From: Cupriavidus basilensis
Lineage (GTDB): Bacteria > Pseudomonadota > Gammaproteobacteria > Burkholderiales > Burkholderiaceae
Length of the DNA stretch: 64,000 bases
NCBI RefSeq assembly: GCF_008801925.2
Contig: NZ_CP062806.1
Span: forward strand, 248,001 to 312,000
Direction of reading: 5' to 3'
The notes below the pieces were generated by a model. It ran no database searches and had not been told where the DNA came from. It worked only from the letters and a program-made list of their open reading frames with translations. Position 1 is the stretch's first letter; every line of letters starts with the position of its first letter. The position numbers were made by a program, and so were the translations under genes. Positions 1 to 64,000 of this stretch are shown here, one piece after another.

Positions 1-2
1 TG

Positions 3-264
3 ACAACGCGGAGTCGATCGCCAGTTGTACCAAACGTGCCCAGCGTGGCGGAATCAGGTGTCGCAGGATTTGATGCGGCGGTCGGCATTGGATTTGCGTT
101 GCCGCCTGGCGCGTCACAGGACGTCGCTAGTCGCCTGCATGAGAGCCTCACAGAGGCCATGGCGGCTCCTGGTGGGTTCGCAGCAGCAATACGAGCAACA
201 AATCAGGAGTGACACAGCGAAATACCGAAGGGTGATCGATACAGCCGGATTGCATGTTGATTGA
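3..264 (+). pseudogene. Bug-family (TctC-like) solute receptor, C-terminal remnant
   Basis: The first frame reads a typical Bug receptor C-terminal stretch (VVPNVPSVAESGVAGFD, then GFALPPGASQDVASRLHESL), and a second frame, starting near base 175, reads the usual tail (QQYEQQIRSDTAKYRRVID...). Both parts belong to one protein, but they are in different frames and about 15-20 residues normally found between them are missing, so a small deletion plus frameshift broke the gene. The 5' part lies outside the window. Bug proteins are periplasmic receptors for carboxylates and are very abundant in Burkholderiales. The family assignment rests on remembered C-terminal consensus. Confidence 0.65.
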
Positions 265-619
265 GCAGGTGCATTGCTGACGGGACACAACCCTGGCATC
301 GTTTGGCGCGACCTTGACAGCCTCGCGCTCGGCGCGTCCAACAGCGGTGCTTGCCATGGCACTGACCGCCACGCCGTGGCGGCCTTCACGCAACGTATTG
401 GCCACGGGGCGTAGCTCACTGCCGGTCTTGCCCTGGCTTATTGGATGCTTAGTCGGGCGTAGATGGAGTTTTTTCGGGGCGTGCCGCCGGCGAATGGATC
501 GAAAGTGCGATGACCCCGAAGCCAGGACGGCCTGACCAAGGGGATTGCTGCCCACCGGAACGGTCACCTGCGACTTCAGTTTGACCTGTTCCAGCAGGTT
601 TCATCGTTGGATATTGCCG
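265..619. other. Intergenic stretch without a convincing gene
   Basis: Several short open frames overlap here on both strands, but none has a ribosome binding site or a recognisable domain. The minus-strand frame that begins TVPVGSNPLGQAV may be a decayed gene end. I see no RNA gene or repeat. Confidence 0.4.
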
Positions 620-1264
620 TCAGATCCTGACGAGGTTGACGCCGGCGAGCGAACCGAACGGCAGCCCGGACAGTGACCCGCCAACAGCCAGCGGACCCAG
701 GTCCACCGGAAAGTAGCCGACCGCCTCGATCAGCTTGCGAACCTCGGCTTTTGCATCGACGTCGTCGCCGGAATAGAACAGCACGCGCTGTCCGCCGGAC
801 GCGGTCGGTTCAGGCAGGACTCGGACGTCGAGATGATTGAATGCCTTGACGACACGCGCGCCAGGCACCGCCTCACCGACCACCTGGCTGGAATGCTTGC
901 CGGCGAGATCGATGGCCTTGATGCCATAGGCAGCCAGTGGATTGTTCGGGTCCTTCGCGTCGGGCGAGTCCGCATCGAGAAACGCGACCGGATTCGTGCC
1001 ATCGATAACGATGCGCCGGTTCCAGGCGGGCAAGCCATTCAGCGCCTTTTCGATGTCGACCCAACGAACCGCCACCACAACGATGTCGGCGCTAGCCGCT
1101 TCTTGGACCGTGCCCGCCTTGATCAAGGGCTGGAGCTCTTCCGTGAGCGCTTTCAGCGACGCGGGGCCGCGGCTGTTTGCAATGGTCGCGGATAGTCCGT
1201 GCTTCGCAAGCAGTCGCGCAATATTTGAGCCGAGGGCGCCGGCGCCGATGATACCTATGGTCAT
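620..1264 (-). CDS. NADP-binding oxidoreductase (F420-dependent NADP reductase-like, COG2085)
   Basis: 214 residues. The N-terminus MTIGIIGAGALGSNIARLLAKHG is a Rossmann dinucleotide-binding GxGxxG motif, followed by NSRGP, which suits NADP(H). The remainder fits the COG2085 family (NADP oxidoreductase, coenzyme F420-dependent type); in non-F420 bacteria these are NADPH-dependent enzymes of mostly unknown substrate. The ATG is preceded by a good GAGGAG ribosome binding site. An Rrf2 regulator lies just upstream on the same strand, and the two genes share a sequence motif in their upstream regions, so the reductase is probably a target of that regulator. Cytosolic; no signal peptide. Confidence 0.85.
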   Translation of the reverse strand: MTIGIIGAGALGSNIARLLAKHGLSATIANSRGPASLKALTEELQPLIKAGTVQEAASADIVVVAVRWVDIEKALNGLPAWNRRIVIDGTNPVAFLDADSPDAKDPNNPLAAYGIKAIDLAGKHSSQVVGEAVPGARVVKAFNHLDVRVLPEPTASGGQRVLFYSGDDVDAKAEVRKLIEAVGYFPVDLGPLAVGGSLSGLPFGSLAGVNLVRI

Positions 1265-1352
1265 TCTTTACTCCTCTTTGGTGATCTGGGGCAGAAACAG
1301 GTCCAGAGCCCCAACGCCCCAGTCGCTGGAAGTCCGGTTACTAATCATATGT

Positions 1353-1375
1353 GTGTCAGTGACATAGTTACATAT
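1353..1375 (+). promoter_or_regulatory. Candidate Rrf2 operator, copy 1
   Basis: A 23-bp AT-rich motif upstream of the reductase gene. It begins GTGTCA and ends TTACATAT, and matches 17 of 23 bases of the copy found upstream of the Rrf2 gene (1858-1880), in the same orientation relative to the downstream gene. This is seen directly; its role as an operator is inference from the adjacent regulator. Confidence 0.5.
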
Positions 1376-1392
1376 ATATTCAAATAAAAAGC

Positions 1393-1839
1393 TCACCACG
1401 CAGATGGGAGCGAAAACTTCCCGAGGCGTGCCACTTCTTCGGCGATATCGGCAATGGTGACCTTCGCCAGTTCTTCCTCAAGCGCTTTGCGCGCGAGTGC
1501 CAGCGCGGGTTGCATCGCGGCTACGATATTGCCGCCCACGGGACAGGTCTCGCTGGGCGGTGTCCGGTGCAGCGTAAAAAGCTCGGTGTCCTCGACAGCC
1601 TCGTAGACGTCCAGCAACCGAATCTTGTTCGCGGGCTTTGCGAGCAGGGCACCGCCGCCTGCGCCGAGCATCGACCGGGTCAAGCCAGCGTCATTCAGCC
1701 GCGACAGCAACCCCCGTATCACGACAGCGCTGGTATTGACGGAGTGCGCAAGGTCCTCGGATCGCAACGGCTTGCCGTCGCTGACGGCGATCGCAGCCAG
1801 CGCATGAATGGCAACGGCAAAGCGTGTACTGGTCGGCAT
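1393..1839 (-). CDS. Rrf2-family transcriptional regulator
   Basis: 148 residues with the Rrf2 winged helix at the N-terminus (MPTSTRFAVAIHALAAIA, then the SEDLAHSVNTSAVVIRGLLSRLNDAGL helix-turn-helix region). It carries only one cysteine, in a CPVGG motif, instead of the three-cysteine cluster of IscR/NsrR, so it probably does not bind an Fe-S cluster and is nearer the YwnA-type thiol-responsive members. It is upstream of an NADP oxidoreductase and shares an upstream motif with it, which suggests autoregulation plus control of the reductase. Confidence 0.85.
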   Translation of the reverse strand: MPTSTRFAVAIHALAAIAVSDGKPLRSEDLAHSVNTSAVVIRGLLSRLNDAGLTRSMLGAGGGALLAKPANKIRLLDVYEAVEDTELFTLHRTPPSETCPVGGNIVAAMQPALALARKALEEELAKVTIADIAEEVARLGKFSLPSAW

Positions 1840-1857
1840 GGCAATCTTAATGACTAA

Positions 1858-1880
1858 GTGTCACCAACACTATTACATAT
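1858..1880 (+). promoter_or_regulatory. Candidate Rrf2 operator, copy 2
   Basis: The second copy of the 23-bp motif, located immediately upstream of the Rrf2 gene (GTGTCA, a variable middle, then TTACATAT). Its position is consistent with autoregulation. Confidence 0.5.
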
Positions 1881-1926
1881 GGCACTCCATGTCAAGGTAT
1901 GTTTGCCTGGGGCAGGGCGCAACGCG

Positions 1927-2844
1927 CTAGCGCGTCCGATTCAACGCTTCGAAGCCTGCGACGAGCGCATCGAGCAAATGACGAACAGCCGGAACCATGC
2001 CCCGCCGGGAGGGGAAGATTGCGTGTATGAGCCCCGGGGTCGTGGACAGGTCGGGCAGCAGATGCAGTAGCCGGCCTTCGTGGATATCGGCGACCACGAG
2101 TTCCCGGGGGAGTACCGCTACACCAATGCCTTGTAGCGCGGCCACCCGCAGACTTGCAAGGTCGTCTGTTGCCAGTCGCGGCTGATGCGCCAACGATGCC
2201 TCCTGCCCATCGGCGTTTACGAGGTTCCAGGCGAACTTCTCGTTTCTGCCCGCCATGGAAAGCGTTGGCCATGCTTTCAATGATTCGAGCGACGTCGGTG
2301 TTGGATAGCGCGCCGCCAACGCAGGACTGGCAACCAGGATCTGTGTCGACAGGCCCAGTTGGCGCAGCGCGAGGTCGGTATTTTCCAGAGGCGGGAACCG
2401 GACCCGGATCGCAAAGTCGAGTCCTTCCTCGACCACGTCCACGCGGCGATTGGTTGCGTCGACCAGCACTTGAACCTGCGGGTTGTCCGCCACGTAACGC
2501 GCAATGATTTCGGAGACGCCAGAGCCCAGCAGTCCCACCGGGCAACTGATTCGCACGGTGCCCTGCGGCTGGATCCGCGTCTGATCGACGATGTCCTTGG
2601 CGGCCCTGGACTCGGCCACAAGGGCAGCGCAGTGCTGATGGAATCGCCGGCCGGTCTCGGTCAGCGACAGGCTTCGGCTCGTTCGATTGAGCAGCCGAAC
2701 GCCTAACTCCTCCTCCAACGCGCGCACGCGCCGGCTGAGCCTTGACGTCTGGGCGCCGAGGCTGCGTGCAGCCGCCGTGAAACTCCCATGCTCGACCACT
2801 TCTGCGAAGAGCCGAAGGTCGTTGAGATCGGTGATCTGCTTCAT
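1927..2844 (-). CDS. LysR-family transcriptional regulator
   Basis: 305 residues from the start MKQITDLNDLRLFAEVVEHG. The N-terminal helix-turn-helix (SFTAAARSLGAQTSRLSRRVRALEEELG, residues about 20-48) and a LysR substrate-binding domain (PQGTVRISCPVGLLGSG onward) are clear. The open frame extends further upstream but the LysR family always starts at this point, so the ATG at 2844 is chosen. It is divergent from the pirin/DoxX/aldo-keto reductase genes, which are the likely targets. Confidence 0.9.
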   Translation of the reverse strand: MKQITDLNDLRLFAEVVEHGSFTAAARSLGAQTSRLSRRVRALEEELGVRLLNRTSRSLSLTETGRRFHQHCAALVAESRAAKDIVDQTRIQPQGTVRISCPVGLLGSGVSEIIARYVADNPQVQVLVDATNRRVDVVEEGLDFAIRVRFPPLENTDLALRQLGLSTQILVASPALAARYPTPTSLESLKAWPTLSMAGRNEKFAWNLVNADGQEASLAHQPRLATDDLASLRVAALQGIGVAVLPRELVVADIHEGRLLHLLPDLSTTPGLIHAIFPSRRGMVPAVRHLLDALVAGFEALNRTR

Positions 2845-3027
2845 CGGTGCGCTTCCGTTGAGTTTTATCGTTCTACCAGAGGCAATGATAGTTCCTGAGA
2901 ACGGATATATGCGCATCATCGTTGTTCGCCTAGCATGTTTCCGTGGCTGGGCACTTGGCCGACATCGCAGACGTGCCGGCCTGGCAGACGGCCCGCTTTC
3001 CGGGCAGCGGAGACAAGGACACAAACC

Positions 3028-3726
3028 ATGCTGGCTCATCGGCGTTGGAACTCACTGGACGAAGCGAATGCGGGCTGGCTGCAGGCGAAATACCACTTCG
3101 CGGTCAGTGCCGACGGTAATCCCGAGCATGCGGCTCTGGGCCCCCTGATCGTCTGGAACGATGACGAGATTGCGGTCGGCAGCGGTTTCCCGATGCACGG
3201 GCACCGCGACATGGAGATCGTCACCTACGTGCGCCAGGGCGTTCTTGGGCACCGGGACACGTTGGGCTCCGAAGGAACGATGCGCGCCGGCGACGTGCAG
3301 GTTATGAGCGCCGGCACAGGCATCCGCCATGCCGAGTTCAACAAGGCAGATGTTCCGCTCAAGGTCTATCAGATCTGGCTGCAGCCGCGCGAAGCCGGCG
3401 GCGAGCCGCGTTGGGATACGAAACCGTTCCCCAAGAGCGATCGCTCCGGCCGCTTCGTCGTGCTAGCCAGTGGCTATGCGGGCGATGAAGGCGCGTTGCC
3501 GATTCGCGCCGATGCGCGACTGCTTGGCGCGACGCTCAAGGCGGGCGATTCCATACACCAGATGTTGGGCGTGGCACAGCACGCGTATCTCGTCGTTGCG
3601 TCGGGACGCATTGAAGTTAACGGTGAGCGCATGGATGCACTAGATGGTGTTGCGATCACGAACGTGGCGGCGGCGGAGATCGTCGCCGTCGAGGATTCTG
3701 AGCTGGTGATGGTGGACATCGGCTGA
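3028..3726 (+). CDS. Pirin-family bicupin protein (YhaK-like)
   Basis: 232 residues from MLAHRRWNSLDEAN; the frame extends upstream but the family begins here. Pirin signature elements are visible: HGHRDMEIVTYV and GTGIRHAEFN provide the metal-binding His/Glu residues of the N-terminal cupin, and a second cupin occupies the C-terminal half. YhaK-like pirins are associated with redox or electrophile stress and some have quercetinase activity. First gene of a plus-strand cluster with DoxX and an aldo/keto reductase, divergent from a LysR regulator. Confidence 0.9.
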   Translation: MLAHRRWNSLDEANAGWLQAKYHFAVSADGNPEHAALGPLIVWNDDEIAVGSGFPMHGHRDMEIVTYVRQGVLGHRDTLGSEGTMRAGDVQVMSAGTGIRHAEFNKADVPLKVYQIWLQPREAGGEPRWDTKPFPKSDRSGRFVVLASGYAGDEGALPIRADARLLGATLKAGDSIHQMLGVAQHAYLVVASGRIEVNGERMDALDGVAITNVAAAEIVAVEDSELVMVDIG

Positions 3727-3774
3727 GGACTTTCATTGCGTAGTCCACCTAACCACATGTTTCAGGAGATCGTC

Positions 3775-4197
3775 ATGGATCGCTATAAATTTCTTCCGTT
3801 GCTGGGCCGCATTCTGATTGGTGCGCCGTTCCTTATGAGTGGCCTGAACAAGCTGGCCGCATACTCCGCCACCGTTGGCTACATCTCGGCCGTTGGACTG
3901 CCGGCGCCATCGCTTGCGTACATCGTCGCGGTAGTGGTCGAGACGGGCGGTGGTCTGCTGCTGATGCTTGGCTACCGGGCCCACCTGGTGGCGCTGGCCA
4001 TGGCGCTGTTCAGCCTGGCGACGGCGGTGTTCTTCCACCACAACTTTGCAGACCAGAACCAGATGATTCACTTCCTGAAGAACGTGATGATGGCCGGCGG
4101 CCTGTTGCAGATCACTTATTTTGGTGCCGGCGCGTTCAGCCTTGACGCGCGTGCCAGGCGCGTTGGCTCGCGCACAGCGCCTGCGAGCGCAAGCTGA
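3775..4197 (+). CDS. DoxX-family inner-membrane protein
   Basis: 140 residues. Start ATG at 3775 follows CAGGAGA. Four hydrophobic segments and the typical opening (LGRILIGAPFLMSGLNKL) identify the DoxX/YphA group. Members often sit beside pirins and oxidoreductases in LysR-controlled stress operons, as here. The molecular role is not established; membrane location is clear from the sequence. Confidence 0.85.
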   Translation: MDRYKFLPLLGRILIGAPFLMSGLNKLAAYSATVGYISAVGLPAPSLAYIVAVVVETGGGLLLMLGYRAHLVALAMALFSLATAVFFHHNFADQNQMIHFLKNVMMAGGLLQITYFGAGAFSLDARARRVGSRTAPASAS

Positions 4198-4284
4198 GTT
4201 GAGCGTTGACTTGGATTCACATCCTTCGATACACAGCCGCGACGGCTGCGTGGCTACATAGGTGGCCATCGGCCGCGAACTGAC

Positions 4285-5121
4285 ATGGAAATGATGACGA
4301 ACACTGTTTCTGCCAATGGCGCCCGTATCCCGTCGCTCGGGCTAGGCACTTACGGCATGCGCGGCGCCTCGCTTTCCGGCATCGTGGCTGGTGCCTTGCG
4401 CGCGGGCTTCCGCCATATTGATACCGCGCAGAGCTACGCCAACGAAGCCGACGTTGGGGTAGGCGTGTCCGAGTCCGGTGTGCCGCGCTCGAACATCTTC
4501 ATCACCACCAAGGTCTGGGTCAGCAACTACGCGCCGGAGCAGTTCGCTACGTCGGTCGACGAGAGCCTGCGTAAGCTGCGAACCGACTACATCGACCTGC
4601 TGTTGCTGCACTGGCCCAGCAGTGCGGTACCGCTGGCTGACCAGATTGGCGCGCTCAATGCGTTAGTGCGCGCGGGCAAGGTGCGGCATATCGGGGTCAG
4701 CAACTTCAATCGGGCCCTGATGGCGCAGGCGATCGCGCTTTCCGAGCATCGCCTTGTCACAAACCAGTTCGAGTACCACCCTTATCTCGACCAACGGCGG
4801 CTGGTTTCTGCAACGCGCGACGCTGGTCTTGCCATTACTGCGTACTGCGGCATGGCGGTGGGGCGGGTGTTTTCCAGTCCGCTGCTCCAGGCGATTGCGA
4901 GTCGTCACCAGCGCGGCGTTGCGCAGATTGTGCTTCGCTGGCTCGTTCAACAAGATGGCGTAGTTGCATTGTCTCGGACGACAAATCCCGAACGGCTGCG
5001 CGAGAACGCGGCGATCTTTGATTTCGAGCTCTCGTACGACGAGATGCACGCCATCTTTGCGCTGGAGTTGCCTGGCAGTCGCATCGTCGATCCGCCTGGT
5101 CTGGCACCGGTCTGGGACTGA
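4285..5121 (+). CDS. Aldo/keto reductase
   Basis: 278 residues with the aldo/keto reductase fold: SLGLGTYGMRG at the N-terminus, the catalytic Asp/Tyr region (RHIDTAQSYANE), the Lys region (FITTKVW) and the GVSNFNRALM signature. NADPH-dependent reduction of aldehydes or ketones is expected. It belongs to the pirin/DoxX cluster and its paralogues in this context resemble 2,5-diketo-D-gluconate reductases (DkgB type). ATG at 4294 is an alternative start. Confidence 0.88.
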   Translation: MEMMTNTVSANGARIPSLGLGTYGMRGASLSGIVAGALRAGFRHIDTAQSYANEADVGVGVSESGVPRSNIFITTKVWVSNYAPEQFATSVDESLRKLRTDYIDLLLLHWPSSAVPLADQIGALNALVRAGKVRHIGVSNFNRALMAQAIALSEHRLVTNQFEYHPYLDQRRLVSATRDAGLAITAYCGMAVGRVFSSPLLQAIASRHQRGVAQIVLRWLVQQDGVVALSRTTNPERLRENAAIFDFELSYDEMHAIFALELPGSRIVDPPGLAPVWD

Positions 5122-5166
5122 CCTGCGAGAAGCGATGCCCGTAGACAACCATCAAGGAGAATGCCA

Positions 5167-5527
5167 ATGAACGACCGTCTCCATAAACTGCTCTATCGCA
5201 ACCTTCAGGAGGTCTTTGGCGAAGGTGACGCAGAGCGGCGCGGCCATCAAGGAACTCTATACCGAAGACTACGTGCTCTACGTACCTATGGGTACGTTCG
5301 TCGGGCACGACGCGCTCGATAAATTTGCAGGAGATCTTCGAGCGACGCACCCGCATTTTGCATATGCGCCGCACAAGCAAGCCCAGGCCCTCCACAATGC
5401 GGGTCGCCTGGCATGGGGTTCCGGTCCGCGTGGCGAAGCGCCCGAGTATACAGGCGTGGACATCATCATCGTTCGCGACGAGCGGATCGAAGCGCTTTAC
5501 GTGTTTCTGGATGCGATGCCGTCATAG
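5167..5527 (+). pseudogene. SnoaL/NTF2-like protein, frameshifted
   Basis: A reading frame starting at the ATG at 5167 gives MNDRLHKLLYRNLQEVFGEGDAE and then loses homology. The next frame, from about base 5235, continues a SnoaL-like fold (AAIKELYTEDYVLYVPMGTFVGHDALDKF...) to the stop. Two bases missing in the CGGCGCGGCC stretch around 5236-5244 would join the two halves. It is either a young pseudogene or a sequencing error. NTF2-like proteins of this size (about 120 residues) are small hydrolases or isomerases with unknown substrates; it follows the aldo/keto reductase. Confidence 0.65.
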
Positions 5528-5528
5528 C

Positions 5529-8500
5529 TCAGTCATCACCTTTCTGGCTTTCCAGATCCTTCAGCATGGCAACCTGCCTCCAGTCCGGAAGGTCGCCTCC
5601 CCCCTGGAAGCCCGTGCGAATAGCGGCGAGGACACGGCGCGCATCGTCTGTCCTGCCTTGTCGCGTCCATAGGCCGGCCAGGCTCAGCGTGCCTTGCAGT
5701 TCCAGCGCTCTTGCTCGCTGCGCATGGGCTACCGCAATTGCCCTGTGAAAACACGCCTCGGCATCGCCTTGGGTCTGCGTGGACGAGCCGTCCTTCGATT
5801 GCTGCAACATCAGTTCGCCCTGCAAGCGATGCAATCGCGCCTTGTCGACCTGCTCGCCGGATTCGTCTGCGATCGAGAGTCCATCGGCGACGTGCTCGAG
5901 CGCGGCTTCGGTTCGTCCGGCCTGCCCATAGGCTTCGGCCAGCAAGCCGAGCAGACCCGGCCTTCCGAGCGCAGCGCCCGTCATCTCGCATGCATGGAGG
6001 CCGTGGAGTATCCGGGCAATCCCGTCCTCGTGACGGCCCGTGTGAGCCAGGGCCCAGCCTTGCAGGATGGCGCCGAGTCCGAGAAAGAAAGGCAGCCCTT
6101 GCTCGTCCGAGACCGCAATGGCCGCCTCGGCATAGTCGCGGGTCAGGTCGTACTCGCCCCTGCATTGATGGACCTCGGCCGCAAAGACCAGGCAGAGCGC
6201 AAGGTTGTACGCGTCAGGGCGTGCGCGGGCAAGTGCGACGGCATCATGGGTGTATGACCGCGCCTGATCCGGCATGCCGAGGTACCACAGCGTCCATCCC
6301 AGCGCTGCCGTGGCGTGCACGGCCGGGTCGCGCCCGTAGCCGAGAAGATAGTCGTACGCCGTTTCGGCCGGGCGCTGCAGGGCGAGCACTTCCGCCATAT
6401 GTGTGCGGGCTTCGTCGAGCAGGCCAAGGCGGAACGCGGTAGCACCCAGCGTGCGATGGGCTTCCGCGAGATGCCCGGGCTTGCCGCTCTTCGACGCCAG
6501 ATCTAGCAGGCGCTTGCCCAGCGATTGGGCTGTCTCGTACCGGGCGCGCAACTGATAGAACGTCCACAGGCCCACCAGGGCAGGGAAGACGTATTGGGTT
6601 TGCCCTTCCGCTTCACAGAGCGCCAGCGCGCACTTGTAATTCGATTCCACTTCCGGAGAGGCCTGACCGCGGGCCGACGTGAGGGCCGGGCCGAGCGTCA
6701 GCCGCAAGGTCAGTTCCTCGCGTGCGCTTTCCGGCGTGATGGACCCTTGCTTCTGCAATTCGATGGCGCTGGAGAGTTGGTGGATCGCTTCGGTCAGCGC
6801 GGAACGCTGCAGCGCTTGCTGGCCGGCGCAATGCAGATACTCCACGGCCTTCGGAAGGTTGCCGCTCTTGCTGTAATGATGGGCAAGCTGGCTGCAATAG
6901 TCTTTCAGGCGGCTCTGGAACAGCGTCTCGATTGCCTGGGCCGTGCGTTCGTGCAGCGCGCTGCGTTGCTCCGAGAGCAGGGAGTTGCCGGCGACTTCCT
7001 GCGTCAAGGCGTGCTTGAACGCATATTCGATGTCGGGATAGGCGAGGCGCTCGTAGATGAAGTCCGCTGCCTGCAGGTCGGCCAGAAGCGGGCGCAGCTT
7101 GTCTTCCGGGAGGGCCGTGACCTGCTGCACCAGTGTCAGCGGAAATTCCTTGCCGATGATGGCCAGTACCTGCAACAACTCCTTGTGGCCGAAGGCGAGC
7201 CGGTCGATACGGGCGGCCAGTACGCCCTGCACGGTCGTCGGTATGTGCAGGAGAGAAGGGGCCTTCCCGATACGGTAATTGCCGGGGTGACCGAGCAGCG
7301 CCCCTTCCTCGACAAGGGTCTGGATGACCTCCTCCATGAAAAAGGGATTGCCTTCGGTTTTCTCCAGGACGAGCCGCTTCAGGGACACGAGGCTGCCGTC
7401 ATCGCCGAGCAACGCGGTAAGCAGGCCCTGGGCCTCGCCCGGCCCCAGTGGCTCCAGCCGAAGTTGGGTGTAGTAGGCCAGGGTGCTCCAGTCATGGCCA
7501 TGCTCGGGCCGATAGTTGACCAGCAGGACGATCCTCGCCCCTGCAACGTAATCGAGAAAGAGATCGAGGAAGGCCCTGGTTTCGATATCCAGCCATTGCA
7601 GGTCCTCGAAGATCAGCAGCAGCGGCTGGTTGTCGCTCTCGCGAACGAGCAGGCTGGCGATGGCGTCGAACGTTCGCTTGCGCCGGACCGCGGTGTCCAT
7701 GTTCGACAGCACGGAGTCGGATTCCGCGGTGCCGATCAGGTAGAGCAAATAGGGGAGATGGCTCTCCAGCGAACGGTCCAGTGCAAGCAGCTTCCCCATG
7801 ACCTTTTCACGGCAGGCGCGGTCGCTGTCCTCGGGCGTAATCTGGAAATAGTTTTTCAGGAGTTCGATCAACGGCAGGTAGGCGTAGGCCTTGCCGTGGG
7901 AGACCGAGAACGTCTCCAGCAAGAGCCAACCCTGGCTGGAGCGGGCTTTGAACTCGTGGAACAGCCGGGACTTCCCGACCCCGGCTTCTCCCTGGACGCC
8001 GACGACCTGCCCATGTCCTTCCCCGGCGACTGCCAGTGCGGCCTGCAGTCGCTGCATCTCCTCCTGCCGGCCGACAAATCGTGCCAGTCCACGGTGTGCC
8101 GCGACCTGAAGGCGTGTTCGTAACGTGCCAAGGCCCTGTACCTCATACACATCGAACGGCTCGCGAACGCCCTTCACCTGCGTGGTGCCCAGGGCCCGGA
8201 ACGCGAAGTATCCCTGCGCCAGCCTGTACGAAGAGGCACTCACGAGGATGGAGCCGGGGCGGGCCATGCTCTCCATCCGCGATGCAATGTGGATGGTGTG
8301 CCCCACAGGATCGTAGTCGGTGTGCAGGTCGTCCTTGCGAATGGAGCGCACCACGACTTCGCCGGAGTGAATGCCAACGCGGATCTCCAGCGGAACGCCA
8401 TGGTCCAGCCGGACGATGTCGCTGTGACGGCGCATCGTTTCCTGCATGCGCAGGGCCGAGTAAAGCGCACGCAGCGCGTGGTCCTCGTGTGCAATCGGGG

Positions 8501-8987
8501 CGCCGAACAAGGCCAGGATGCCGTCTCCCAGCAACTTCACGACGTAGCCCTCGTAGTGGTGCACTGCGTCCATCATCAGCGTCACCACCGGGTCGATCAG
8601 GCGCCGTGCTTCCTCGGGATCGAGATCCTGGATCAAGGCCGTAGAACCGGCCATATCGGCAAACAGCGCGGTGATCGTCTTGCGTTCGCCGAACGTCCCG
8701 TCGCGGGCTTCCGTGGCGGTCCATTCCGCCAGGATGCGCTCCGCGAGATGGGGCGGCGTGTAGTGGACAGGAGACAGCGGCCTGGCGATGGAGGCACCGG
8801 ATGTTCCGGGTGTTCCGGGTATTCCGGACACGCGATCGGTTAGTGGAATGCCACAGGCCTGGCAATACTTTGCGGACGGGCCGACCTCTTCGCCGCAGGC
8901 TGCGCACCGTCGCACGAGCCTGGACCCGCACCCCTCGCAGAAGACGGCATGTGCAGGATTCTCGAAACCACAGTTTGCGCAGAGCAT
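5529..8987 (-). CDS. Zinc-ribbon / class III nucleotide cyclase / AAA ATPase / TPR protein
   Basis: 1152 residues, complete. Domains in order: a double zinc ribbon (CANCGFEN...CEGCG, CAACGEE...CQACG; residues 3-46), a Gly/Pro-rich linker, a class III adenylate/guanylate cyclase domain (about 100-285) with the metal-binding aspartates D111 (LFADMAGST) and D155 (KLLGDGILALFG), an AAA/STAND-type ATPase with Walker A GEAGVGKS (333-340) and Walker B LLLIFEDLQWLD, then TPR-like helical repeats to the C-terminus. This is the architecture of the large cyclase-ATPase proteins common in Burkholderiales and rhizobia, which act as regulators or signal sensors; the ligand is unknown. No membrane segment is seen. 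A GAGGGGG motif precedes the start. Confidence 0.9.
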   Translation of the reverse strand: MLCANCGFENPAHAVFCEGCGSRLVRRCAACGEEVGPSAKYCQACGIPLTDRVSGIPGTPGTSGASIARPLSPVHYTPPHLAERILAEWTATEARDGTFGERKTITALFADMAGSTALIQDLDPEEARRLIDPVVTLMMDAVHHYEGYVVKLLGDGILALFGAPIAHEDHALRALYSALRMQETMRRHSDIVRLDHGVPLEIRVGIHSGEVVVRSIRKDDLHTDYDPVGHTIHIASRMESMARPGSILVSASSYRLAQGYFAFRALGTTQVKGVREPFDVYEVQGLGTLRTRLQVAAHRGLARFVGRQEEMQRLQAALAVAGEGHGQVVGVQGEAGVGKSRLFHEFKARSSQGWLLLETFSVSHGKAYAYLPLIELLKNYFQITPEDSDRACREKVMGKLLALDRSLESHLPYLLYLIGTAESDSVLSNMDTAVRRKRTFDAIASLLVRESDNQPLLLIFEDLQWLDIETRAFLDLFLDYVAGARIVLLVNYRPEHGHDWSTLAYYTQLRLEPLGPGEAQGLLTALLGDDGSLVSLKRLVLEKTEGNPFFMEEVIQTLVEEGALLGHPGNYRIGKAPSLLHIPTTVQGVLAARIDRLAFGHKELLQVLAIIGKEFPLTLVQQVTALPEDKLRPLLADLQAADFIYERLAYPDIEYAFKHALTQEVAGNSLLSEQRSALHERTAQAIETLFQSRLKDYCSQLAHHYSKSGNLPKAVEYLHCAGQQALQRSALTEAIHQLSSAIELQKQGSITPESAREELTLRLTLGPALTSARGQASPEVESNYKCALALCEAEGQTQYVFPALVGLWTFYQLRARYETAQSLGKRLLDLASKSGKPGHLAEAHRTLGATAFRLGLLDEARTHMAEVLALQRPAETAYDYLLGYGRDPAVHATAALGWTLWYLGMPDQARSYTHDAVALARARPDAYNLALCLVFAAEVHQCRGEYDLTRDYAEAAIAVSDEQGLPFFLGLGAILQGWALAHTGRHEDGIARILHGLHACEMTGAALGRPGLLGLLAEAYGQAGRTEAALEHVADGLSIADESGEQVDKARLHRLQGELMLQQSKDGSSTQTQGDAEACFHRAIAVAHAQRARALELQGTLSLAGLWTRQGRTDDARRVLAAIRTGFQGGGDLPDWRQVAMLKDLESQKGDD

Positions 8988-9124
8988 GTCGCCCCCTCGC
9001 CGTATGTCGCACGCCCTGAACCATTAGAGACGTGTTCGGCCATTGGGGCAAGCAGGGTGGCAGCGGTGCAGGTGAGGAGGACCCGCATTTCGGGCGGGTC
9101 CCGCGAAGCGCGAGGTGGCAGCGG

Positions 9125-9910
9125 TCAGCCGCGCGCTGCGCGCTTGATCGGCTTGCCGGCTTGCTGGGACGGCTGGCGGGCAGGTGCCGGTTCCGTTACG
9201 GCCGGTACTCGGGGAACCGCGCGCAACGTGCCGTGCCCGGCCCCAAAAATCAGATCCTCGACCGTATTCCAGTAGGCGCCGACGACCGCCGGGTCGGATG
9301 CTGAGAGTTTGCTGGTCGCCATCATCTCCGCACCAAAGGTCGACAGTGCCGAAGTCAGGCTGATCATCAGATAGTGCAGGATGGCCGGTTCGACGCGAGG
9401 CAGGGCCCCGTCGTCCTGGGCTTGCCGGATCAGCGGCAACAGCCTGTCGATCATCGGCTTGAGTATCGTATCCGCCAGCCATTGAAGGCGTGGGCTGTAC
9501 TCGAGAAACTCCTGAAGCATGAACCGGTGGAATGCCGGGAAATCGACCGTGAATTTGAACAGGGCACGATACAGCAGCCTGATTCCCTCCATTGCATTGG
9601 TGGGTGGTTCCACGGCCAGGTACCCCTCCCAATCATCGCGAATCTGATTGAACACATGTTCGGCAACCGCTTCCCACAGGATGTCCTTAGTCCGGTAGTG
9701 GTAAGTGATCAATGGATGCTGCAATCCAATCCGCTCGGCAATCCTGCGGATGCTTGCCGCCTCGAAACCCTTCGAAGCGAATTCGGCAAGCGCCGCATTC
9801 AGAATGGCGGTCCGGGTCTCCTGGGCACGCTGCTGTTCAGCGCGCTGGAGCTCGGGCGGCCGCCGGCCCCGTCTGGTCTCGGTCTGGCTGGAATCCGTCT
9901 TCTTCACCAT
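9125..9910 (-). CDS. TetR-family regulator of the aromatic-catabolism island
   Basis: 261 residues. A charged N-terminal extension precedes the TetR helix-turn-helix (ETRTAILNAALAEFASKGFEAASIRRIAERIGLQHPLITYHYRTKD, residues about 31-75), and the C-terminal half is a helical ligand-binding domain. The C-terminal tail (PAPARQPSQQAGKPIKRAARG) is basic and probably disordered. It is divergent from the aromatic-acid transporter gene and has an inverted repeat in the shared promoter region, so it is a likely repressor of itself and of the catabolic genes. Confidence 0.88.
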   Translation of the reverse strand: MVKKTDSSQTETRRGRRPPELQRAEQQRAQETRTAILNAALAEFASKGFEAASIRRIAERIGLQHPLITYHYRTKDILWEAVAEHVFNQIRDDWEGYLAVEPPTNAMEGIRLLYRALFKFTVDFPAFHRFMLQEFLEYSPRLQWLADTILKPMIDRLLPLIRQAQDDGALPRVEPAILHYLMISLTSALSTFGAEMMATSKLSASDPAVVGAYWNTVEDLIFGAGHGTLRAVPRVPAVTEPAPARQPSQQAGKPIKRAARG

Positions 9911-9960
9911 CGGTCCTCCCGCGTTGTTAGTAGTCTGGCCACCTTTGGCCGGTCACTTTA

Positions 9961-9981
9961 CGGTCGTATTATATAAGACCG
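9961..9981. promoter_or_regulatory. Inverted repeat overlapping a -10 box: candidate TetR operator
   Basis: CGGTC and GACCG arms flank an 11-bp AT-rich centre. Read on the minus strand the centre contains TATAAT, a consensus -10 box placed suitably for the TetR gene. A repressor bound here would block its own promoter. The operator role is inference. Confidence 0.5.
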
Positions 9982-10219
9982 ATGGGAGAGGGCGCTCGCA
10001 CGGCTGGCCACCTCCTGACACGGATGTAATTCCCTGCTTTCAGCCGCTGTCGGCCCTGCGCTAGTTAAGCGCTTACAGACAACCCTCGTCGGCTTTATGC
10101 CATTCCCAAGTGCACAAAACGCCCCTAGGGAATCTCCTACTGCCGACAAACTTTACGCTCGGAAAATTTAATACTACTCTGATTGCAGGTTTCGTGAATC
10201 CGGTCGCAAGGGAGGGGCA

Positions 10220-11599
10220 ATGGGAAAAACAGACGTTCGGGTCGATATGCGGGAATTTCTCAACCGCATGCCGATGGGCAAGCAGCAATGGGCGGTGTTT
10301 TTCGTCTGCTTCGCTGCCACCGCGATCGAGGGTTTCGACACGATCGTGATCGGCTTCATCGCACCGGCCATCAGCCAGTCCTGGAAGCTATCGAGCGCTG
10401 CGGTCTCGCCACTGGTTGCGCTGGGACTGTTCGGCTTGTTGATCGGCTCGATCGTCGGCGGCACGCTGGCCGACCGTGTGGGACGCAAGGCGGTGAGCGT
10501 GGTGGCGATCGCATGGTTCGGCATAGCCGCCATCGCGTCGTGCGAGTCTCAATCGATTTCCCAGCTTATCGCCTGGCGCTTTGTGACTGGCCTGGGCATC
10601 GGGGCAGCGATGCCCGCCACATCGGCGCTAGTTGCGGAATTCACACCCGAACGCTCGCGCGCCGCCATGCTGGCCTCGATGTATTGCGGATTCCTGTTCG
10701 GAGCCGCCGCGGCCGGCTTCGTCACGTCGGTCGCCATCGGGCCGCTGGGCTGGAGAGGCATGCTTCTGTTGAGCGGCGCTTTGCCACTCGGCGTGGTCAT
10801 CCTGCTGGTTTGGCAGGTGCCGGAGTCCCCGCTCTACCTGGTGGCAAAGAACAAGGCAGATGCCGCTGTGAAGCGGGTGATTGCAAGGCTCTTTCCCAGG
10901 GCTGAATTGTCTGGCGCGCGGTTCTTTCTTTCGATGCCCGCCACAAAGCAGTCCGGCCTACGCGCACTGCTGGGAACGGACTATCGATTCGGCACGCTCC
11001 TGACATGGTTCGCCGAGTTCGCCGGATACCTCGTCTTCTTCCTAATCGGCAGTTGGTTGCCGACGCATCTGAAAGTGATTGGACTATCGATGCACGACGC
11101 CTCGAAACTGGCCTCGATGTTCCAGTTCGGCGCGCTTGGCGGAGCCATTCTCTTTGCCATCCTGGTTCGCCGCTTCAACGTTGCCGCCGTGATATCGGCC
11201 GCATTCGGCGCGGGGTCGTTGCTAATCGTTGCGCTGGGGATGTCGGAGACCGCGCCGTGGTATGCGGGGGCGGTGTTCCTTGCGGGGCTCGCCATCGGCG
11301 GCCCGCTGATCTGCGTCAACACCATACCGGGAATCTTCTATCCCACCGCGTTTCGCGCGGCCGGTGGCGGCTGGACCGTCTCGATCGGCCGGCTGGGCTC
11401 GATCATCGGCTCCGCACTGATTGGCTGGATTGTCGTCTCGAACCTTCCCTACTTCGCCGTGTGCGTTGCACTGTCGGTGCCACTGCTGCTGGCTTGCGCA
11501 AGCATGGTCGCCATGGCCCGAGTGCTGGCGGGAAGGCACGGTGCGTCCGTCGAATCCATCAAAAGTATCCGCCCGGAGTCGTCAATCGCGGCCGACTGA
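10220..11599 (+). CDS. MFS transporter, aromatic acid:H+ symporter (AAHS) type
   Basis: 459 residues with twelve hydrophobic segments. Motif A (GTLADRVGRKAVSV) follows helix 2, and the opening ATAIEGFDTIVIGFIAPAI carries the conserved Asp in helix 1 (GFDT) seen in AAHS members such as PcaK and BenK. It should import a hydroxylated benzoate or related aromatic acid with protons. An excellent GGGAGGGG ribosome binding site precedes the ATG. First plus-strand gene of the catabolic island, divergent from the TetR gene and 39 bp before the decarboxylase. Confidence 0.88.
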   Translation: MGKTDVRVDMREFLNRMPMGKQQWAVFFVCFAATAIEGFDTIVIGFIAPAISQSWKLSSAAVSPLVALGLFGLLIGSIVGGTLADRVGRKAVSVVAIAWFGIAAIASCESQSISQLIAWRFVTGLGIGAAMPATSALVAEFTPERSRAAMLASMYCGFLFGAAAAGFVTSVAIGPLGWRGMLLLSGALPLGVVILLVWQVPESPLYLVAKNKADAAVKRVIARLFPRAELSGARFFLSMPATKQSGLRALLGTDYRFGTLLTWFAEFAGYLVFFLIGSWLPTHLKVIGLSMHDASKLASMFQFGALGGAILFAILVRRFNVAAVISAAFGAGSLLIVALGMSETAPWYAGAVFLAGLAIGGPLICVNTIPGIFYPTAFRAAGGGWTVSIGRLGSIIGSALIGWIVVSNLPYFAVCVALSVPLLLACASMVAMARVLAGRHGASVESIKSIRPESSIAAD

Positions 11600-11638
11600 A
11601 ACCCTGATCCTATCCCCCGGTATTCCAAGGAAATCGAC

Positions 11639-12562
11639 ATGTCAACGAAGAAGATAGATACGCACCAACACTTTCTGCCCAAGCTGTATGTCGACGCCGT
11701 GGGGCTCGATATATTGCGCGCAGCGATGCCAGGTGGCGTCGCCCCAAGCTGGTCAGCCGAGGCTGCAATCGCCATGATGGACGAAAACGGCATTGACGAA
11801 GGCATCCTGTCAATTTCCTCGGGGCCAGCCATTCCGGACGCCGCCACGTTGCTGAGGAAGTGCAACGACCACGCCGCGGAACTCCGCAGCCGGTACAAGG
11901 GACGGTTTGGTTCGTTCGCCAGCCTGCCGCTCCCCGATGTCGACGCTTCATTGAAGGAGGTCAGTTATTGCCTGGACCAGTTGAAAGTAGATGGCTTCAT
12001 TCTCTTTACCAACTACGGCGGAAAGTACCTGGGCGACGAGCATTTCGTTCCGTTGTTGGAGGAGTTCGACCGGCGCGGCACTGTGGTGTTCGTCCACCCG
12101 AACCAGCCGCCGCATGACGTACCGTCCGTCGCGCCCGCGTCGGTGCTCGAGTACCCGTTCGAAACGACGCGTACCGCCACGAGCCTGGTCATGTCGGGTG
12201 CGATGAGCCGTTACAGGAATGTGCGATTCATTCTGTCGCACGCGGGCGGCACATTGCCGTTTCTCGTGCCGCGACTCGCGTTGTCCATTTCCATGATGCC
12301 CGAAGTAGCCGAGCGCGTAGGCGACACATACGCGGCGATCCGGTCCTTCTACTTCGATATGGCGCTTTCGGGCGGTACTCCGCCGTTGGCCGCGCTTGCG
12401 CAGGTTGCGGACCCCGACCGCATCCTCTTCGGCACGGATTTCCCGTTCGCGCCGACATTCGCCATCCGAAATTTCGGATCGGCACTGGATGAAATCGACA
12501 TTCCCGGGGTCGAGATGACAAAGGTGTACGGCCAGAACGCCTCACGCCTCCTTGCACGCTAG
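11639..12562 (+). CDS. ACMSD-type amidohydrolase, likely (hydroxy)benzoate decarboxylase
   Basis: 307 residues. Metal-ligand motifs of the ACMSD/amidohydrolase-2 family are present: DTHQH near residue 8, VFVHPNQPP, FILSHAGG and the catalytic Asp in LFGTDFPF. Known relatives remove CO2 non-oxidatively from aminocarboxymuconate semialdehyde, gamma-resorcylate or 6-methylsalicylate. With a hydroxyquinol pathway downstream, decarboxylation of a dihydroxybenzoate to a resorcinol-type product fits well, but the sequence is not a close gamma-resorcylate decarboxylase by eye, so the substrate is open. Confidence 0.8.
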   Translation: MSTKKIDTHQHFLPKLYVDAVGLDILRAAMPGGVAPSWSAEAAIAMMDENGIDEGILSISSGPAIPDAATLLRKCNDHAAELRSRYKGRFGSFASLPLPDVDASLKEVSYCLDQLKVDGFILFTNYGGKYLGDEHFVPLLEEFDRRGTVVFVHPNQPPHDVPSVAPASVLEYPFETTRTATSLVMSGAMSRYRNVRFILSHAGGTLPFLVPRLALSISMMPEVAERVGDTYAAIRSFYFDMALSGGTPPLAALAQVADPDRILFGTDFPFAPTFAIRNFGSALDEIDIPGVEMTKVYGQNASRLLAR

Positions 12563-12693
12563 CTGTACGCAGGCGGGGAGGAAGGCCTGCGATAGAAGCC
12601 GCGAAGTCTGGAGCAACGCGGTGGAACGAAAAGCATTGGACGCCAATGAGCGCCGATCCAAGGTCTCGGTATAACAATTCAAGGGAGACGAAA

Positions 12694-13881
12694 GTGAAAA
12701 AATCAGTAATGCTGTTCGGACTGCTGGGCACAGTTGCTTCTGCCCAAGCACAGTCTAGCGTTACGCTATATGGCGTAGTCGATGCCGGCCTGGAGTTCGC
12801 AAACCATGTCGCGCCGTTATCTACAGCCGGCTTCGGCCCAAATCCTGGCCCCGGCAACAACGTCTTCCGCCTGAACTCGGGCGGTTTTTCCGCGTCGCGT
12901 TGGGGGATTCGCGGCACGGAAGATCTGGGCGGGGGTCTGAAGAGCATCTTCGTGCTGGAAAGCGGCTTCAGCGTCGACAACGGGACCTCACTGCAGGGCG
13001 GCCGCCTGTTTGGTCGCCAGGCGTTCGTTGGCGTAACACATAGCACCTTCGGGCAAATTACGTTCGGCCGTCAGTACACATCGCTGCTCACGGCCTTGGT
13101 GAACTTCCTGCCGATGGCGGCCGCTATACAGTACGAGCCGACACCATTGGCGGCCGGCAACAACTACCGTGAGGACAACATGGTGGCCTACACCGGCGTG
13201 TTCGGCCCGGTGACTGCATTGGCCCATTTCTCGTTCGGGACCGGTCTGCCGAACCTGCCGGCTGGCACGATTTCATTTGGCGGGAATGGTGAAGTTCCAG
13301 GTGCGTTCCGCCGCGACAGTGCCTTTGGCGCTGGTGGAATCTATTCGGCGGGTCCGATCGGCGTTGCCATTGCGTATGACCAGTGGAATCCGTCGATCAA
13401 CAACGCCGCGGGTGTATTTCAGGGGGCCACGGCAACGCTCAAGAAGGCATCGGTCGCCGCCAGCTACTCCTTCGGGCCGGACGTCAAGATCATGGGTGGC
13501 TATCGCTGGGGAAGGGCCGACAACAATGGTACTGGCAGCCAGTTTGAGCGCGACGACTACTACTGGATCGGCGCTGACTACCAGGTGACGTCTGCCGTGC
13601 AACTGATGCTTGAGTATTCCTACGACAACCTCAAGCGGGACTACTTCAACAACACCCACGCCCCGAACCCGTGGCAAATCGCATTTCTCGTAGACTATAG
13701 CTTCTCCAAGCGAACCGACGTGTACTTCAGTACTGCCTATGCCAAAAACGCGGGCTTGACGCTGGACGGCGCCAACACGACCCAGCTTGCAACCACGTTC
13801 GCCTCCGGCAATAGTTACATCCTGGGTACTGGCCAAAGCAACATGCTGGGTGTGAGCGTGGGAATTCGTCACAAGTTCTGA
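12694..13881 (+). CDS. Gram-negative trimeric porin
   Basis: 395 residues when started at the GTG at 12694, which follows GGGAGACGAAA; an upstream ATG in frame lacks a ribosome binding site. A signal peptide (KKSVMLFGLLGTVASAQAQ) is followed by SSVTLYGVVDAGLEF, the standard mature N-terminus of Burkholderiales porins, and the protein ends with GIRHKF, the C-terminal aromatic needed for outer-membrane assembly. Located among catabolic genes, it probably admits the aromatic substrate. Confidence 0.9.
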   Translation: MKKSVMLFGLLGTVASAQAQSSVTLYGVVDAGLEFANHVAPLSTAGFGPNPGPGNNVFRLNSGGFSASRWGIRGTEDLGGGLKSIFVLESGFSVDNGTSLQGGRLFGRQAFVGVTHSTFGQITFGRQYTSLLTALVNFLPMAAAIQYEPTPLAAGNNYREDNMVAYTGVFGPVTALAHFSFGTGLPNLPAGTISFGGNGEVPGAFRRDSAFGAGGIYSAGPIGVAIAYDQWNPSINNAAGVFQGATATLKKASVAASYSFGPDVKIMGGYRWGRADNNGTGSQFERDDYYWIGADYQVTSAVQLMLEYSYDNLKRDYFNNTHAPNPWQIAFLVDYSFSKRTDVYFSTAYAKNAGLTLDGANTTQLATTFASGNSYILGTGQSNMLGVSVGIRHKF

Positions 13882-13921
13882 GTGCGCAGGGAGACAGGCA
13901 AGGAAGACCCGCGGTGATCGT

Positions 13922-14220
13922 ATGCGGGCGACGCTTAGGCAAAACAAGGAAGAACTACGGCGGCGCATGCACGAACCGATCCCTGCACAAGGGCAATGGC
14001 TAAGGCAGGTGGCGTGCGGATACTTCGCGTACCCTCAGTACCTGCGAACTCGCGAGCACTCGGTGCGTTCCAATACCACGTCGTTGACCTGCGGCGCCGC
14101 AGTCAAAAGGATCGCATGACGCGGACGCGAGTCGAGATGATCGCGGATGCCTGGCACCCGCAGTCTCGAATCCTTCATCCATGGCTCGAACGGCGTTTTG
14201 CCGTCAAACACCCAAGGTAG
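13922..14220 (+). pseudogene. Group II intron reverse transcriptase/maturase, C-terminal remnant
   Basis: Two frames together give the conserved C-terminus of group II intron-encoded proteins. The first (from 13922) reads EELRRRMHEPIPAQGQWLRQV, then CGYFAY. The second (from about 14035) reads VPANSRALGAFQYHVVDL, RRRSQKDRMTRTRVEMIADAW, and finally RILHPWLERRFAVKHPR before a stop. A frameshift near base 14030 breaks it, and the reverse transcriptase domain upstream is absent. It sits between the porin and the CocE hydrolase genes. Identification is by remembered family consensus. Confidence 0.75.
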
Positions 14221-14566
14221 GACTCCGGTGCCCGAATCGGGCACGCCGAGATTTGTGCGCGGGGCAGTAATGGGCTTCCTACCGCGATATCCCATCCGGG
14301 TTCCCCTTGCGCTGGACTCAGCCAGCCCCCCCATTCCCCTTTGCCTTGGCCAGCGCATTCCTCCTGGGCGTAGCGGGTCCCCAGCTTCGACATAGCCCTG
14401 AAGACTCGGCGAACCGAAGGCATCGTCACGGCACAACGACTCAAACGCGTCGCCGAAGTTTACCTTGAAAACTTTACGTTTGTGAAATATAGTGGTTTCG
14501 ACAACGGCAGACACCGGCGCGCCGCCGAAAGCAAGGCACCGGCTTCCCTGTCGGTGGAAGGCAGAC
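14221..14566. other. Non-coding stretch following the intron remnant
   Basis: The first 80 bases may be decayed intron sequence (CAGTAATGGGCTTCCTACCG resembles the region just after maturase genes). The rest holds no gene that I can support; an AT-rich patch at about 14462-14500 may carry the promoter for the CocE gene. Confidence 0.35.
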
Positions 14567-16330
14567 ATGAAAACGAATATGGAGCGAGACATGGTTGAGG
14601 AGCGCGACGTCACGGTCACGATGCGGGATGGCACTCGTCTGGCGGTCGACATCTATCGGCCGGATGGCGATGGCAGGTATCCGGTGCTATACGCCTCGGC
14701 GCTGCACAACAAGGACCTTCAAGGGCCCGACATTGCCGACGTGCTGCCCCCGCAGCCGGCCCATGCACCGCTCTGGTTCGGGCCGATCGAGGCGGGAGAC
14801 ACGCGCCGCTTCATCGCCAACGGCTACGTGCACGTCATCGCGCAGCCGCGCGGATCCGCCAAGTCGGAAGGGCACTACGGCGAGGAGAACACCGACCACT
14901 ACGACATGATCGAATGGATCACGAAGCAGCCATGGTCGGACGGCAATGTCGGCATGGTGGGGATCTCAGGCTTCGCCGGAGAACAATGGCGCGCCGCTGC
15001 GCAGGGTCATCCCGCCCTGAAGGCCATCTTTCCATACGACGCGTGCAGCGCCTATGGCGGCATGTTCGGGTTTCGTGATTTCAATCCCGGCGGCGTGATT
15101 CACACGTTCCCGTACCTGCTAGACGTCTTCAGTACCGTGCATGAATCACGCAGCATGCCGGGCAAGCTTCCGGAGGAACAGGAAGTGCTCTGGCGTGCGG
15201 CGATGACGAATCCCGACTACAAGATGTACATCAATCTGTACAACATCCTGACCCAGAAGGGCCAGCGTACATGGGTGATGTATCACATCATGACGAACCC
15301 CTGGGAGGCCGAGGGTACGCTCCAACGCGCCGAGGAAACCTTCAGGTCGATCAAGATTCCCTTTTACACGGGATCGGGCGCTTACGCGTACACGTACAAG
15401 CTGCATTGGCTCGGCGCCCAGCATTACTTCAAGAATGTCGACCAGCCCCGCAAGCTGATCTTCACCGGGCCAGCCCACCTGGAGCGTCCATTCCACCAGT
15501 ACCACGATGAGGTGATTCGCTGGTACGACTATTGGTTGAAGGGCATCGACACCGGCATCATGGATGAAGCGCCGGTCCGGTATTGGGTCATGGGCGCCAA
15601 CGAATGGCGCACCGGTAGCGACTGGCCGCTACCTGAGACGCGATGGACTAAGTATCACCTGTCGAGTTGGGAAAAGCTCACTACTGACGCGCCCCGGCCC
15701 AGGGCCGATGTCGGCAATGCACAGCGCGAGCCAGATGTGTTCACGCAGATGCCGCTCAAGATGACCATGAAGGTCGAGCGACTGCGATACATGACGGACC
15801 CGTTGCCGCGCGACGTCCTGGTTGCCGGCCCGATTTCCCTCACGCTCTATGCGGAGATCGACCAGGCCGACACGAACTGGATCGTGGTGCTGAAGGATGT
15901 GGGGCCCGATGTATCGGTCGTCACGGCGCGCGTCGGCGAACGCAATGTGCCAGACACGCTGCCAGAACGCGAACTGACGCGGGGCTGGCTGAAGGCGTCA
16001 TATCGCGAAACCGACCCTGACCGCTCCACGCCGGGCGAACCGTTTCACAAGCTCACGAAGGACGCGATCAAGCCGGTAACGCCGGGCGAGATCGTCAAAT
16101 ACGAAATCCAGATACTGGCGACGGCCAACCAGTTCAAGGCCGGCCATCGCATCTGCCTCGAGATCTGCAGCCTCGACGTACCGACCGGGACCGGCGCCAT
16201 GACGGACGTCGAGTACATCCCCTACCACGTCTGTAGCAGCAACACCGTCACCCACAAGGTCTACCGGGACGCGGACCATCCGTCCCACTTGCTCCTGCCG
16301 TTGATTCCGCTGACGGCGCAGGCCTCCTGA
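14567..16330 (+). CDS. CocE/NonD family hydrolase
   Basis: 587 residues. The N-terminal alpha/beta hydrolase domain begins with the family hallmark VTVTMRDGTRLAVDIYRP, contains VIAQPRGSAKSEG, and has a nucleophile motif GISGFAG with Ser134. The C-terminal third is the X-Pro dipeptidyl-peptidase-like jelly roll (DPLPRDVLVAGPISLTLYAE onward). Members hydrolyse esters or acyl amides such as cocaine. No signal peptide is seen. The M at 14567 is favoured because it follows GGAAG; upstream in-frame codons precede the domain. In this island it may release an aromatic acid or alcohol from an ester. Confidence 0.85.
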   Translation: MKTNMERDMVEERDVTVTMRDGTRLAVDIYRPDGDGRYPVLYASALHNKDLQGPDIADVLPPQPAHAPLWFGPIEAGDTRRFIANGYVHVIAQPRGSAKSEGHYGEENTDHYDMIEWITKQPWSDGNVGMVGISGFAGEQWRAAAQGHPALKAIFPYDACSAYGGMFGFRDFNPGGVIHTFPYLLDVFSTVHESRSMPGKLPEEQEVLWRAAMTNPDYKMYINLYNILTQKGQRTWVMYHIMTNPWEAEGTLQRAEETFRSIKIPFYTGSGAYAYTYKLHWLGAQHYFKNVDQPRKLIFTGPAHLERPFHQYHDEVIRWYDYWLKGIDTGIMDEAPVRYWVMGANEWRTGSDWPLPETRWTKYHLSSWEKLTTDAPRPRADVGNAQREPDVFTQMPLKMTMKVERLRYMTDPLPRDVLVAGPISLTLYAEIDQADTNWIVVLKDVGPDVSVVTARVGERNVPDTLPERELTRGWLKASYRETDPDRSTPGEPFHKLTKDAIKPVTPGEIVKYEIQILATANQFKAGHRICLEICSLDVPTGTGAMTDVEYIPYHVCSSNTVTHKVYRDADHPSHLLLPLIPLTAQAS

Positions 16331-16372
16331 ATTGGCATTCGGCGGAATACGTGCATACCAAAGGACAAGATC

Positions 16373-17161
16373 ATGAAAACCATTCGATTTGAACGCAAGG
16401 GGGCCGTCGGCATTATCGTACTGGCGAACCCGCCCTACAACCGCCTCGACACACGCTTCGCGGAATGCCTCGACGAGGCGGTCGTCGAAGCCAGCCAATC
16501 CGATATCCGGGTGCTGGTCGTCCGCGCCGAAGGTCCGAACTTCAGTCTGGGCGGCGAGGTTCGCGAATGGCCAGGAAAGGACCTTAACTGGTTCCGGACG
16601 TTCGTTGCACACGTGAACCGGTCCTATCGCGCGATCGAGGGGCTGAGCGTGCCCACTGTGGCGATCGTGCAGGGCGCCGCATTCGGTGGCGGATTCGAGC
16701 TGGCACTGAGTTGCGACTTCATCGTGGCGGCGAGCGACGCGCGCTTCCAGTGCGTCGAGGTCACCACGGCCATGCTGCCGATCGCGGGCGCGCTGCAACG
16801 GCTCGCCGAACGTGTGGGACGCAGCCGCGCTTCACGCTTCGCCATGCTCGGCGAACCCATCCCGGGGAACGTGGCGGGCGAACTTGGGATTGCGACTCAC
16901 GTGGCGGAACCCGATTCGCTCGATCGAGTTGCGAACGAACTGGTTGCGCGCCTGGCCGATGGGCCGACGCTTTCCTACGCGGCAACCCGGACGCTGCTGA
17001 AGGCGTGGTCGAGCGGCGGCGCCGCCGCCGCCGATGTGGTCATGCTGGACGTGACCATGGGCCTATACAAGACCGAGGACGCCATTCGCGGTTTCGCCAA
17101 CACCGCAAAGGCATTCGATGCCGACGAGGTGCCGCCGGATATGGTGTTTTACGGCAAGTGA
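16373..17161 (+). CDS. Enoyl-CoA hydratase/isomerase family protein
   Basis: 262 residues of the crotonase superfamily. The oxyanion-hole segments are VVRAEGPNFSLGGEV and IVQGAAFGGGFELALSCDFIVA. At the position of the second catalytic glutamate of hydratases the sequence is VTTAMLPIAGALQRLAERVG, which lacks the usual PxxGG, so the reaction may not be simple hydration. Located between the CocE hydrolase and the flavin hydroxylase, which suggests a step on a CoA-bound aromatic or side-chain intermediate. Confidence 0.82.
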   Translation: MKTIRFERKGAVGIIVLANPPYNRLDTRFAECLDEAVVEASQSDIRVLVVRAEGPNFSLGGEVREWPGKDLNWFRTFVAHVNRSYRAIEGLSVPTVAIVQGAAFGGGFELALSCDFIVAASDARFQCVEVTTAMLPIAGALQRLAERVGRSRASRFAMLGEPIPGNVAGELGIATHVAEPDSLDRVANELVARLADGPTLSYAATRTLLKAWSSGGAAAADVVMLDVTMGLYKTEDAIRGFANTAKAFDADEVPPDMVFYGK

Positions 17162-17363
17162 ATGCAAACGTTGCGGCCCGGCTTGTAGATGCAGCCCCGC
17201 AGGTCTTGCTCCGCGCAGCACATAGCGCAATGGACTCCTTCATATGTGCTGTGTCTTTTTCGTTTCAGGCCATAGGGGATCCGATTTCTGATGGCCGCCG
17301 AATCAGGTATTTCGCTGTCCGCTAGTCAGTGTGCGACGGCGCTTGGATGGTAGGAGATGAGTC

Positions 17364-19121
17364 ATGCCCGAAATCAAGACAGATGTGCTGATCGTTGGAA
17401 CCGGTCCTGCGGGTTCGGCGTGTGCCGCACTCCTTTCGACCTACGGGATCGAGAATCTGGTCGTCAACAATTATCGCTGGCTGGCCAATACGCCGCGCGC
17501 GCACATCACGAATCTGCGCACGATGGAGGTGCTGCGCGATCTGGGAAAGGAAGTGGAACAGGAGGCATATCTCCACGCGACCAATGAGGACCTGATGGGA
17601 GGGACCGTCTTCTGCGAGAGTCTCGTCGGCGAGGAGATCGGACGCGTCCCGAGTTGGGGGTCCCATCCGCGGTCGAGGGCCGAGCGCAGGCTGTCAAGTC
17701 CCTCAAAGATGAACGATCTTCCGCAAACGTTCATGGAACCGATTCTGTTCAAGACGGCTTGCGCGCGCGGCACGCAGGCCCGGATGAGCACGGAGTACCT
17801 GTCGCATACACAGACCGACGATGGGGTGGTTACGCAATGCCGCGACAAGCTGACGGGGGAGGAATTCACCGTCAGCTCCAAATATCTGGTCGGCGCCGAT
17901 GGCGGAAACTCACGGGTCGCAAAGAACGCGGGCCTGCCGTTCGAAGGGCAGATGGCCGTGCGAGGTTCCATGAACATCTGGTTCCGGGCGGATCTTACCG
18001 AGCTGGTCGCGCATCGCCCTGCGGTCCTGTATCCGATCATGCAGCCGGGTGCAGAAGTTGGCGGAATCGGGATGGGCCTGATCCGCATGGTCCGGCCCTG
18101 GCACGAGTGGCTGATCGTCTGGGGCTATGACATCAACGAGCCGACACCGGTGGTTGACGAGGCAAGGGCGACCGAGATCGCACGCCAGTTGGTGGGAAAG
18201 CCGGACCTCGAGATCGAACTGCTCGGCGCGAATACCTGGACGGTAAACAATATGTACGCCACGCGCATGCAGGATGGACGCGTGTTCTGCATGGGCGATG
18301 CAACCCACCGGCACCCGCCATCGGGCGGACTTGGATCGAATACCTCGATCCAGGATGCCTTCAATCTGGCCTGGAAGCTGGCGGCAGTCATCAAGGGTCA
18401 GGCTGGCGAGGATCTGCTGCAGACGTACTCGGTGGAACGCGCGCCGATCGCGAAGCAGATAGTGACGCGCGCCAACCAGTCGATCGCCGAGTTTGCGCCG
18501 CTTTACGAGGCGCTCGGCATCGCGGAAACGACGGCTGCGGAAGTCATGCAGGCCAATATGCACGCCCGCAGCCAGGCGACCAAAGCGGCCGAGACGCAGC
18601 GCGCGGCCATTCGGGAAGCGCTGGCATTCAAGCGCTATGAACTGGATGCGCACGGCGTAGAGATGAACCAGCGCTACAAGTCCAGCGCCGTGGCCACCGA
18701 TGGCAGCGACGAGCCGGCCTTCGAGCGAGATCCGGAACTGTATTACCAGGCGACGACATACCCGGGTGCGCGAATTCCGCATGCGTGGGTCTTCGATGCA
18801 AAGGGCCGCCAATTTTCCACGTTGGACCTGACGGGGCATGGCCGTTTCACCGTCCTGACCGGGGTGGGTGGCGAAGCCTGGCGCGAAGCCGCCGAAAAAG
18901 TCGGCAAGAAGCTCGGCCTGCAGATCGATGTACGGATCATCGGCCCGCGCCACCAGTATGCGGACCATACCGGCGACTGGGCGCGCGCCCGGGAGATCGG
19001 CGACACAGGATGCGTGCTGACGCGGCCGGACCATCACGTTGCCTGGCGCAGCTTTGCCCTGCCGGCGGACCCGGCCGCTGACCTGCTGCAGGTCATGTCG
19101 GGCTTGCTTTCACGGCAGTAA
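17364..19121 (+). CDS. FAD-dependent aromatic hydroxylase (phenol/resorcinol/TfdB-like)
   Basis: 585 residues. FAD-binding GxGxxG (DVLIVGTGPAGSACAALLS, residues 7-25), the DG motif (YLVGADGGNSRVAKNAGL) and the second flavin motif (FCMGDATHRHPPSGGLGSN) are all present. A C-terminal thioredoxin-like domain (about 460-585) places it with phenol 2-monooxygenases and 2,4-dichlorophenol hydroxylases (TfdB). It hydroxylates ring carbons using NAD(P)H and O2. The next gene is a hydroxyquinol 1,2-dioxygenase, so conversion of resorcinol or another diphenol to hydroxyquinol is the best guess. RBS GGTAGGAGATGAGTC precedes the ATG. Confidence 0.88.
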   Translation: MPEIKTDVLIVGTGPAGSACAALLSTYGIENLVVNNYRWLANTPRAHITNLRTMEVLRDLGKEVEQEAYLHATNEDLMGGTVFCESLVGEEIGRVPSWGSHPRSRAERRLSSPSKMNDLPQTFMEPILFKTACARGTQARMSTEYLSHTQTDDGVVTQCRDKLTGEEFTVSSKYLVGADGGNSRVAKNAGLPFEGQMAVRGSMNIWFRADLTELVAHRPAVLYPIMQPGAEVGGIGMGLIRMVRPWHEWLIVWGYDINEPTPVVDEARATEIARQLVGKPDLEIELLGANTWTVNNMYATRMQDGRVFCMGDATHRHPPSGGLGSNTSIQDAFNLAWKLAAVIKGQAGEDLLQTYSVERAPIAKQIVTRANQSIAEFAPLYEALGIAETTAAEVMQANMHARSQATKAAETQRAAIREALAFKRYELDAHGVEMNQRYKSSAVATDGSDEPAFERDPELYYQATTYPGARIPHAWVFDAKGRQFSTLDLTGHGRFTVLTGVGGEAWREAAEKVGKKLGLQIDVRIIGPRHQYADHTGDWARAREIGDTGCVLTRPDHHVAWRSFALPADPAADLLQVMSGLLSRQ

Positions 19122-19195
19122 GGGAGAAACGTTCCGACACACAGCGATGAGTCGCGGGCTGGGCTCATCGTTCTGTGGTTCGGAGGGCAGGAATT

Positions 19196-20080
19196 ATGCG
19201 AAACATCGACGAAGACACCATTACGCCGGCGGTACTCGCGGCGATGGCGAAGTGTGGGAACGACAGGCTACTGACCGTGATGAACAGTCTGGTCCGGCAT
19301 TTGCACGCCTTTGCACGGGATGTCAGGCTAACCGAAGAGGAATGGCACCAGGCGATCGGCTTCCTCACCGACGTGGGCCATATCACCGACGATCGGCGGC
19401 AGGAGTTTGTGCTGCTGTCCGATGTGCTCGGACTCTCGATGCTCGTGACGGCGCAGAACAACCGCAAGCCGGCGACATGTACGGAGGCCACGGTGCTGGG
19501 GCCGTTCTTCGTCAACGGATCACCGGGGTATGAGAACGGCGAGGACCTGTCCAACGGCGCCAAGGGACGGCCGTGCCTTGTCTCGGGGCGGGTGATCGGC
19601 CTGCAAGGCGAACCCGTGGCGGGCGCGGAACTTGAAGTCTGGCAATCGGATGAAGATGGCTTCTACGACGTTCAGTATGGCGACCCACAGGAAGCGGGCT
19701 CCGGGCATCAGGCGCGTGGGCATCTGCGCACGCTGCCGGACGGACGCTTTCATTTCCGGTCCATTCTTCCGGAGGCGTATCCGATCCCGCATGACGGTCC
19801 GGTAGGGCGCCTGCTCGATGCTCTCGGGCGGCACCCGTGGCGGCCCGCGCACCTGCATTTCTGGATCAAGGCCCCTGGGTACGAACCACTGATCACGCAT
19901 CTGTTCCGCAACGAGGACCAGTACTTGGACTCAGATGCCGTGTTTGGCGTGCGCTCGTCGCTTGTCGTGGACTGGGTCGAGCATCCTCCGGGGATCGCGC
20001 CGGATGGCACGGAAATGACCTCGGTGTTCCATACGCTCGACTACGAATTTGTTCTCAACCCAGTGAGGCAGGGCCAATAA
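19196..20080 (+). CDS. Hydroxyquinol 1,2-dioxygenase (intradiol)
   Basis: 294 residues from MRNIDEDTITPAVLAAM, preceded by GGAGGGCAG; the longer frame upstream is rejected. The N-terminal helical dimerisation domain (1-100) is followed by TEATVLGPFF and the non-haem Fe(III) ligands: Tyr in DGFYDVQYGDP, Tyr in EAYPIPHDGPVG, and the two His of RPAHLHFWI. The PIPHDGPVG segment is characteristic of hydroxyquinol rather than catechol dioxygenases. The enzyme cleaves hydroxyquinol between its adjacent hydroxyls to maleylacetate. It sits directly before a (broken) maleylacetate reductase gene. Confidence 0.92.
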   Translation: MRNIDEDTITPAVLAAMAKCGNDRLLTVMNSLVRHLHAFARDVRLTEEEWHQAIGFLTDVGHITDDRRQEFVLLSDVLGLSMLVTAQNNRKPATCTEATVLGPFFVNGSPGYENGEDLSNGAKGRPCLVSGRVIGLQGEPVAGAELEVWQSDEDGFYDVQYGDPQEAGSGHQARGHLRTLPDGRFHFRSILPEAYPIPHDGPVGRLLDALGRHPWRPAHLHFWIKAPGYEPLITHLFRNEDQYLDSDAVFGVRSSLVVDWVEHPPGIAPDGTEMTSVFHTLDYEFVLNPVRQGQ

Positions 20081-20098
20081 CCCGGTCGCGTCGAGACA

Positions 20099-20742
20099 GT
20101 GTCGATTTCTGAATTCATCTATAACGGCCGCGGCACCCGCGTCGTGTTTGGAAGCGGGGCGCTCGCCCATGTCGGGCGCGAGATGCGCGAGTTGAACGTG
20201 CGCCGCGCGTTGATCCTTTCCGGGCGGGACCAGGCCACGCTTGTCGAATCGGTGACGGCGGAATTGGGCGCGGCGGCCGCCGGCGTCTTCGATCGCGCCA
20301 CCATGCACGTGCCGGCAGCCGTCGTCGCGGAAGCGTGCTCTACGGCGCCTGGTTCTGTGGTGCGGTGCTCGGCAGCGTCGGGATGGCGCCGCATCACAAG
20401 CTGTGCCACACGCTTGGCGGAAGCTTCAATCTTCCCCACGCCGAGACCCACACGGTGGTCCTGTCGCACGCGCTGGCGTACAACGCCGATGCCGCACCCG
20501 TCGCCATGCAGCGCATTGCGAAGGCAATGAATCACGAAAGCGCTGCCCAAGGCTTGTATGCGCTGGCGCGGGATAGCGGCGCGCCAGTGGCATTGAAAGC
20601 GTTGGGCATGGACGAAAGCCGACTCGATAGTGCAGCCGACCTTGCCTGCACCAACGTCTACTGGAATCCCCGGCCACTAGAGCGGCAAGCTATCCGTGCG
20701 TTGTCGCAGGATGCCTTCGAAGGAAGGGCGCCGACCCGCTAG
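20099..20742 (+). pseudogene. Maleylacetate reductase with an internal deletion
   Basis: The first part (GTG start; SISEFIYNGRGTRVVFGSGALAHVGREMRELN...ATMHVPAAVVAEA) is the normal N-terminus of a maleylacetate reductase. At about base 20335 it switches frame to LYGAWFCGAVLGSVGMAPHHKLCHTLGGSFNLPHAETH and continues to the native C-terminus. About 150 residues in between are missing, including the GGGS nucleotide-binding region, and the join is out of frame. Full members have about 350 residues. The gene cannot make an active enzyme, so maleylacetate must be handled by another reductase or the pathway is interrupted. Confidence 0.85.
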
Positions 20743-20788
20743 AGCGGGCGCAGCCCATAAGCCACCTCACTGCAGTCTGGAGACACGT

Positions 20789-22525
20789 ATGAAGAAGCAA
20801 TTCGAGGCGCTCCGGCATGAGGCCGACGCGATCCTGCCCATCAATGGGTTTTCCCATGTAAAGGGCGACACCACCGTGCCGCTCAGCGAACAGACCATAC
20901 CGGCTTTGCTGTCGGAAACGGTCCGGCAGCACGGCGAGCGTCCGGCTGTCGTTTTCCGCGAGCAGGGTATTCGCTGGAGTTGGCGGGAGTTCGCCGACGA
21001 GGTGGACGCCATGGCTGAAGGTCTTCATGCGCTCGGCCTGCGCCGAGGTGACCGCGTCGGTATCTGGTCGCCGAATCGCGTCGAGTGGACGTTGACGCAG
21101 TTCGCCACGGCGCGCCTGGGACTGGTGCTGGTCAATATCAATCCGGCCTATCGACTGGCTGAACTCGAGTATGCGCTGAACAAGGTCGGCTGCAAGGCGA
21201 TCGTCGCCCCGGAGTCCTTCAAGATGTCCCGCTATCTGGAGATGCTGCAGACCATCGCACCGGAACTGCAGCGCTGCGAGCCGGGCGCATTGCACGCGGA
21301 AAGGGTGCCGGCGCTGCGCTGGGTAATCCGCATGGAAGACGTTGCCACGCCCGGCATGCTGACCTTCAGGGACGTGATTGCCCGGGGCAAAGGTGTCGGT
21401 ATCGCCGAACTGGATGCCATCTCCGCAACGCTTGACTCGCACGATCCCATCAACGTCCAGTTCACAAGCGGCACGACCGGCGCGCCGAAGGGTGCGACGC
21501 TGACTCACCGGAACATCATCAACAATGCCCTCTTCGTAGGCGGGGCGATGAAACTGGCCGAGGAAGACCGGTTGTGCATCCCGGTACCGCTCTATCACTG
21601 CTTCGGCATGGTGATGTCCGTGCTGGTATGCACGATGACGGGTGCCTGCATGGTCTTTCCCGGAGAAGCGTTCGATCCCGCTGCAACGATGGCTGCCGTT
21701 AGCGACGAGCATTGCACAGCGCTGCACGGGGTGCCCACCATGTTCATCGCTCAGCTCGATCACCCGGACTTCGCACGGTACGACTTTTCGAGCCTGCGCA
21801 CGGGCATTATGGCGGGCGCCCCCTGTCCCATCGAGATCATGAAGCGCGTGGTCGCGGACATGCATATGACGGAGATCACCATCGCATACGGCATGACGGA
21901 AACCAGCCCGGTCTCGTTCCAGAGCGCTACTGACGAGCCGCTCGACAAGCGCGTCTCCACGGTGGGCCGCGTGCTGCCGCATCTGGAGTGCAAGGTGGTG
22001 GATACGGATGGCCAGATCGTGCCAGTGGGCGCTACGGGCGAGCTGTGTACGCGGGGCTATTCGGTGATGCTTGGCTATTGGGACGACGACGCGCGCACGA
22101 ATGAATCGATCCGTGATGGCTGGATGCACACCGGAGACCTCGCCACGATCGATGAGGACGGATACTGCAATATCGTCGGCCGGGTCAAGGACATGCTGAT
22201 CCGCGGCGGTGAGAACGTCTACCCTCGCGAAATCGAGGAATTCTTGTTCCGGCACCCGAAAGTGCAGTCGGTGCAGGTGTTCGGCGTGCCTGACGCCCGG
22301 TATGGCGAGGAAATCTGTGCGTGGATCGTCCCCCGGAAGGGGCAGGGCGCTACCGAGGACGAGATCCGCGACTTCTGCCGGGGCCAGATCGCCCATTACA
22401 AGATCCCGCGCTATATCCGGTTCGTCGAGGAGATGCCGATGACGGTCACGGGCAAGGTACAGAAGTTCGCCATGCGCGAGACCATGATCCGTGAACTCAA
22501 CCTCGCGGAAAGCAGGACGGCGTGA
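20789..22525 (+). CDS. Acyl-CoA synthetase (AMP-binding, class I adenylate-forming)
   Basis: 578 residues from [13 protein letters not shown], after TGGAGACACGT. The AMP/ATP-binding loop [17 protein letters not shown], the [12 protein letters not shown] motif, the hinge [21 protein letters not shown] and the C-terminal catalytic Lys region (TVTGKVQKF) are present. It activates a carboxylic acid as a CoA thioester through an acyl-AMP. It resembles medium-chain/fatty acyl-CoA ligases of the FadD3/AcsA group. With the following enoyl-CoA hydratase it suggests processing of a side chain or of an aromatic acid as a CoA ester in this island. Confidence 0.9.
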
Positions 22526-22595
22526 TGCCGGCGGGTCGAAGGGCGCCGCGATGCCGATCGCCGAACGGCGGCATGGCAGCCGCCGGGAGAGCACC

Positions 22596-23399
22596 ATGAC
22601 AGGTAGCGCAAGTGCACCAGTGATCTCGACGATCGAAGATGGCGTGGGCATCGTCACACTGAACCGACCCGATAACCGCAATGCCATCGACCGCGATCTG
22701 GCGTCGGGATGGGCCCGCGAGATCGGTCGAGTGGTCGAGCATGCCGGTGTTCGCGCCATCGTGCTGCGCGCAGCAGGCCCGGCCTTCAGTGTGGGCGGCG
22801 ATCTCGCGTTTTTCGGCGAGCACCTGGGCCCGGCCCTGGCGCCACTGCTGGGCGAAGTCATCGATCTCCTGAATGTGGCCGTCCAGCAATTGCGAGACTC
22901 GGAAAAACCGGTGATCAGTGCGGTGCAGGGTGCGCTGGCCGGCGGTGGTATCGGCATGGCGCTCTGTGCCGACGTGGTGATCGCGAGCAGCAGCCTCAAG
23001 CTTCGCGGTAGCTATGCCGCCATCGGCCTGTCACCGGATGCGGGGGCGTCATGCTTTCTGGCCGAGCGTGTCGGGGATGCGCAGACGTGTGCATTGTTCA
23101 TGACCAATCGTACAGTGGGCGCAGACGAATGTGCGGCATTGGGCATCGTCGACCGCCTCGTTCCGACCGATGCCCTTCACCGCGAAGCACATGACCTTGC
23201 GCAGCAGCTCGCGCAAATGTCGGGCTCCTCCATCCGCACCATCAAGTCGCTCTGCAAGCCGCTACGCGGCTTTGCCCTTGCAGCCAGATTGCAAGCGGAG
23301 CGAGATGGAATGCTGCGTAGCGCCAGGCATGAAGACGCCGCAGAAGGGATCGGCGCATTCATGACGAAACGCAAGCCGGTCTTCGGCAAGACGTCATGA
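22596..23399 (+). CDS. Enoyl-CoA hydratase/isomerase
   Basis: 267 residues from MTGSASAPVISTIEDGVGIVTLNRPD, following GGGAGAGCACC. Crotonase hallmarks: LRAAGPAFSVGGDL and AVQGALAGGGIGMALCADVVIAS form the oxyanion hole, and GLSPDAGASCFLAERVG carries an Asp where PaaG-type isomerases also have Asp, so double-bond isomerase activity is a real alternative to hydration. Last gene of the catabolic island on this strand; it probably acts on the product of the neighbouring CoA ligase. Confidence 0.87.
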   Translation: MTGSASAPVISTIEDGVGIVTLNRPDNRNAIDRDLASGWAREIGRVVEHAGVRAIVLRAAGPAFSVGGDLAFFGEHLGPALAPLLGEVIDLLNVAVQQLRDSEKPVISAVQGALAGGGIGMALCADVVIASSSLKLRGSYAAIGLSPDAGASCFLAERVGDAQTCALFMTNRTVGADECAALGIVDRLVPTDALHREAHDLAQQLAQMSGSSIRTIKSLCKPLRGFALAARLQAERDGMLRSARHEDAAEGIGAFMTKRKPVFGKTS

Positions 23400-23448
23400 C
23401 TGCTTGGGCCGGAAGCGCTTGGCGGGTCGTCCTCCCAATACACGAAAA

Positions 23449-24132
23449 TCACACGCTCGTAGCCAACCGATGTATGTCCGTCGGCGTCAGGATGGCTCTC
23501 GGCGGCACACCACGACGCACGGTGTTGAGCATGGCGTCGCCGACGATTCCAGTGGTCAGCACACTGGCCGGTGAAATGCGGCGCGCTAGCACGAGAAGCG
23601 GCTTGAAGACCATGTACATCCAGCGATAGCTGGCGGTACGCGACTGGATGCCGTCCTCGGGAATAATCGCAGTGGGCCGGAAGATGGTCACCTGGCGGAA
23701 CGCCAGGCGCTGCAAAGCGTTCTCGGTCTGTCCGCGGACCCGCGCCCACATGGTCTTGCCCTGTTCGCTGCTATCGGCGCCGGCTCCGGAGACGTACACC
23801 ATGGTCATGTCGGGACTGCGTCGAAGCAGTTGCTCGGCAACGTGGAGCGTGAGGTCATGGGTCACTGCACGGTAGGCGGCCTCGGTCATGCCAAAAGACG
23901 AAACACCCGCGCAAAAAAAGCACGCATCGGCACTGGAGAACACGTCGTCTGCCGCTTCGAAGCCTGCGAGATCCGGCACGATGAAGAACTTGAGCCGCGG
24001 GTCAGCGTATCCGGGCAGCGCGCGCCGCCCGATCACGATGATTTCGGTGACATCATCAGCTTTCAGGCAGGCACGCAAGACACCCTGGCCAATCATGCCG
24101 GTCGCTCCGATCAGGACGATGCGCATGAGCAT
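23449..24132 (-). CDS. NAD(P)-binding oxidoreductase (atypical short-chain/NmrA-like)
   Basis: 227 residues. MRIVLIGATGMIGQGVLRACL is a GxxGxxG Rossmann motif of the extended/atypical SDR type, followed by IGRRALPGYADPRL. The family includes NAD-dependent epimerase-like proteins and NmrA-type sensors. No Tyr-x3-Lys pair is obvious, so enzymatic activity is uncertain. It ends on the opposite strand to the island and lies just downstream of the aldehyde dehydrogenase gene. Confidence 0.8.
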   Translation of the reverse strand: MLMRIVLIGATGMIGQGVLRACLKADDVTEIIVIGRRALPGYADPRLKFFIVPDLAGFEAADDVFSSADACFFCAGVSSFGMTEAAYRAVTHDLTLHVAEQLLRRSPDMTMVYVSGAGADSSEQGKTMWARVRGQTENALQRLAFRQVTIFRPTAIIPEDGIQSRTASYRWMYMVFKPLLVLARRISPASVLTTGIVGDAMLNTVRRGVPPRAILTPTDIHRLATSV

Positions 24133-24148
24133 ACTCCGATGGTGATTC

Positions 24149-25582
24149 TCATTGAACCTGCCCCGACGCCACCATCAAGGTCTTGGGCTCCAGGTACGCA
24201 CCGATGCCCCATTTCCCCATCTCGCGCCCAAGGCCAGAATACTTGAAGCCACCAAATGGCGCACGCGGCTCGTGGGCGAGCGTGTTGACCAGCACGCGGC
24301 CTGCATCGATCTGCCGGGCCACGCGTTCGCAGCGCTTGATGTCCTTGCCGAGCACGATCGCACTCAGCCCGTAGTTCGTGTCGTTGGCGATGGCAATGGC
24401 CTCGGCGTCGTCGCTGTACGGAATGATGGTGAGAACAGGCCCAAAGATCTCTTCGCGCGCAATGCGCATCCGGTTATTTGCGTTGGTGAAAATGGTGGGC
24501 TTGACGAACCAGCCAGCTTGCAGTCCATCGGGCCTTCCTTCGCCACCGGCCAGCAGCGCGGCGCCTTCTTCGATGCCGATGCGGATGTAGTTCTGCACGC
24601 GCTCCCATTGCCTGTGGCTCACCATCGGGCCGATGTCGGTGTCGGCTTCGCGCGGATCGCCGGATTTGACGTGCGCAACCGCTTCCCTTGCAATCTGCTC
24701 GAACTCCGCAAGCCGATGGCGCGGCACCAGAATGCGGGTGCCGGCGATACAGGCCTGGCCGCTGTTGAGGAAGCCCGCGCCAAGCACGAGCGGCATGACG
24801 GCGCCAAAGTCCGCGTCATCGAGCACCACTGTAGGAGATTTGCCGCCCAGTTCCAGCGTCACACGCTTCATGGTGGCGGACCCCGCGCTCAGCAGATGCT
24901 GGCCCACTGCGGAAGAGCCTGTGAACGAGATCTTGGCAATTCCGGGGTTGCGCGCGATCTCTTCGCCGACCATGTCGCCACGGCCATTGACGATGTTGAA
25001 CACGCCCGGGGGCAGGCCGGCCTCGTGCAGTGCCTCGGCCACGATCTGTGTCTGCATCGCGCTCATCTCGCTGGGCTTGATGACTGCGGTGCATCCTGCG
25101 GCCAGCGCCGTTGCCAACTTGTTGCAAATAAAGCCTGCGTTGCTATTCCAGGGCGTGATCAGGCCCGCGACGCCAACGGGCGTCATCACGACATGTGCGG
25201 CGCCTGCGCGCTCTTCGAACTCGAACGAATCCAACGCATCGATGGCCTGTGCAATAGTCTGGGCCGGATACTCCGTCATCCAGCGTGAGCGCACGGACGG
25301 CGCGCCATATTCGGTCACAATGGCCTCCATCAGGTCATCCTCACGCGCAACGATGGCCCGGTGCATGCGCCGGAGCGCCTCGATCCGTTCCTCGCGCGTG
25401 GTGCGTGACCAGGCAGGGAACACTGCCTGGGCCGCTGCGATGGCGCGCCGTGCATCCTGCTCATCGCCAAGGCGCACCTGGCCAATCACTGCTTCGGTGC
25501 TCGGGTTGTACAGATCAAACCATTCCTGGCCATGCGGCGTGACGAATTCGCCGTTGATATAGATGTGTTCAATGCGTTGCAT
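24149..25582 (-). CDS. NAD(P)-dependent aldehyde dehydrogenase
   Basis: 477 residues from MQRIEHIYINGEFVTPHG; the frame extends upstream but this is the family start. Catalytic glutamate in LELGGKSPTVV, catalytic cysteine in FLNSGQACIAGTRILVP, and the C-terminal PFGGFKYSGLGREMGKWG are all intact. It oxidises an aldehyde to an acid in the cytosol. It is divergent from a LysR regulator, which probably controls it, and is followed by an NAD(P)-binding protein gene. Confidence 0.93.
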   Translation of the reverse strand: MQRIEHIYINGEFVTPHGQEWFDLYNPSTEAVIGQVRLGDEQDARRAIAAAQAVFPAWSRTTREERIEALRRMHRAIVAREDDLMEAIVTEYGAPSVRSRWMTEYPAQTIAQAIDALDSFEFEERAGAAHVVMTPVGVAGLITPWNSNAGFICNKLATALAAGCTAVIKPSEMSAMQTQIVAEALHEAGLPPGVFNIVNGRGDMVGEEIARNPGIAKISFTGSSAVGQHLLSAGSATMKRVTLELGGKSPTVVLDDADFGAVMPLVLGAGFLNSGQACIAGTRILVPRHRLAEFEQIAREAVAHVKSGDPREADTDIGPMVSHRQWERVQNYIRIGIEEGAALLAGGEGRPDGLQAGWFVKPTIFTNANNRMRIAREEIFGPVLTIIPYSDDAEAIAIANDTNYGLSAIVLGKDIKRCERVARQIDAGRVLVNTLAHEPRAPFGGFKYSGLGREMGKWGIGAYLEPKTLMVASGQVQ

Positions 25583-25727
25583 GTCTATCCCTTTGGTATG
25601 ACGGGTGGGGCGCAGGCGGAGCGGCAACTTCGTCTTGCGTTCCGGCTGCAATGCAGTTTAGGAATAGGTTATTGTTTTGATAAGTCGTCTTATTGAAGAT
25701 GACGTATCCAGGAAATCAGGACAATCT

Positions 25728-26654
25728 ATGCACCGCACAGGAATGACCGAGCTTGAAGTAGTTCTGGCCGTTGCGCGCCGCAGCAGTTTTCGTGGCGCGG
25801 CGTTGGAGCTTGGAATGTCGGCCACGGCGGTGAGCAGCGCCGTCGCTAGCCTGGAGGCACGGCTCAAGGTGCGCCTCTTCAACCGCTCGACACGTAGCGT
25901 TGCCCTGACCGATGCCGGCCAGCGCTACGTGGAACGCATCGCACCGGCACTTGCGGAAATCCAGCGGGCCAACGAGGAGGCTGCCACCGAGCCTGACGCG
26001 CCCAGCGGCACGCTGCGCATCAACGCACCGCAGGGGGTGGCCTCCTTGTTGCTGGAGCCGATTTTTCATCAGTACGCACTGCGTTACCCTCAGGTACGCA
26101 TCGACATCGTCAGCGAGTCACGTCTGATCGATATCGTCGCCGAGGGCTTCGATGCGGGGATCCGTCTCGCCGAATCCGTACCGCAGGACATGATTGCCGT
26201 GCCGCTCTCCCGTGACCTCCGCATGCTAGTCGTGGCAACGCCCGATTACCTGAAGTGCAACGGCACGCCCAGGCATCCGCGCGATCTGCTCAAGCATCAG
26301 AGCATCGGCATGCGCATGTCGCACGGCGGCATCTATCACTGGGAACTGGAGCATAAGGGGCAGAAGGTGCGGATGGACCTGCCCGTGCGCATGACCCTCA
26401 ACGAGATGCTGGCCATCAAGCAGGCAGTGCTGCTCGGGCTCGGCATCGGCTTCATCTCGGAATGGTTCGTTGAAGAAGAAGTCAAGTCTGGGGCGTTGGT
26501 ACCTGTGCTCACTCCCTGGTGCCAACCGTTTGGCGGCCTCAGGCTTTACTACTCAGGCCACAGGTTCGTGCCCACGCGATTGCGCGCACTGGTCGAATTG
26601 GTTCGTGAGCTAGCGCTGGGGGAAGGCCACTTCGCCGGGATTCAAACGGGATAG
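25728..26654 (+). CDS. LysR-family transcriptional regulator
   Basis: 308 residues when started at MHRTGMTELEVVLAV (25728, after AGGA); the second Met at 25743 is an alternative. The helix-turn-helix (SFRGAALELGMSATAVSSAVASLEARLKVRLFNRSTRSVALTDAG, written here only as its ends SFRGAAL to LTDAG) and the effector domain are complete. It is divergent from the aldehyde dehydrogenase gene. Confidence 0.9.
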   Translation: MHRTGMTELEVVLAVARRSSFRGAALELGMSATAVSSAVASLEARLKVRLFNRSTRSVALTDAGQRYVERIAPALAEIQRANEEAATEPDAPSGTLRINAPQGVASLLLEPIFHQYALRYPQVRIDIVSESRLIDIVAEGFDAGIRLAESVPQDMIAVPLSRDLRMLVVATPDYLKCNGTPRHPRDLLKHQSIGMRMSHGGIYHWELEHKGQKVRMDLPVRMTLNEMLAIKQAVLLGLGIGFISEWFVEEEVKSGALVPVLTPWCQPFGGLRLYYSGHRFVPTRLRALVELVRELALGEGHFAGIQTG

Positions 26655-26668
26655 TCGGTCAACCTGGC

Positions 26669-26745
26669 TTACTGTACGGCTGCCGGAATGCGCTCGGCGA
26701 GGAAATCAATGAAGGCACGAGCCGACTGCCGTCCCCGGAAGCGCC
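26669..26745 (-). pseudogene. LysR regulator, C-terminal scrap
   Basis: The minus strand reads RFRGRQSARAFIDFLAERI followed by PAAVQ and a stop, the usual end of a LysR effector domain. Nothing of the rest of the gene is present upstream, so this is the residue of a deleted regulator. Confidence 0.55.
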
Positions 26746-27444
26746 AAGGGCGCGCAGATTGCAGCAATGTTGGTCGTCAGCGGCTAGCTGACAACCGGCG
26801 GCTTCGGCCGATAAGGAGCCGATCGCCGACAAGGTGGCGGACGGTTCTTCCCAGCTGTGGGTTCAACCTGTCGGGCTGTGTGAGCGGGGGGCAAGCGCCG
26901 ATGAGCAACGGCCTCCTTACGATGAGGCCTTTCGGGCATTCACGAAGATCCGCAGCCCCAAAACTGCAAAGCTAGCGGAGCAAGGTCAGGTCTTTGCACG
27001 CGGGCTGCTCGCCACCGATCCTGAAACCTGCCGCATGCGCAACGAGCGGGCCAAGGCGTCCGATCCTGTGCATGACGTGCAGGTCTTGGCCGCCGGATGG
27101 GGACAGGGCCTGCCAATGCCAAGCTGCACCGACAGCACGCCAGCGCAAGGGGGGGCTTCGGCAGCCTGTACCGTATTGAATGTGAAGGACGTGCGCTAGA
27201 TGTCCTTCATCGGGCTTTATGCAAACGTTTCTTTCCATCCATCCAGTCAGCTCCCATGCAGGCATCTGCCGGTAAGCGCTGCATAGCAAACATTGGTCAT
27301 TGGAACTCGAACGGCGGCAACGGGTCGGAAAGGCGTCTCCGGCCATTGGCTAACCCAGCGGCTGCTACGGGTCCGGTATCGACACAACCCGACGTTCTAA
27401 TCACAGCACACCCACGATCGATCGGGCGTCGGCAAATTGACAAC
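26746..27444. other. Degenerate stretch between regulators
   Basis: A plus-strand frame of 121 codons (26834-27199) contains protein-like sequence (FTKIRSPKTAKLAEQGQ, then NERAKASDPVHDVQVLAAGW) but has no clear start signal and no family that I recognise; it may be a decayed gene. The rest of the interval shows no gene, RNA or repeat that I can support. Confidence 0.3.
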
Positions 27445-28350
27445 TTAGAGCACTCGCAGGGGATTCCGCCAATTCGTAGCGGCACGGTAGTCGCGCGGCC
27501 TGACGCCCACTTGGCGGCGAAACACTGTCGCGAAGTGGCTATGGCTGCTGAAGCCACATTGCAGGGCAATATCCACCAGCGGTGCCGACGTATCTCGCAG
27601 TAAGCTCTTGGCCCGCTCGATGCGCGCTCGCAGCACGAACTGGTGCGGTGGCACACCGAACGTGCGCTTGAAGCGGCGCGCAAAACCGTGCACATCCAGT
27701 TGTACCAGCCGCGCGAGGTCAGCCAGCCGCAAGTCCTCATCTAACTGGTCCAGCAGGTACGTGCGCACGCGTTCCTGCTCGATTTCTGACAGGCCTTCAG
27801 CGCGCGCTGGCGCGGCCGAGCGCGTCGCATAGTGGCGTGCCAGGTGCGCGTTGAGCGCCGCTTCGATGGCCTCGCCATACATGGGGCCAGCCGGATAGTT
27901 GTCGCGGACATCCTGCGCCAGCACTCTTGCCACGCTCGCGATGAATGGATCGTCCACTGAAAATTGCGGCACCAGTTCCACCTCTGCCTGCCCCGGCGAC
28001 ATCGTACGCAAGCTTTCGGGTGCCACAGCCATTACCAGGCCACGAAAGTACCCACGCCCATCCGCATCGTACGGTAGCCGCTCGGGATTGATCATCGTGG
28101 TCCCGGTACGGTAGAGCCCAGACAGCCGTCGCCGGCCGCTCCATCGCACCGTCGTGTGCGTCGTTTCGCCGATATTGACGATCACGCCGTGACGCGGCAG
28201 CACGACATCATTTACCTCGCCCGCGTTGCCCTCCCATTGCTCCAACCGCAACCCGGACCAGCGATTGTGGTCCTGCAACGTGACGGCATCTGGAGTGAAT
28301 GCCGCGCTCTGTCCCGTACGGGCATCCACGTACTCGTAGGCAGTCTGCAT
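27445..28350 (-). CDS. AraC-family transcriptional regulator
   Basis: 301 residues from MQTAYEYVDARTGQSAAF. The N-terminal cupin-like sensor region is followed by the two helix-turn-helix motifs of AraC: LRLADLARLVQLDVHGFARRF and then SAPLVDIALQCGFSSHSHFATVFRRQVGVRP near the C-terminus. A much longer upstream extension of the frame is non-homologous. It is divergent from the DUF6351 lipoprotein gene and probably regulates it. Confidence 0.9.
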   Translation of the reverse strand: MQTAYEYVDARTGQSAAFTPDAVTLQDHNRWSGLRLEQWEGNAGEVNDVVLPRHGVIVNIGETTHTTVRWSGRRRLSGLYRTGTTMINPERLPYDADGRGYFRGLVMAVAPESLRTMSPGQAEVELVPQFSVDDPFIASVARVLAQDVRDNYPAGPMYGEAIEAALNAHLARHYATRSAAPARAEGLSEIEQERVRTYLLDQLDEDLRLADLARLVQLDVHGFARRFKRTFGVPPHQFVLRARIERAKSLLRDTSAPLVDIALQCGFSSHSHFATVFRRQVGVRPRDYRAATNWRNPLRVL

Positions 28351-28492
28351 CACACGCGATCTCCTCGTTGGCCCGCACGTTCCTGCAGTTTTCTGCAAGC
28401 CTGCGCTTTTATGGAAGCGTGCCAGCGTGGGAGTGCCTAGCATGCGTCCTGCGGCCCTCGAAGGCCGCCTGAAAAGCATAACAGGAGACAGA

Positions 28493-30679
28493 ATGAACCG
28501 GATACTCGGGATTTGCACCACCGCTCTGCTTGCGGCCATGGCCCTTGGTGCCGCCGCGCTGGTTGCCGCATGCGGTGGTTCAGATGGCGATAGCGCCAAC
28601 GCCAAGCCACAAGCGGCTAACGATCTGGTCGTCCAGACACTTTCTTCGCCTCCGAACTTCGTCACGGCCGGCGCGGCCCTGGTTCAGATCGGCTTGCCTA
28701 CTGGCATTACGGCTGGCAGCGCGACGAGCGTCAGCGTCAATGGCAAGCCAATTGACGCGACGCTGGTGTCGGGCCCGCGTCCGAACACCCTGATCGGCGT
28801 GGTCCAGGGTCTGCCCGATGGCACCAGCACCGTGGCCGTGAGCACCACCGACGCGCAGGGCGGGACTCACACGGGCAGCCTGTCGGTCAGCAACACCACG
28901 CGCACCAGCGGCGTGCTGGTGCCACCGGTCACGCCACTGATCTGTCGTACCGCCGAACTGGGCCTTGGTGCGCCGGTCGACGCTGACTGCAACGCGCCAG
29001 TCAGCTATTCCTACCTGTACCGCTCAACGGACCCGGTCAAGACCGTCCTGCAGCCCTATGACCCCGCGCATCCGCCATCCGACATGGCGCAAACCACCAC
29101 CGACGCCGGCGTCACTGTACCCTTCATCGTTCGTAACGAGCGAGGCGTGATCGGCCGCTGGGTCTACGACATAGCGATCCTGTTCAACCCTGCCAAACCA
29201 TGGAGCGCCACAGCGCCGCAAGCAGCATGGAATCACAAGGTGTTCTGGCGCTTTGGCGGTGGTTGCACCCCGGGCCATGTCCAATCCGCGAACTCCGCAC
29301 AGGCTGTGGACAACAGCTATAACGCGCTCGGGCGCGGATTCGCGGTGGCCACCTCAGGCGCGAGCGTGCTCGGCAACCACTGTGACACGAACCTTTCCGC
29401 AGAGGCGGTACTGACCGTTAAGGCTCATCTCGCGGTCAACTATGGCTATATCCGCTACACGTTCAGCGACGGCAGCTCCGGCGGTTCCATTCAGCAGCAC
29501 GCGTTGGCCAACAACTACCCCGGCCTGCTGAACGGCATCATCATGTCCGGCACATCGTTTCCCGACGGTCTGTCGATCGGTGGTGAGTTTGCCGACTGTC
29601 ACCTGTTGCGCAACTACTTCAACAACACGGCGGTGGCGTTGTGGACTGACACTGCACAGCAAGCCGCCGTCATGGGCAAGCCGGATCTGTCGACCTGCAT
29701 TTCGGTCGACACCAACTTCTTTGGTCTCGGGGCCGCATTCTCGAGCCTGGTGTACGACCCGACTGTCGGTTGCCTTCTCCCGGACAATGCCTCTCCGCCC
29801 ACCTTCAGCGGTACAATGCCCGCCCCTGGGATCTACGATCCGGTCAGCAACCGCCAAGGCGTGCGCTGCACCTTCCAGGACGGCCTCGTGGCGATCTTCG
29901 GCAAGCGCGCCGACGGCTTCGCCAACCGGCCATTTGACAGCGTCGGGGTCCAGTATGGATTAGCCGCCCTAAGATCTGGAGCGATTACGCCAGCGCAGTT
30001 CATCGATCTCAATCAGCGCATTGGCGGATTGGACGTCGATGGCGGATATCAGTCAGCACGCTCTGCCGCCGACACCGATGCGCTGCCGGCCGCCTATCTG
30101 AGCGGACAGGTCGTTGACGGAAAATCCCTAGGCAACGTGCCCATCATTGCCTGGCAGAGCTATAACAACCAGATATTTCATGACAGCTTCTACAACTGGC
30201 AGGTCCGTGCCCGCCTGACGGCCGCTAACGGCAATGCCGACAACCAGGTCATCTGGACTTTCCAGGGCAATCCCGGCAGCTTTCCGCAGGACGCGTTCAG
30301 CCAGATGGATCAGTGGCTCGGCAAGCTGGAAGCCGATACCTCGTCCGACAGCCAGTCCGTCAAGGTGATGCGCGCCCGTCCCGCCGCGACTGTGGACGCC
30401 TGTCTGATCGGCGGAACGAAAGTCACTGACGCGGCAATGTGCTTGAGCACCTACCCCAACTTCAGCGATCCACGCATCGTCGCGGGCGCGGATCTGGCCA
30501 ATCTGGCGCTCAAGTGTCAGCTCAAGCCGGTCGACCTGGCCGACTACGCCGGCAAGCTCTCCGCCACAGACGTGGACACAGTACGCGCCCTGTTCCCACA
30601 AGGGGTATGTGACTACAGCAAGCCCGGCGTCGGCCAACAGCCGGTGCGCACGTGGTCCACGTGGATAGTTGCCGCGTAG
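28493..30679 (+). CDS. DUF6351-family secreted/lipoprotein esterase-like protein
   Basis: 728 residues from MNRILGICTTALL, after ACAGGAGACAGA. A lipobox (LVAACGGS, Cys near residue 27) predicts a lipoprotein. A beta-rich N-terminal domain precedes an alpha/beta hydrolase-like core with a possible nucleophile motif SDGSSGGSIQQHALANNYPG (about residues 323-342). I recognise it as the DUF6351 family, members of which resemble 3-hydroxybutyrate-oligomer or other ester hydrolases; activity is not established. Divergent from an AraC regulator. Confidence 0.78.
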   Translation: MNRILGICTTALLAAMALGAAALVAACGGSDGDSANAKPQAANDLVVQTLSSPPNFVTAGAALVQIGLPTGITAGSATSVSVNGKPIDATLVSGPRPNTLIGVVQGLPDGTSTVAVSTTDAQGGTHTGSLSVSNTTRTSGVLVPPVTPLICRTAELGLGAPVDADCNAPVSYSYLYRSTDPVKTVLQPYDPAHPPSDMAQTTTDAGVTVPFIVRNERGVIGRWVYDIAILFNPAKPWSATAPQAAWNHKVFWRFGGGCTPGHVQSANSAQAVDNSYNALGRGFAVATSGASVLGNHCDTNLSAEAVLTVKAHLAVNYGYIRYTFSDGSSGGSIQQHALANNYPGLLNGIIMSGTSFPDGLSIGGEFADCHLLRNYFNNTAVALWTDTAQQAAVMGKPDLSTCISVDTNFFGLGAAFSSLVYDPTVGCLLPDNASPPTFSGTMPAPGIYDPVSNRQGVRCTFQDGLVAIFGKRADGFANRPFDSVGVQYGLAALRSGAITPAQFIDLNQRIGGLDVDGGYQSARSAADTDALPAAYLSGQVVDGKSLGNVPIIAWQSYNNQIFHDSFYNWQVRARLTAANGNADNQVIWTFQGNPGSFPQDAFSQMDQWLGKLEADTSSDSQSVKVMRARPAATVDACLIGGTKVTDAAMCLSTYPNFSDPRIVAGADLANLALKCQLKPVDLADYAGKLSATDVDTVRALFPQGVCDYSKPGVGQQPVRTWSTWIVAA

Positions 30680-30794
30680 ATTGCCGGTCAGGCACGTGGC
30701 GCGGAGACACGGAAGCAAAACCCCAACTTGACTCACTGGGACACCCATCGAATATGCCGCATACGAAGACCAGATTTATAGGGAAGACCTAGCA

Positions 30795-31634
30795 ATGACG
30801 CAACACACAATCGATCCGGAAAGCCAACGACGCCGCGTTGTACTCATCACCGGAGCATCGGGAGGCCTCGGCAAGGCGACAGTAGACCAATTCGAGTCGA
30901 GGGGCTGGTCCGTCGCGGCAACGGCGCGCGATCCACACAATCTGAATCAGTGGAAGGGTGCCAGCAACATTCTCGGCGTCCATCTTGACCTCTCCGACCA
31001 CGCATCGATCGATAACGCCGTCGCCGACGTGGAGGAGCGATTCGGCCGCATCGATGTCCTGGTCAACAACGCAGGAAGCGGACTGGCCGGCTCGCTGGAA
31101 GCGATGAGCCTCCCGGCTTTACAGAAGCACTTTGAAGCAAACGTTGTCGGCACGCTTGCCGTGACGAAGGCGGTATTACCCGGGATGCGGCGCAGACGCG
31201 CTGGGGCGATTGTCAACGTCACGTCGATTGCCGGTCGGCTCGGACTCCCATTCATGGCCCCATATGTGATGGCGAAGTTCGCCTTGGAAGGCATGGCGGA
31301 ATCCCTTCGCTACGAGCTCGCGCCGTTCGGCATCAAAGTCAGGCTCGTTGAGCCCTCCGGCATCAGGACCAATTTCGGGCACGCGTGGATTTCGAATGCC
31401 CCCTATGAACATGAGATTGCCGCGCTCCAACAGCACATGGCTCATGGCATGAACAAGGCCATGCCACCCGAAAAAGTCGCCCGCGTCGTCTATCGCGCGT
31501 CGGTCAGCACAGGCCCGGCATTCCGGTTTCCCACGCACGATGCGAGGGCGTTACTGCTGATCAAGGCGTTGCTGCCTGACCCGATCATGCAGTCATTGAT
31601 GCGCGCGTCGCTGTTGAAGGCACGTCCTTCCTGA
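30795..31634 (+). CDS. Short-chain dehydrogenase/reductase
   Basis: 279 residues. Cofactor motif LITGASGGLGKATVDQF, NNAG at VLVNNAGSGLAGSLE, catalytic Ser in VNVTSIAGRLG, and a YxxxK-like position reading YVMAKFALEG. The arrangement is that of classical SDRs acting on ketones or alcohols with NADP(H). Its gene follows the DUF6351 gene by about 115 bp and precedes an exported hydrolase; they may form one unit. Confidence 0.88.
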   Translation: MTQHTIDPESQRRRVVLITGASGGLGKATVDQFESRGWSVAATARDPHNLNQWKGASNILGVHLDLSDHASIDNAVADVEERFGRIDVLVNNAGSGLAGSLEAMSLPALQKHFEANVVGTLAVTKAVLPGMRRRRAGAIVNVTSIAGRLGLPFMAPYVMAKFALEGMAESLRYELAPFGIKVRLVEPSGIRTNFGHAWISNAPYEHEIAALQQHMAHGMNKAMPPEKVARVVYRASVSTGPAFRFPTHDARALLLIKALLPDPIMQSLMRASLLKARPS

Positions 31635-31724
31635 CATGATCATCGCGCATTGAACGCAGGATGGATTTGCCAGCACCCCATGGTTTGTTGTCGTCCTTCA
31701 GTCAATCACTTTCCGGAGTAAGAA

Positions 31725-32498
31725 ATGAAGCTCTCCTCGCAATTCTGCCGGTTTGCCGCAGTGGCAGCCTTGTCCGTCACCGTCCTCTGCGCACATGCCG
31801 CGGATGCCGCGCCAATCAAGAACATCGTCCTGGTTCATGGATTCTTTGCAGACGGCTCCGGATGGCAAGCGGTGGCGAAAGTCCTGACACGCCATGGCTA
31901 TAAGGTTTCCGTGGTACAGGAACCGGAAACGTCCTTCGAGGACGACGTGAAGGCGACCACCCGTGTCATTGAAGCGCAGGACGGTCCATCCATTCTCGTT
32001 GGCCACAGCTATGGCGGCGCCGTGATCACTGAGGCAGGCAACCACGACAACGTCGCCGGGCTCGTCTATGTCGCGGCGTTCCAGCCCGATACGGGAGAAA
32101 GCCCCCTTGAACTGACAAAGAAGATGCCTCCCGCGACCAAGGCCATCAAGGCGACCCAGGATGGCTACCTGTACTTCGACGAAACCTTGTTTCACGCAGA
32201 TTTCGCTGCAGATGTGCCTGCCGCACAAGCGAGCTTCATGGCGATCTCCCAGGTAACGCCAGCGGCCAAGTCCTTCGGCGTTCCGATCTCACAGGCCGCG
32301 TGGAGAACAAAACCCAGTTGGGCAATCGTTGCCACCGCTGACCGTGCCATCAATCCTGACCTGGAACGCTTCATGACCAAGCGCGCGGGAAGCAAGACAA
32401 CCGAGATCCACTCCAGCCATGTTGCCTACATATCACACCCAGAAACAGTCGCGAAGCTTATCGAACGGGCCGCAACACAGTCTGGCAAATCGCAATAG
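31725..32498 (+). CDS. Exported alpha/beta hydrolase
   Basis: 257 residues with a cleavable signal peptide (MKLSSQFCRFAAVAALSVTV, cleavage near AHAADAA). IVLVHGFFADGSGWQAV is the oxyanion-hole His-Gly region and VGHSYGGAV the nucleophile elbow (GxSxG). Catalytic His is likely in the SSHVAYISHPE segment. The family includes small esterases of the EstC/salicylate esterase-like type; substrate unknown. The AGTAAGAA upstream is a weak ribosome binding site. Confidence 0.87.
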   Translation: MKLSSQFCRFAAVAALSVTVLCAHAADAAPIKNIVLVHGFFADGSGWQAVAKVLTRHGYKVSVVQEPETSFEDDVKATTRVIEAQDGPSILVGHSYGGAVITEAGNHDNVAGLVYVAAFQPDTGESPLELTKKMPPATKAIKATQDGYLYFDETLFHADFAADVPAAQASFMAISQVTPAAKSFGVPISQAAWRTKPSWAIVATADRAINPDLERFMTKRAGSKTTEIHSSHVAYISHPETVAKLIERAATQSGKSQ

Positions 32499-32715
32499 AT
32501 CATGTGTCGCCGCCGCGGTCCATAGTTCGCCGAGGCGGCATGGCTTTGTTTTGCCGAAGGAGTCAAGTCAGGCGCGAAACGACCGTTTCCGGCCCTGATA
32601 CCGACAATGGGCCTTCGGTCTGATGACTGGTCGCTCAGGGTCGGTAAGAGGCGGAGGGCAGCCGGGTGGTAGGGCACGATAACGAGCAATTCGCAGAGGG
32701 GGCAACGTCGAGGTT

Positions 32716-32961
32716 TTACTCGGGGGCGTCACCGAAGACCCGGATGGCCAGGTCGTGCTCGAATTTGGTCGACCAAGAATCACGAGACCCTGCTGCATAG
32801 TGCATCAGAGTGCCTGTCTCTGGTCTCAGTACGCTGACCAGGCGAACCTGTTTCTCGGTCATGTCCCAGACGCTGAAGTCAGCCGCGATCAATCCGTATC
32901 GACGGCAAGCGCTGGTAAAGGCATCGCGCTCCGCGGTAGGAAACGCCTCAAGGGTTGCCAT
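32716..32961 (-). CDS. Small hypothetical protein
   Basis: 81 residues (MATLEAFPTAERDAFTSACR...). Protein-like composition with an ordinary GC pattern and a plausible start, but I recognise no domain. It lies next to a ligD remnant; small proteins of this kind are common near DNA-repair genes in Burkholderiaceae. Confidence 0.5.
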   Translation of the reverse strand: MATLEAFPTAERDAFTSACRRYGLIAADFSVWDMTEKQVRLVSVLRPETGTLMHYAAGSRDSWSTKFEHDLAIRVFGDAPE

Positions 32962-32979
32962 GACAAATTCTCCAATCGA

Positions 32980-33306
32980 CTAGCCAGCCAGCTTGCGGAT
33001 GGCCGTACCAATTTGTTGCACCTTTCTAGTATCGGCGTACTCCGCCCACGGATCGACGTAGCCGGCGGCGTCTACGCGCTGCAGGGCGGTCCGGATCGTC
33101 CAATGATCGCCCGCTGTCAGTTCCTCCAGTTCCTGCCAGGATACCGGCACGGAAACCCCGAGACCTGGCCGTGCGCGCGCAGAGAATGCGGACACCGTCG
33201 TCGCACCTTGGCCGTTGCGCAGGTAGTCGATGTAGACCTTACCCGCCAACAACCGATAGCCGTCGAACTTGATCTCATAGACCCATAGTTTGGCGCTGCG
33301 CGGCAC
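32980..33306 (-). pseudogene. LigD remnant: ligase start fused to polymerase end
   Basis: The minus strand reads SAKLWVYEIKFDGYRLLAGK, the adenylation site (Lys in EIKFDGYR) that opens the DNA-ligase domain of LigD. It is joined directly to VYIDYLRNGQGATTVSAFSARARPGLGVSVPVSWQEL (ends VYIDYL and SWQEL), the end of the LigD polymerase domain. In LigD these are hundreds of residues apart (order ligase then polymerase), so an in-frame deletion has removed the middle, and the phosphoesterase domain upstream is also missing. It cannot be active as a ligase. Confidence 0.75.
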
Positions 33307-33706
33307 CGTTGAAGCGAGCGTTGCCGCGCTCTCAAGTTACGAGCGATGCGTCACGCTTGCACCGGACTTTGCTGATGCTCACTTCAACGCAGCCAGAATT
33401 TACTGAACGCTTGAACTACAACTATAACTACGATTGCAATTCCCCCCTGCGGGAGGGGGCACTCGTTATGCCGTGGTGCGGGACAAGACCATTGGCTTCG
33501 CTTTCAGTTGCTCCTAGCCAAATCGCCCCTTTCCCCATGTGTGGAGAGGGAGCGACAGCCATCGTCATGTCAAACGGCTTTGGCGCATCCTGTCGGCTTC
33601 GACCGATGCTGATGGTTTGCCCCGCTCCCGTGCAGCGGATGAGGGCCAGGGGAGAGGGCAGTCGTTCGCCAGGAACGATACGCCACGGCCGACCCGACCC
33701 TCTTCC
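33307..33706. other. Intergenic stretch
   Basis: No gene is supported. It contains a C/G-rich palindromic patch (CCCCCTGCGGGAGGGGG, near 33444) that could act as a transcription terminator for the converging genes. Confidence 0.35.
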
Positions 33707-34687
33707 TCAAAACCCATAGCTAACCGAAGCAATCACCCGATTCTCCTGGTGCACGCCATACCGGTTATAACCGCCGATGATCCACTGCACCCCGGCACTA
33801 AGGGGAGTCCCCGGGATCGGCGCGGCCAGCGCCAGGGTCAAATGCCGGAAAGCGCCGCTAGAGGGCGTGTTGCCTGCAAAGCAGCCATTGACCACAAAAG
33901 CGCTATGCGGCCCGCATGAAGTCCCGGTCAGCGTATCCGTGGTGCCCAGGTATTTGCCCTCCTTCTTGTACGTATAAGCCCCGACCGTCCCGGTAAAGGT
34001 AATGCCGTACGGCAGGGTCGTGCTATAGACCAAGGTCCAGTACGTGTCCCCCTTGTTGCCCCATACCACGTCGTTGAGCAGCGTCTGCGCGTTGAGGCTG
34101 AACGGACCGTAGCTCAAGCCGAGCTTTGTCTCCAGCGCGTTGGCGTGCGAACCATTGATGTAGTAGTAGCCGGTCAGTCCTGCCGTGTAGCCAAGGTCGC
34201 CGATGATCTTGCCGCTGTAGGCGCCATAGAAATCGTTCTCGACCGACTTGGCGCTCTGGAAGCTCGTGATCGAGCGGTCGCTGTAGGAGTTGCCGAGCTG
34301 CTGGTACGAGTAGTTGATCATCGACGCCCAATAGCCGATGCTCCAGCCGCTCTCGTGCGCCAAGTCCACGCCCCACTGCAAGGCAGGTATCGAGGATTCC
34401 GGCGCGTCGCCGCCGGCGTTGCCCAACGGAGCGCCGTTGCCGTAGGTGGTGGTCGCGCCGCGCAGCACGTAGCGCGATACCGCATCGAGATGGCCGGTGA
34501 ACGTGTAGGGGCTGGCCGGCTCGGCGGGCTTGGTGGCGCCGGCATCGGCCGGCTGGCCGCTGTCCTGCGCGTGGGCTTGCGTGGCGCAGGCAATCAGCGC
34601 GCAGGCGGCGAAGCAAGCCGGCACGGCGCGCCGCAACAATGGACGAAGCGGACGACGGGGAGGCATGCCAGTAGTAGGGGCGAACAT
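33707..34687 (-). CDS. TorF-type outer-membrane protein (putative porin)
   Basis: 326 residues from MFAPTTGMPPRRP. A signal peptide ends near ATQAHAQD. The mature part is beta-strand rich (YTFTGHLDAVSRYVLRG, WSIGYWASMINYSYQQLG) and ends in ASVSYGF, a C-terminal Phe for BAM assembly. The opening FTGHLDAVSRYVLRG is typical of the TorF/CHP02001 family. Last gene of the riboswitch-controlled operon, so it may serve guanidine or urea entry; that link is inference. Confidence 0.82.
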   Translation of the reverse strand: MFAPTTGMPPRRPLRPLLRRAVPACFAACALIACATQAHAQDSGQPADAGATKPAEPASPYTFTGHLDAVSRYVLRGATTTYGNGAPLGNAGGDAPESSIPALQWGVDLAHESGWSIGYWASMINYSYQQLGNSYSDRSITSFQSAKSVENDFYGAYSGKIIGDLGYTAGLTGYYYINGSHANALETKLGLSYGPFSLNAQTLLNDVVWGNKGDTYWTLVYSTTLPYGITFTGTVGAYTYKKEGKYLGTTDTLTGTSCGPHSAFVVNGCFAGNTPSSGAFRHLTLALAAPIPGTPLSAGVQWIIGGYNRYGVHQENRVIASVSYGF

Positions 34688-34777
34688 GGTCGAACTCACG
34701 GTCAACAACGATGGGTGGGAGGTAAAGCAAACGGAAATCGGGGCGGGCGATGCGCCCGCCTGAGCCTGCAAGCGCGG

Positions 34778-36610
34778 CTAAGGCTCAGTGGGGATCGCGG
34801 CCTGCTGAGCCCGCCACGCGCGCCAGCCGCCAAAGGCGGTGATGTCGGTGGCGCCCGCGATGCCGCCGGGCTCGCAGATAAAGCCGGGCACACTGCTGCC
34901 ATCGGCAAGCACCGTGCGGCCAATGCCCAGCGGCGCGGGAATGCCCGCGACAAAGCTGCCGAAGCGGGCTTCGGGCATCTCCCACACCTCGACCTCGATG
35001 GCGGCGCCTTCGCCTTCGTGCACGCGCACCAGCCCGGGCCGCTGCACGCCGGGGCCTGCCAGCGCGTAGAGGCGATAGCAGGGCGCCGTGCTGGTGCGCG
35101 CCACCAGGCGCGCGCCGCGTTCGGCGAGTTGATGGTGCAAGGGCTGGCCTTCCAGGTGGGCGCCGCAAACCGCAACCCGTAGCTGGCCGCTGCGCACAGC
35201 GGGCGGCACGATGCCGCTTTGCGCAACAAGGCGGTTTCCCGTCGCGCCGACCGTCGCCGCCTTGCCTTCCAGCGCCTGCTGCCAGCGCCGTGCCAGATGC
35301 AGCAGTGGCACGTCCTGATGCGCCGGCGCCGCCAGCGTGATACCGAAGGGCAGGCCATCTGCGAGGAACCCCGCCGGCACCGCCACGCCGGCGCAATCCA
35401 GCAAATTCAAGAAGTTGGTGTAAAGGCCGAGCTCGCTGTTGCGCGCAATCGGTTCCGCCAGCATGCCGGCGACGGTCGGGTGCGAGGGCACGGTCGGCAG
35501 CAACAACGCGTCCGCCTGCGACCAGGCGGCCTCGCCCTGGCGCTGGAGCGCGCGCAACCGGTACATGGCCGCGAACGCATCGGCGGCCAGCGGCGTGGCG
35601 CCGCCCAGCGTGATCTGCCGTGTCACCGGGAACAGAGCGTCTGCGTTGCCATCGATAAACGCGCGGATCGCCTGGTAGCGCTCGGCCACCCAAGGGCCTT
35701 CATAGAGCATCCGGGCCGCTTCCAGGAACGGCGCGAAGTCGATCTCCACCAGCACCGCGCCCAGCGTGCGGGCATGGGCGCACGCTTGCTCGAAGGCTTC
35801 GGCATAGCCGGGCTGGAAGAACCGCATTTGCCCCGGCGCGGGCACGCCCAGGCGGAACATCGCGGCCTGCCCGAAGTCGAAGCCGTGCGGTTGCGCTGCG
35901 CGCGAGTAGGGATCGTCCGCATCGAACCCCTGTGCCACCGCGAACACGCGGTGCGCGTCATCGGCGGTCAGCGCAAAGACCGATGGCGTATCCAGCGAGC
36001 GGCATGCCGGTACCACGCCGCTGGTCGACAACAGCCCGCAGCTCGGCTTGAGGCCAACCAGGTGATTGAACGCGGCGGGCACGCGGCCCGAGCCCGCCGT
36101 GTCGGTGCCCAGCGCAAAGCTCACCTGCCCAAGTGCGACCGCCACGGCCGAGCCCGAGCTGGAACCGCCGGATATTCGCGCCGGATCGAAGGCGTTTCGG
36201 CAAACGCCATAGGGCGAGCGCGTGCCGTTGAGCCCGGTGGCAAACTGGTCGAGGTTGGTCTTGCCCACGGCAATGGCGCCGGCATCCAGCAGCCGTTGCA
36301 CCACGAAAGCGCTGCCGGCCGGCGTATAGGCGTAGTCCGGGCAGGCGGCCGTGGTCGGCACGCCGGCCAGGTCGATGTTGTCCTTGATCGCGAACGGAAT
36401 GCCATACAGCGGCAGGCCGGCCGGCCCGTTCTGTTCCAGCTCCCGTGCGCGGGCACGCAAGGCCGTGGCGTGGAGGCGATGGATCCACGCGTGATGCGGG
36501 TCGTGCTCCGTCGCGGCAATCACCGATTCGATGACCTCGGTGGGCGTGCGTTTGCCGCTTTGGTAAGCCGCTTGCAGCGAGCCGATATCGAGCGAGAAGC
36601 GGGCCGTCAT
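34778..36610 (-). CDS. atzF: Allophanate hydrolase
   Basis: 610 residues. The amidase signature is intact: catalytic Lys in [16 protein letters not shown], and the Ser-Ser pair in [14 protein letters not shown] with [11 protein letters not shown]. The C-terminal domain (about 470-610) is the allophanate hydrolase-specific one. It hydrolyses allophanate to two ammonia and two CO2. Its ATG overlaps the stop of the upstream carboxylase by 4 bp (36607-36610), showing translational coupling. The product of the carboxylase/deiminase steps feeds this enzyme. Confidence 0.93.
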
Positions 36611-39600
36611 GCTGCCTCCTTCGTTGCCACGCTTTGCGGCGCTACGATGACGACTTCCTGCCCGGCGTTGACAGGGGCGCCTTCCCGGCAGGCCACGCGC
36701 CAGGCGTAGCCGGCGCAAGGCGCCGTGATGGCAAACTCCATCTTCATCGATTCCACGATGGCCAGTGTGTCGCCCTCGGCCACCGCGTCGCCTTCCTGCA
36801 CCAGCACGCGCCATACGCTGCCGGGTACCTGGCTGCACACCACATGGGCTTGTTCCGGGAGTTCGCCGGCGTTCGTCGCAGCGGCGGCGGGCGCCTGCGC
36901 TTCGTCCACGTACTCGGCTTGCCCGAGCGTGCGCCAGCGTTCCCGCTCCGCGCCGAACGCGGCTTGCTGGCCTTGCCTGAACGCGGCGATATCCGTTGCA
37001 TGTTTGTCCAGGAAGCGACGGTAGTCGCGCATGCCAAAGGTGCCTTGCTCGATGCGCAGCGGATAGCGGCCCGCGGGAAAGTCGCGCCGGATCCTGGTGA
37101 GATCGTCTTCGCTGACAGGATAGAAGCGGATCCGGTCGAAGAAGCGCAGCAGCCACGGCTTGCCCGCCTCGAAGTCCGCGGCGCCGTTGTGCGCGTCGCG
37201 CCAGCGGTTCCACATCTGCAGCGTGCGGCCAACGAACTGGTAGCCGCCGGGCCCCTCCATGCCGTAGACGCACATATAGGCGCCGCCGATGCCCACTGCG
37301 TTCTCCGGCGTCCAGGTGCGGGCCGGGTTGTACTTGGTGGTGACCAGCCGGTGGCGCGGGTCCAGCGGCGTGGCCACGGGCGCGCCCAGGTACACGTCGC
37401 CCAGCCCCAGCACCAGGTAGCTGGCATCGAAGACGATGCGCTGCACCGCCTCGATCGAATCGAGCCCGTTGATGCGGCGGATGAACTCGATATTGCTCGG
37501 GCACCATGGCGCGTCCGGGCGCACCGATTGCATGTATTTGTCGATGGCCAGCCGCGTGGCGCTGTCGTCCCACGATAGCGGCAGATACACGGTGCGCGAT
37601 GGCACGACGAGATCATCGGTGTCGCCCAGCGCCTCGTCCGTGGCCAGGATGGTGTCGATCAGTGCGGCACGCGCGAGCTGGCGCGGGTCGAAATGCACCT
37701 GCAGCGAGCGGATACCGGGTGTCAGGTCAACCACGCCGGCGAGTCGCAGGGCTTGCAGCGCGGCATGCAGCGCATGGATGCGCATGCGCAAGGCAATATC
37801 CAGCTGCAGCTCGCCCAGCTCCACCAGCAGGTAGCGGTCACCCGCCTGGCGCACGACCAGACCGGGGCGGCTGGCCAAGGCAGCGCGCTGGCGCAGGATC
37901 GGCGAGCCACGCTCGCTGGCGCGCGCGCTTGTGTCGGGCAGCAAGGCCGGCGGCGCGCTCAGCTCGTGCACCCAGCGGTCCTGCGCAGCCTGCCGCTGCG
38001 CGGCTTGCTCCTGCGTCACACCATGAAAGCGCACCGCGTCGCCCGGGCGCAACTGGCCGAGCTTCCAGCGCTCGGCGGCAATCACCACGGCCGGGCAGAC
38101 GAAGCCGCCCAGGCTGGGGCCATCCGGGCCGAGGATCACCGGCATGTCGCCGGTGAAGTCGATGGCGCCGATGGCGTAGGCGTTGTCGTGGATGTTGGAG
38201 GGATGCAGCCCCGCCTCGCCGCCATCGCGGCGCGCCCACGTTGGCTTGGGGCCGATCAGGCGCACGCCGGTGCGGCTGGAGTTGTAGTGCACCTGCCATT
38301 CGGTGCCGAAGAACGTGTCGATGTCGCCGCCGGTGAAGAAGTCCGGCGCGCCGTGCGGGCCGTACAGCACCCCGATATCCCAGGCGCGGTTGCCGCTGGC
38401 ATAGGCCGGGATCTGATCGCGCGCCAGCGCTGCTACCGGCTCGCCGGCGGTTTCACTGCCGATGTGCAGCATGTCGGCGGTGCGCAGCGTTCGGCCGGCA
38501 TGGCCGCCGAACTGGCCCAGCGTAAAGGTGGAGCGGCTGCCGAGGTAGTGCGGCACATCCATGCCGCCGCGCACGGCCAGGTAGGCGCGGCTGCCGCCGG
38601 TGGCCACCGCGCCCAGGCGCAGCACGCTGCCCGCGGCCACGCGGTGCGATTGCCAGGGCGCCAGCGCCACGCCATCCAGCGTGGCCGGCATGGGCGCGCC
38701 GCACAGCGCGATGACGGCGTCATGGTGAAAGCCCAGCGTCGGCCCGCCCAGCGTGCATTCCAGCCCGGCGGCGGTGGCGGCATTGCCGACCAGGCGGTTG
38801 GCCAGGCGGAACGCCAGGTCGTCCATGGGGCCGGACGGCGGCACGCCCACGTCCCAGTAGCCGGCGCGGCCTGGCCAGTCCTGCACCGTGGTCTGCACGC
38901 CGCCGTCCAGTACTTCGATCGCGTTGGGCCGGTAGGTGAAATCCGCCAGCGAGCGCGTGATGATGCGGCCGTGGATGAAATCGTCGCTGGCTGCCACCGC
39001 GCGCAGGTAGCGCAGGTTGGTCTCGATGCCCGCCAGCCGCGTCGTGCCGAGTGCCGCCTGCAGCTTTGCCACTGCGTCATCGCGGTCGGTGCCAGTGACG
39101 ATCAGCTTGGCGAGCATCGGGTCGTAGTGCGGCGGCACCTCGCTGCCCGCGCCAATCCAGGTGTCGACCCGGGCGTCTTCAGGAAAGCGCACGTCAGTCA
39201 GCAAGCCCGCGCTTGGCTGGAAGTTGCGCGCGGGATCTTCGGCATAGAGGCGCACCTGGATCGCAGCGCCGCGCGGCGCGGGGGCTGCCAGCGCGAAGTC
39301 ATCGCCGCGCGCCAGCCGCACCATCCATGCGACCAGGTCGATGCCCGTGACCTGTTCGGTCACGCCGTGCTCCACCTGCAGGCGTGTGTTGACCTCCAGG
39401 AAGTAAAAGGCCCCGGTGTCGGCGTCGAGCACGAATTCCACCGTGCCGGCGGAGCGGTAGCCAACCGCCCTGCCAAGCCGCTCGGCAGCGTCCAGCAGCG
39501 CGCTGCGCGTGGCCGCATCCAGCCCCGGCGCAGGCGTTTCCTCGATGACCTTCTGGTTGCGGCGCTGCGCCGAGCAATCGCGCTCGCCGAGGGTGACCAC

Positions 39601-40275
39601 CTTGCCCTGCCCATCGCCGAACAACTGCACCTCGATATGGCGGGCGCGCTCCACAAACTTCTCCAGGAACAGCCCGGCATCCTTGAAGTTGGCGCGCGCC
39701 AGGCGCTCCACCGCTTCGAAGGCGGGCGCCAGCTCAGCCTCACTGCGGATCAGCCGCATGCCGATGCCGCCGCCACCGGCAGTGCTCTTGAGCATGACGG
39801 GATAGCCGATGCGCAGCGCTTCGGCACGCGCGGCGGTCAGGCCGGGCAGCAGCCCGCTGCCCGGCAGCAACGGCACGCGGTGCTGTGCGGCCAGCGCGCG
39901 GGCCGTGTGCTTGAGTCCAAACGCGCGCATCTGCGCAGGCGTCGGGCCGATGAAGGCAATGCCGGCGGCTTCGCAGGCTTCGGCAAAGCCGGCGTTCTCC
40001 GACAGGAAGCCGTAGCCGGGATGAATGGCGCCGGCGCCGGTCTCGAGGGCGGCGGCCAGGATGCGCTCGGCATCGAGATAGCTCTGCGCGGCGGGCGCCG
40101 GGCCGATGCAGACCGCCACATCGGCTTGCGCAACGTGGGCCGAATCCACGTCGGCTTCGGAGTAGACGGCGACCGAGCGCAGGCCAAGCGCGCGCAGGGT
40201 ACGGATGATGCGGCAGGCGATGGCGCCGCGATTGGCGATCAGGACGGTGTCGAAGCGCTCAGATGGCGAGGACAT
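36607..40275 (-). CDS. Biotin-dependent guanidine (urea-type) carboxylase
   Basis: 1222 residues. Order: biotin carboxylase (ATP-grasp; start [17 protein letters not shown], loop [13 protein letters not shown]), allophanate-hydrolase-type subunit 2/1 (KipA/KipI-like) carboxyltransferase domains (about 460-1090), and a C-terminal biotinyl domain with the lysine in VESMKMEF (about residue 1178). This is the urea amidolyase large subunit architecture. Enzymes of this type located behind guanidine-I riboswitches and beside UAAP genes have been shown to carboxylate guanidine, so guanidine carboxylase is more likely than urea carboxylase. The 4-bp overlap with allophanate hydrolase supports one operon. 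Confidence 0.92.
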
Positions 40276-40395
40276 GGGGGTGGTTCCCTCGGGGCAGGTC
40301 GTCCTGCGGGAATCATCTCGGCTGCGGGTCGTCCCGCAGCGGCGCCCTTCGGGCGCGGAATGGACAAGCCGGTTCTGCGTACTGCGTACTGCGGG
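40276..40395. other. Intra-operon spacer with strong hairpins
   Basis: Two perfect hairpins lie next to each other: GCTGCGGG-TCGT-CCCGCAGC region (40321-40340) and GGCGCCC-TTC-GGGCGC (40341-40356), then a short repeat TACTGCG, TACTGCG (40388 area). They may stabilise or process the operon mRNA. No coding potential. Confidence 0.45.
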
Positions 40396-41082
40396 TTACG
40401 CGATCTGCGCGCGGGCAGCAGTCGCGGCATCCCACACGATGAACTCCACCGGCGTGGGGTTGTACGCGTTGCACGGGTTGTTGAGCTGCGGGCAGTTGGA
40501 TACCAGCATCCAGACGTCCATCTCGGCGCGCAGTTCCACATACTTGCCCGGGCCGGAGATGCCATCGGCAAAGCACAGGCCGCCTTCCGGCGTGACTGGC
40601 ACATTCATGAAGAAATTGATGTTGGGCACGAGGTCGCGCTTGCTCAGGCCTGCATCGGCATGCGCCATCGCCAGCAGGTAGTTGTCGCGGCAGGAGTGCA
40701 TGAATTTCTTCTGCAGCGCGTAGCGCACGGTGTTGCTCTCGGCCGCGCAGGCGCCGCCCAGCGTGTCATGGCGCCCGCAGGTGTCGGCCACGATGGTCAG
40801 CATCGGCCGGCCAGCGCTTGAAACCAGCACCGAGCCGCTGCTGAGGTAGATGCCGCCCTGGCGCAGCAGCGTATCGGTGGCGCTGTAGTGCTCGGCCACG
40901 TCATGCCGGTTGTAGAACAGCACGTCGGCGGCCTGGTTGCCTTCCAGGTCGACGATGCGCACGGTCTGCCCGGCGCGGATTTCGGCGAGCCAGGGTTCGC
41001 CCGCCGGCTGGCGGTGGCGCACAGCGGCATGCGCGGGGTCAAGCGGGCTCGTGCGCAGGGTGGCGGTGGCGGCGTTGGTCAT
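40396..41082 (-). CDS. Urea carboxylase-associated protein 1 (carboxyguanidine deiminase subunit type)
   Basis: 228 residues, DUF1989 family ([73 protein letters not shown]). The DUF1989 pair beside carboxylases was long called UAAP1/2; biochemical work on guanidine breakdown identified such pairs as CgaA/CgaB, which deiminate carboxyguanidine to allophanate. It lies between the other DUF1989 gene and the carboxylase gene, all co-oriented. Confidence 0.88.
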
Positions 41083-41100
41083 ATCGATTCCTCGTGGTCT

Positions 41101-41907
41101 TCAGGACAGCGCGAACACATCGGCGTTGTGCAATGCCCGCGCGCATTCGGGGCGGTAGCCGCGGCAGAAGTCGTCAGCCGGGGCCGGGCCATTGCGCCAG
41201 GCCGCGACGCCCACCTTGCCGGGGGCGTAGCCGGGGCGCGGGTCCAGCGGATGCGGGGCGGTGGAGACGGCCACGATCAGGTCCATGTCGCAGCGCAGTT
41301 CCACCGAGCTGCCTTGCACCGGCTGGCTGGCATCGAAGGTGAAGTTGCCGTGCGCGTCCACGGCGATCTTGCTGAACAGGTTGACCGGCGCGATCAGGTC
41401 ACGCGCGCCGAGGCCGTACTTGCCGATTTCGATCAGCAGCCCGTCGCGGCCGGCGCGGTACATGGCATTGCGGTGTTGCCCGAAACGCTGCTCGCCGTAC
41501 TTTTCATGCAGGCGCGCGGCGTCCAGCAGGCCGCCGAACGGGTCGTGCCAGCCCAGCGTGTCGTGCGTGATCGAGGCCATGGCGCGGCCCATATCGCTCA
41601 TCAACACATGGCCGCGCGTGAAATGCGCGGTGTGCAGGGCTTTGCAGGTGTCGGGCATGCTGTAGCGCTCCAGCCTGTCATGCGCGGCATAGAGCACCAC
41701 CGAGCAGTTGGCGCGCGCATCCAGCGCGGCAAAGCGCAGGGCCATGCCGCGCGACAGGCGCCAGCTCCAGTGGCAGCCGCCGGGCAGGACTTCGCTCCAG
41801 GCCACCTGGCTGGCGGGCAGGTCGGGGGCAAAGCGGCGCCAGTGGTCGATGGCATCCACCGCGGCGTGCACGGACGGGTTCGCAAAGGCTTGTTCAGGGG
41901 TTTCCAT
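41101..41907 (-). CDS. Urea carboxylase-associated protein 2 (carboxyguanidine deiminase subunit type)
   Basis: 268 residues from METPEQAFANPSVHAAVDAID; the long upstream frame is the antisense-shifted shadow of the ABC ATPase gene. It is a second DUF1989 protein (PVNLFSKIAVDAHGNFTF, SVELRCDMDLIVAVST), related to but distinct from its neighbour. The two probably form a heteromeric deiminase acting on carboxyguanidine. Confidence 0.87.
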   Translation of the reverse strand: METPEQAFANPSVHAAVDAIDHWRRFAPDLPASQVAWSEVLPGGCHWSWRLSRGMALRFAALDARANCSVVLYAAHDRLERYSMPDTCKALHTAHFTRGHVLMSDMGRAMASITHDTLGWHDPFGGLLDAARLHEKYGEQRFGQHRNAMYRAGRDGLLIEIGKYGLGARDLIAPVNLFSKIAVDAHGNFTFDASQPVQGSSVELRCDMDLIVAVSTAPHPLDPRPGYAPGKVGVAAWRNGPAPADDFCRGYRPECARALHNADVFALS

Positions 41908-41930
41908 TCTGTTGGTCTCCGGGTGGCAAC

Positions 41931-42815
41931 TCAGGCCTGCGGCTCGGGCGCAAGGTCGGTCGATGCAGCATGCGAGAGCTGCTCGAGCAATTCGAAGTCC
42001 GTCTGCATGCCGGAGGTGGCGCGGATGCGCGCGAGCACCTCGCGCTTGAGGTTCAGGAATTCGGACGAGAGCTTCATCTCCTGTGTGCGCGCGGCCGGCA
42101 GCGGCACCTCGTAGACGGTGTCGATGCGTCCCGGGCGCGGCGCCATCAGGACCACGCGTTGCCCGAGGTAGATCGCTTCTTCCACATCGTGCGTGACGAA
42201 CACGATGGTGCTTTGCTCCAGCCGGTGCACGTGCAGGATCAGGTCGTGCATGACCTCGCGGGTTTGCGCATCCAGCGCGCCGAAGGGCTCGTCCATTAGC
42301 AGCACCGGCGGGCGGCTCATCAGCGCACGCGCAATGGCTACGCGCTGCTGCATGCCGCCCGACAGCTGGCCGGGGTAGGCATCCTTGACATGGCATAGCC
42401 CCATCAGGCGCAGCAAGGCATCGGCCCGGCCGGAGGCGGCTTCCACATCGGCGCTGGTCCGGCTGCAGGTGTTGACCTTCAGCTCGCGGCAGAAGCGGAT
42501 GTTCTCGATGACCGTCAGCCACGGGTACAGGCTGTAATGCTGGAACACCATCGCGCGCTGCGGGCCCGGGCCTTCGATCGGCTTGCCGTCGCACAGCAAC
42601 TCGCCCGCGCTGTGCGGCTCCAGGCCGGCGAGTGAGCGCAGCAGCGTGGACTTGCCGCAACCGGATGCGCCCACCAGCGTGACGAACTCATTGTTGGCGA
42701 TATCCAGGTGGATGTCCTGCAATGCCGCCGGGGGCGTGCCGTCGCGCGGCTTGCCGTGGCCGAAGAATTTCCATACGCCGCGCACGCGCAGCTTGGGCGA
42801 TAGGGTCATGGACAT
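41931..42815 (-). CDS. ABC transporter ATP-binding protein (NitT/TauT type)
   Basis: 294 residues. Walker [11 protein letters not shown]-loop FQHYSLYP, signature [15 protein letters not shown] and Walker [15 protein letters not shown] are all intact. It pairs with the following permease and the periplasmic binding protein of the same operon and should power import of guanidine or a related cationic nitrogen compound. Confidence 0.92.
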
Positions 42816-42819
42816 GGCT

Positions 42820-43722
42820 TTAGCGCCTCGCGTGCAGGTAGGGAAACGCGCGCCGGTGCGTCCAGCGCAGCAACTGGTCGATCGCCAGGCCGATCACGCC
42901 GATCAGCAGGATGCCGGCGAAGATCTTGTCGGTCTGCAAGAAGCGCTGCGCCTTCAGGATCGAGAAGCCCAGGCCCGAGCTGGCCGCGACCAGCTCGGCC
43001 ACCACCAGGTAGGTCCAGGCCCAGCCCATGGTGATGCGCATCGTATCGAGCAAGGCGGGCTTGGCGGCGGGGACGATGACCAGCCGGATCACTTCGCCGC
43101 GGCTCGCGCCCATGGTCTGGGCCGCTTCGATCTGCGCCATCGGCACGCGGCGCACGTCCTCGGCCACCATCAGCACCATCTGGAAGAACGTGCCGATGAA
43201 GATGATGGCGATCTTGGCGCCCTCATCGATGCCGACCCACACCATCACCAGCGGGATAAAGGCCACCGCCGGCATATAGCGCACGAAATCGGTCAGCGGC
43301 TCCAGCAAGGCCTGCACGCTGCGGAACGTGCCGATCGCCAGGCCCAGTGGCAGGGCGATCACCGCGGACAAGGCCCAGCCCGTGACCACGCGCAGCGTGC
43401 TGATGCCGATGTCGCCGGCCAGGCCCTCGTCGGCATACCAGCCGCGCAGCCGTTGCAGCACCTGAAAAGGGCCGGGCATGAAGACCGGCTCGACCCAGCC
43501 GCTGACAGCCAGCCAGGCCCAGGCCACCAGCGGCAGCAGCAGGCCAAGGCTCACCAGCGCCGCCGTGCGGTGCGTCGGGATGGCGCTGCGTATGCCCCAC
43601 CACGGCTGGCGTTTTGCGTGGAATGCCGGCGTGGCGGGCGTGGCGTCGGCCGTGGCCGCCGATGGGGGCAGTACTTGGGCAATGCGCGCGGTGGCGGGCA
43701 GGCGTGCTGTGTTCTCGCTCAT
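42820..43722 (-). CDS. ABC transporter permease (NitT/TauT type)
   Basis: 300 residues with about six hydrophobic segments and the EAA-type loop (EAAQTMGASRGEVIRLVIVPAA). The N-terminal 40 residues are an Ala-rich cytoplasmic extension. It is separated from the ATPase gene by only 4 bp and from the receptor gene by 7 bp. Confidence 0.9.
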   Translation of the reverse strand: MSENTARLPATARIAQVLPPSAATADATPATPAFHAKRQPWWGIRSAIPTHRTAALVSLGLLLPLVAWAWLAVSGWVEPVFMPGPFQVLQRLRGWYADEGLAGDIGISTLRVVTGWALSAVIALPLGLAIGTFRSVQALLEPLTDFVRYMPAVAFIPLVMVWVGIDEGAKIAIIFIGTFFQMVLMVAEDVRRVPMAQIEAAQTMGASRGEVIRLVIVPAAKPALLDTMRITMGWAWTYLVVAELVAASSGLGFSILKAQRFLQTDKIFAGILLIGVIGLAIDQLLRWTHRRAFPYLHARR

Positions 43723-43729
43723 GGCTGTC

Positions 43730-44743
43730 TCACTTCAGCGCGTCGGCCAGCAGGCTGGCATCGACGCCGCGCGCCGGGTCCGGCTTGGCGTCGATCAGCT
43801 TGTTCTCCAGCAGGAATGCTGCAATGGCCGGCGTGACGGCCTGCAGCGAGGTGGCTTGTGCCGGGTCCAGCGCGCCATGGTTCGCGCCGACATCGAAGAA
43901 CTTCGTGCCGGGCAGGAAGACGCTGTACTCGTCGGGCTTCATGCTGACCACCTTGGCCATGATCCTGGCCGCCTCGGCGGGTTGCTCGCGGATGAACTTC
44001 TCGGTGTCGAACCAGGCGCGGATCATGCCGACCAGGTCGCGGCGCTTGGCGCGGATCGCCTTCTCTTGCGCGACCAGCAGGTCCGGGATCAGGCCCGGCA
44101 TGTCCTTGGAGGTGAACAACGCGCGGCCCTTGCCGCTGCGCGTGATCTGGTCGATCCACGGGTTCCAGACTACCGCCGCGTCCACGCGGCCGGTCATGAA
44201 CGCTGCGGCAGCATCGCCGGCCGAGAGGTTGGTGATCTTGACGTCGGAGGGTTTGAGGCCGTTCCTGGCCAGCGCCGTGACCAACACGAAGTGCGAGATG
44301 CTGTACTGCTCCAGCGCAACGGTTTTGCCCTTGAGGTCAGCGAAGGACTTGATCTTGCCGCTGACCACCAGCGCATCGTTGCCCGAGGAGTTGTCGTTGA
44401 CCAGCACGGCCTTGAGCGGCAGTCCCTTGGCCAGCGGCCCGAGGGTGTCTGACCAGGTCTGGGAGTTGGCGTCGAGTTGCCCTGAGGAGAGTGCTGCGAT
44501 GGAGTCGGTGTAGTTGGCGAACCAGACCAGCTTCACGTCCGCGCCATGCTTCTTGAAGAATCCCTTTTGCTCAGCGACATACCAGGCAACCCATCCCGGC
44601 CAGTCGGAGACACCGACCTTGATTTCGGCCTTGGCCGGGCGCGCACCGGTGAGGCCAACGGCAAGCAGCGCAGCGCCCAGCAGGCCGGCGCACATACGCC
44701 GGAACGGGCGTCGCGAAGGACGTGAAAAAGGAAATGCAGGCAT
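43730..44743 (-). CDS. Periplasmic substrate-binding protein of guanidine/urea-type ABC importer
   Basis: 337 residues from MPAFPFSRPSRRPFRR; an upstream ATG in frame (44785) overlaps the riboswitch tail and is less likely. A signal peptide ends near ARPAKAEIKV. The mature domain (GVSDWPGWVAWYVAEQKGFFKKHG) is a NMT1/SsuA-type receptor. First gene after the guanidine-I riboswitch, so its expression should rise with guanidine. Confidence 0.9.
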   Translation of the reverse strand: MPAFPFSRPSRRPFRRMCAGLLGAALLAVGLTGARPAKAEIKVGVSDWPGWVAWYVAEQKGFFKKHGADVKLVWFANYTDSIAALSSGQLDANSQTWSDTLGPLAKGLPLKAVLVNDNSSGNDALVVSGKIKSFADLKGKTVALEQYSISHFVLVTALARNGLKPSDVKITNLSAGDAAAAFMTGRVDAAVVWNPWIDQITRSGKGRALFTSKDMPGLIPDLLVAQEKAIRAKRRDLVGMIRAWFDTEKFIREQPAEAARIMAKVVSMKPDEYSVFLPGTKFFDVGANHGALDPAQATSLQAVTPAIAAFLLENKLIDAKPDPARGVDASLLADALK

Positions 44744-44801
44744 GGTTCGGCTCCGATCGGCGGTGACAAATGGCAGGGAAGCCACCTCTCAACGAAGTGA
44801 A

Positions 44802-44912
44802 CCTCCCGGGCTTTTGTCCCGCCGTGGAGCCTGGGCGCGAACTAGCGCGCCTGAGGCCGGTTGCTCTCGGACCAGGCATCGTGCGCATGGCACGACCGGA
44901 ACCCTAGCTACC
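44802..44912 (-). promoter_or_regulatory. Guanidine-I (ykkC) riboswitch
   Basis: The minus strand carries the conserved blocks of the ykkC class in order: CTAGGGTTCCG, CTGGTCCGAGAG, a hairpin (CAGGCGCGCTAGTTCGCGCC), and CACGGCGGGACAAAAGCCCG followed by GGAGG. These are the guanidinium-binding core elements. It lies in the 5' leader of the ABC receptor gene. Immediately downstream, GGGAGG (44802-44807) can pair with CTTCCC (44776-44781), so the end of the aptamer could be sequestered in an alternative hairpin; no U-run follows, so translational or mixed control is possible. Confidence 0.92.
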
Positions 44913-44925
44913 CTTCGGTGAGCGA

Positions 44926-45490
44926 CGCTTGGCCGCTTCCCTGCGGGTTACTGAGCAAACGGCATGCCAGGCGCATGGAAAGCGCGCTGGCCGGCAAATG
45001 TGGCGCTGAATGCCTAAAGTCAGGTGCGAATTTTGGATCTGCCTGGCTGAATGCCATCGCTTGGTGCGCGGGTGGTGCCCGCGCGCACCGTCAGGGTGCG
45101 CGTGATGTGGCGCTTCCGGTGCGCGGGCCTGATCCGGTCACGCCGCCAGCTTGCTCAGGCTTTCCACGCCGCTATGTCGAGAATTATGCGCTGGGCCGCC
45201 GTCGTATGAGGCGCTGGGAAATGGATGCGCATCCAGACGAAGGGGAAGACGACTTGGAAGTTCCGGCCAGCAATCTGGTCCGGCGCTGGGGGCCAAATCC
45301 TGGCAGAAATGATGCCGGGGGGCATTCCGCCAGCAGTTCAGCGTCGGCGAGTTGCGGCCGGACAGTGCCGAGGCAGCCACGCGCGCCTGGCTGGCCGAAG
45401 CCTCGAGCCAGGCACTGCCGCGCTCGAGATCACCGCGGCCTCCCGCGCTGGCGTCGTCGGTGTCCATGGGCGTCTCATAATCGTGCAGAC
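44926..45490. other. Non-coding or decayed stretch upstream of the riboswitch
   Basis: Frames such as MRRWEMDAHPDEGEDDLEVP and EFSVGELRPDSAEAATRAWL look protein-like in pieces but are in different frames and lack starts, which suggests a decayed gene. It should also hold the promoter of the guanidine operon, which I cannot place with confidence. Confidence 0.35.
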
Positions 45491-45497
45491 GTTCACG

Positions 45498-45525
45498 GTT
45501 TAACATAATAAACGTTATGTGATTC
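45498..45525. other. dif: dif-like XerC/XerD recombination site
   Basis: GTTTAACATAA (45498-45508), a 6-bp centre TAAACG, and TTATGTGATTC (45515-45525). Read on the minus strand the right arm is TTATGTTAAAC, which matches the XerD arm of E. coli dif (TTATGTTAAAT) at 10 of 11 bases, and the left arm GAATCACATAA matches the XerC arm at 7 of 11, with an equal 6-bp spacer. It is either the chromosome-dimer resolution site of this replicon or the attachment site of a Xer-dependent element. Confidence 0.75.
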
Positions 45526-45658
45526 AAGGGGCACAAAACGTGTGCTGCCGAGGAACACTCCCAGGTGTAGCCAGTCAAGATTGCCTTAGGGCGCCGGGAA
45601 CGGTACAGTTGGACTACCGGCTAGCAATGGCCAGCAACAGTAAGTTGGGAGCGAAAGC

Positions 45659-45949
45659 ATGACATCGAGGGATGACGAGCGCAACGTTTTGGCCCGGTGC
45701 GCGGCCGCGTCGCGCGGTGACATCACGGTAGCTTTCGATCAGCGAGAAGCCAACGTTTTTCGTCTTGCCGCGATGGTGCTGCAGTCGCGTTTGCCAGTGG
45801 AATCCGTTCGCTTGATGCATGCAAGCGAGCAATACTTCCGTCTGTATCCGACCGATAAGGTGTCCAGCGCTGACGTGGTTCGGAAAGGCTGGGTATCGGG
45901 CTTGCCTCGGCTGCGCGATATGCTGACTATGCAGTTGCGGCCTCACTGA
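45659..45949 (+). CDS. Small hypothetical protein paired with a nucleotidyltransferase
   Basis: 96 residues (MTSRDDERNVLARCAAAS...). The start follows GGAGCGAAAGC. The stop is separated from the next start by a single base, so the two are almost certainly translated together. No domain recognised. In this arrangement it might be the partner (toxin or antitoxin) of the nucleotidyltransferase-like protein. Confidence 0.6.
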   Translation: MTSRDDERNVLARCAAASRGDITVAFDQREANVFRLAAMVLQSRLPVESVRLMHASEQYFRLYPTDKVSSADVVRKGWVSGLPRLRDMLTMQLRPH

Positions 45950-45950
45950 A

Positions 45951-46562
45951 ATGGCCGACAACGTCTCCTTCCACACGCGCACGGCACTTGCCGAGGGGCT
46001 TCGCGAGTTGTTCAAGCAGCTTGAACAGCGCCTTTCCCTTCGGCAACCCCTGACGGTCTATCTGGCTGGTGGGATGGCGGTGCACCTCTATACGGCAAGC
46101 CGAGTCACAACGGACGTTGACGCTGAGTTCGCTGGGCGGGTGCTGTTGCCTCAGGACGTGCTTGTGGACGTGGTCTTGGAAGATGGGACGCCTCAGGTCA
46201 TCTACCTGGACACAAACTACAATCCGACGTTTGCGCTAATGCACGAGGACTACCAGGAAGACTCTATACCGGTGGACCTGGGCCTGGATCAGATTCAGGT
46301 GCGCGTGCTTTCCCCCGTGGATCTCGCTGTCAGCAAAATCGCGCGACTCGCTGATAACGATCGCGAAGACATTCGCGCACTCGTTGCAGCTGGACTGACG
46401 TCGGCAGATGAGATAGAGGAACGTGCAACAAGCGCCCTTGGCGGTTACGTAGGCGGAATCGAGATGCTACGCCTCAACCTTCGCGACACACTTGAGATAG
46501 CGCGTGAAGAGGAGCGCATCGCCGCTTTGGTGGCGGGTACGAGGGAACGTCCTACGTTCTGA
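45951..46562 (+). CDS. DUF6036-like nucleotidyltransferase-fold protein
   Basis: 203 residues. LTVYLAGGMAVHLYTASRVTTDVDAEF (written here as its ends, residues about 35-60) carries the GG and the Asp-x-Asp (D55, D57) of the nucleotidyltransferase fold, as in AbiEii/DUF6036 proteins. Such proteins act as toxins or antitoxins in abortive-infection or addiction-type pairs. It is coupled to the upstream small gene. Role inferred only. Confidence 0.72.
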   Translation: MADNVSFHTRTALAEGLRELFKQLEQRLSLRQPLTVYLAGGMAVHLYTASRVTTDVDAEFAGRVLLPQDVLVDVVLEDGTPQVIYLDTNYNPTFALMHEDYQEDSIPVDLGLDQIQVRVLSPVDLAVSKIARLADNDREDIRALVAAGLTSADEIEERATSALGGYVGGIEMLRLNLRDTLEIAREEERIAALVAGTRERPTF

Positions 46563-46735
46563 CCGTTGCAGAGGCAGCGCAACGCCCCCGGCGCCCCACC
46601 TCTCCAGGCCTGCTGCCGCCCTACCACGCCACGGCTGCCCTTCCCTGCCACTGCTCGCCACGTCGCCATCGTCGAATGGTCGAGTCTCCCTGGCCAGCCG
46701 GGTCCCCAATCTTCAGCAAACCTGCCTAGCCCGCG

Positions 46736-47122
46736 TTGGCTCTCAGCGTCCTCGCCTACGGCGACGAGCCGGTGGGTGATCCCGGCGCCGTCGTGCAGGA
46801 TTTGAACTCGACCGAGTTCGAGCGCTTTTTTAGTTCCGCCGGAACGGTCCTGGTGATTCACTACGATACGGTTCAACTGGGAATGGACCATGTGTGCCAC
46901 GCCACCGTCGGCATCAGCGCGGCACCCGAGGCCGGAGCCACCGCACGGCTTCCCGCTTGGCGCTTCAACGCGACCCGCTTGATCAGGGGCCATGGAAGTC
47001 TTGACCTGGCTGGCTACGCGCAGCGAGCCCTCGCTCGTAGGCGCACGCACCGCCAAGCGCGCCGGCCGGGACATCTGACGGGCTTCGACGGACCGACCTT
47101 GACTTCATCCCCGCCCGGGTAG
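46736..47122 (+). CDS. Possible hypothetical protein
   Basis: 128 codons with a stretch of plausible protein (DPGAVVQDLNSTEFERFFSS, VLVIHYDTVQLGMDHVCHATVG) but a proline/arginine-rich tail typical of a frame that has drifted. No clear start signal and no recognised family. An antisense frame overlaps it. Listed with low confidence. Confidence 0.3.
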   Translation: MALSVLAYGDEPVGDPGAVVQDLNSTEFERFFSSAGTVLVIHYDTVQLGMDHVCHATVGISAAPEAGATARLPAWRFNATRLIRGHGSLDLAGYAQRALARRRTHRQARRPGHLTGFDGPTLTSSPPG

Positions 47123-47155
47123 ATTGGATGCACGTTCATCACCCAGGTGCTTCCG

Positions 47156-47704
47156 ATGTGGGCCGACTCCCCCCAACTCAACCTCTTTGACGAGCTCGCT
47201 CGCGGATCCCTCGCACGATCAATGGCTCGCCCGTTGGTGTTGATGGCCTGCTCGGCCACGAAGCTCAACCGCCCTGCCCCCGCCATGGATCTGTATCGCG
47301 GCGTCATGTATGAAACGTTTCGCGCGCACGTGCGAGCCGATGCGCAGCCCCAGGTCATCATCCTCTCCGCGCGACATGGCTTTATCCAGCCTGACGCCGA
47401 GATTGCCCCTTACGATCTCCGTATGACCGCCGATCGCGCGCAGATCATGCTCTCGGGCCTGCCAACGGCGATGGCCGGTGCGGTGTGGCCCTACCAGGTC
47501 GGCCCGGTCTTTCTCGCCGGCGGCATGCACTACCGTCGGGTGATGCGCGCAGCCGTGGAGCGGTGGGCGCATAGGATTGGTGCCGGCAGCGCGCCGACGA
47601 TCATGGAAACCAGCGGCGGCATCGGGATGCAGCGCTCCCAGCTCGGCCAGTACTTGGACGGCCTAACCAGTCAACTACCCCGCTCTGAAGGGCGGAGCTT
47701 GTAA
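47156..47704 (+). CDS. DUF6884-domain protein, 3' end altered by the IscB element
   Basis: The frame from ATG 47156 reads MARPLVLMACSATKLNRPAP, YRGVMYETFRAHV, IILSARHGFIQPD, IAPYDLRM, the DUF6884 (PAS-like, restriction-adjacent) pattern. Its last residues beyond LDGLT are encoded by the inserted element, giving an artificial tail SQLPRSEGRSL. Without the element the protein would end ...YLDGLTR. Function unknown; it formerly overlapped the next host gene by 4 bp. Confidence 0.72.
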   Translation: MWADSPQLNLFDELARGSLARSMARPLVLMACSATKLNRPAPAMDLYRGVMYETFRAHVRADAQPQVIILSARHGFIQPDAEIAPYDLRMTADRAQIMLSGLPTAMAGAVWPYQVGPVFLAGGMHYRRVMRAAVERWAHRIGAGSAPTIMETSGGIGMQRSQLGQYLDGLTSQLPRSEGRSL

Positions 47705-47953
47705 AGGCAACTGAAAAGGCTCGGGTTGACCAGGCAAAGCGGTAACCAACCCGCTACGTTGTGAATAGGTGCAAGACCAACGTTGGGATGCTTCCTCAGT
47801 CCCAACCTCTTGAAGCCCCGGTTGCAGACAAGCGACAGGGTAAGCACGAAACGGATCGGGGCGGATCGCCGGTTCGCAACATTGCCGAGGGGAGACCTCC
47901 CGAAAGGGAGGCGTCACTAGGCCCGTAAGGGCAACTTTTTAGGAGAGATTGCA
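47655..47953 (+). ncRNA. omega RNA (HEARO RNA) with 16-nt guide
   Basis: About 280 non-coding bases ahead of iscB with dense structure. Visible hairpins: CCGCTC-TGAA-GGGCGG (47680-47695), GTTGGGA...TCCCAAC (47782-47806), CCTCCC-GAAA-GGGAGG (47896-47911), GCCC-GTAA-GGGC (47921-47932). The TTGAAGCCCCGGTTGCAG segment (from 47809) is typical of HEARO RNAs. The guide should be the host flank directly 5' of the element: TGGACGGCCTAACCAG at 47655-47670. The exact 5' and 3' ends are estimates. Confidence 0.85.
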
Positions 47954-49356
47954 GTGGCAGTCTTTGTGTTGGATAAGAGCGGCAAGCCGCTCATGCCGTG
48001 CAGCGAGAAGCGCGCCAGATTGTTGCTCGTGCGCCGCCGCGCGCGCGTGCACCGCGTAATGCCGTTCACGATCCGCCTAGTGGATCGGGGGCAGGCGAAC
48101 AGCGTCTTGCAACCGGTTCGCCTTAAACTCGATCCGGGCAGCAAGGGAACCGGCGTGGCCATCACGCGCGAGGTCAAGGCCGGCGGTGACGAGACGGCTC
48201 GGGATGTTGCCGTCCTGTCTCTCGCGGAACTGATCCACCGCGGCGCGCAGATCAGCCTGAGCCTGACCGCACGGCGGGCCATGCGACGTGGCAGGCGTGG
48301 CCGCAAGACTCGGTATCGTGCCGCTCGTTTCAATAACCGGCGCAAGCCCGTAGGCTGGTTGGCGCCAAGCCTACAACACCGTGTGCAGACCACGATGGCC
48401 TGGGTGCGCCGTTTCCGGGCGCTCGCGCCGATTACAGCCGTCAGCACCGAACTCGTCCGCTTCGACATGCAGGCGCTGCAAAACCCGGAGATCTCTGGCG
48501 TCGAGTATCAACAAGGCGAACTGGCCGGCTACGAGATCCGGGAGTACCTGCTAGAGAAATGGGGCCGGCAGTGCGCGTACTGCGATGCCCGCGATACGCC
48601 GCTGGAAATGGAGCATATCGATGCCCGGGCAAACGGTGGCTCCAACAGGGTCTCCAACCTGACGCTGGCGTGCGTGCCTTGCAATCGGAAGAAGGACGCG
48701 CGTCCGCTCTCTGATTTCCTGCGCAAGGACCCGGAGCGTCTCAGACGCATTCTGGCCAAGGCAAAGACACCGCTTCGCGACGCAGCTGCGGTCAATTCGA
48801 CCCGGTGGGCTTTGTACAACGCGCTGAAGACCACGGGGCTTTCAGTGGAGACCGGGTCGGGTGCACGAACGAAGTTCAATCGCCGACGATTCGATCTGCC
48901 AAAGACGCACGCGCTGGACGCCGCGTGCGTTGGGGTGATCGACTCAGTTTCGGGATGGCAAAAGCCCACGTTGGCTATGAAGTGCTCGGGCCGCGGCGCT
49001 TACCAGCGCACGCGACTCACCGCATCCGGCTTTCCTCGCGGCTACCTCATGCGCAGCAAGCGCGCATTCGGCTTTCAGACCGGTGACATGGTGCGGGCCG
49101 TTGTGCCGTCTGGGAAGAAGGCTGGCAGGCATATTGGGCGGGTGGCGATTCGCGCCACCGGCTCCTTCAACATTCAGACCGCCGAAGGGGTCGTCCAGGG
49201 TGTCTCTCACCGCTATTGCAAGATCATGCAACGCGGCGACGGATATGGTTATTCGCTCGTAGCGCAATCCACGAAGGAGAGCGGGCACAGGGGCGACGCT
49301 TCGCGTCGCGCGCTATCCCTCACCGGCCTGAAGGCCGATGTTTCCCGCGCGAACTG
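47671..49356 (+). mobile_element. IscB/HEARO element of IS200/IS605 type, without TnpA
   Basis: The left end is TCAACTACCCC plus a hairpin with loop TGAA; the right end is CTATCCCTCACCGGCCTGAAG with the hairpin CGGCC-TGAA-GGCCG (49324-49337) followed by ATGTTTCCCGCGCGAACTG. Both ends carry subterminal palindromes in the same orientation, as in IS605-like elements, not inverted terminal repeats. The joined flanks restore a stop codon and ATGA. Length about 1686 bp; it contains only the omega RNA and iscB, so it would need a transposase in trans. Confidence 0.8.
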
Positions 49357-49357
49357 A
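47954..49357 (+). CDS. iscB: IscB RNA-guided endonuclease (RuvC plus HNH)
   Basis: 467 residues, full length and intact. The N-terminal PLMP domain carries the motif itself (KPLMPCS, residues 11-17). RuvC-I: D60 in LKLDPGSKGTGVAI. Arg-rich bridge helix about 105-130. RuvC-II: E166 in STELVRFDMQ. HNH with zinc cysteines: C207, C210, E220/H221 (MEHIDARANGGS), N235, C240, C243. RuvC-III: H319, D322 in KTHALDAACVG. The C-terminal basic domain is present. IscB uses an omega RNA to cut DNA and is the ancestor of Cas9. A GGAGAG ribosome binding site lies 5' of the GTG/ATG. Its final stop codon uses the first base of the flanking ATGA. Confidence 0.95.
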   Translation: MAVFVLDKSGKPLMPCSEKRARLLLVRRRARVHRVMPFTIRLVDRGQANSVLQPVRLKLDPGSKGTGVAITREVKAGGDETARDVAVLSLAELIHRGAQISLSLTARRAMRRGRRGRKTRYRAARFNNRRKPVGWLAPSLQHRVQTTMAWVRRFRALAPITAVSTELVRFDMQALQNPEISGVEYQQGELAGYEIREYLLEKWGRQCAYCDARDTPLEMEHIDARANGGSNRVSNLTLACVPCNRKKDARPLSDFLRKDPERLRRILAKAKTPLRDAAAVNSTRWALYNALKTTGLSVETGSGARTKFNRRRFDLPKTHALDAACVGVIDSVSGWQKPTLAMKCSGRGAYQRTRLTASGFPRGYLMRSKRAFGFQTGDMVRAVVPSGKKAGRHIGRVAIRATGSFNIQTAEGVVQGVSHRYCKIMQRGDGYGYSLVAQSTKESGHRGDASRRALSLTGLKADVSRAN

Positions 49358-49665
49358 TGACTCTCACCATCACCCTGCAGTTGGAAGCCAAGGCCCTCGC
49401 TGCCAACCTCGATGGCACGCCCGACGCGCTGCTTGCCCTCACCCATGCCGGCTACCGCTGCTGGACCAAAGCCAGACGCCTGCATTTCCCACCGCCGCGG
49501 CGCGAAGCGTTGCTGTTGGAAATCATGCGTTTCTGTGCAGACACAAACCTGCTGGAGTGCCCCCCCGACCCTGAGGACGGAGATCGCCTGCAGGCGATAG
49601 AAGGAATGCTTGACGGGCGCTATCCGCGATACGCGCGACTCAAGCGGAACCCGCATCGCGCATGA
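49357..49665 (+). CDS. Hypothetical protein downstream of the IscB element
   Basis: 102 residues (MTLTITLQLEAKALAANLDG...). The ATG begins exactly at the right flank of the element (ATGA). Before insertion, this start would have overlapped the stop of the DUF6884-like gene, so the two were a coupled pair. No domain recognised; the sequence is mildly basic and ends near RNPHRA. Confidence 0.65.
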   Translation: MTLTITLQLEAKALAANLDGTPDALLALTHAGYRCWTKARRLHFPPPRREALLLEIMRFCADTNLLECPPDPEDGDRLQAIEGMLDGRYPRYARLKRNPHRA

Positions 49666-49810
49666 GCACGCCGGCAAACTTGCCTTCAGATCCACGAAGT
49701 AGCTGACCTCTCGCCGCCCGGGCGCGTGAACCCCTCTTCTTGTGGGCAATGTCCGCCTCGTAGAGGCGGCAGGGGTGTAGCGAACGCAAAATTCAGTATA
49801 TAAATACGTC

Positions 49811-50725
49811 ATGAAATCCGCCGACACCTGGCTCAGCAACCCCACCCTCGCCTACGCAGACTGGCAACGTCGCGAAGCCGCGGGCGCCAACAGACGCCCT
49901 TTTGCCGCCCGCTCGATCGTCCAGCATCAGGCCATGTTCGAACACTTCAGGCGTCATCTGCTGGCCGCCCGAACTACCCTGGCCACATTCGGCCCGGACC
50001 ATATCGATGCCTTCTGGCAATCGCCGGACGCGCTCGGCTATAGCACCGCCACGCGCATGCGTTATCTGAAGCTGCTGGACCGGTTTTGCCGGCATCTGGT
50101 TGCCGTGGGCGTGCGCGAGAGCAACCCAGCCAATCAGCTGGTGCGGAATGGCCACTGGCCCAAGGACGAGCCGGACCCTATCTATCTGCCCGAAGACGCC
50201 GACGCCCGGCTGCAGGCGTGGGTTCAGCCGCACGACGGCGACGATCTGGCAGCCTTGCGAAGCGGTGCCATGGTGGCATTCTTCCTAGCCACCGGCATCA
50301 CCGCAGCAGAAGCGCGCACGGCCAGGCGGGAGGATCTGCAGCCCGGCACTTCCACACCCTATCTGCGCGTGCCAGCTCACGGCGCACGCGACACCCGCAC
50401 GGTCCCCATCGGGTCCTTCGCCGTCCCGATCCTTGCGGAATGGCACGTTCGCCGTCAGACCCTGCCGGTCGACGGCGAGCTCGTTTTCTCACTGAGGGCC
50501 AGCGGCGAGCCGATCACTGATATGAGCTTTGGCAAGATTGTGCGAGCGGCGCTCATGGCCATCGATTTCGAAGACGAAGACCTGAGCCCGCGGGTGCTGC
50601 GCAACACGTACTGCCGCCGTCAGCTACTTGCTGGCCAAGGCCAGGATGAAGTCAGCAAGCTGCTTGGGCTGGCCAGCACGCGAACCTGCGACCGAATCAG
50701 GGCCACCATCGCCCAGCAGTTGTAA
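49811..50725 (+). CDS. Tyrosine-recombinase-fold protein, catalytically degenerate
   Basis: 304 residues. The N-terminal SAM-like core-binding domain (about 30-110) and C-terminal catalytic fold are recognisable, including LPEDADARL and SFGKIVRAAL. Key residues are lost: the first Arg motif reads TGITAAEA instead of TGLRxSE, the HxLRH motif reads RVLRNT (only the Arg at about 264 remains), and the Tyr nucleophile position reads STRTCDRI with no Tyr. It is probably inactive as a recombinase. Located about 4 kb from a dif-like site, possibly part of a decayed integrative element. Confidence 0.75.
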   Translation: MKSADTWLSNPTLAYADWQRREAAGANRRPFAARSIVQHQAMFEHFRRHLLAARTTLATFGPDHIDAFWQSPDALGYSTATRMRYLKLLDRFCRHLVAVGVRESNPANQLVRNGHWPKDEPDPIYLPEDADARLQAWVQPHDGDDLAALRSGAMVAFFLATGITAAEARTARREDLQPGTSTPYLRVPAHGARDTRTVPIGSFAVPILAEWHVRRQTLPVDGELVFSLRASGEPITDMSFGKIVRAALMAIDFEDEDLSPRVLRNTYCRRQLLAGQGQDEVSKLLGLASTRTCDRIRATIAQQL

Positions 50726-50826
50726 TCGTTGGTTTCACGCAGTCGCACACACAGCATGGAGTTTGCTATTCTCTCAAACGCCTCCACGGCGACATATCAA
50801 CGAGTAACTAGATCACAGAAGAATCC

Positions 50827-51264
50827 ATGGCAACCAAAGCGAAAGCTGTAGTAAAGACCCCGGCCAAGCCTGCAGCCAAGAAGGCAGCAGCACCTGCCAC
50901 GAAGGCGGCCGCACCGGCAAAGAAAGCCGCAGCGGCTGCGCCAGTAGCGAAGCCGCTGAAGGAAACCTTCACCAAGGCGAGCTTGCTGGCCCACCTGGTC
51001 GCCCAGACCGAGCTGGACGCCAAGACCGTCAAGACCGTGCTGGCACACCTGGAAAACACGGTCCTGAGCGCGGTGCACAAGAAGGGTGCGGGCGAGTTCA
51101 CGCTCCCTGGCCTGCTCAAGGTCACTGCACTGCAAGTGGCGGCGACCAAGAAGCGTTTCGGCAAGAACCCGTTCACCGGTGAGGACCAGTGGTTCGCTGC
51201 AAAGCCCGCGACCGTCAAAGTCAAGGTCCGCCCGCTGAAGAAACTCAAGGATGCCGCGCTGTAA
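50827..51264 (+). CDS. HU-family DNA-binding protein with Ala/Lys-rich tail
   Basis: 145 residues. The first 47 are a repetitive AK/P-rich tail resembling eukaryotic H1 tails; residues 48-145 form the HU/IHF fold (TFTKASLLAHLVAQTEL, then RFGKNPFTGED, the DNA-binding arm region). Such extended HU proteins are common in Cupriavidus and Burkholderia and compact the chromosome. It ends in KKLKDAAL and is followed by a strong terminator. A near-copy of this 3' end occurs at 54813-54893. Confidence 0.88.
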   Translation: MATKAKAVVKTPAKPAAKKAAAPATKAAAPAKKAAAAAPVAKPLKETFTKASLLAHLVAQTELDAKTVKTVLAHLENTVLSAVHKKGAGEFTLPGLLKVTALQVAATKKRFGKNPFTGEDQWFAAKPATVKVKVRPLKKLKDAAL

Positions 51265-51290
51265 CGCAGCAGCCGTACCTGCCGGGAAGC

Positions 51291-51320
51291 AAGGGAGCCC
51301 CGCGTGGCTCCCTTATTTTA
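51291..51320 (+). terminator. Rho-independent terminator of the HU-like gene
   Basis: GGGAGCC (51293-51299) pairs with GGCTCCC (51306-51312), then a T-rich TTATTTTA tail. Directly behind it (51323) starts a group II intron remnant, a known insertion habit of bacterial group IIC introns. Confidence 0.85.
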
Positions 51321-51322
51321 TG

Positions 51323-51510
51323 GTGCGTCCGGCAGGGCGCGCTCGCTAGAGGGTGGAAGTCCCTTACACACCCGGCAAGGGGAGGTGTTAGCCAGACACA
51401 GGGGTTTCCCGGGTGACGGGGAGTCTGAGTCAATGCACTGGCCTGACGAACAGGAAGCGGATACGAGGCGACGTATCGGGGTAAGGTAACCAAAATTGCC
51501 AAAGCCCAAT
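51323..51510 (+). mobile_element. Group II intron, 5' (domain I) remnant
   Basis: It begins with GTGCG and continues with the conserved runs CTAGAGGGTGGAAGTCCC, TTACACACCCGGCAAGGGGA, GGTGTTAGCCAGACAC, CCTGACGAACAGGAAGCGGA, GGCGACGTATCGGGGTAAGG and GTAACCAAAATTGCCAAAGC, the start of a bacterial group II intron. It stops before any maturase gene and gives way to a porin fragment. Group II introns of the C type typically insert just after a terminator hairpin, as here. Class and exact ends are inference. Confidence 0.75.
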
Positions 51511-51539
51511 TCCGCCTGCAAGATTACTGCGTGAGACGG

Positions 51540-51989
51540 TCAGAAGACGTGCTTGATGCCCAGCATGCCGCCGACCTGAGAGGCCCCAGCGGGCGGCGTG
51601 GACTGTCCGTCGACGGACGCCGCAAGTTGGCCCTTATTGTCGAGATATCCGACCGTGCCATAGACCATGGTTCGCTTGGACAGGGCATAGCTACCACGCA
51701 TAGAGCCCAACCATGCCTTGTTGCTGCTGTCGTGATAGCGCAGCAGATAGACCTGACCTGCAAGCGTAAGCGCGGGGGTGATATCGTAAGCCGCGCCCAC
51801 ATACCAGAGATCGCTGCGGGGCGTGCTGCTGCCGTCGTTCTGACGGAAGATGACGCCGGCGCCAACTTTGGTTCTGTCAAGGATGGCATAGCCTGTGACG
51901 GTCGATCGCTTGTCCGTCATGCTGCTCTTGGTCAGGCCCCCGAAGGCGCCCGGCCCACCACGAAATTCGTCATATGCCGCGGCCACGCC
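51540..51989 (-). pseudogene. Porin, C-terminal fragment
   Basis: About 150 residues of the C-terminal half of a Burkholderiales porin (GVAAAYDEFRGGPGAFGG, TVTGYAILDRTKVGAGVIF, LWYVGAAYDITPALTLAG, ending GGMLGIKHVF). The signal peptide and N-terminal half are missing; sequence beyond about 51990 is unrelated. It directly abuts the group II intron remnant, so one deletion may have trimmed both. Confidence 0.8.
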
Positions 51990-52543
51990 CCGGCTTGGCC
52001 TGCTTCTGAACGAGGTCAGCGACGGGGCAGTGCTCACCAAAGTCGTCGCCGCCAAAAGCGCGCCTCGCGATCTCGCAAAAATCCTCGTCGACGGCCCGAA
52101 TTTCAGCCACAAAGAAAAATGAACAGACGCTTCTTCGAGGGCGCAGGGCCAGCGCTGCAACCGATATAGGCGCCGTGATCATTTGGTAATGAGGAAGCGC
52201 TGCGTGCTCACCTCTTCGCTGAACGAAACAAGAGATTGGACCTCCGCACGGAAAAGGGTGATTTTCGGCAGGATTGCTCCTATACGTGATGACGGAGCAC
52301 GCCCGAAAGAGGCCGTGCCCCTACGGGATGGAATGACCCCGGTTCGCGATATGCGGCCGGTCTTCATTTCATGCTACAAGCTGGGTTGATTAGGAATCAA
52401 CGATAAGAAATGCTGAGCGGCTGCGCACCCGAGCAGGCACTCATCACGGGTTGCTGCAGGCGCCGGGGTGACATTATGCTCACCCCAGCCACCCAGCGAC
52501 TTGAAGTTCCTCGTGAGTGGACGAGTCGCGGCGACGCTCGCCG
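51990..52543. other. Intergenic stretch
   Basis: No gene is supported. The segment 52181-52400 contains an AT-richer region that may carry a promoter. Short frames overlapping here lack starts or domains. Confidence 0.3.
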
Positions 52544-53287
52544 TCAGGCAACCCGCACCAGCGCAACGGCGTCGGCACCTGCCGGGAAACGCAGCCGGTC
52601 GGAGGTGTCATTGGCGGCGTCCCAGACGCCTTCGGCGACATCCGTCGCGGCCGTCACCGCGGAGAGCTGGCCGAATCCAGCGAACACTTCATGGGCGAAG
52701 GGCTCGTACGGCTTCGTGATCAGGCCCTGCATGCGCTGCTGGCCGTTAGCGGTGAAGCTCGTGGAAGGTCCGTAGCCGGGCTCGACCAGCTTGACCCGCA
52801 CGCCCACCGCCTTGAGTTCATGCTCCAGCGATGCCGTGAAGCCTTCGATGGCGGTTTTGCTGGCCGTGTAGGCGGCCACCAGCGGGAACGGGGCCAGCGT
52901 CGCGCTGGAGGTGACGTTGACGATCGTGCCGGCTCCGCGTTCGCGGAACTGCGGGATCACGGCCTGACACATCGCCATGACGCCGAATGTGTTGGTCTCG
53001 AAGATCTCCCGCACCGTGGACATCGAGGTGGCTTCGAATGCACCGAACAGGCCGATGCCGGCATTGTTCACCAGCACGTCGATGGGGCCAGCGGCCTCCA
53101 AGGCCCGGTCGATGCTCTCGGGCTGGGTGACATCCAACGGCAGAATGCGCAGGTTGTCCGAGGCAGGAAGCAGGTCCGACCGGGGGGTTCGCATGGTGGC
53201 GATGACCTTCCAGCCGTTTGCGAGGAAGTGACGTGCGGTTTCCAGGCCATAGCCGGACGAACAGCCGGTGATCAGTACAGTCTTCAT
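52544..53287 (-). CDS. Short-chain dehydrogenase/reductase
   Basis: 247 residues. Cofactor-binding VLITGCSSGYGLETARHF, NNAG (VLVNNAGIGLFGAFEA), Ser in VNVTSSATLAPFP, and the active Tyr-x3-Lys in AYTASKTAIEGF are complete. It resembles the SDR group with oxidoreductase activity on keto groups. It is divergent from an AraC regulator by 101 bp and is probably its target. Confidence 0.92.
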   Translation of the reverse strand: MKTVLITGCSSGYGLETARHFLANGWKVIATMRTPRSDLLPASDNLRILPLDVTQPESIDRALEAAGPIDVLVNNAGIGLFGAFEATSMSTVREIFETNTFGVMAMCQAVIPQFRERGAGTIVNVTSSATLAPFPLVAAYTASKTAIEGFTASLEHELKAVGVRVKLVEPGYGPSTSFTANGQQRMQGLITKPYEPFAHEVFAGFGQLSAVTAATDVAEGVWDAANDTSDRLRFPAGADAVALVRVA

Positions 53288-53388
53288 TTCGTGCTCCGAG
53301 GTGGGTGGTTGACTCGGGGGGAACGATAGGGAACTCTAGCCGGATCGTCGATATCAAATAATCCATATTCTTTTAGCGATCATCCAAC

Positions 53389-54282
53389 ATGAGTGACCCT
53401 CTCTCCGAAGTCGTCCGGCTGCTGCACCCGCAGGCCGTGTTCGCCAATCAGATCAGCGGCAAGGGCAATTGGGCGGTGCGCTACTCCGAGTTCGGCAAGC
53501 CCAGCTTCTGCATCATGCTGGAAGGCAGTTGTCGGTTGGCCGTGGATGGTCACGAGCCGACGACGCTCAGTGCCGGCGATTTCGTGCTGCTCCCCACGAC
53601 GCCCGGCTTCACGATATCCAGCTTCGTCCCAGCGCCCCCGGTCTACATGGACCCCGACAAAGTGCCGGAGGGGCCGGAATTGCGCTATGGCGAGCAGACA
53701 GGACAACCCGACATGCGCTCATTGGGTGGTTCGTTCGTGTTCGACTGCGCCGATCCGGGCTTGCTGGTGTCGCTGCTGCCGAAAGTGGTGCACGTGCAAG
53801 GTTCGATGCGGCTGTCGCAGCTAGTGCAGATGGTGGGCGAAGAGACCGCGGATGGGAAACCAGGCAACGATTTCATGCGCTCCCGGCTGGCCGAAATGCT
53901 GCTCGTGGAGGCCATGCGTTCAACCACATCGGGAAGCGCCCCGCCGGGCCTGCTCCGTGGATTGGGCGATGAGCGATTAGCAGCCGCGTTGAAGGAGATG
54001 CATGCGCATAGTGACCAGAGCTGGTCGGTTGCCCAGCTTGCCAAGATCGCTGCGCTATCGCGGTCCAGCTTCTTTGAGCGATTCACGCGGACGGTCGGGG
54101 TCGCGCCGATGGAGTACCTGCTCTCGTGGCGGATGGAAATCGCGAAGGAGCTCCTGCGTCGTGATGAATTGTCCGTTTCGGAGATCGCCGAACGCATCGG
54201 CTACGGCTCGACCAGCGCATTCAGCGTGGCATTCACCAGGTATGTCGGACAGCCACCCAGCCACTACGCGCGCGCAGTGTAA
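53389..54282 (+). CDS. AraC-family transcriptional regulator with cupin_6 sensor
   Basis: 297 residues. The N-terminal cupin (GNWAVRYSEFGKPSFCIML, GDFVLLPTTPGF) is followed by the AraC helix-turn-helix pair (WSVAQLAKIAALSRSSFFERF, then VSEIAERIGYGSTSAFSVAF). It belongs to the AraC_N/cupin_6 group that often sits next to SDRs and controls them, as here. Confidence 0.92.
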   Translation: MSDPLSEVVRLLHPQAVFANQISGKGNWAVRYSEFGKPSFCIMLEGSCRLAVDGHEPTTLSAGDFVLLPTTPGFTISSFVPAPPVYMDPDKVPEGPELRYGEQTGQPDMRSLGGSFVFDCADPGLLVSLLPKVVHVQGSMRLSQLVQMVGEETADGKPGNDFMRSRLAEMLLVEAMRSTTSGSAPPGLLRGLGDERLAAALKEMHAHSDQSWSVAQLAKIAALSRSSFFERFTRTVGVAPMEYLLSWRMEIAKELLRRDELSVSEIAERIGYGSTSAFSVAFTRYVGQPPSHYARAV

Positions 54283-54295
54283 GTACGCCTGCCGA

Positions 54296-54430
54296 TCAAG
54301 GGATGGAAGGGCCCCGCATTCGCACAATCTCCCATGTCGCCCCGCCACCATGCACCATCGCGGCGAGTTGCTGTCCCAGCCGCTGCTTGATCACGGGGCG
54401 CCACGGCACGAGCGAGAAGCCCATGCCGTC
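54296..54430 (-). pseudogene. Relaxase (DUF3363) C-terminal remnant
   Basis: The minus strand reads ILDDGMGFSLVPWRPVIKQR, then LGQQLAAMVHGGGATWEI and VRMRGPSIP before a stop. This is the conserved end of VirD2/TraI-type relaxases of Tn4371-like ICEs and IncP plasmids. All of the catalytic domain is gone, so it is the residue of a lost conjugative element. Confidence 0.72.
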
Positions 54431-54812
54431 GTCGAGTATGCCCTACTGGACGACGTGCAGCATGGCAGAGAGCCGCGCCCAATGGACGAATGACATGCCA
54501 AGGAAGGAGACTTGACTTTGCAGAGCGCTCGGTAGCCTGGATATGCCAGACGCTGTCGCTGCCGCCAAAGCAGCCCAGATGAATCGGGCCTCGACACCAG
54601 ACATCGCCAACATCCTCCTGCCATGCCGACTCCCAACTTATCTCCTACCCCTGACAGCCCGGTCACGCCCTGGCGATCGTCGCCGACGTGCAGGCGCTGC
54701 GCGACGACCGACGGTTCTCGGCGCCAGCGCGCACCCTGCCGGGGGAGCCGGCGTCGTCCGCACGAGGTGCCGTTGCACGTCAAGTGCCAACTGATGTCCA
54801 AAAGCGAACCGA

Positions 54813-54842
54813 AAGAAACTGAAGAACGCCGCCGCGCTGTAA
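54813..54842 (+). pseudogene. Second HU-like gene, 3' scrap
   Basis: AAGAAACTGAAGAACGCCGC... reads KKLKNAAAL and stop, matching the end of the HU-like protein (KKLKDAAL) at 51236-51264. The remainder of this copy is missing or unrecognisable. It is followed by a terminator of the same design, so a gene duplicate has been deleted up to its last codons. Confidence 0.6.
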
Positions 54843-54866
54843 GCCGGGACCGCCATGTAACACAAA

Positions 54867-54893
54867 GGGAGCCCGCGAGGCTCCCATTTTCAT
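54867..54893 (+). terminator. Rho-independent terminator (HU-scrap copy)
   Basis: GGGAGCC (54867-54873) pairs with GGCTCCC (54879-54885), followed by ATTTTC. It has the same stem as the terminator of the intact HU-like gene. Confidence 0.75.
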
Positions 54894-55165
54894 GGTTTTC
54901 TCGCGCTTACCACACAATGGGTAGTGGTCACAACACGACTCGCAAGGACCATTCGTAGGTCATCTTTCTTCTGATGCGCGGAGTACCTAGCCACTATAGG
55001 TCACTCAATTTCGCGTCTTGAAGGATTGACTGACGGGTTCTGATTTCGGCGGTTAATTGCGATAACTGTCTTCTGCTGGCGGGGAGTGGCTAAGCCCACA
55101 TCCTCCACACGCCGCAGAGAAAGTCACATTTCGCGATTGCCGCATGCTAGTTGCCGGGACGGCAG

Positions 55166-55510
55166 TTAGTCCCATTCCAAATCCCTCGCCCCCCCTACTT
55201 CATACGCCTTAGACTCGCGCGCTGCATGAGATGCGGCTTGCTCAAGAAGAGGCACGTGATCCGTCGGGACGACCAGCATTGTCAAACCCAAACCAGCTAG
55301 AGCGCGGAGGACATAGTCAAGATGAACGCCCTTTCCGTTCTCTAGCTTCGACAGCATTCCCACGGACACCCTGCACGTCCGGGCGGCCTGATCGATTGGT
55401 AGGCCTTGGGCGGCGCGAGTCGCGCGCACCCTATCCCCAAGATGGGAGCACATCTTGATCGTGGCGCGCGATGGCAACGTTGGATCTGGCAATGGTCGCG
55501 GCATGTGCAA
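55166..55510 (-). CDS. Xre-family transcriptional regulator
   Basis: 114 residues. The helix-turn-helix is RVRATRAAQGLPIDQAARTCRVSVGMLSKLENGKGVHLDYVLRAL (ends RVRATRAAQG and YVLRAL; residues about 27-70). It resembles HipB-like antitoxin regulators, but no HipA-type partner follows. Start uncertain; an ATG at 55504 is equally possible. Confidence 0.75.
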   Translation of the reverse strand: MHMPRPLPDPTLPSRATIKMCSHLGDRVRATRAAQGLPIDQAARTCRVSVGMLSKLENGKGVHLDYVLRALAGLGLTMLVVPTDHVPLLEQAASHAARESKAYEVGGARDLEWD

Positions 55511-55646
55511 TACAAAGAAATGAGAGCCGTGAGAGTATCGGCAACAAGGTTATTTCACGAAGATGAAAGTATATCGGAGGCCGGCTTACTTCGTACCATG
55601 AGCTTCTGAAGAACTTTAGGGTAGCGCCCCGGCGCCGGCCATCAAA

Positions 55647-55856
55647 TCAAAGTGTGCTGAAGAGATCAGCAACACTGATCCGTAAAGCTGTCGCCAGCGT
55701 TTCGATCGCATCGAGAGAGGGATTGGCACCTCCTGTCTCTATGCGACTCATGTAGGTACGGGCAAATCCCACTCGATCTGCAAAAGCCTCTTGGGAGAGG
55801 CCTGTGGCTTTCCGTAGGTCTCGAATGCGCCTGCCAAAGCGCCGGCGTAAGGTCAT
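55647..55856 (-). CDS. Small Xre-family regulator
   Basis: 69 residues from MTLRRRFGRRIRDLRKATG. A complete helix-turn-helix (LSQEAFADRVGFARTYMSRIE) takes most of the length. The start at 55856 is favoured because AGGGG lies 8 bases upstream. It is divergent from the hypothetical gene beginning at 55938 and may repress both. Confidence 0.82.
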   Translation of the reverse strand: MTLRRRFGRRIRDLRKATGLSQEAFADRVGFARTYMSRIETGGANPSLDAIETLATALRISVADLFSTL

Positions 55857-55937
55857 TTTCATAACCCCTACTGTGGTAGGGTGCACACCAATCGTACACA
55901 CACTAATCGTGACATTCAACGCGACACTGGCTACGCT

Positions 55938-56390
55938 ATGTCGATGCGCGACGCGATCGTCGACAACGTTGTCGACTCCACACGAAAGCACACGGCCACT
56001 ATGAGCGGAATGTTTGTGATTTGGGATACTGCCCGCAACGCTGGCGAACTGGCGCGCGCCGCCGCTCCCTACCACGCACTCGGAATCGCCATGGCGCGAC
56101 GGGATTCGCCCCTAGCTGAGCCACATCATGCTACCGCGCTGAGGTTGCGTGAGTTGGTAACTGCGTATCTGCGATACCAGGCCGGTGAGGTATACCTTCA
56201 TCGTGAGGCCATACAATGCGTTGCCGCCTGTTGTGCATACTGGCAAGGTCGGAACGAGCTGCCTTGCCGCTGGCGGCAGATCCGTAACCTGGTGGTACGA
56301 TTCGAATTCGATCTCGCTCGCTCCCTATTCCAGCCTAGCCGGGTCTATGCTGTCGGACAAGAACTAGCACGAGTGACTTCAATCGAGTAA
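55938..56390 (+). CDS. Hypothetical protein divergent from an Xre regulator
   Basis: 150 residues from MSMRDAIVDNVV (55938); other in-frame starts exist. A mostly helical protein (NAGELARAAAPYHALGIAMA, RLRELVTAYLRYQAGEVYLH). No family recognised. The ribosome binding site is weak. Confidence 0.5.
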   Translation: MSMRDAIVDNVVDSTRKHTATMSGMFVIWDTARNAGELARAAAPYHALGIAMARRDSPLAEPHHATALRLRELVTAYLRYQAGEVYLHREAIQCVAACCAYWQGRNELPCRWRQIRNLVVRFEFDLARSLFQPSRVYAVGQELARVTSIE

Positions 56391-57004
56391 CTGACCAGGC
56401 TGGTGCCGGAGGGATGCCGGCGGTTCCACGCCACAGTATCAACCGCCATCAATCGATGCCCTGACCGTCATCTGTACATGGCCTGTCGTATGGGCCGGAA
56501 CGCTCCATCTGGTCGTCCAACCCCATCCTTGCCACGCGATGCGATGCGATGCGATGGGTGCACTTTGCCGTATGGCCCCATGCTGGGCACAGATGCCATA
56601 CCCCTACCATGCTATTTACGTCGGTGACTGCCCTAGAATGGTGGAAAGAGTTGAAGGTCCATTGCTCCGACCCCAACGGCAACTGCGCTGTCTGGTAACC
56701 GCACTAAGTAACCAGTGTCGGCCACCGACCCTTCTCTCCGCTTGCTCCATCGTTCAGGATCGGGCGATGGGGGAAAGCGCGCCGGCCCAAAGCCCCATCC
56801 CGGCCCCTATCAACTATCTGGCGGTGCGCCAGCAGCCGGTCAGCACTGGATCTGCGTCCGGCAGGCCACGTGGTGCACTGAACCGCAGTCGACGCCGGTT
56901 GTCTCGACACCGGAGACAGCGGTGACTCCGTCTCTGTTGGCAAACTCGCGGCGTTCGAGGAATCCGATGGCGCGATTTGTCCCGGCCTCGGCAGCCTAGC
57001 CCCC
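56391..57004. other. Intergenic stretch, AT/GC mixed
   Basis: No gene is supported on either strand; several frames overlap without starts. It includes a short tandem repeat at 56536. Confidence 0.35.
56536..56555. repeat. GCGAT x4 tandem repeat
   Basis: Four exact copies of the pentamer GCGAT, then GGGTG. A short, probably slippage-prone repeat in non-coding DNA; no role is apparent. Confidence 0.9.
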
Positions 57005-57706
57005 CTACAAACTCGTAATTATCTCTCGCTGTGGTTGGCCAACGTACAGAATCCCTCCGCCCGCAAGGGGTACGGCGACGGTAAACATCGGCATATCACG
57101 TCGCCAGAACGCGTACCCCACGAGGGGCTTTCCCCTGATTAGGCAGCTACGCGGACCGTCAATCCGCAATTCGACAGGCGACAAGCCGGAATCCGAATCG
57201 GCCAAGATGCCGTAAGCAACACAGTTGCCCGGGATACGAGCCAACAAGCGGTAACCAGCTTCGGTGGCTGTTACTTCTATATCAAGTTTGCCCCCCTCCT
57301 CAAGCGCCCAGACCTGCCCGACGAAATTCCCGACCAAAGAGTCCTCACCGGGAAATGGCGCCAGCTCCTCGATTCGCAAGAAAACGCCCTGCTCTTGATC
57401 CGTTCCGGGCAAGAGACGCAGAGTGATCTTCCCTTCCTCGGTCAAATCGCTGACCAGGGCCACATCCCTTGTGACGCCCTCGAATGGGATGCACTCGACT
57501 GCGGAGAGCGCCTCTGCCAACGGCTCTTCTATATACAAAAATCGCTCGGACCGTGCAGGCACTCCACCAAACAGCAGCAAGGTGGGACCGCCCCCACATC
57601 CGCTTGCGCCGACAACTCGGCAACCACAGGCCGTGGTGCCTTTGAGCAAAGCCTTCGCAACACTCGATAACGCAATATTTGAATTTAGGCCTAAAGTGTT
57701 ATCCAC
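57005..57706 (-). CDS. Hypothetical protein, beta-rich
   Basis: 233 residues. The N-terminus has a cysteine/glycine patch (TTACGCRVVGASGCGGGPTL) followed by alternating hydrophobic segments typical of beta structure (VALVSDLTEEGKITLRLLPG). No domain recognised. Codon use is normal and the frame is long and uninterrupted, so it is probably real. Confidence 0.6.
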   Translation of the reverse strand: MDNTLGLNSNIALSSVAKALLKGTTACGCRVVGASGCGGGPTLLLFGGVPARSERFLYIEEPLAEALSAVECIPFEGVTRDVALVSDLTEEGKITLRLLPGTDQEQGVFLRIEELAPFPGEDSLVGNFVGQVWALEEGGKLDIEVTATEAGYRLLARIPGNCVAYGILADSDSGLSPVELRIDGPRSCLIRGKPLVGYAFWRRDMPMFTVAVPLAGGGILYVGQPQREIITSL

Positions 57707-58508
57707 AATTGCCGCTCCCCGTGGTCAAGGCAGGTCCATAGAGTCCGGTCCGCTCGTTGGGTGACACTTCGGCGGTCCCGACCATATTTCATTAACGCAC
57801 AGCGCCGTTTCCTGACTACCTCGGTGTGGCATTTTTTTTGTCACATTCGGCATCCAATTAATACATTGGCTTTCATGGATGGCGATAACTGAGTAGGGGA
57901 AATGGCAAGCGTCCTGTCAACGCGACCTCCGACAGGACGGCATAGCGTGAGCAAACCGTTCGCGACAATAGCTTCAGGCGGAAAAAGCGCCATTCAACCC
58001 TGCGCTCAGGACACGCGGATGGACCCCCCTTGATAGGGGTAATCGTCCCCGAAGCCCTGATGGCTATAGGTTACTGGGCCGAACAACAGACCGCCGACGC
58101 AATCTCTGTAGATTTTGTAACGAATCCGCCATCTCGGCTTCTTAGCATCAGGTATTTCTGCCTACGATTGCTGTGACGAGCACGATACCGTTTGCGCTGG
58201 GCACCACGTGAACGGGCCTGGGAGCCAGCCGCACAATCATCACCCCGCGTCATCGAACCCATGAGCCTTTGGCGAAACGCCTGTGTTCACTAGAACCCGA
58301 AAGGATCTTGACAGTCGCGCCTCGCGTTGAAAACGCAGGCGAGGCAAGCAAAGAGCGAGGCAATTCCGAGGATCCGATGCCGCTCCAACCGGGCAGAGCA
58401 ACACCACATTTCTCCAGCCGCCAACATGGCTTCGCCCGCCGAGATTGCGGACGACCGCCTGATTTTTCCAAAGGCGCTCGTCTCGTCTCTACATTAAAAG
58501 GTTACGGC
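57707..58508. other. Long non-coding stretch
   Basis: A T-run (TTTTTTTTG at about 57832) and a minus-strand frame of 63 codons (58071-58262, basic, RKRYRARHSNRRQKYL) are the only notable items. The latter might be a small gene but has no support. No RNA gene recognised. Confidence 0.35.
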
Positions 58509-58763
58509 ATGACGGAAAGCCAGTGGGTCATCAGCGTAACAAAGTTCAGTGCCAACCCCTCCCGTGCCTTGGAGGCCGCGCAAGAGCAACCGGTACTGAT
58601 CACAAAGCACCAACGCCCGCATGCATACCTAGTGTCTGCGGAGTGCTGGGTCGAGATGCGCACCCTCCTCGCCAACGATCGCGCGGAGAAGGCCGAAAAA
58701 GTCAATGGCGACAGCGCCATAAAGCAAGTCAGCATCTCCGGTACCTCGTGCGGTAATGAATAA
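58509..58763 (+). CDS. Phd/YefM-type antitoxin, orphan
   Basis: 84 residues from MTESQWVISVTKFSANPSRA. The N-terminal Phd/YefM fold (VTKFSANPSRALEAAQEQPVLITKHQRP, ends VTKFSA and KHQRP; residues about 10-37) is clear and is followed by YLVSAECWVEM. No toxin of the Doc/YoeB/RelE type follows, so it is either a lone regulator or a remnant. Confidence 0.72.
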   Translation: MTESQWVISVTKFSANPSRALEAAQEQPVLITKHQRPHAYLVSAECWVEMRTLLANDRAEKAEKVNGDSAIKQVSISGTSCGNE

Positions 58764-59155
58764 GCGCAGGAGGAGGGTTCGTACCTCGAGCAGGAATCAG
58801 TCCCCCAGACAAGGTATGTCGTATGTGCCACGCATGGCAACTTGAGACGCCGTATGCCGTCTCGCTCTGTCGGATAGGGGATACCGCAGGCCGACTCCTT
58901 GACGACGAATGGGTACGTTCGCGCCAGTACGCCGCACCACACCGCGCAAGGAATGGGCCAAACCGCGAGGCGCGCGCAAGATGACATCCTGATGGCAAGA
59001 ACTGGCCTTTCGACGCCATGGCTCTGTTGCACTAACCAGATAGCGTATGCGCTCTGCCATGTCCCACCAGCAACCTTTGGTGACGCGCCACCCCGACGGC
59101 ATTCCGCCAACTTACTGTCGCCGTGCTAAAGCGACCCCAGTCACGGCCATCCCGC
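58764..59155. other. Region upstream of gspD
   Basis: No gene is supported. It contains GGCTCTGTTGCA at 59020-59031, which resembles the end of IS6-family elements, but no transposase is near. The gspD promoter should lie in the last 150 bases. Confidence 0.35.
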
Positions 59156-61518
59156 ATGCCGAACATGAACCTCAAATGCAATCCTGCGCGCGCCTGCGCA
59201 CTGCTGCTTGCCTTGACTGCCAACCTGCCGCAAGGGGTGCTTTCGGCGCAGGTCTCCCCGCAACCTCAGCAACGCGTTACGCTGGAGTTCGACAACGCTG
59301 AGATTGTCCAGGTAGTGCAGGCCATCGCTACTGCGCACGGAAAGACAGTGCTGCTCGACCCTCGTGTCAAAGGCTCGCTCAGCCTGTCCTCGGACAAGCC
59401 GCTGACCACCGCGCAAGCCATGCGCACGCTGCAGTCGGCCCTGCGCTTGCAAGGCTATGCCATGGTGGAGGACGGCGACATCTTGAAGGTCATTCCCGAG
59501 GCCGACGCAAAACTTCAGGCGATGGCGACGGTCATTGGCAACGCAAACGAGACCGGCACGCGTGGCAATCAGGTCATCACGCAGGTATTCCGCCTCAAGC
59601 AGGAGTCCGCAACCACGCTGATACCCGTGCTGCGCCCGTTGATCACGCCGAACAGCGTGATCAATGCCTACGCAAACAACAACACCATCGTTGTCACAGA
59701 CTACGCCGACAACGTGCGCCGCATCGCCGACATCATCGCTGCCGTCGACAAAGGCGTGGCAGGAGGCGATGTGGAGGTGGTGCCGCTGCGCCACGTGATT
59801 GCCAGCGATGTGGCAGTCCTGCTGCAGCGCATGCTCGATCCGGGTAACGCCGCGACCAGCGGCAGTGCCACTGCCGGCAGCGCAAGCGGCGGCAGTGGCG
59901 AAGCCGGCCTTCGCGTATCGGTGGTGGCAGAGCCGCGCAGCAACACACTGCTGATCCGCGCCCCAAGCACGGAGCGGCTGCAGCAATCCAAGGCGCTGGT
60001 GGCCAAGCTGGACCGTCCTTCCAGCCGCCCAGGCAATATGTATATGGTGCCGCTCAAGAATGCGAGTGCCACCACATTGGCCCAAACCCTGCGGGCGTTG
60101 GTGGCGGCGGACGCCACGCTGTCGATGACGAACAGCGGCGGCATCGCACAAGCGACAGCCAGCAGCGGCTCCTATCCGTCGATGCCACCTCTCCCCACGG
60201 GCGGCGGCGTAGGCGGGACCCTGGGCGGTGGGCTTAGCGGCACCACCACCACTACAACCGGCGGCGGCTTTGGCACCTCGAGCATGGGGGCGAGCACTGG
60301 CAGCGCGGCCCCTGCCACCACTGGCGGTACCATCCAAGCCGACCCCGCCACCAACTCCCTGCTGATCACGGCCTCCGAGCCGGTCTATCGCAACCTTCGT
60401 GCACTGATCGACGAACTAGATACCCGCCGGGCCCAAGTCTACGTCGAGTCCATGATCGTGGAGATCACCTCGGACAACGCCGCTGAGCTCGGCATCCAGT
60501 GGCAGGTACAGAACGGACGCCTATTCAGCGGCACAAATTTCGGCAGCGGCGGACAGAACATCGTCACATTGGGCGCAGGCGCGGTCACCGGTGGGGGCAT
60601 CCTGCCATCGCTTGCGGCGAATGTAGCCAGTGCCGGCGGCCTGAATGTCGGCGTCATCAGCGGCAAGTTGGGGCTCAATGCGTTGTTGCGCGCGCTTAGC
60701 ACACAGCAGGGCGTCAATATCCTGTCCACCCCGAACTTGATGACGCTGGATAACGAGGAGGCCCGTATCATGGTCGGGCAAAACCTGCCCTTCGTCACTG
60801 GCTCCTACGCTCAGACCGGCAGCTCGGCTAGTGTCACGCCGTTCCAGACCATCGAACGCCAGGACGTGGGATTGACCTTGCGAGTTCGCCCGCAGATCAC
60901 AGACAGCGACGGCGTCAAGTTGCAGATCTACCAAGAAACATCGGACGTGATCTCGGCGGGCGGCAATAACGGTCCCACCACTAACAAGCGCGCGCTGGAA
61001 ACCTCGGTAATGGTTGATACCGGTGACATCATCGTGCTCGGCGGCCTTATGCAGGATTCCTACAACGAAGGCGTGGACAAGGTGCCGGGCCTTGGCGATA
61101 TCCCGTTGCTCGGCGCGCTGTTCCGCTACGAGAACAAGCAACGCCGCAAGACCAACCTGATGGTGTTCCTGCGGCCCACCATCGTACGCACGCCCGATTC
61201 CGCGCGCAATGTCGTAATGACGCGCTATGACTACATGCGCAACGAGGGTGCACGCTACCCTAGCGACAACTGGTTTGTGCGCGATGACGATACGCCGCAA
61301 TTGCCGGCAACGTCCGGACAGCCGGACGGCGCGCCGCTGCCCTTGGGCAACCGCCGCGCGGTGCCTCCTGCCCGCCCGCAGGCCGGAGGCAGCGGCCTTT
61401 CCGCTCCCCCACCGCGTCCCGCGGGACCCATGCCCGACGCAGCAGGCGAGATCGCGGCACCCGTTACGCCCAACACCACCCCTGTACGGCCGGTGACAAG
61501 CCCCGACGATCGAGGCGG

Positions 61519-61522
<4 letters not shown>
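59156..61522 (+). CDS. gspD: Type II secretion system secretin GspD
   Basis: 788 residues from MPNMNLKCNPARACALLLAL, a signal peptide cleaved near LSAQV. N0 domain (VTLEFDNAEIVQVVQAIATAHG), three N repeats with a Gly/Thr/Ser-rich insertion (about 345-400), and the secretin core (QVYVESMIVEITSDNAAELGI to VPGLGDIPLLGALFRY, containing the conserved VPxLGDIPxxGxLF). It forms the outer-membrane channel. The C-terminal tail (about 720-788) is Pro-rich. The stop overlaps the start of gspE by 4 bp. Confidence 0.95.
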
Positions 61523-62976
<1,454 letters not shown>

Positions 62977-62990
62977 GAGGGAGTCTCGGC

Positions 62991-64000
62991 ATGCCAGCTT
63001 TTCGCTATGAAGCCGTAGATTTTGCCGGCAAGATCTGTCGCGGCATGATCGAGGCCGAGGGCAGCCGCGCCGCGCGCGGCCAACTCCGCACGCGCGGCCT
63101 GACCCCCCTCAAAGTTATGGTAGTGACCGCCGCGCCGGCAGGAAGCGGTACCTTCGGCAGTCGCCTGGGCACCCAGGAGCAAGCGCTCTTCACCCGTCAG
63201 GTGGCAAGCCTGCTTACTGCCGGCCTTCCGCTCAACGAAGCGCTGGGGGCACTAGCCGACCAGGCAGAGCGTACCTATGTAAGGGAACTCATCGGCGCGA
63301 TCCGCGCCGAGGTCATTTCTGGCCAATCCTTCTCCGCGGCACTCTCGCAACACCCTCGGGACTTTCCCGACATCTACCGCGCCCTGGTTTCCGCCGGGGA
63401 ACACAGCGGGAAGCTGCATGTGGTGCTGACGAAGCTGGCGGACTATATCGAGAGCCGCAACGCATTGACACAGAAGATCAAGCTCGCCTTTACCTATCCC
63501 GCTGTGGTCACCGTGGTCGCGTTCGGCATCGTCGTCTTCCTGCTGACCTACGTGGTCCCGCAAGTGGTAGGGGTGTTTACCACCACCAAGCAGAAACTGC
63601 CGACGATTACGACCATCATGCTCGCCTGCAGCGATTTCGCGCGCGACTGGGGCTGGTTGGCCGCGCTCGTTTGCTTCGCCGCAGCGTGGCTGGTTCGCCG
63701 CATACTCGCCCTACCCGGCCCGCGCCACCGCTGGCATGCCTGGCTGCTCACGGCGCCGCTGCTCGGAAAGCTTGTGCGCGGCTACAACACCGCGCGCTTC
63801 GCCAGCACGCTGGCCATTCTCACCAGCGCCGGCGTCCCGATCCTGCGCGCACTGCAGGCGGCCGGTGAGACCCTTAACAACGTGGCATTACGCGATAACG
63901 TGGAAGACGCCATCTCGCGTGTGCGCGAGGGCACATCACTGGCCCGCGCCCTCGCGTCCGCCAACCAATTCCCGCCAGTGCTGATTCATCTGATCCGCTC
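62991..64000 (+). CDS. gspF: Type II secretion system inner-membrane protein GspF (partial)
   Basis: The first 336 residues only, cut by the window edge (family length about 405). It opens MPAFRYEAVDFAGKICRGMI and contains both T2SSF domains (TRQVASLLTAGLPLNEALGALA and ARFASTLAILTSAGVPILRAL) and hydrophobic segments (VVTVVAFGIVVFLLTYVVPQ). It is the membrane platform of the secretion pilus. RBS GAGAGGGAG precedes the ATG. Confidence 0.95.
   Translation, partial: MPAFRYEAVDFAGKICRGMIEAEGSRAARGQLRTRGLTPLKVMVVTAAPAGSGTFGSRLGTQEQALFTRQVASLLTAGLPLNEALGALADQAERTYVRELIGAIRAEVISGQSFSAALSQHPRDFPDIYRALVSAGEHSGKLHVVLTKLADYIESRNALTQKIKLAFTYPAVVTVVAFGIVVFLLTYVVPQVVGVFTTTKQKLPTITTIMLACSDFARDWGWLAALVCFAAAWLVRRILALPGPRHRWHAWLLTAPLLGKLVRGYNTARFASTLAILTSAGVPILRALQAAGETLNNVALRDNVEDAISRVREGTSLARALASANQFPPVLIHLIR

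Follow-up and report, generated by a model that had tools for sequence, protein, structure and literature searches.

In OMEGA systems, IscB together with its RNA cuts the empty allele, and both the flank-derived guides of these systems and the presence of ATGA at HEARO sites are already known. ATGA or GTGA was reportedly described at HEARO insertion sites by Weinberg in 2009, and an ATGA motif is said to have been published for AwaIscB. In TnpB elements, the guide is located on the right. One report describes cleavage of targets with TTGA and ATGA by DtIsrB (PMC9581776), and another indicates that TnpA accompanies no more than a few HEARO nucleases (PMC9755519). The excerpted text of a third (PMC13180657) does not treat insertion sites. 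At the level of titles and the opening of abstracts, our literature search returned neither the docking of IscB elements at start codons nor an iscB stop codon borrowed from the target. Key earlier work lies outside that search, and we therefore claim no priority for either pattern.

Here we describe an IscB locus in a 64,000-nucleotide stretch of a Cupriavidus basilensis genome, referred to below as the window. Our best explanation as a whole, to which we assign a probability of roughly 0.85, is that the window holds a complete, transposase-less IscB/omega-RNA element of the IS200/IS605-like kind. The window copy is an intact addition to a known kind of IscB, and the start-codon pattern seen at the level of the family is the part worth following.

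Results

An intact and constrained iscB gene

A sequence-only reading of the window had claimed a full-length IscB of 467 residues with its catalytic residues and PLMP motif, and profile searches bear this out. The protein scores 450.8 bits against the NCBIfam model guided_IscB (NF040563; cut-off 175), and Pfam recognises RRXRR (234 bits) and HNH in the 467-residue ORF. Cas9d was the only Cas9 profile listed, at 25.2 bits and far below its cut-off of 375, and on these scores the protein is placed in IscB and not in Cas9. IsrB was rejected as an identity, since the HNH domain is present. Residues D60, E166, H221, N235, H319 and D322, which we take to be catalytic, and PLMP (residues 12-15) are all found at the positions that their numbers indicate, and the named residues fall in stretches that align with the solved IscB chains TbaIscB (9k30) and OgeuIscB (7xht).

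The two nearest relatives (L003 and L004) are identical to the window protein at 420 and 395 of the 467 residues, and dN/dS against them is 0.124 and 0.146, which indicates purifying selection and speaks against an ORF in decay. We conclude that iscB is a real gene, both intact and constrained. That the nuclease may be active, as had also been suggested, is supported by this selection, the intact residues, the relatives with several copies and the presence of the guide target with ATGA in a relative.

Anatomy and boundaries of the element

The HEARO-like RNA of the sequence-only reading was recovered by a covariance search, in which the whole of the RF02033 model matched with 114.5 bits (gathering threshold 83, E 6.9e-23); apart from a 12-base insert near model position 41, the omega RNA is ordinary. 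The structured RNA before iscB had been put at approximately 280 bases, a length that we revise to a 231-base RNA match plus a guide of 16 bases, which is presumably the guide length of this element. The proposed extent of 47655..49357 also changes, because the alignment of the ends of 15 copies places the element proper at 47670-49356 (1,687 bp) and assigns the 16 bases to its left to the flank, as the guide (Table 1). The earlier reading had included neither the element ends nor the guide with its target motif, and it had not noted that the insertion lies at a start codon or that the neighbouring gene is truncated. There is no transposase inside the element. The right end, which contains a hairpin (GGCCTGAAGGCC at 49325-49336), is translated as the C-terminal tail of IscB, and the TGA stop of iscB consists of TG from the element and the A of the target ATGA, overlapping the downstream start as TGATGA.

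Table 1. Features of the window element and its host locus (window coordinates)
Feature	Position	Strand	Basis or remark
Guide	47654..47669	+	Left-flank sequence of 16 bases that adjoins the HEARO start and is not part of the element
HEARO/omega RNA scaffold	47670..47900	+	Rfam RF02033; base 47670 (GTCAAC...) is the left end of the element
Likely iscB ribosome-binding site, AGGAGAG	47941..47947	+	6 bases before the GTG; read from the sequence
iscB, 467 aa	47954..49357	+	GTG start at 47954; TGA stop at 49355-49357
Element right end	49300..49356	+	Alignment of 15 right ends and display of 80 loci; inner limit approximate
ATGA target/adjacent motif, also the start codon of the next gene	49357..49360	+	Same ATGA start in uninterrupted L039 and L040
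Truncated DUF6884 gene	47147..47704	+	Pfam DUF6884; protein alignment and DNA comparison with relatives
Downstream host gene, 102 aa, function not assigned	49357..49665	+	Its start codon and the iscB stop overlap
Tyrosine recombinase belonging to this plasmid-type locus	49811..50725	+	Pfam Phage_integrase

Hybrid flanks at a plasmid-type locus

Cupriavidus plasmids that lack IscB have the gene order DUF6884, small gene, tyrosine recombinase, HU. The small gene, annotated in two of three plasmid records, starts at a 4-base overlap with DUF6884, and in L032 and L033 the gene that overlaps the end of DUF6884 by 4 bases is a homologue of the 102-aa gene of the window. In the window, the DUF6884 gene has approximately 174 native codons followed by about 11 residues from the omega RNA, and some 80-85 C-terminal codons of the relatives are absent; the open frames in the nearest relatives (G040, G058:C1 and G058:C7) are 275, 275 and 244 codons long. 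The window lacks approximately 256 bp that in L039 separate an internal ATGA of DUF6884 from the ATGA at which the small gene starts. The window flanks therefore derive from two ATGA sites, with the left flank lying inside DUF6884 and not in the sequence that natively precedes the downstream gene, and a simple insertion is ruled out for this copy. The 9-base repeat AACCAATGA, present once in L067 and once in L039/L040, could have caused a deletion before the insertion. No DUF6884 deletion intermediate without the element was found.

A second IscB copy, 66% identical to that of the window, is inserted in genome G003 where a tyrosine recombinase homologous to the window's has its start codon, near a DUF6884 fragment (L022). 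The two recombinases are 60% identical over residues 1-300. Judged from these comparisons, L022 and the window copy landed separately, each at a different start codon of the same type of locus.

The hybrid flanks, with approximately 256 bp missing, raise the question of whether the element is a remnant, its protein intact by chance and the element itself inactive after the flank deletion or for want of a transposase. The result for Y1 transposases, one of which might mobilise the element from elsewhere in the genome, could be taken the same way: genes for them are present in 59 of the 60 genus genomes, and no matching element ends were found around the 13 Y1 loci examined (L083-L095), which are a minority of the matches listed. 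Both ends, the omega RNA and the ORF are nevertheless complete and the coding constraint is strong, and we consider a remnant improbable.

Copies in the genus and the ends of the family

IscB matches at E <= 0.001 were found in 18 of the 60 genus genomes, ten of which had partial matches only, and full-length or nearly full-length copies occur in eight of the 60, the window genome included. Two copies are present in genome G019 and four in G003; G032 carries three, in one of which the frame is broken. A copy in C. basilensis that is 84% identical to that of the window sits at another gene, tssK. The window genome itself (8.94 Mb, 8 contigs searched) contains one HEARO and one IscB, and this single copy, its strong purifying selection and its placement in the plasmid-type locus DUF6884-orf-recombinase-HU would suit a domesticated, immobile IscB that is kept by a plasmid for defence or for plasmid competition. 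A domesticated defence gene is not favoured, because IscB is absent from the locus in the five relatives compared (L032, L033, L034, L039 and L040) and the sister copies occupy several sites. The genus copies lie at unrelated sites, the 84%-identical copy at tssK among them, with two to four copies in three of the genomes, and a dN/dS of this size would equally be expected if mobile copies were under selection. We regard domestication as highly improbable.

Among the 15 copies aligned, the window copy included, 13 have GTCAAC or a close variant at the left end, where the RNA begins, and the comparison is out of register in L003, in which the first part of the RNA is missing, and in L036, in which the RNA carries an insert. 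L003, found in genome G058, encodes an intact IscB that is 90% identical to that of the window, and its aligned DNA starts only at window position 47842, so that the 5' part of its omega RNA and its guide look lost. In L036, on a plasmid of C. necator C39, the omega RNA is split by an insert of approximately 2.5 kb at the position of window 47794. At the right end, ATGA comes next in 14 of the 15 copies, and L007 has no such right end.

For a wider view, the best 80 of 186 confirmed genome-scan stretches were kept as loci, and a right-end anchor was defined independently of the target. The anchor is present in 66 of the 80 loci, the other 14 having no recognisable right end, and ATGA occurs within 16 bases after it in 62 of the 66, compared with 573 of 12,660 background 16-mers (4.5%). 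The four anchors without ATGA belong to L125, L142 (ATGG), L160 and L179 (GTGA). In the aligned ends, subterminal hairpins and oriented insertion beside a fixed motif are found as in IS200/IS605 elements, the window copy having in addition its flank deletion.

The guide and its natural target

The 19-base word made up of 47655-47669 and ATGA occurs exactly once in the 60 genus genomes, in contig 7 of G058 (L067). This genome belongs to another species, and the site lies in a homologous DUF6884 gene, with base 47654 mismatched. The DUF6884 gene of L067 diverges downstream of the site into unrelated-looking sequence. When three mismatches were allowed, guide plus ATGA gave scattered matches in 41 of the 60 genomes and a reversed control pattern matched too; only the exact match is therefore informative. 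Self-targeting was rejected, since the window's own genome has no guide-plus-ATGA site under two mismatches and the two-mismatch match is the element's own flank.

Two sister copies, one at pyrC (G059) and one at a nodT-like lipoprotein gene (G032), allowed empty sites to be compared by joining their flanks. Many genus genomes match across the joint and some match in two pieces instead; at both empty sites the junction is gap-free, with no target duplication. At pyrC, the 17 bases before ATGA are those of the left flank in all six relatives displayed, with small length differences farther upstream, and the guide of the pyrC copy would therefore match other species. At the nodT-like gene, all six relatives displayed are gap-free with ATGA next, but at least two guide mismatches are present, so the guide of that copy would be weakened. 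A guide equal to the left flank, with its target and motif in the uninterrupted allele, is thus found exactly in G058 and in six of six relatives at pyrC.

Insertion at start codons

We assembled 74 distinct junctions from the 63 of 80 loci that passed an ATGA-or-GTGA pattern and 11 further copies; the other four of the 15 aligned copies are represented by genome-scan loci, among them L114, which has no right end. The motif count in these 74 junctions is not independent, because the selection pattern required ATGA or GTGA. The junction motif opens at least 100 codons in 54 of the 74, compared with 553 of 2,283 ATGAs taken as controls from these flanks (24%; p 7e-18), and at least 60 codons in 58, compared with 862 of the 2,283; fewer than 60 codons are opened in the other 16. 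Both ends are known for 52 junctions, 40 of which open at least 60 codons. Upstream closure of the joined frame within 100 codons is seen in 35 of the 40 and in 374 of 632 controls, and such closure is a weak sign of a true start, because at the pyrC start (L008) the upstream frame remains open over 311 codons.

The NCBIfam scan took in every downstream protein of at least 60 aa at the genome-scan loci, 48 in all, with the 11 added copies left out. A family model was matched above its cut-off by 22 of them, and in each of the 22 the best match was entered at profile position 15 or earlier; 12 proteins had matches below the cut-off only, including L165, whose match to its best model begins as late as position 141, and 14 had no match at 1e-8 or better. 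The family-verified proteins include ArgS, NadE, octaprenyl diphosphate synthase, RuvA, FabH, GreB, HisC, a 16S rRNA methyltransferase, TssK, GalE, PyrB, UbiA and YqgE. In six of the 22, between 20 and 52 residues precede the profile match, and the true start may therefore be downstream of the junction.

As a null, one annotated 50-kb stretch of a Cupriavidus plasmid contains 293 ATGAs, 13 of them at starts, 78 intergenic and 202 in genes, according to a PLSDB gene table that is itself incomplete. Family-verified starts, at least 22 of 74 junctions and a lower bound because 48 of the 74 downstream frames were scanned, exceed the 13 of 293 (p 6e-9). An ordinary IscB element, with no special docking and no coupling, could nonetheless show a bias of this type through survival only, since a gene hit at any other place would be broken, leaving copies at ATGA starts or in intergenic DNA. 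The ATGA target motif alone makes starts available, selection against insertions at the 202 ATGAs inside genes is plausible, and downstream genes might be read from internal or leaderless starts. Set against this are the comparison with non-coding ATGAs, in which 13 of 91 are starts (p 0.013, a modest difference), and the long frames opened at 54 of the 74 junctions. We judge this reading to be only just short of an even chance. Survival alone accounts for much of the start-codon bias, though perhaps not for all of it.

A stop codon completed by the target

In 23 of the 74 junctions, the iscB stop is formed by TG of the element and A of the target, and in another 15 it is the target's TGA, so that target bases complete the stop in 38. 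The frame is the same in both groups, with the target read as xxA-TGA, and every target therefore contains a stop overlapping the start of the host gene. Because the copies share ancestry, the 38 borrowed stops are not independent events. In 35 junctions iscB ends 20-118 bases before the junction, and in one (L164) it passes the junction by 53 bases in another frame; none of the 74 shows an in-frame fusion of iscB with the host gene. Coupling of translation through the overlap cannot apply to all copies, given these early stops and the single overrun. Of the 35 early-stop loci (L120, L150 and L162 are among the 35), 24 have their iscB stop 67-75 bases short of the junction. By eye, a GGAGGA-like motif turns up repeatedly near the end of iscB in early-stop loci.

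A ribosome-binding site supplied by the element to the host gene was rejected, as no Shine-Dalgarno-like core was found at -16 to -4 in any of the 74 junctions. The left flank carries such a core in 11 of the 36 junctions that open at least 100 codons and have both ends known, compared with 210 of 1,800 random left-flank positions (p 0.002). This suggests that insertion often splits the Shine-Dalgarno core from its start codon, although 25 of the 36 have no core. The missing core in the element and the displaced cores in the left flank would fit translational coupling without proving it.

Other features of the window

A Guanidine-I riboswitch on the minus strand (44801-44918) precedes minus-strand ORFs that look by eye like an ABC transporter set of substrate-binding protein, permease and ATPase, and a Guanidine-II riboswitch lies at 40294-40340 on the same strand. 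A match to Group II intron D1-D4-3 on the plus strand (51407-51558, 55.4 bits, gathering threshold 32) is possibly an intron fragment; by eye, no reverse transcriptase for it was noticed among the ORFs up to 55000. At low identity, 164 Escherichia plasmid records match somewhere within 45000-51600.

Discussion

An intriguing aspect of the locus is how an element whose guide lies outside its own ends could operate. Its anatomy and boundaries, the ATGA, the start bias, the borrowed stop, the empty junctions and the purifying selection are read from the DNA itself, and one mechanism that may connect them is as follows. Insertion takes place in a single orientation and immediately 5' of ATGA. In most copies examined this ATGA opens a host gene, whose reading frame therefore stays whole. 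The left flank supplies the 16-base guide joined to the omega RNA, and an upstream host promoter may transcribe the guide, the RNA, iscB and the host gene together. IscB with this RNA would then cut the uninterrupted allele, recognised by the guide and ATGA, in relatives or sister replicons, and repair from the occupied copy could keep or spread the element. In the subfamily in which target bases close the iscB frame (TG|A or A|TGA), the resulting overlap of stop and start may allow ribosomes to continue from iscB into the host gene.

It is possible, then, that members of this clade are parasites of start codons: ATGA would be used for insertion and cleavage alike, the element would settle between the 5' region of a host gene and its start codon, a host promoter would make the guide RNA, iscB would do without its own stop and borrow one from the target, the gene would still be translated and the nuclease would survey the starts of relatives. 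We hold this reading tentatively, at somewhat under even odds. If it is true, the element is unable to transcribe its guide RNA itself, the overlap keeps genes such as argS, nadE and the octaprenyl diphosphate synthase gene translated, and the starts that the nuclease surveys in relatives are the intact translation starts of the very gene that the element occupies. Docking at start codons, combined with a borrowed stop, would explain how a guide that lies outside the element comes to be transcribed, and docking would explain how the element can occupy important genes without death of the host. The window copy itself adds a compact nuclease that is intact and under selection, and for which the native guide and a natural target are both available.

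Comparison with known systems places the window element most readily among the IscBs. It shares HNH and RuvC ancestry with Cas9 and Cas9d, whereas its protein has 467 residues and scores far below the Cas9d cut-off. IsrB, represented by DtIsrB, is a related omega RNA system; according to PMC9581776, a linker replaces HNH in IsrB and the enzyme only nicks, whereas the window protein has HNH. The hairpins at both ends and the oriented insertion beside a fixed short motif are as in IS200/IS605 and TnpB elements, as is the absence of target duplication at the two empty sites checked. Unlike those elements the window element has no TnpA, and unlike TnpB elements it has its guide on the left and not on the right. 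As in other HEARO RNAs (RF02033), the full-length match lies directly upstream of an ORF for an HNH protein. With the IscBs of OMEGA systems (NF040563; OgeuIscB, 7xht and 7utn; TbaIscB, 9k30) it has in common the PLMP/RRXRR start, the RuvC parts, HNH, the HEARO omega RNA, the left-flank guide and a short motif on the right side. It differs from them in that the C-terminal tail of its IscB is simply a translation of the element's right end, terminated by bases of the target, and in that its natural target could be identified from an uninterrupted homologue.
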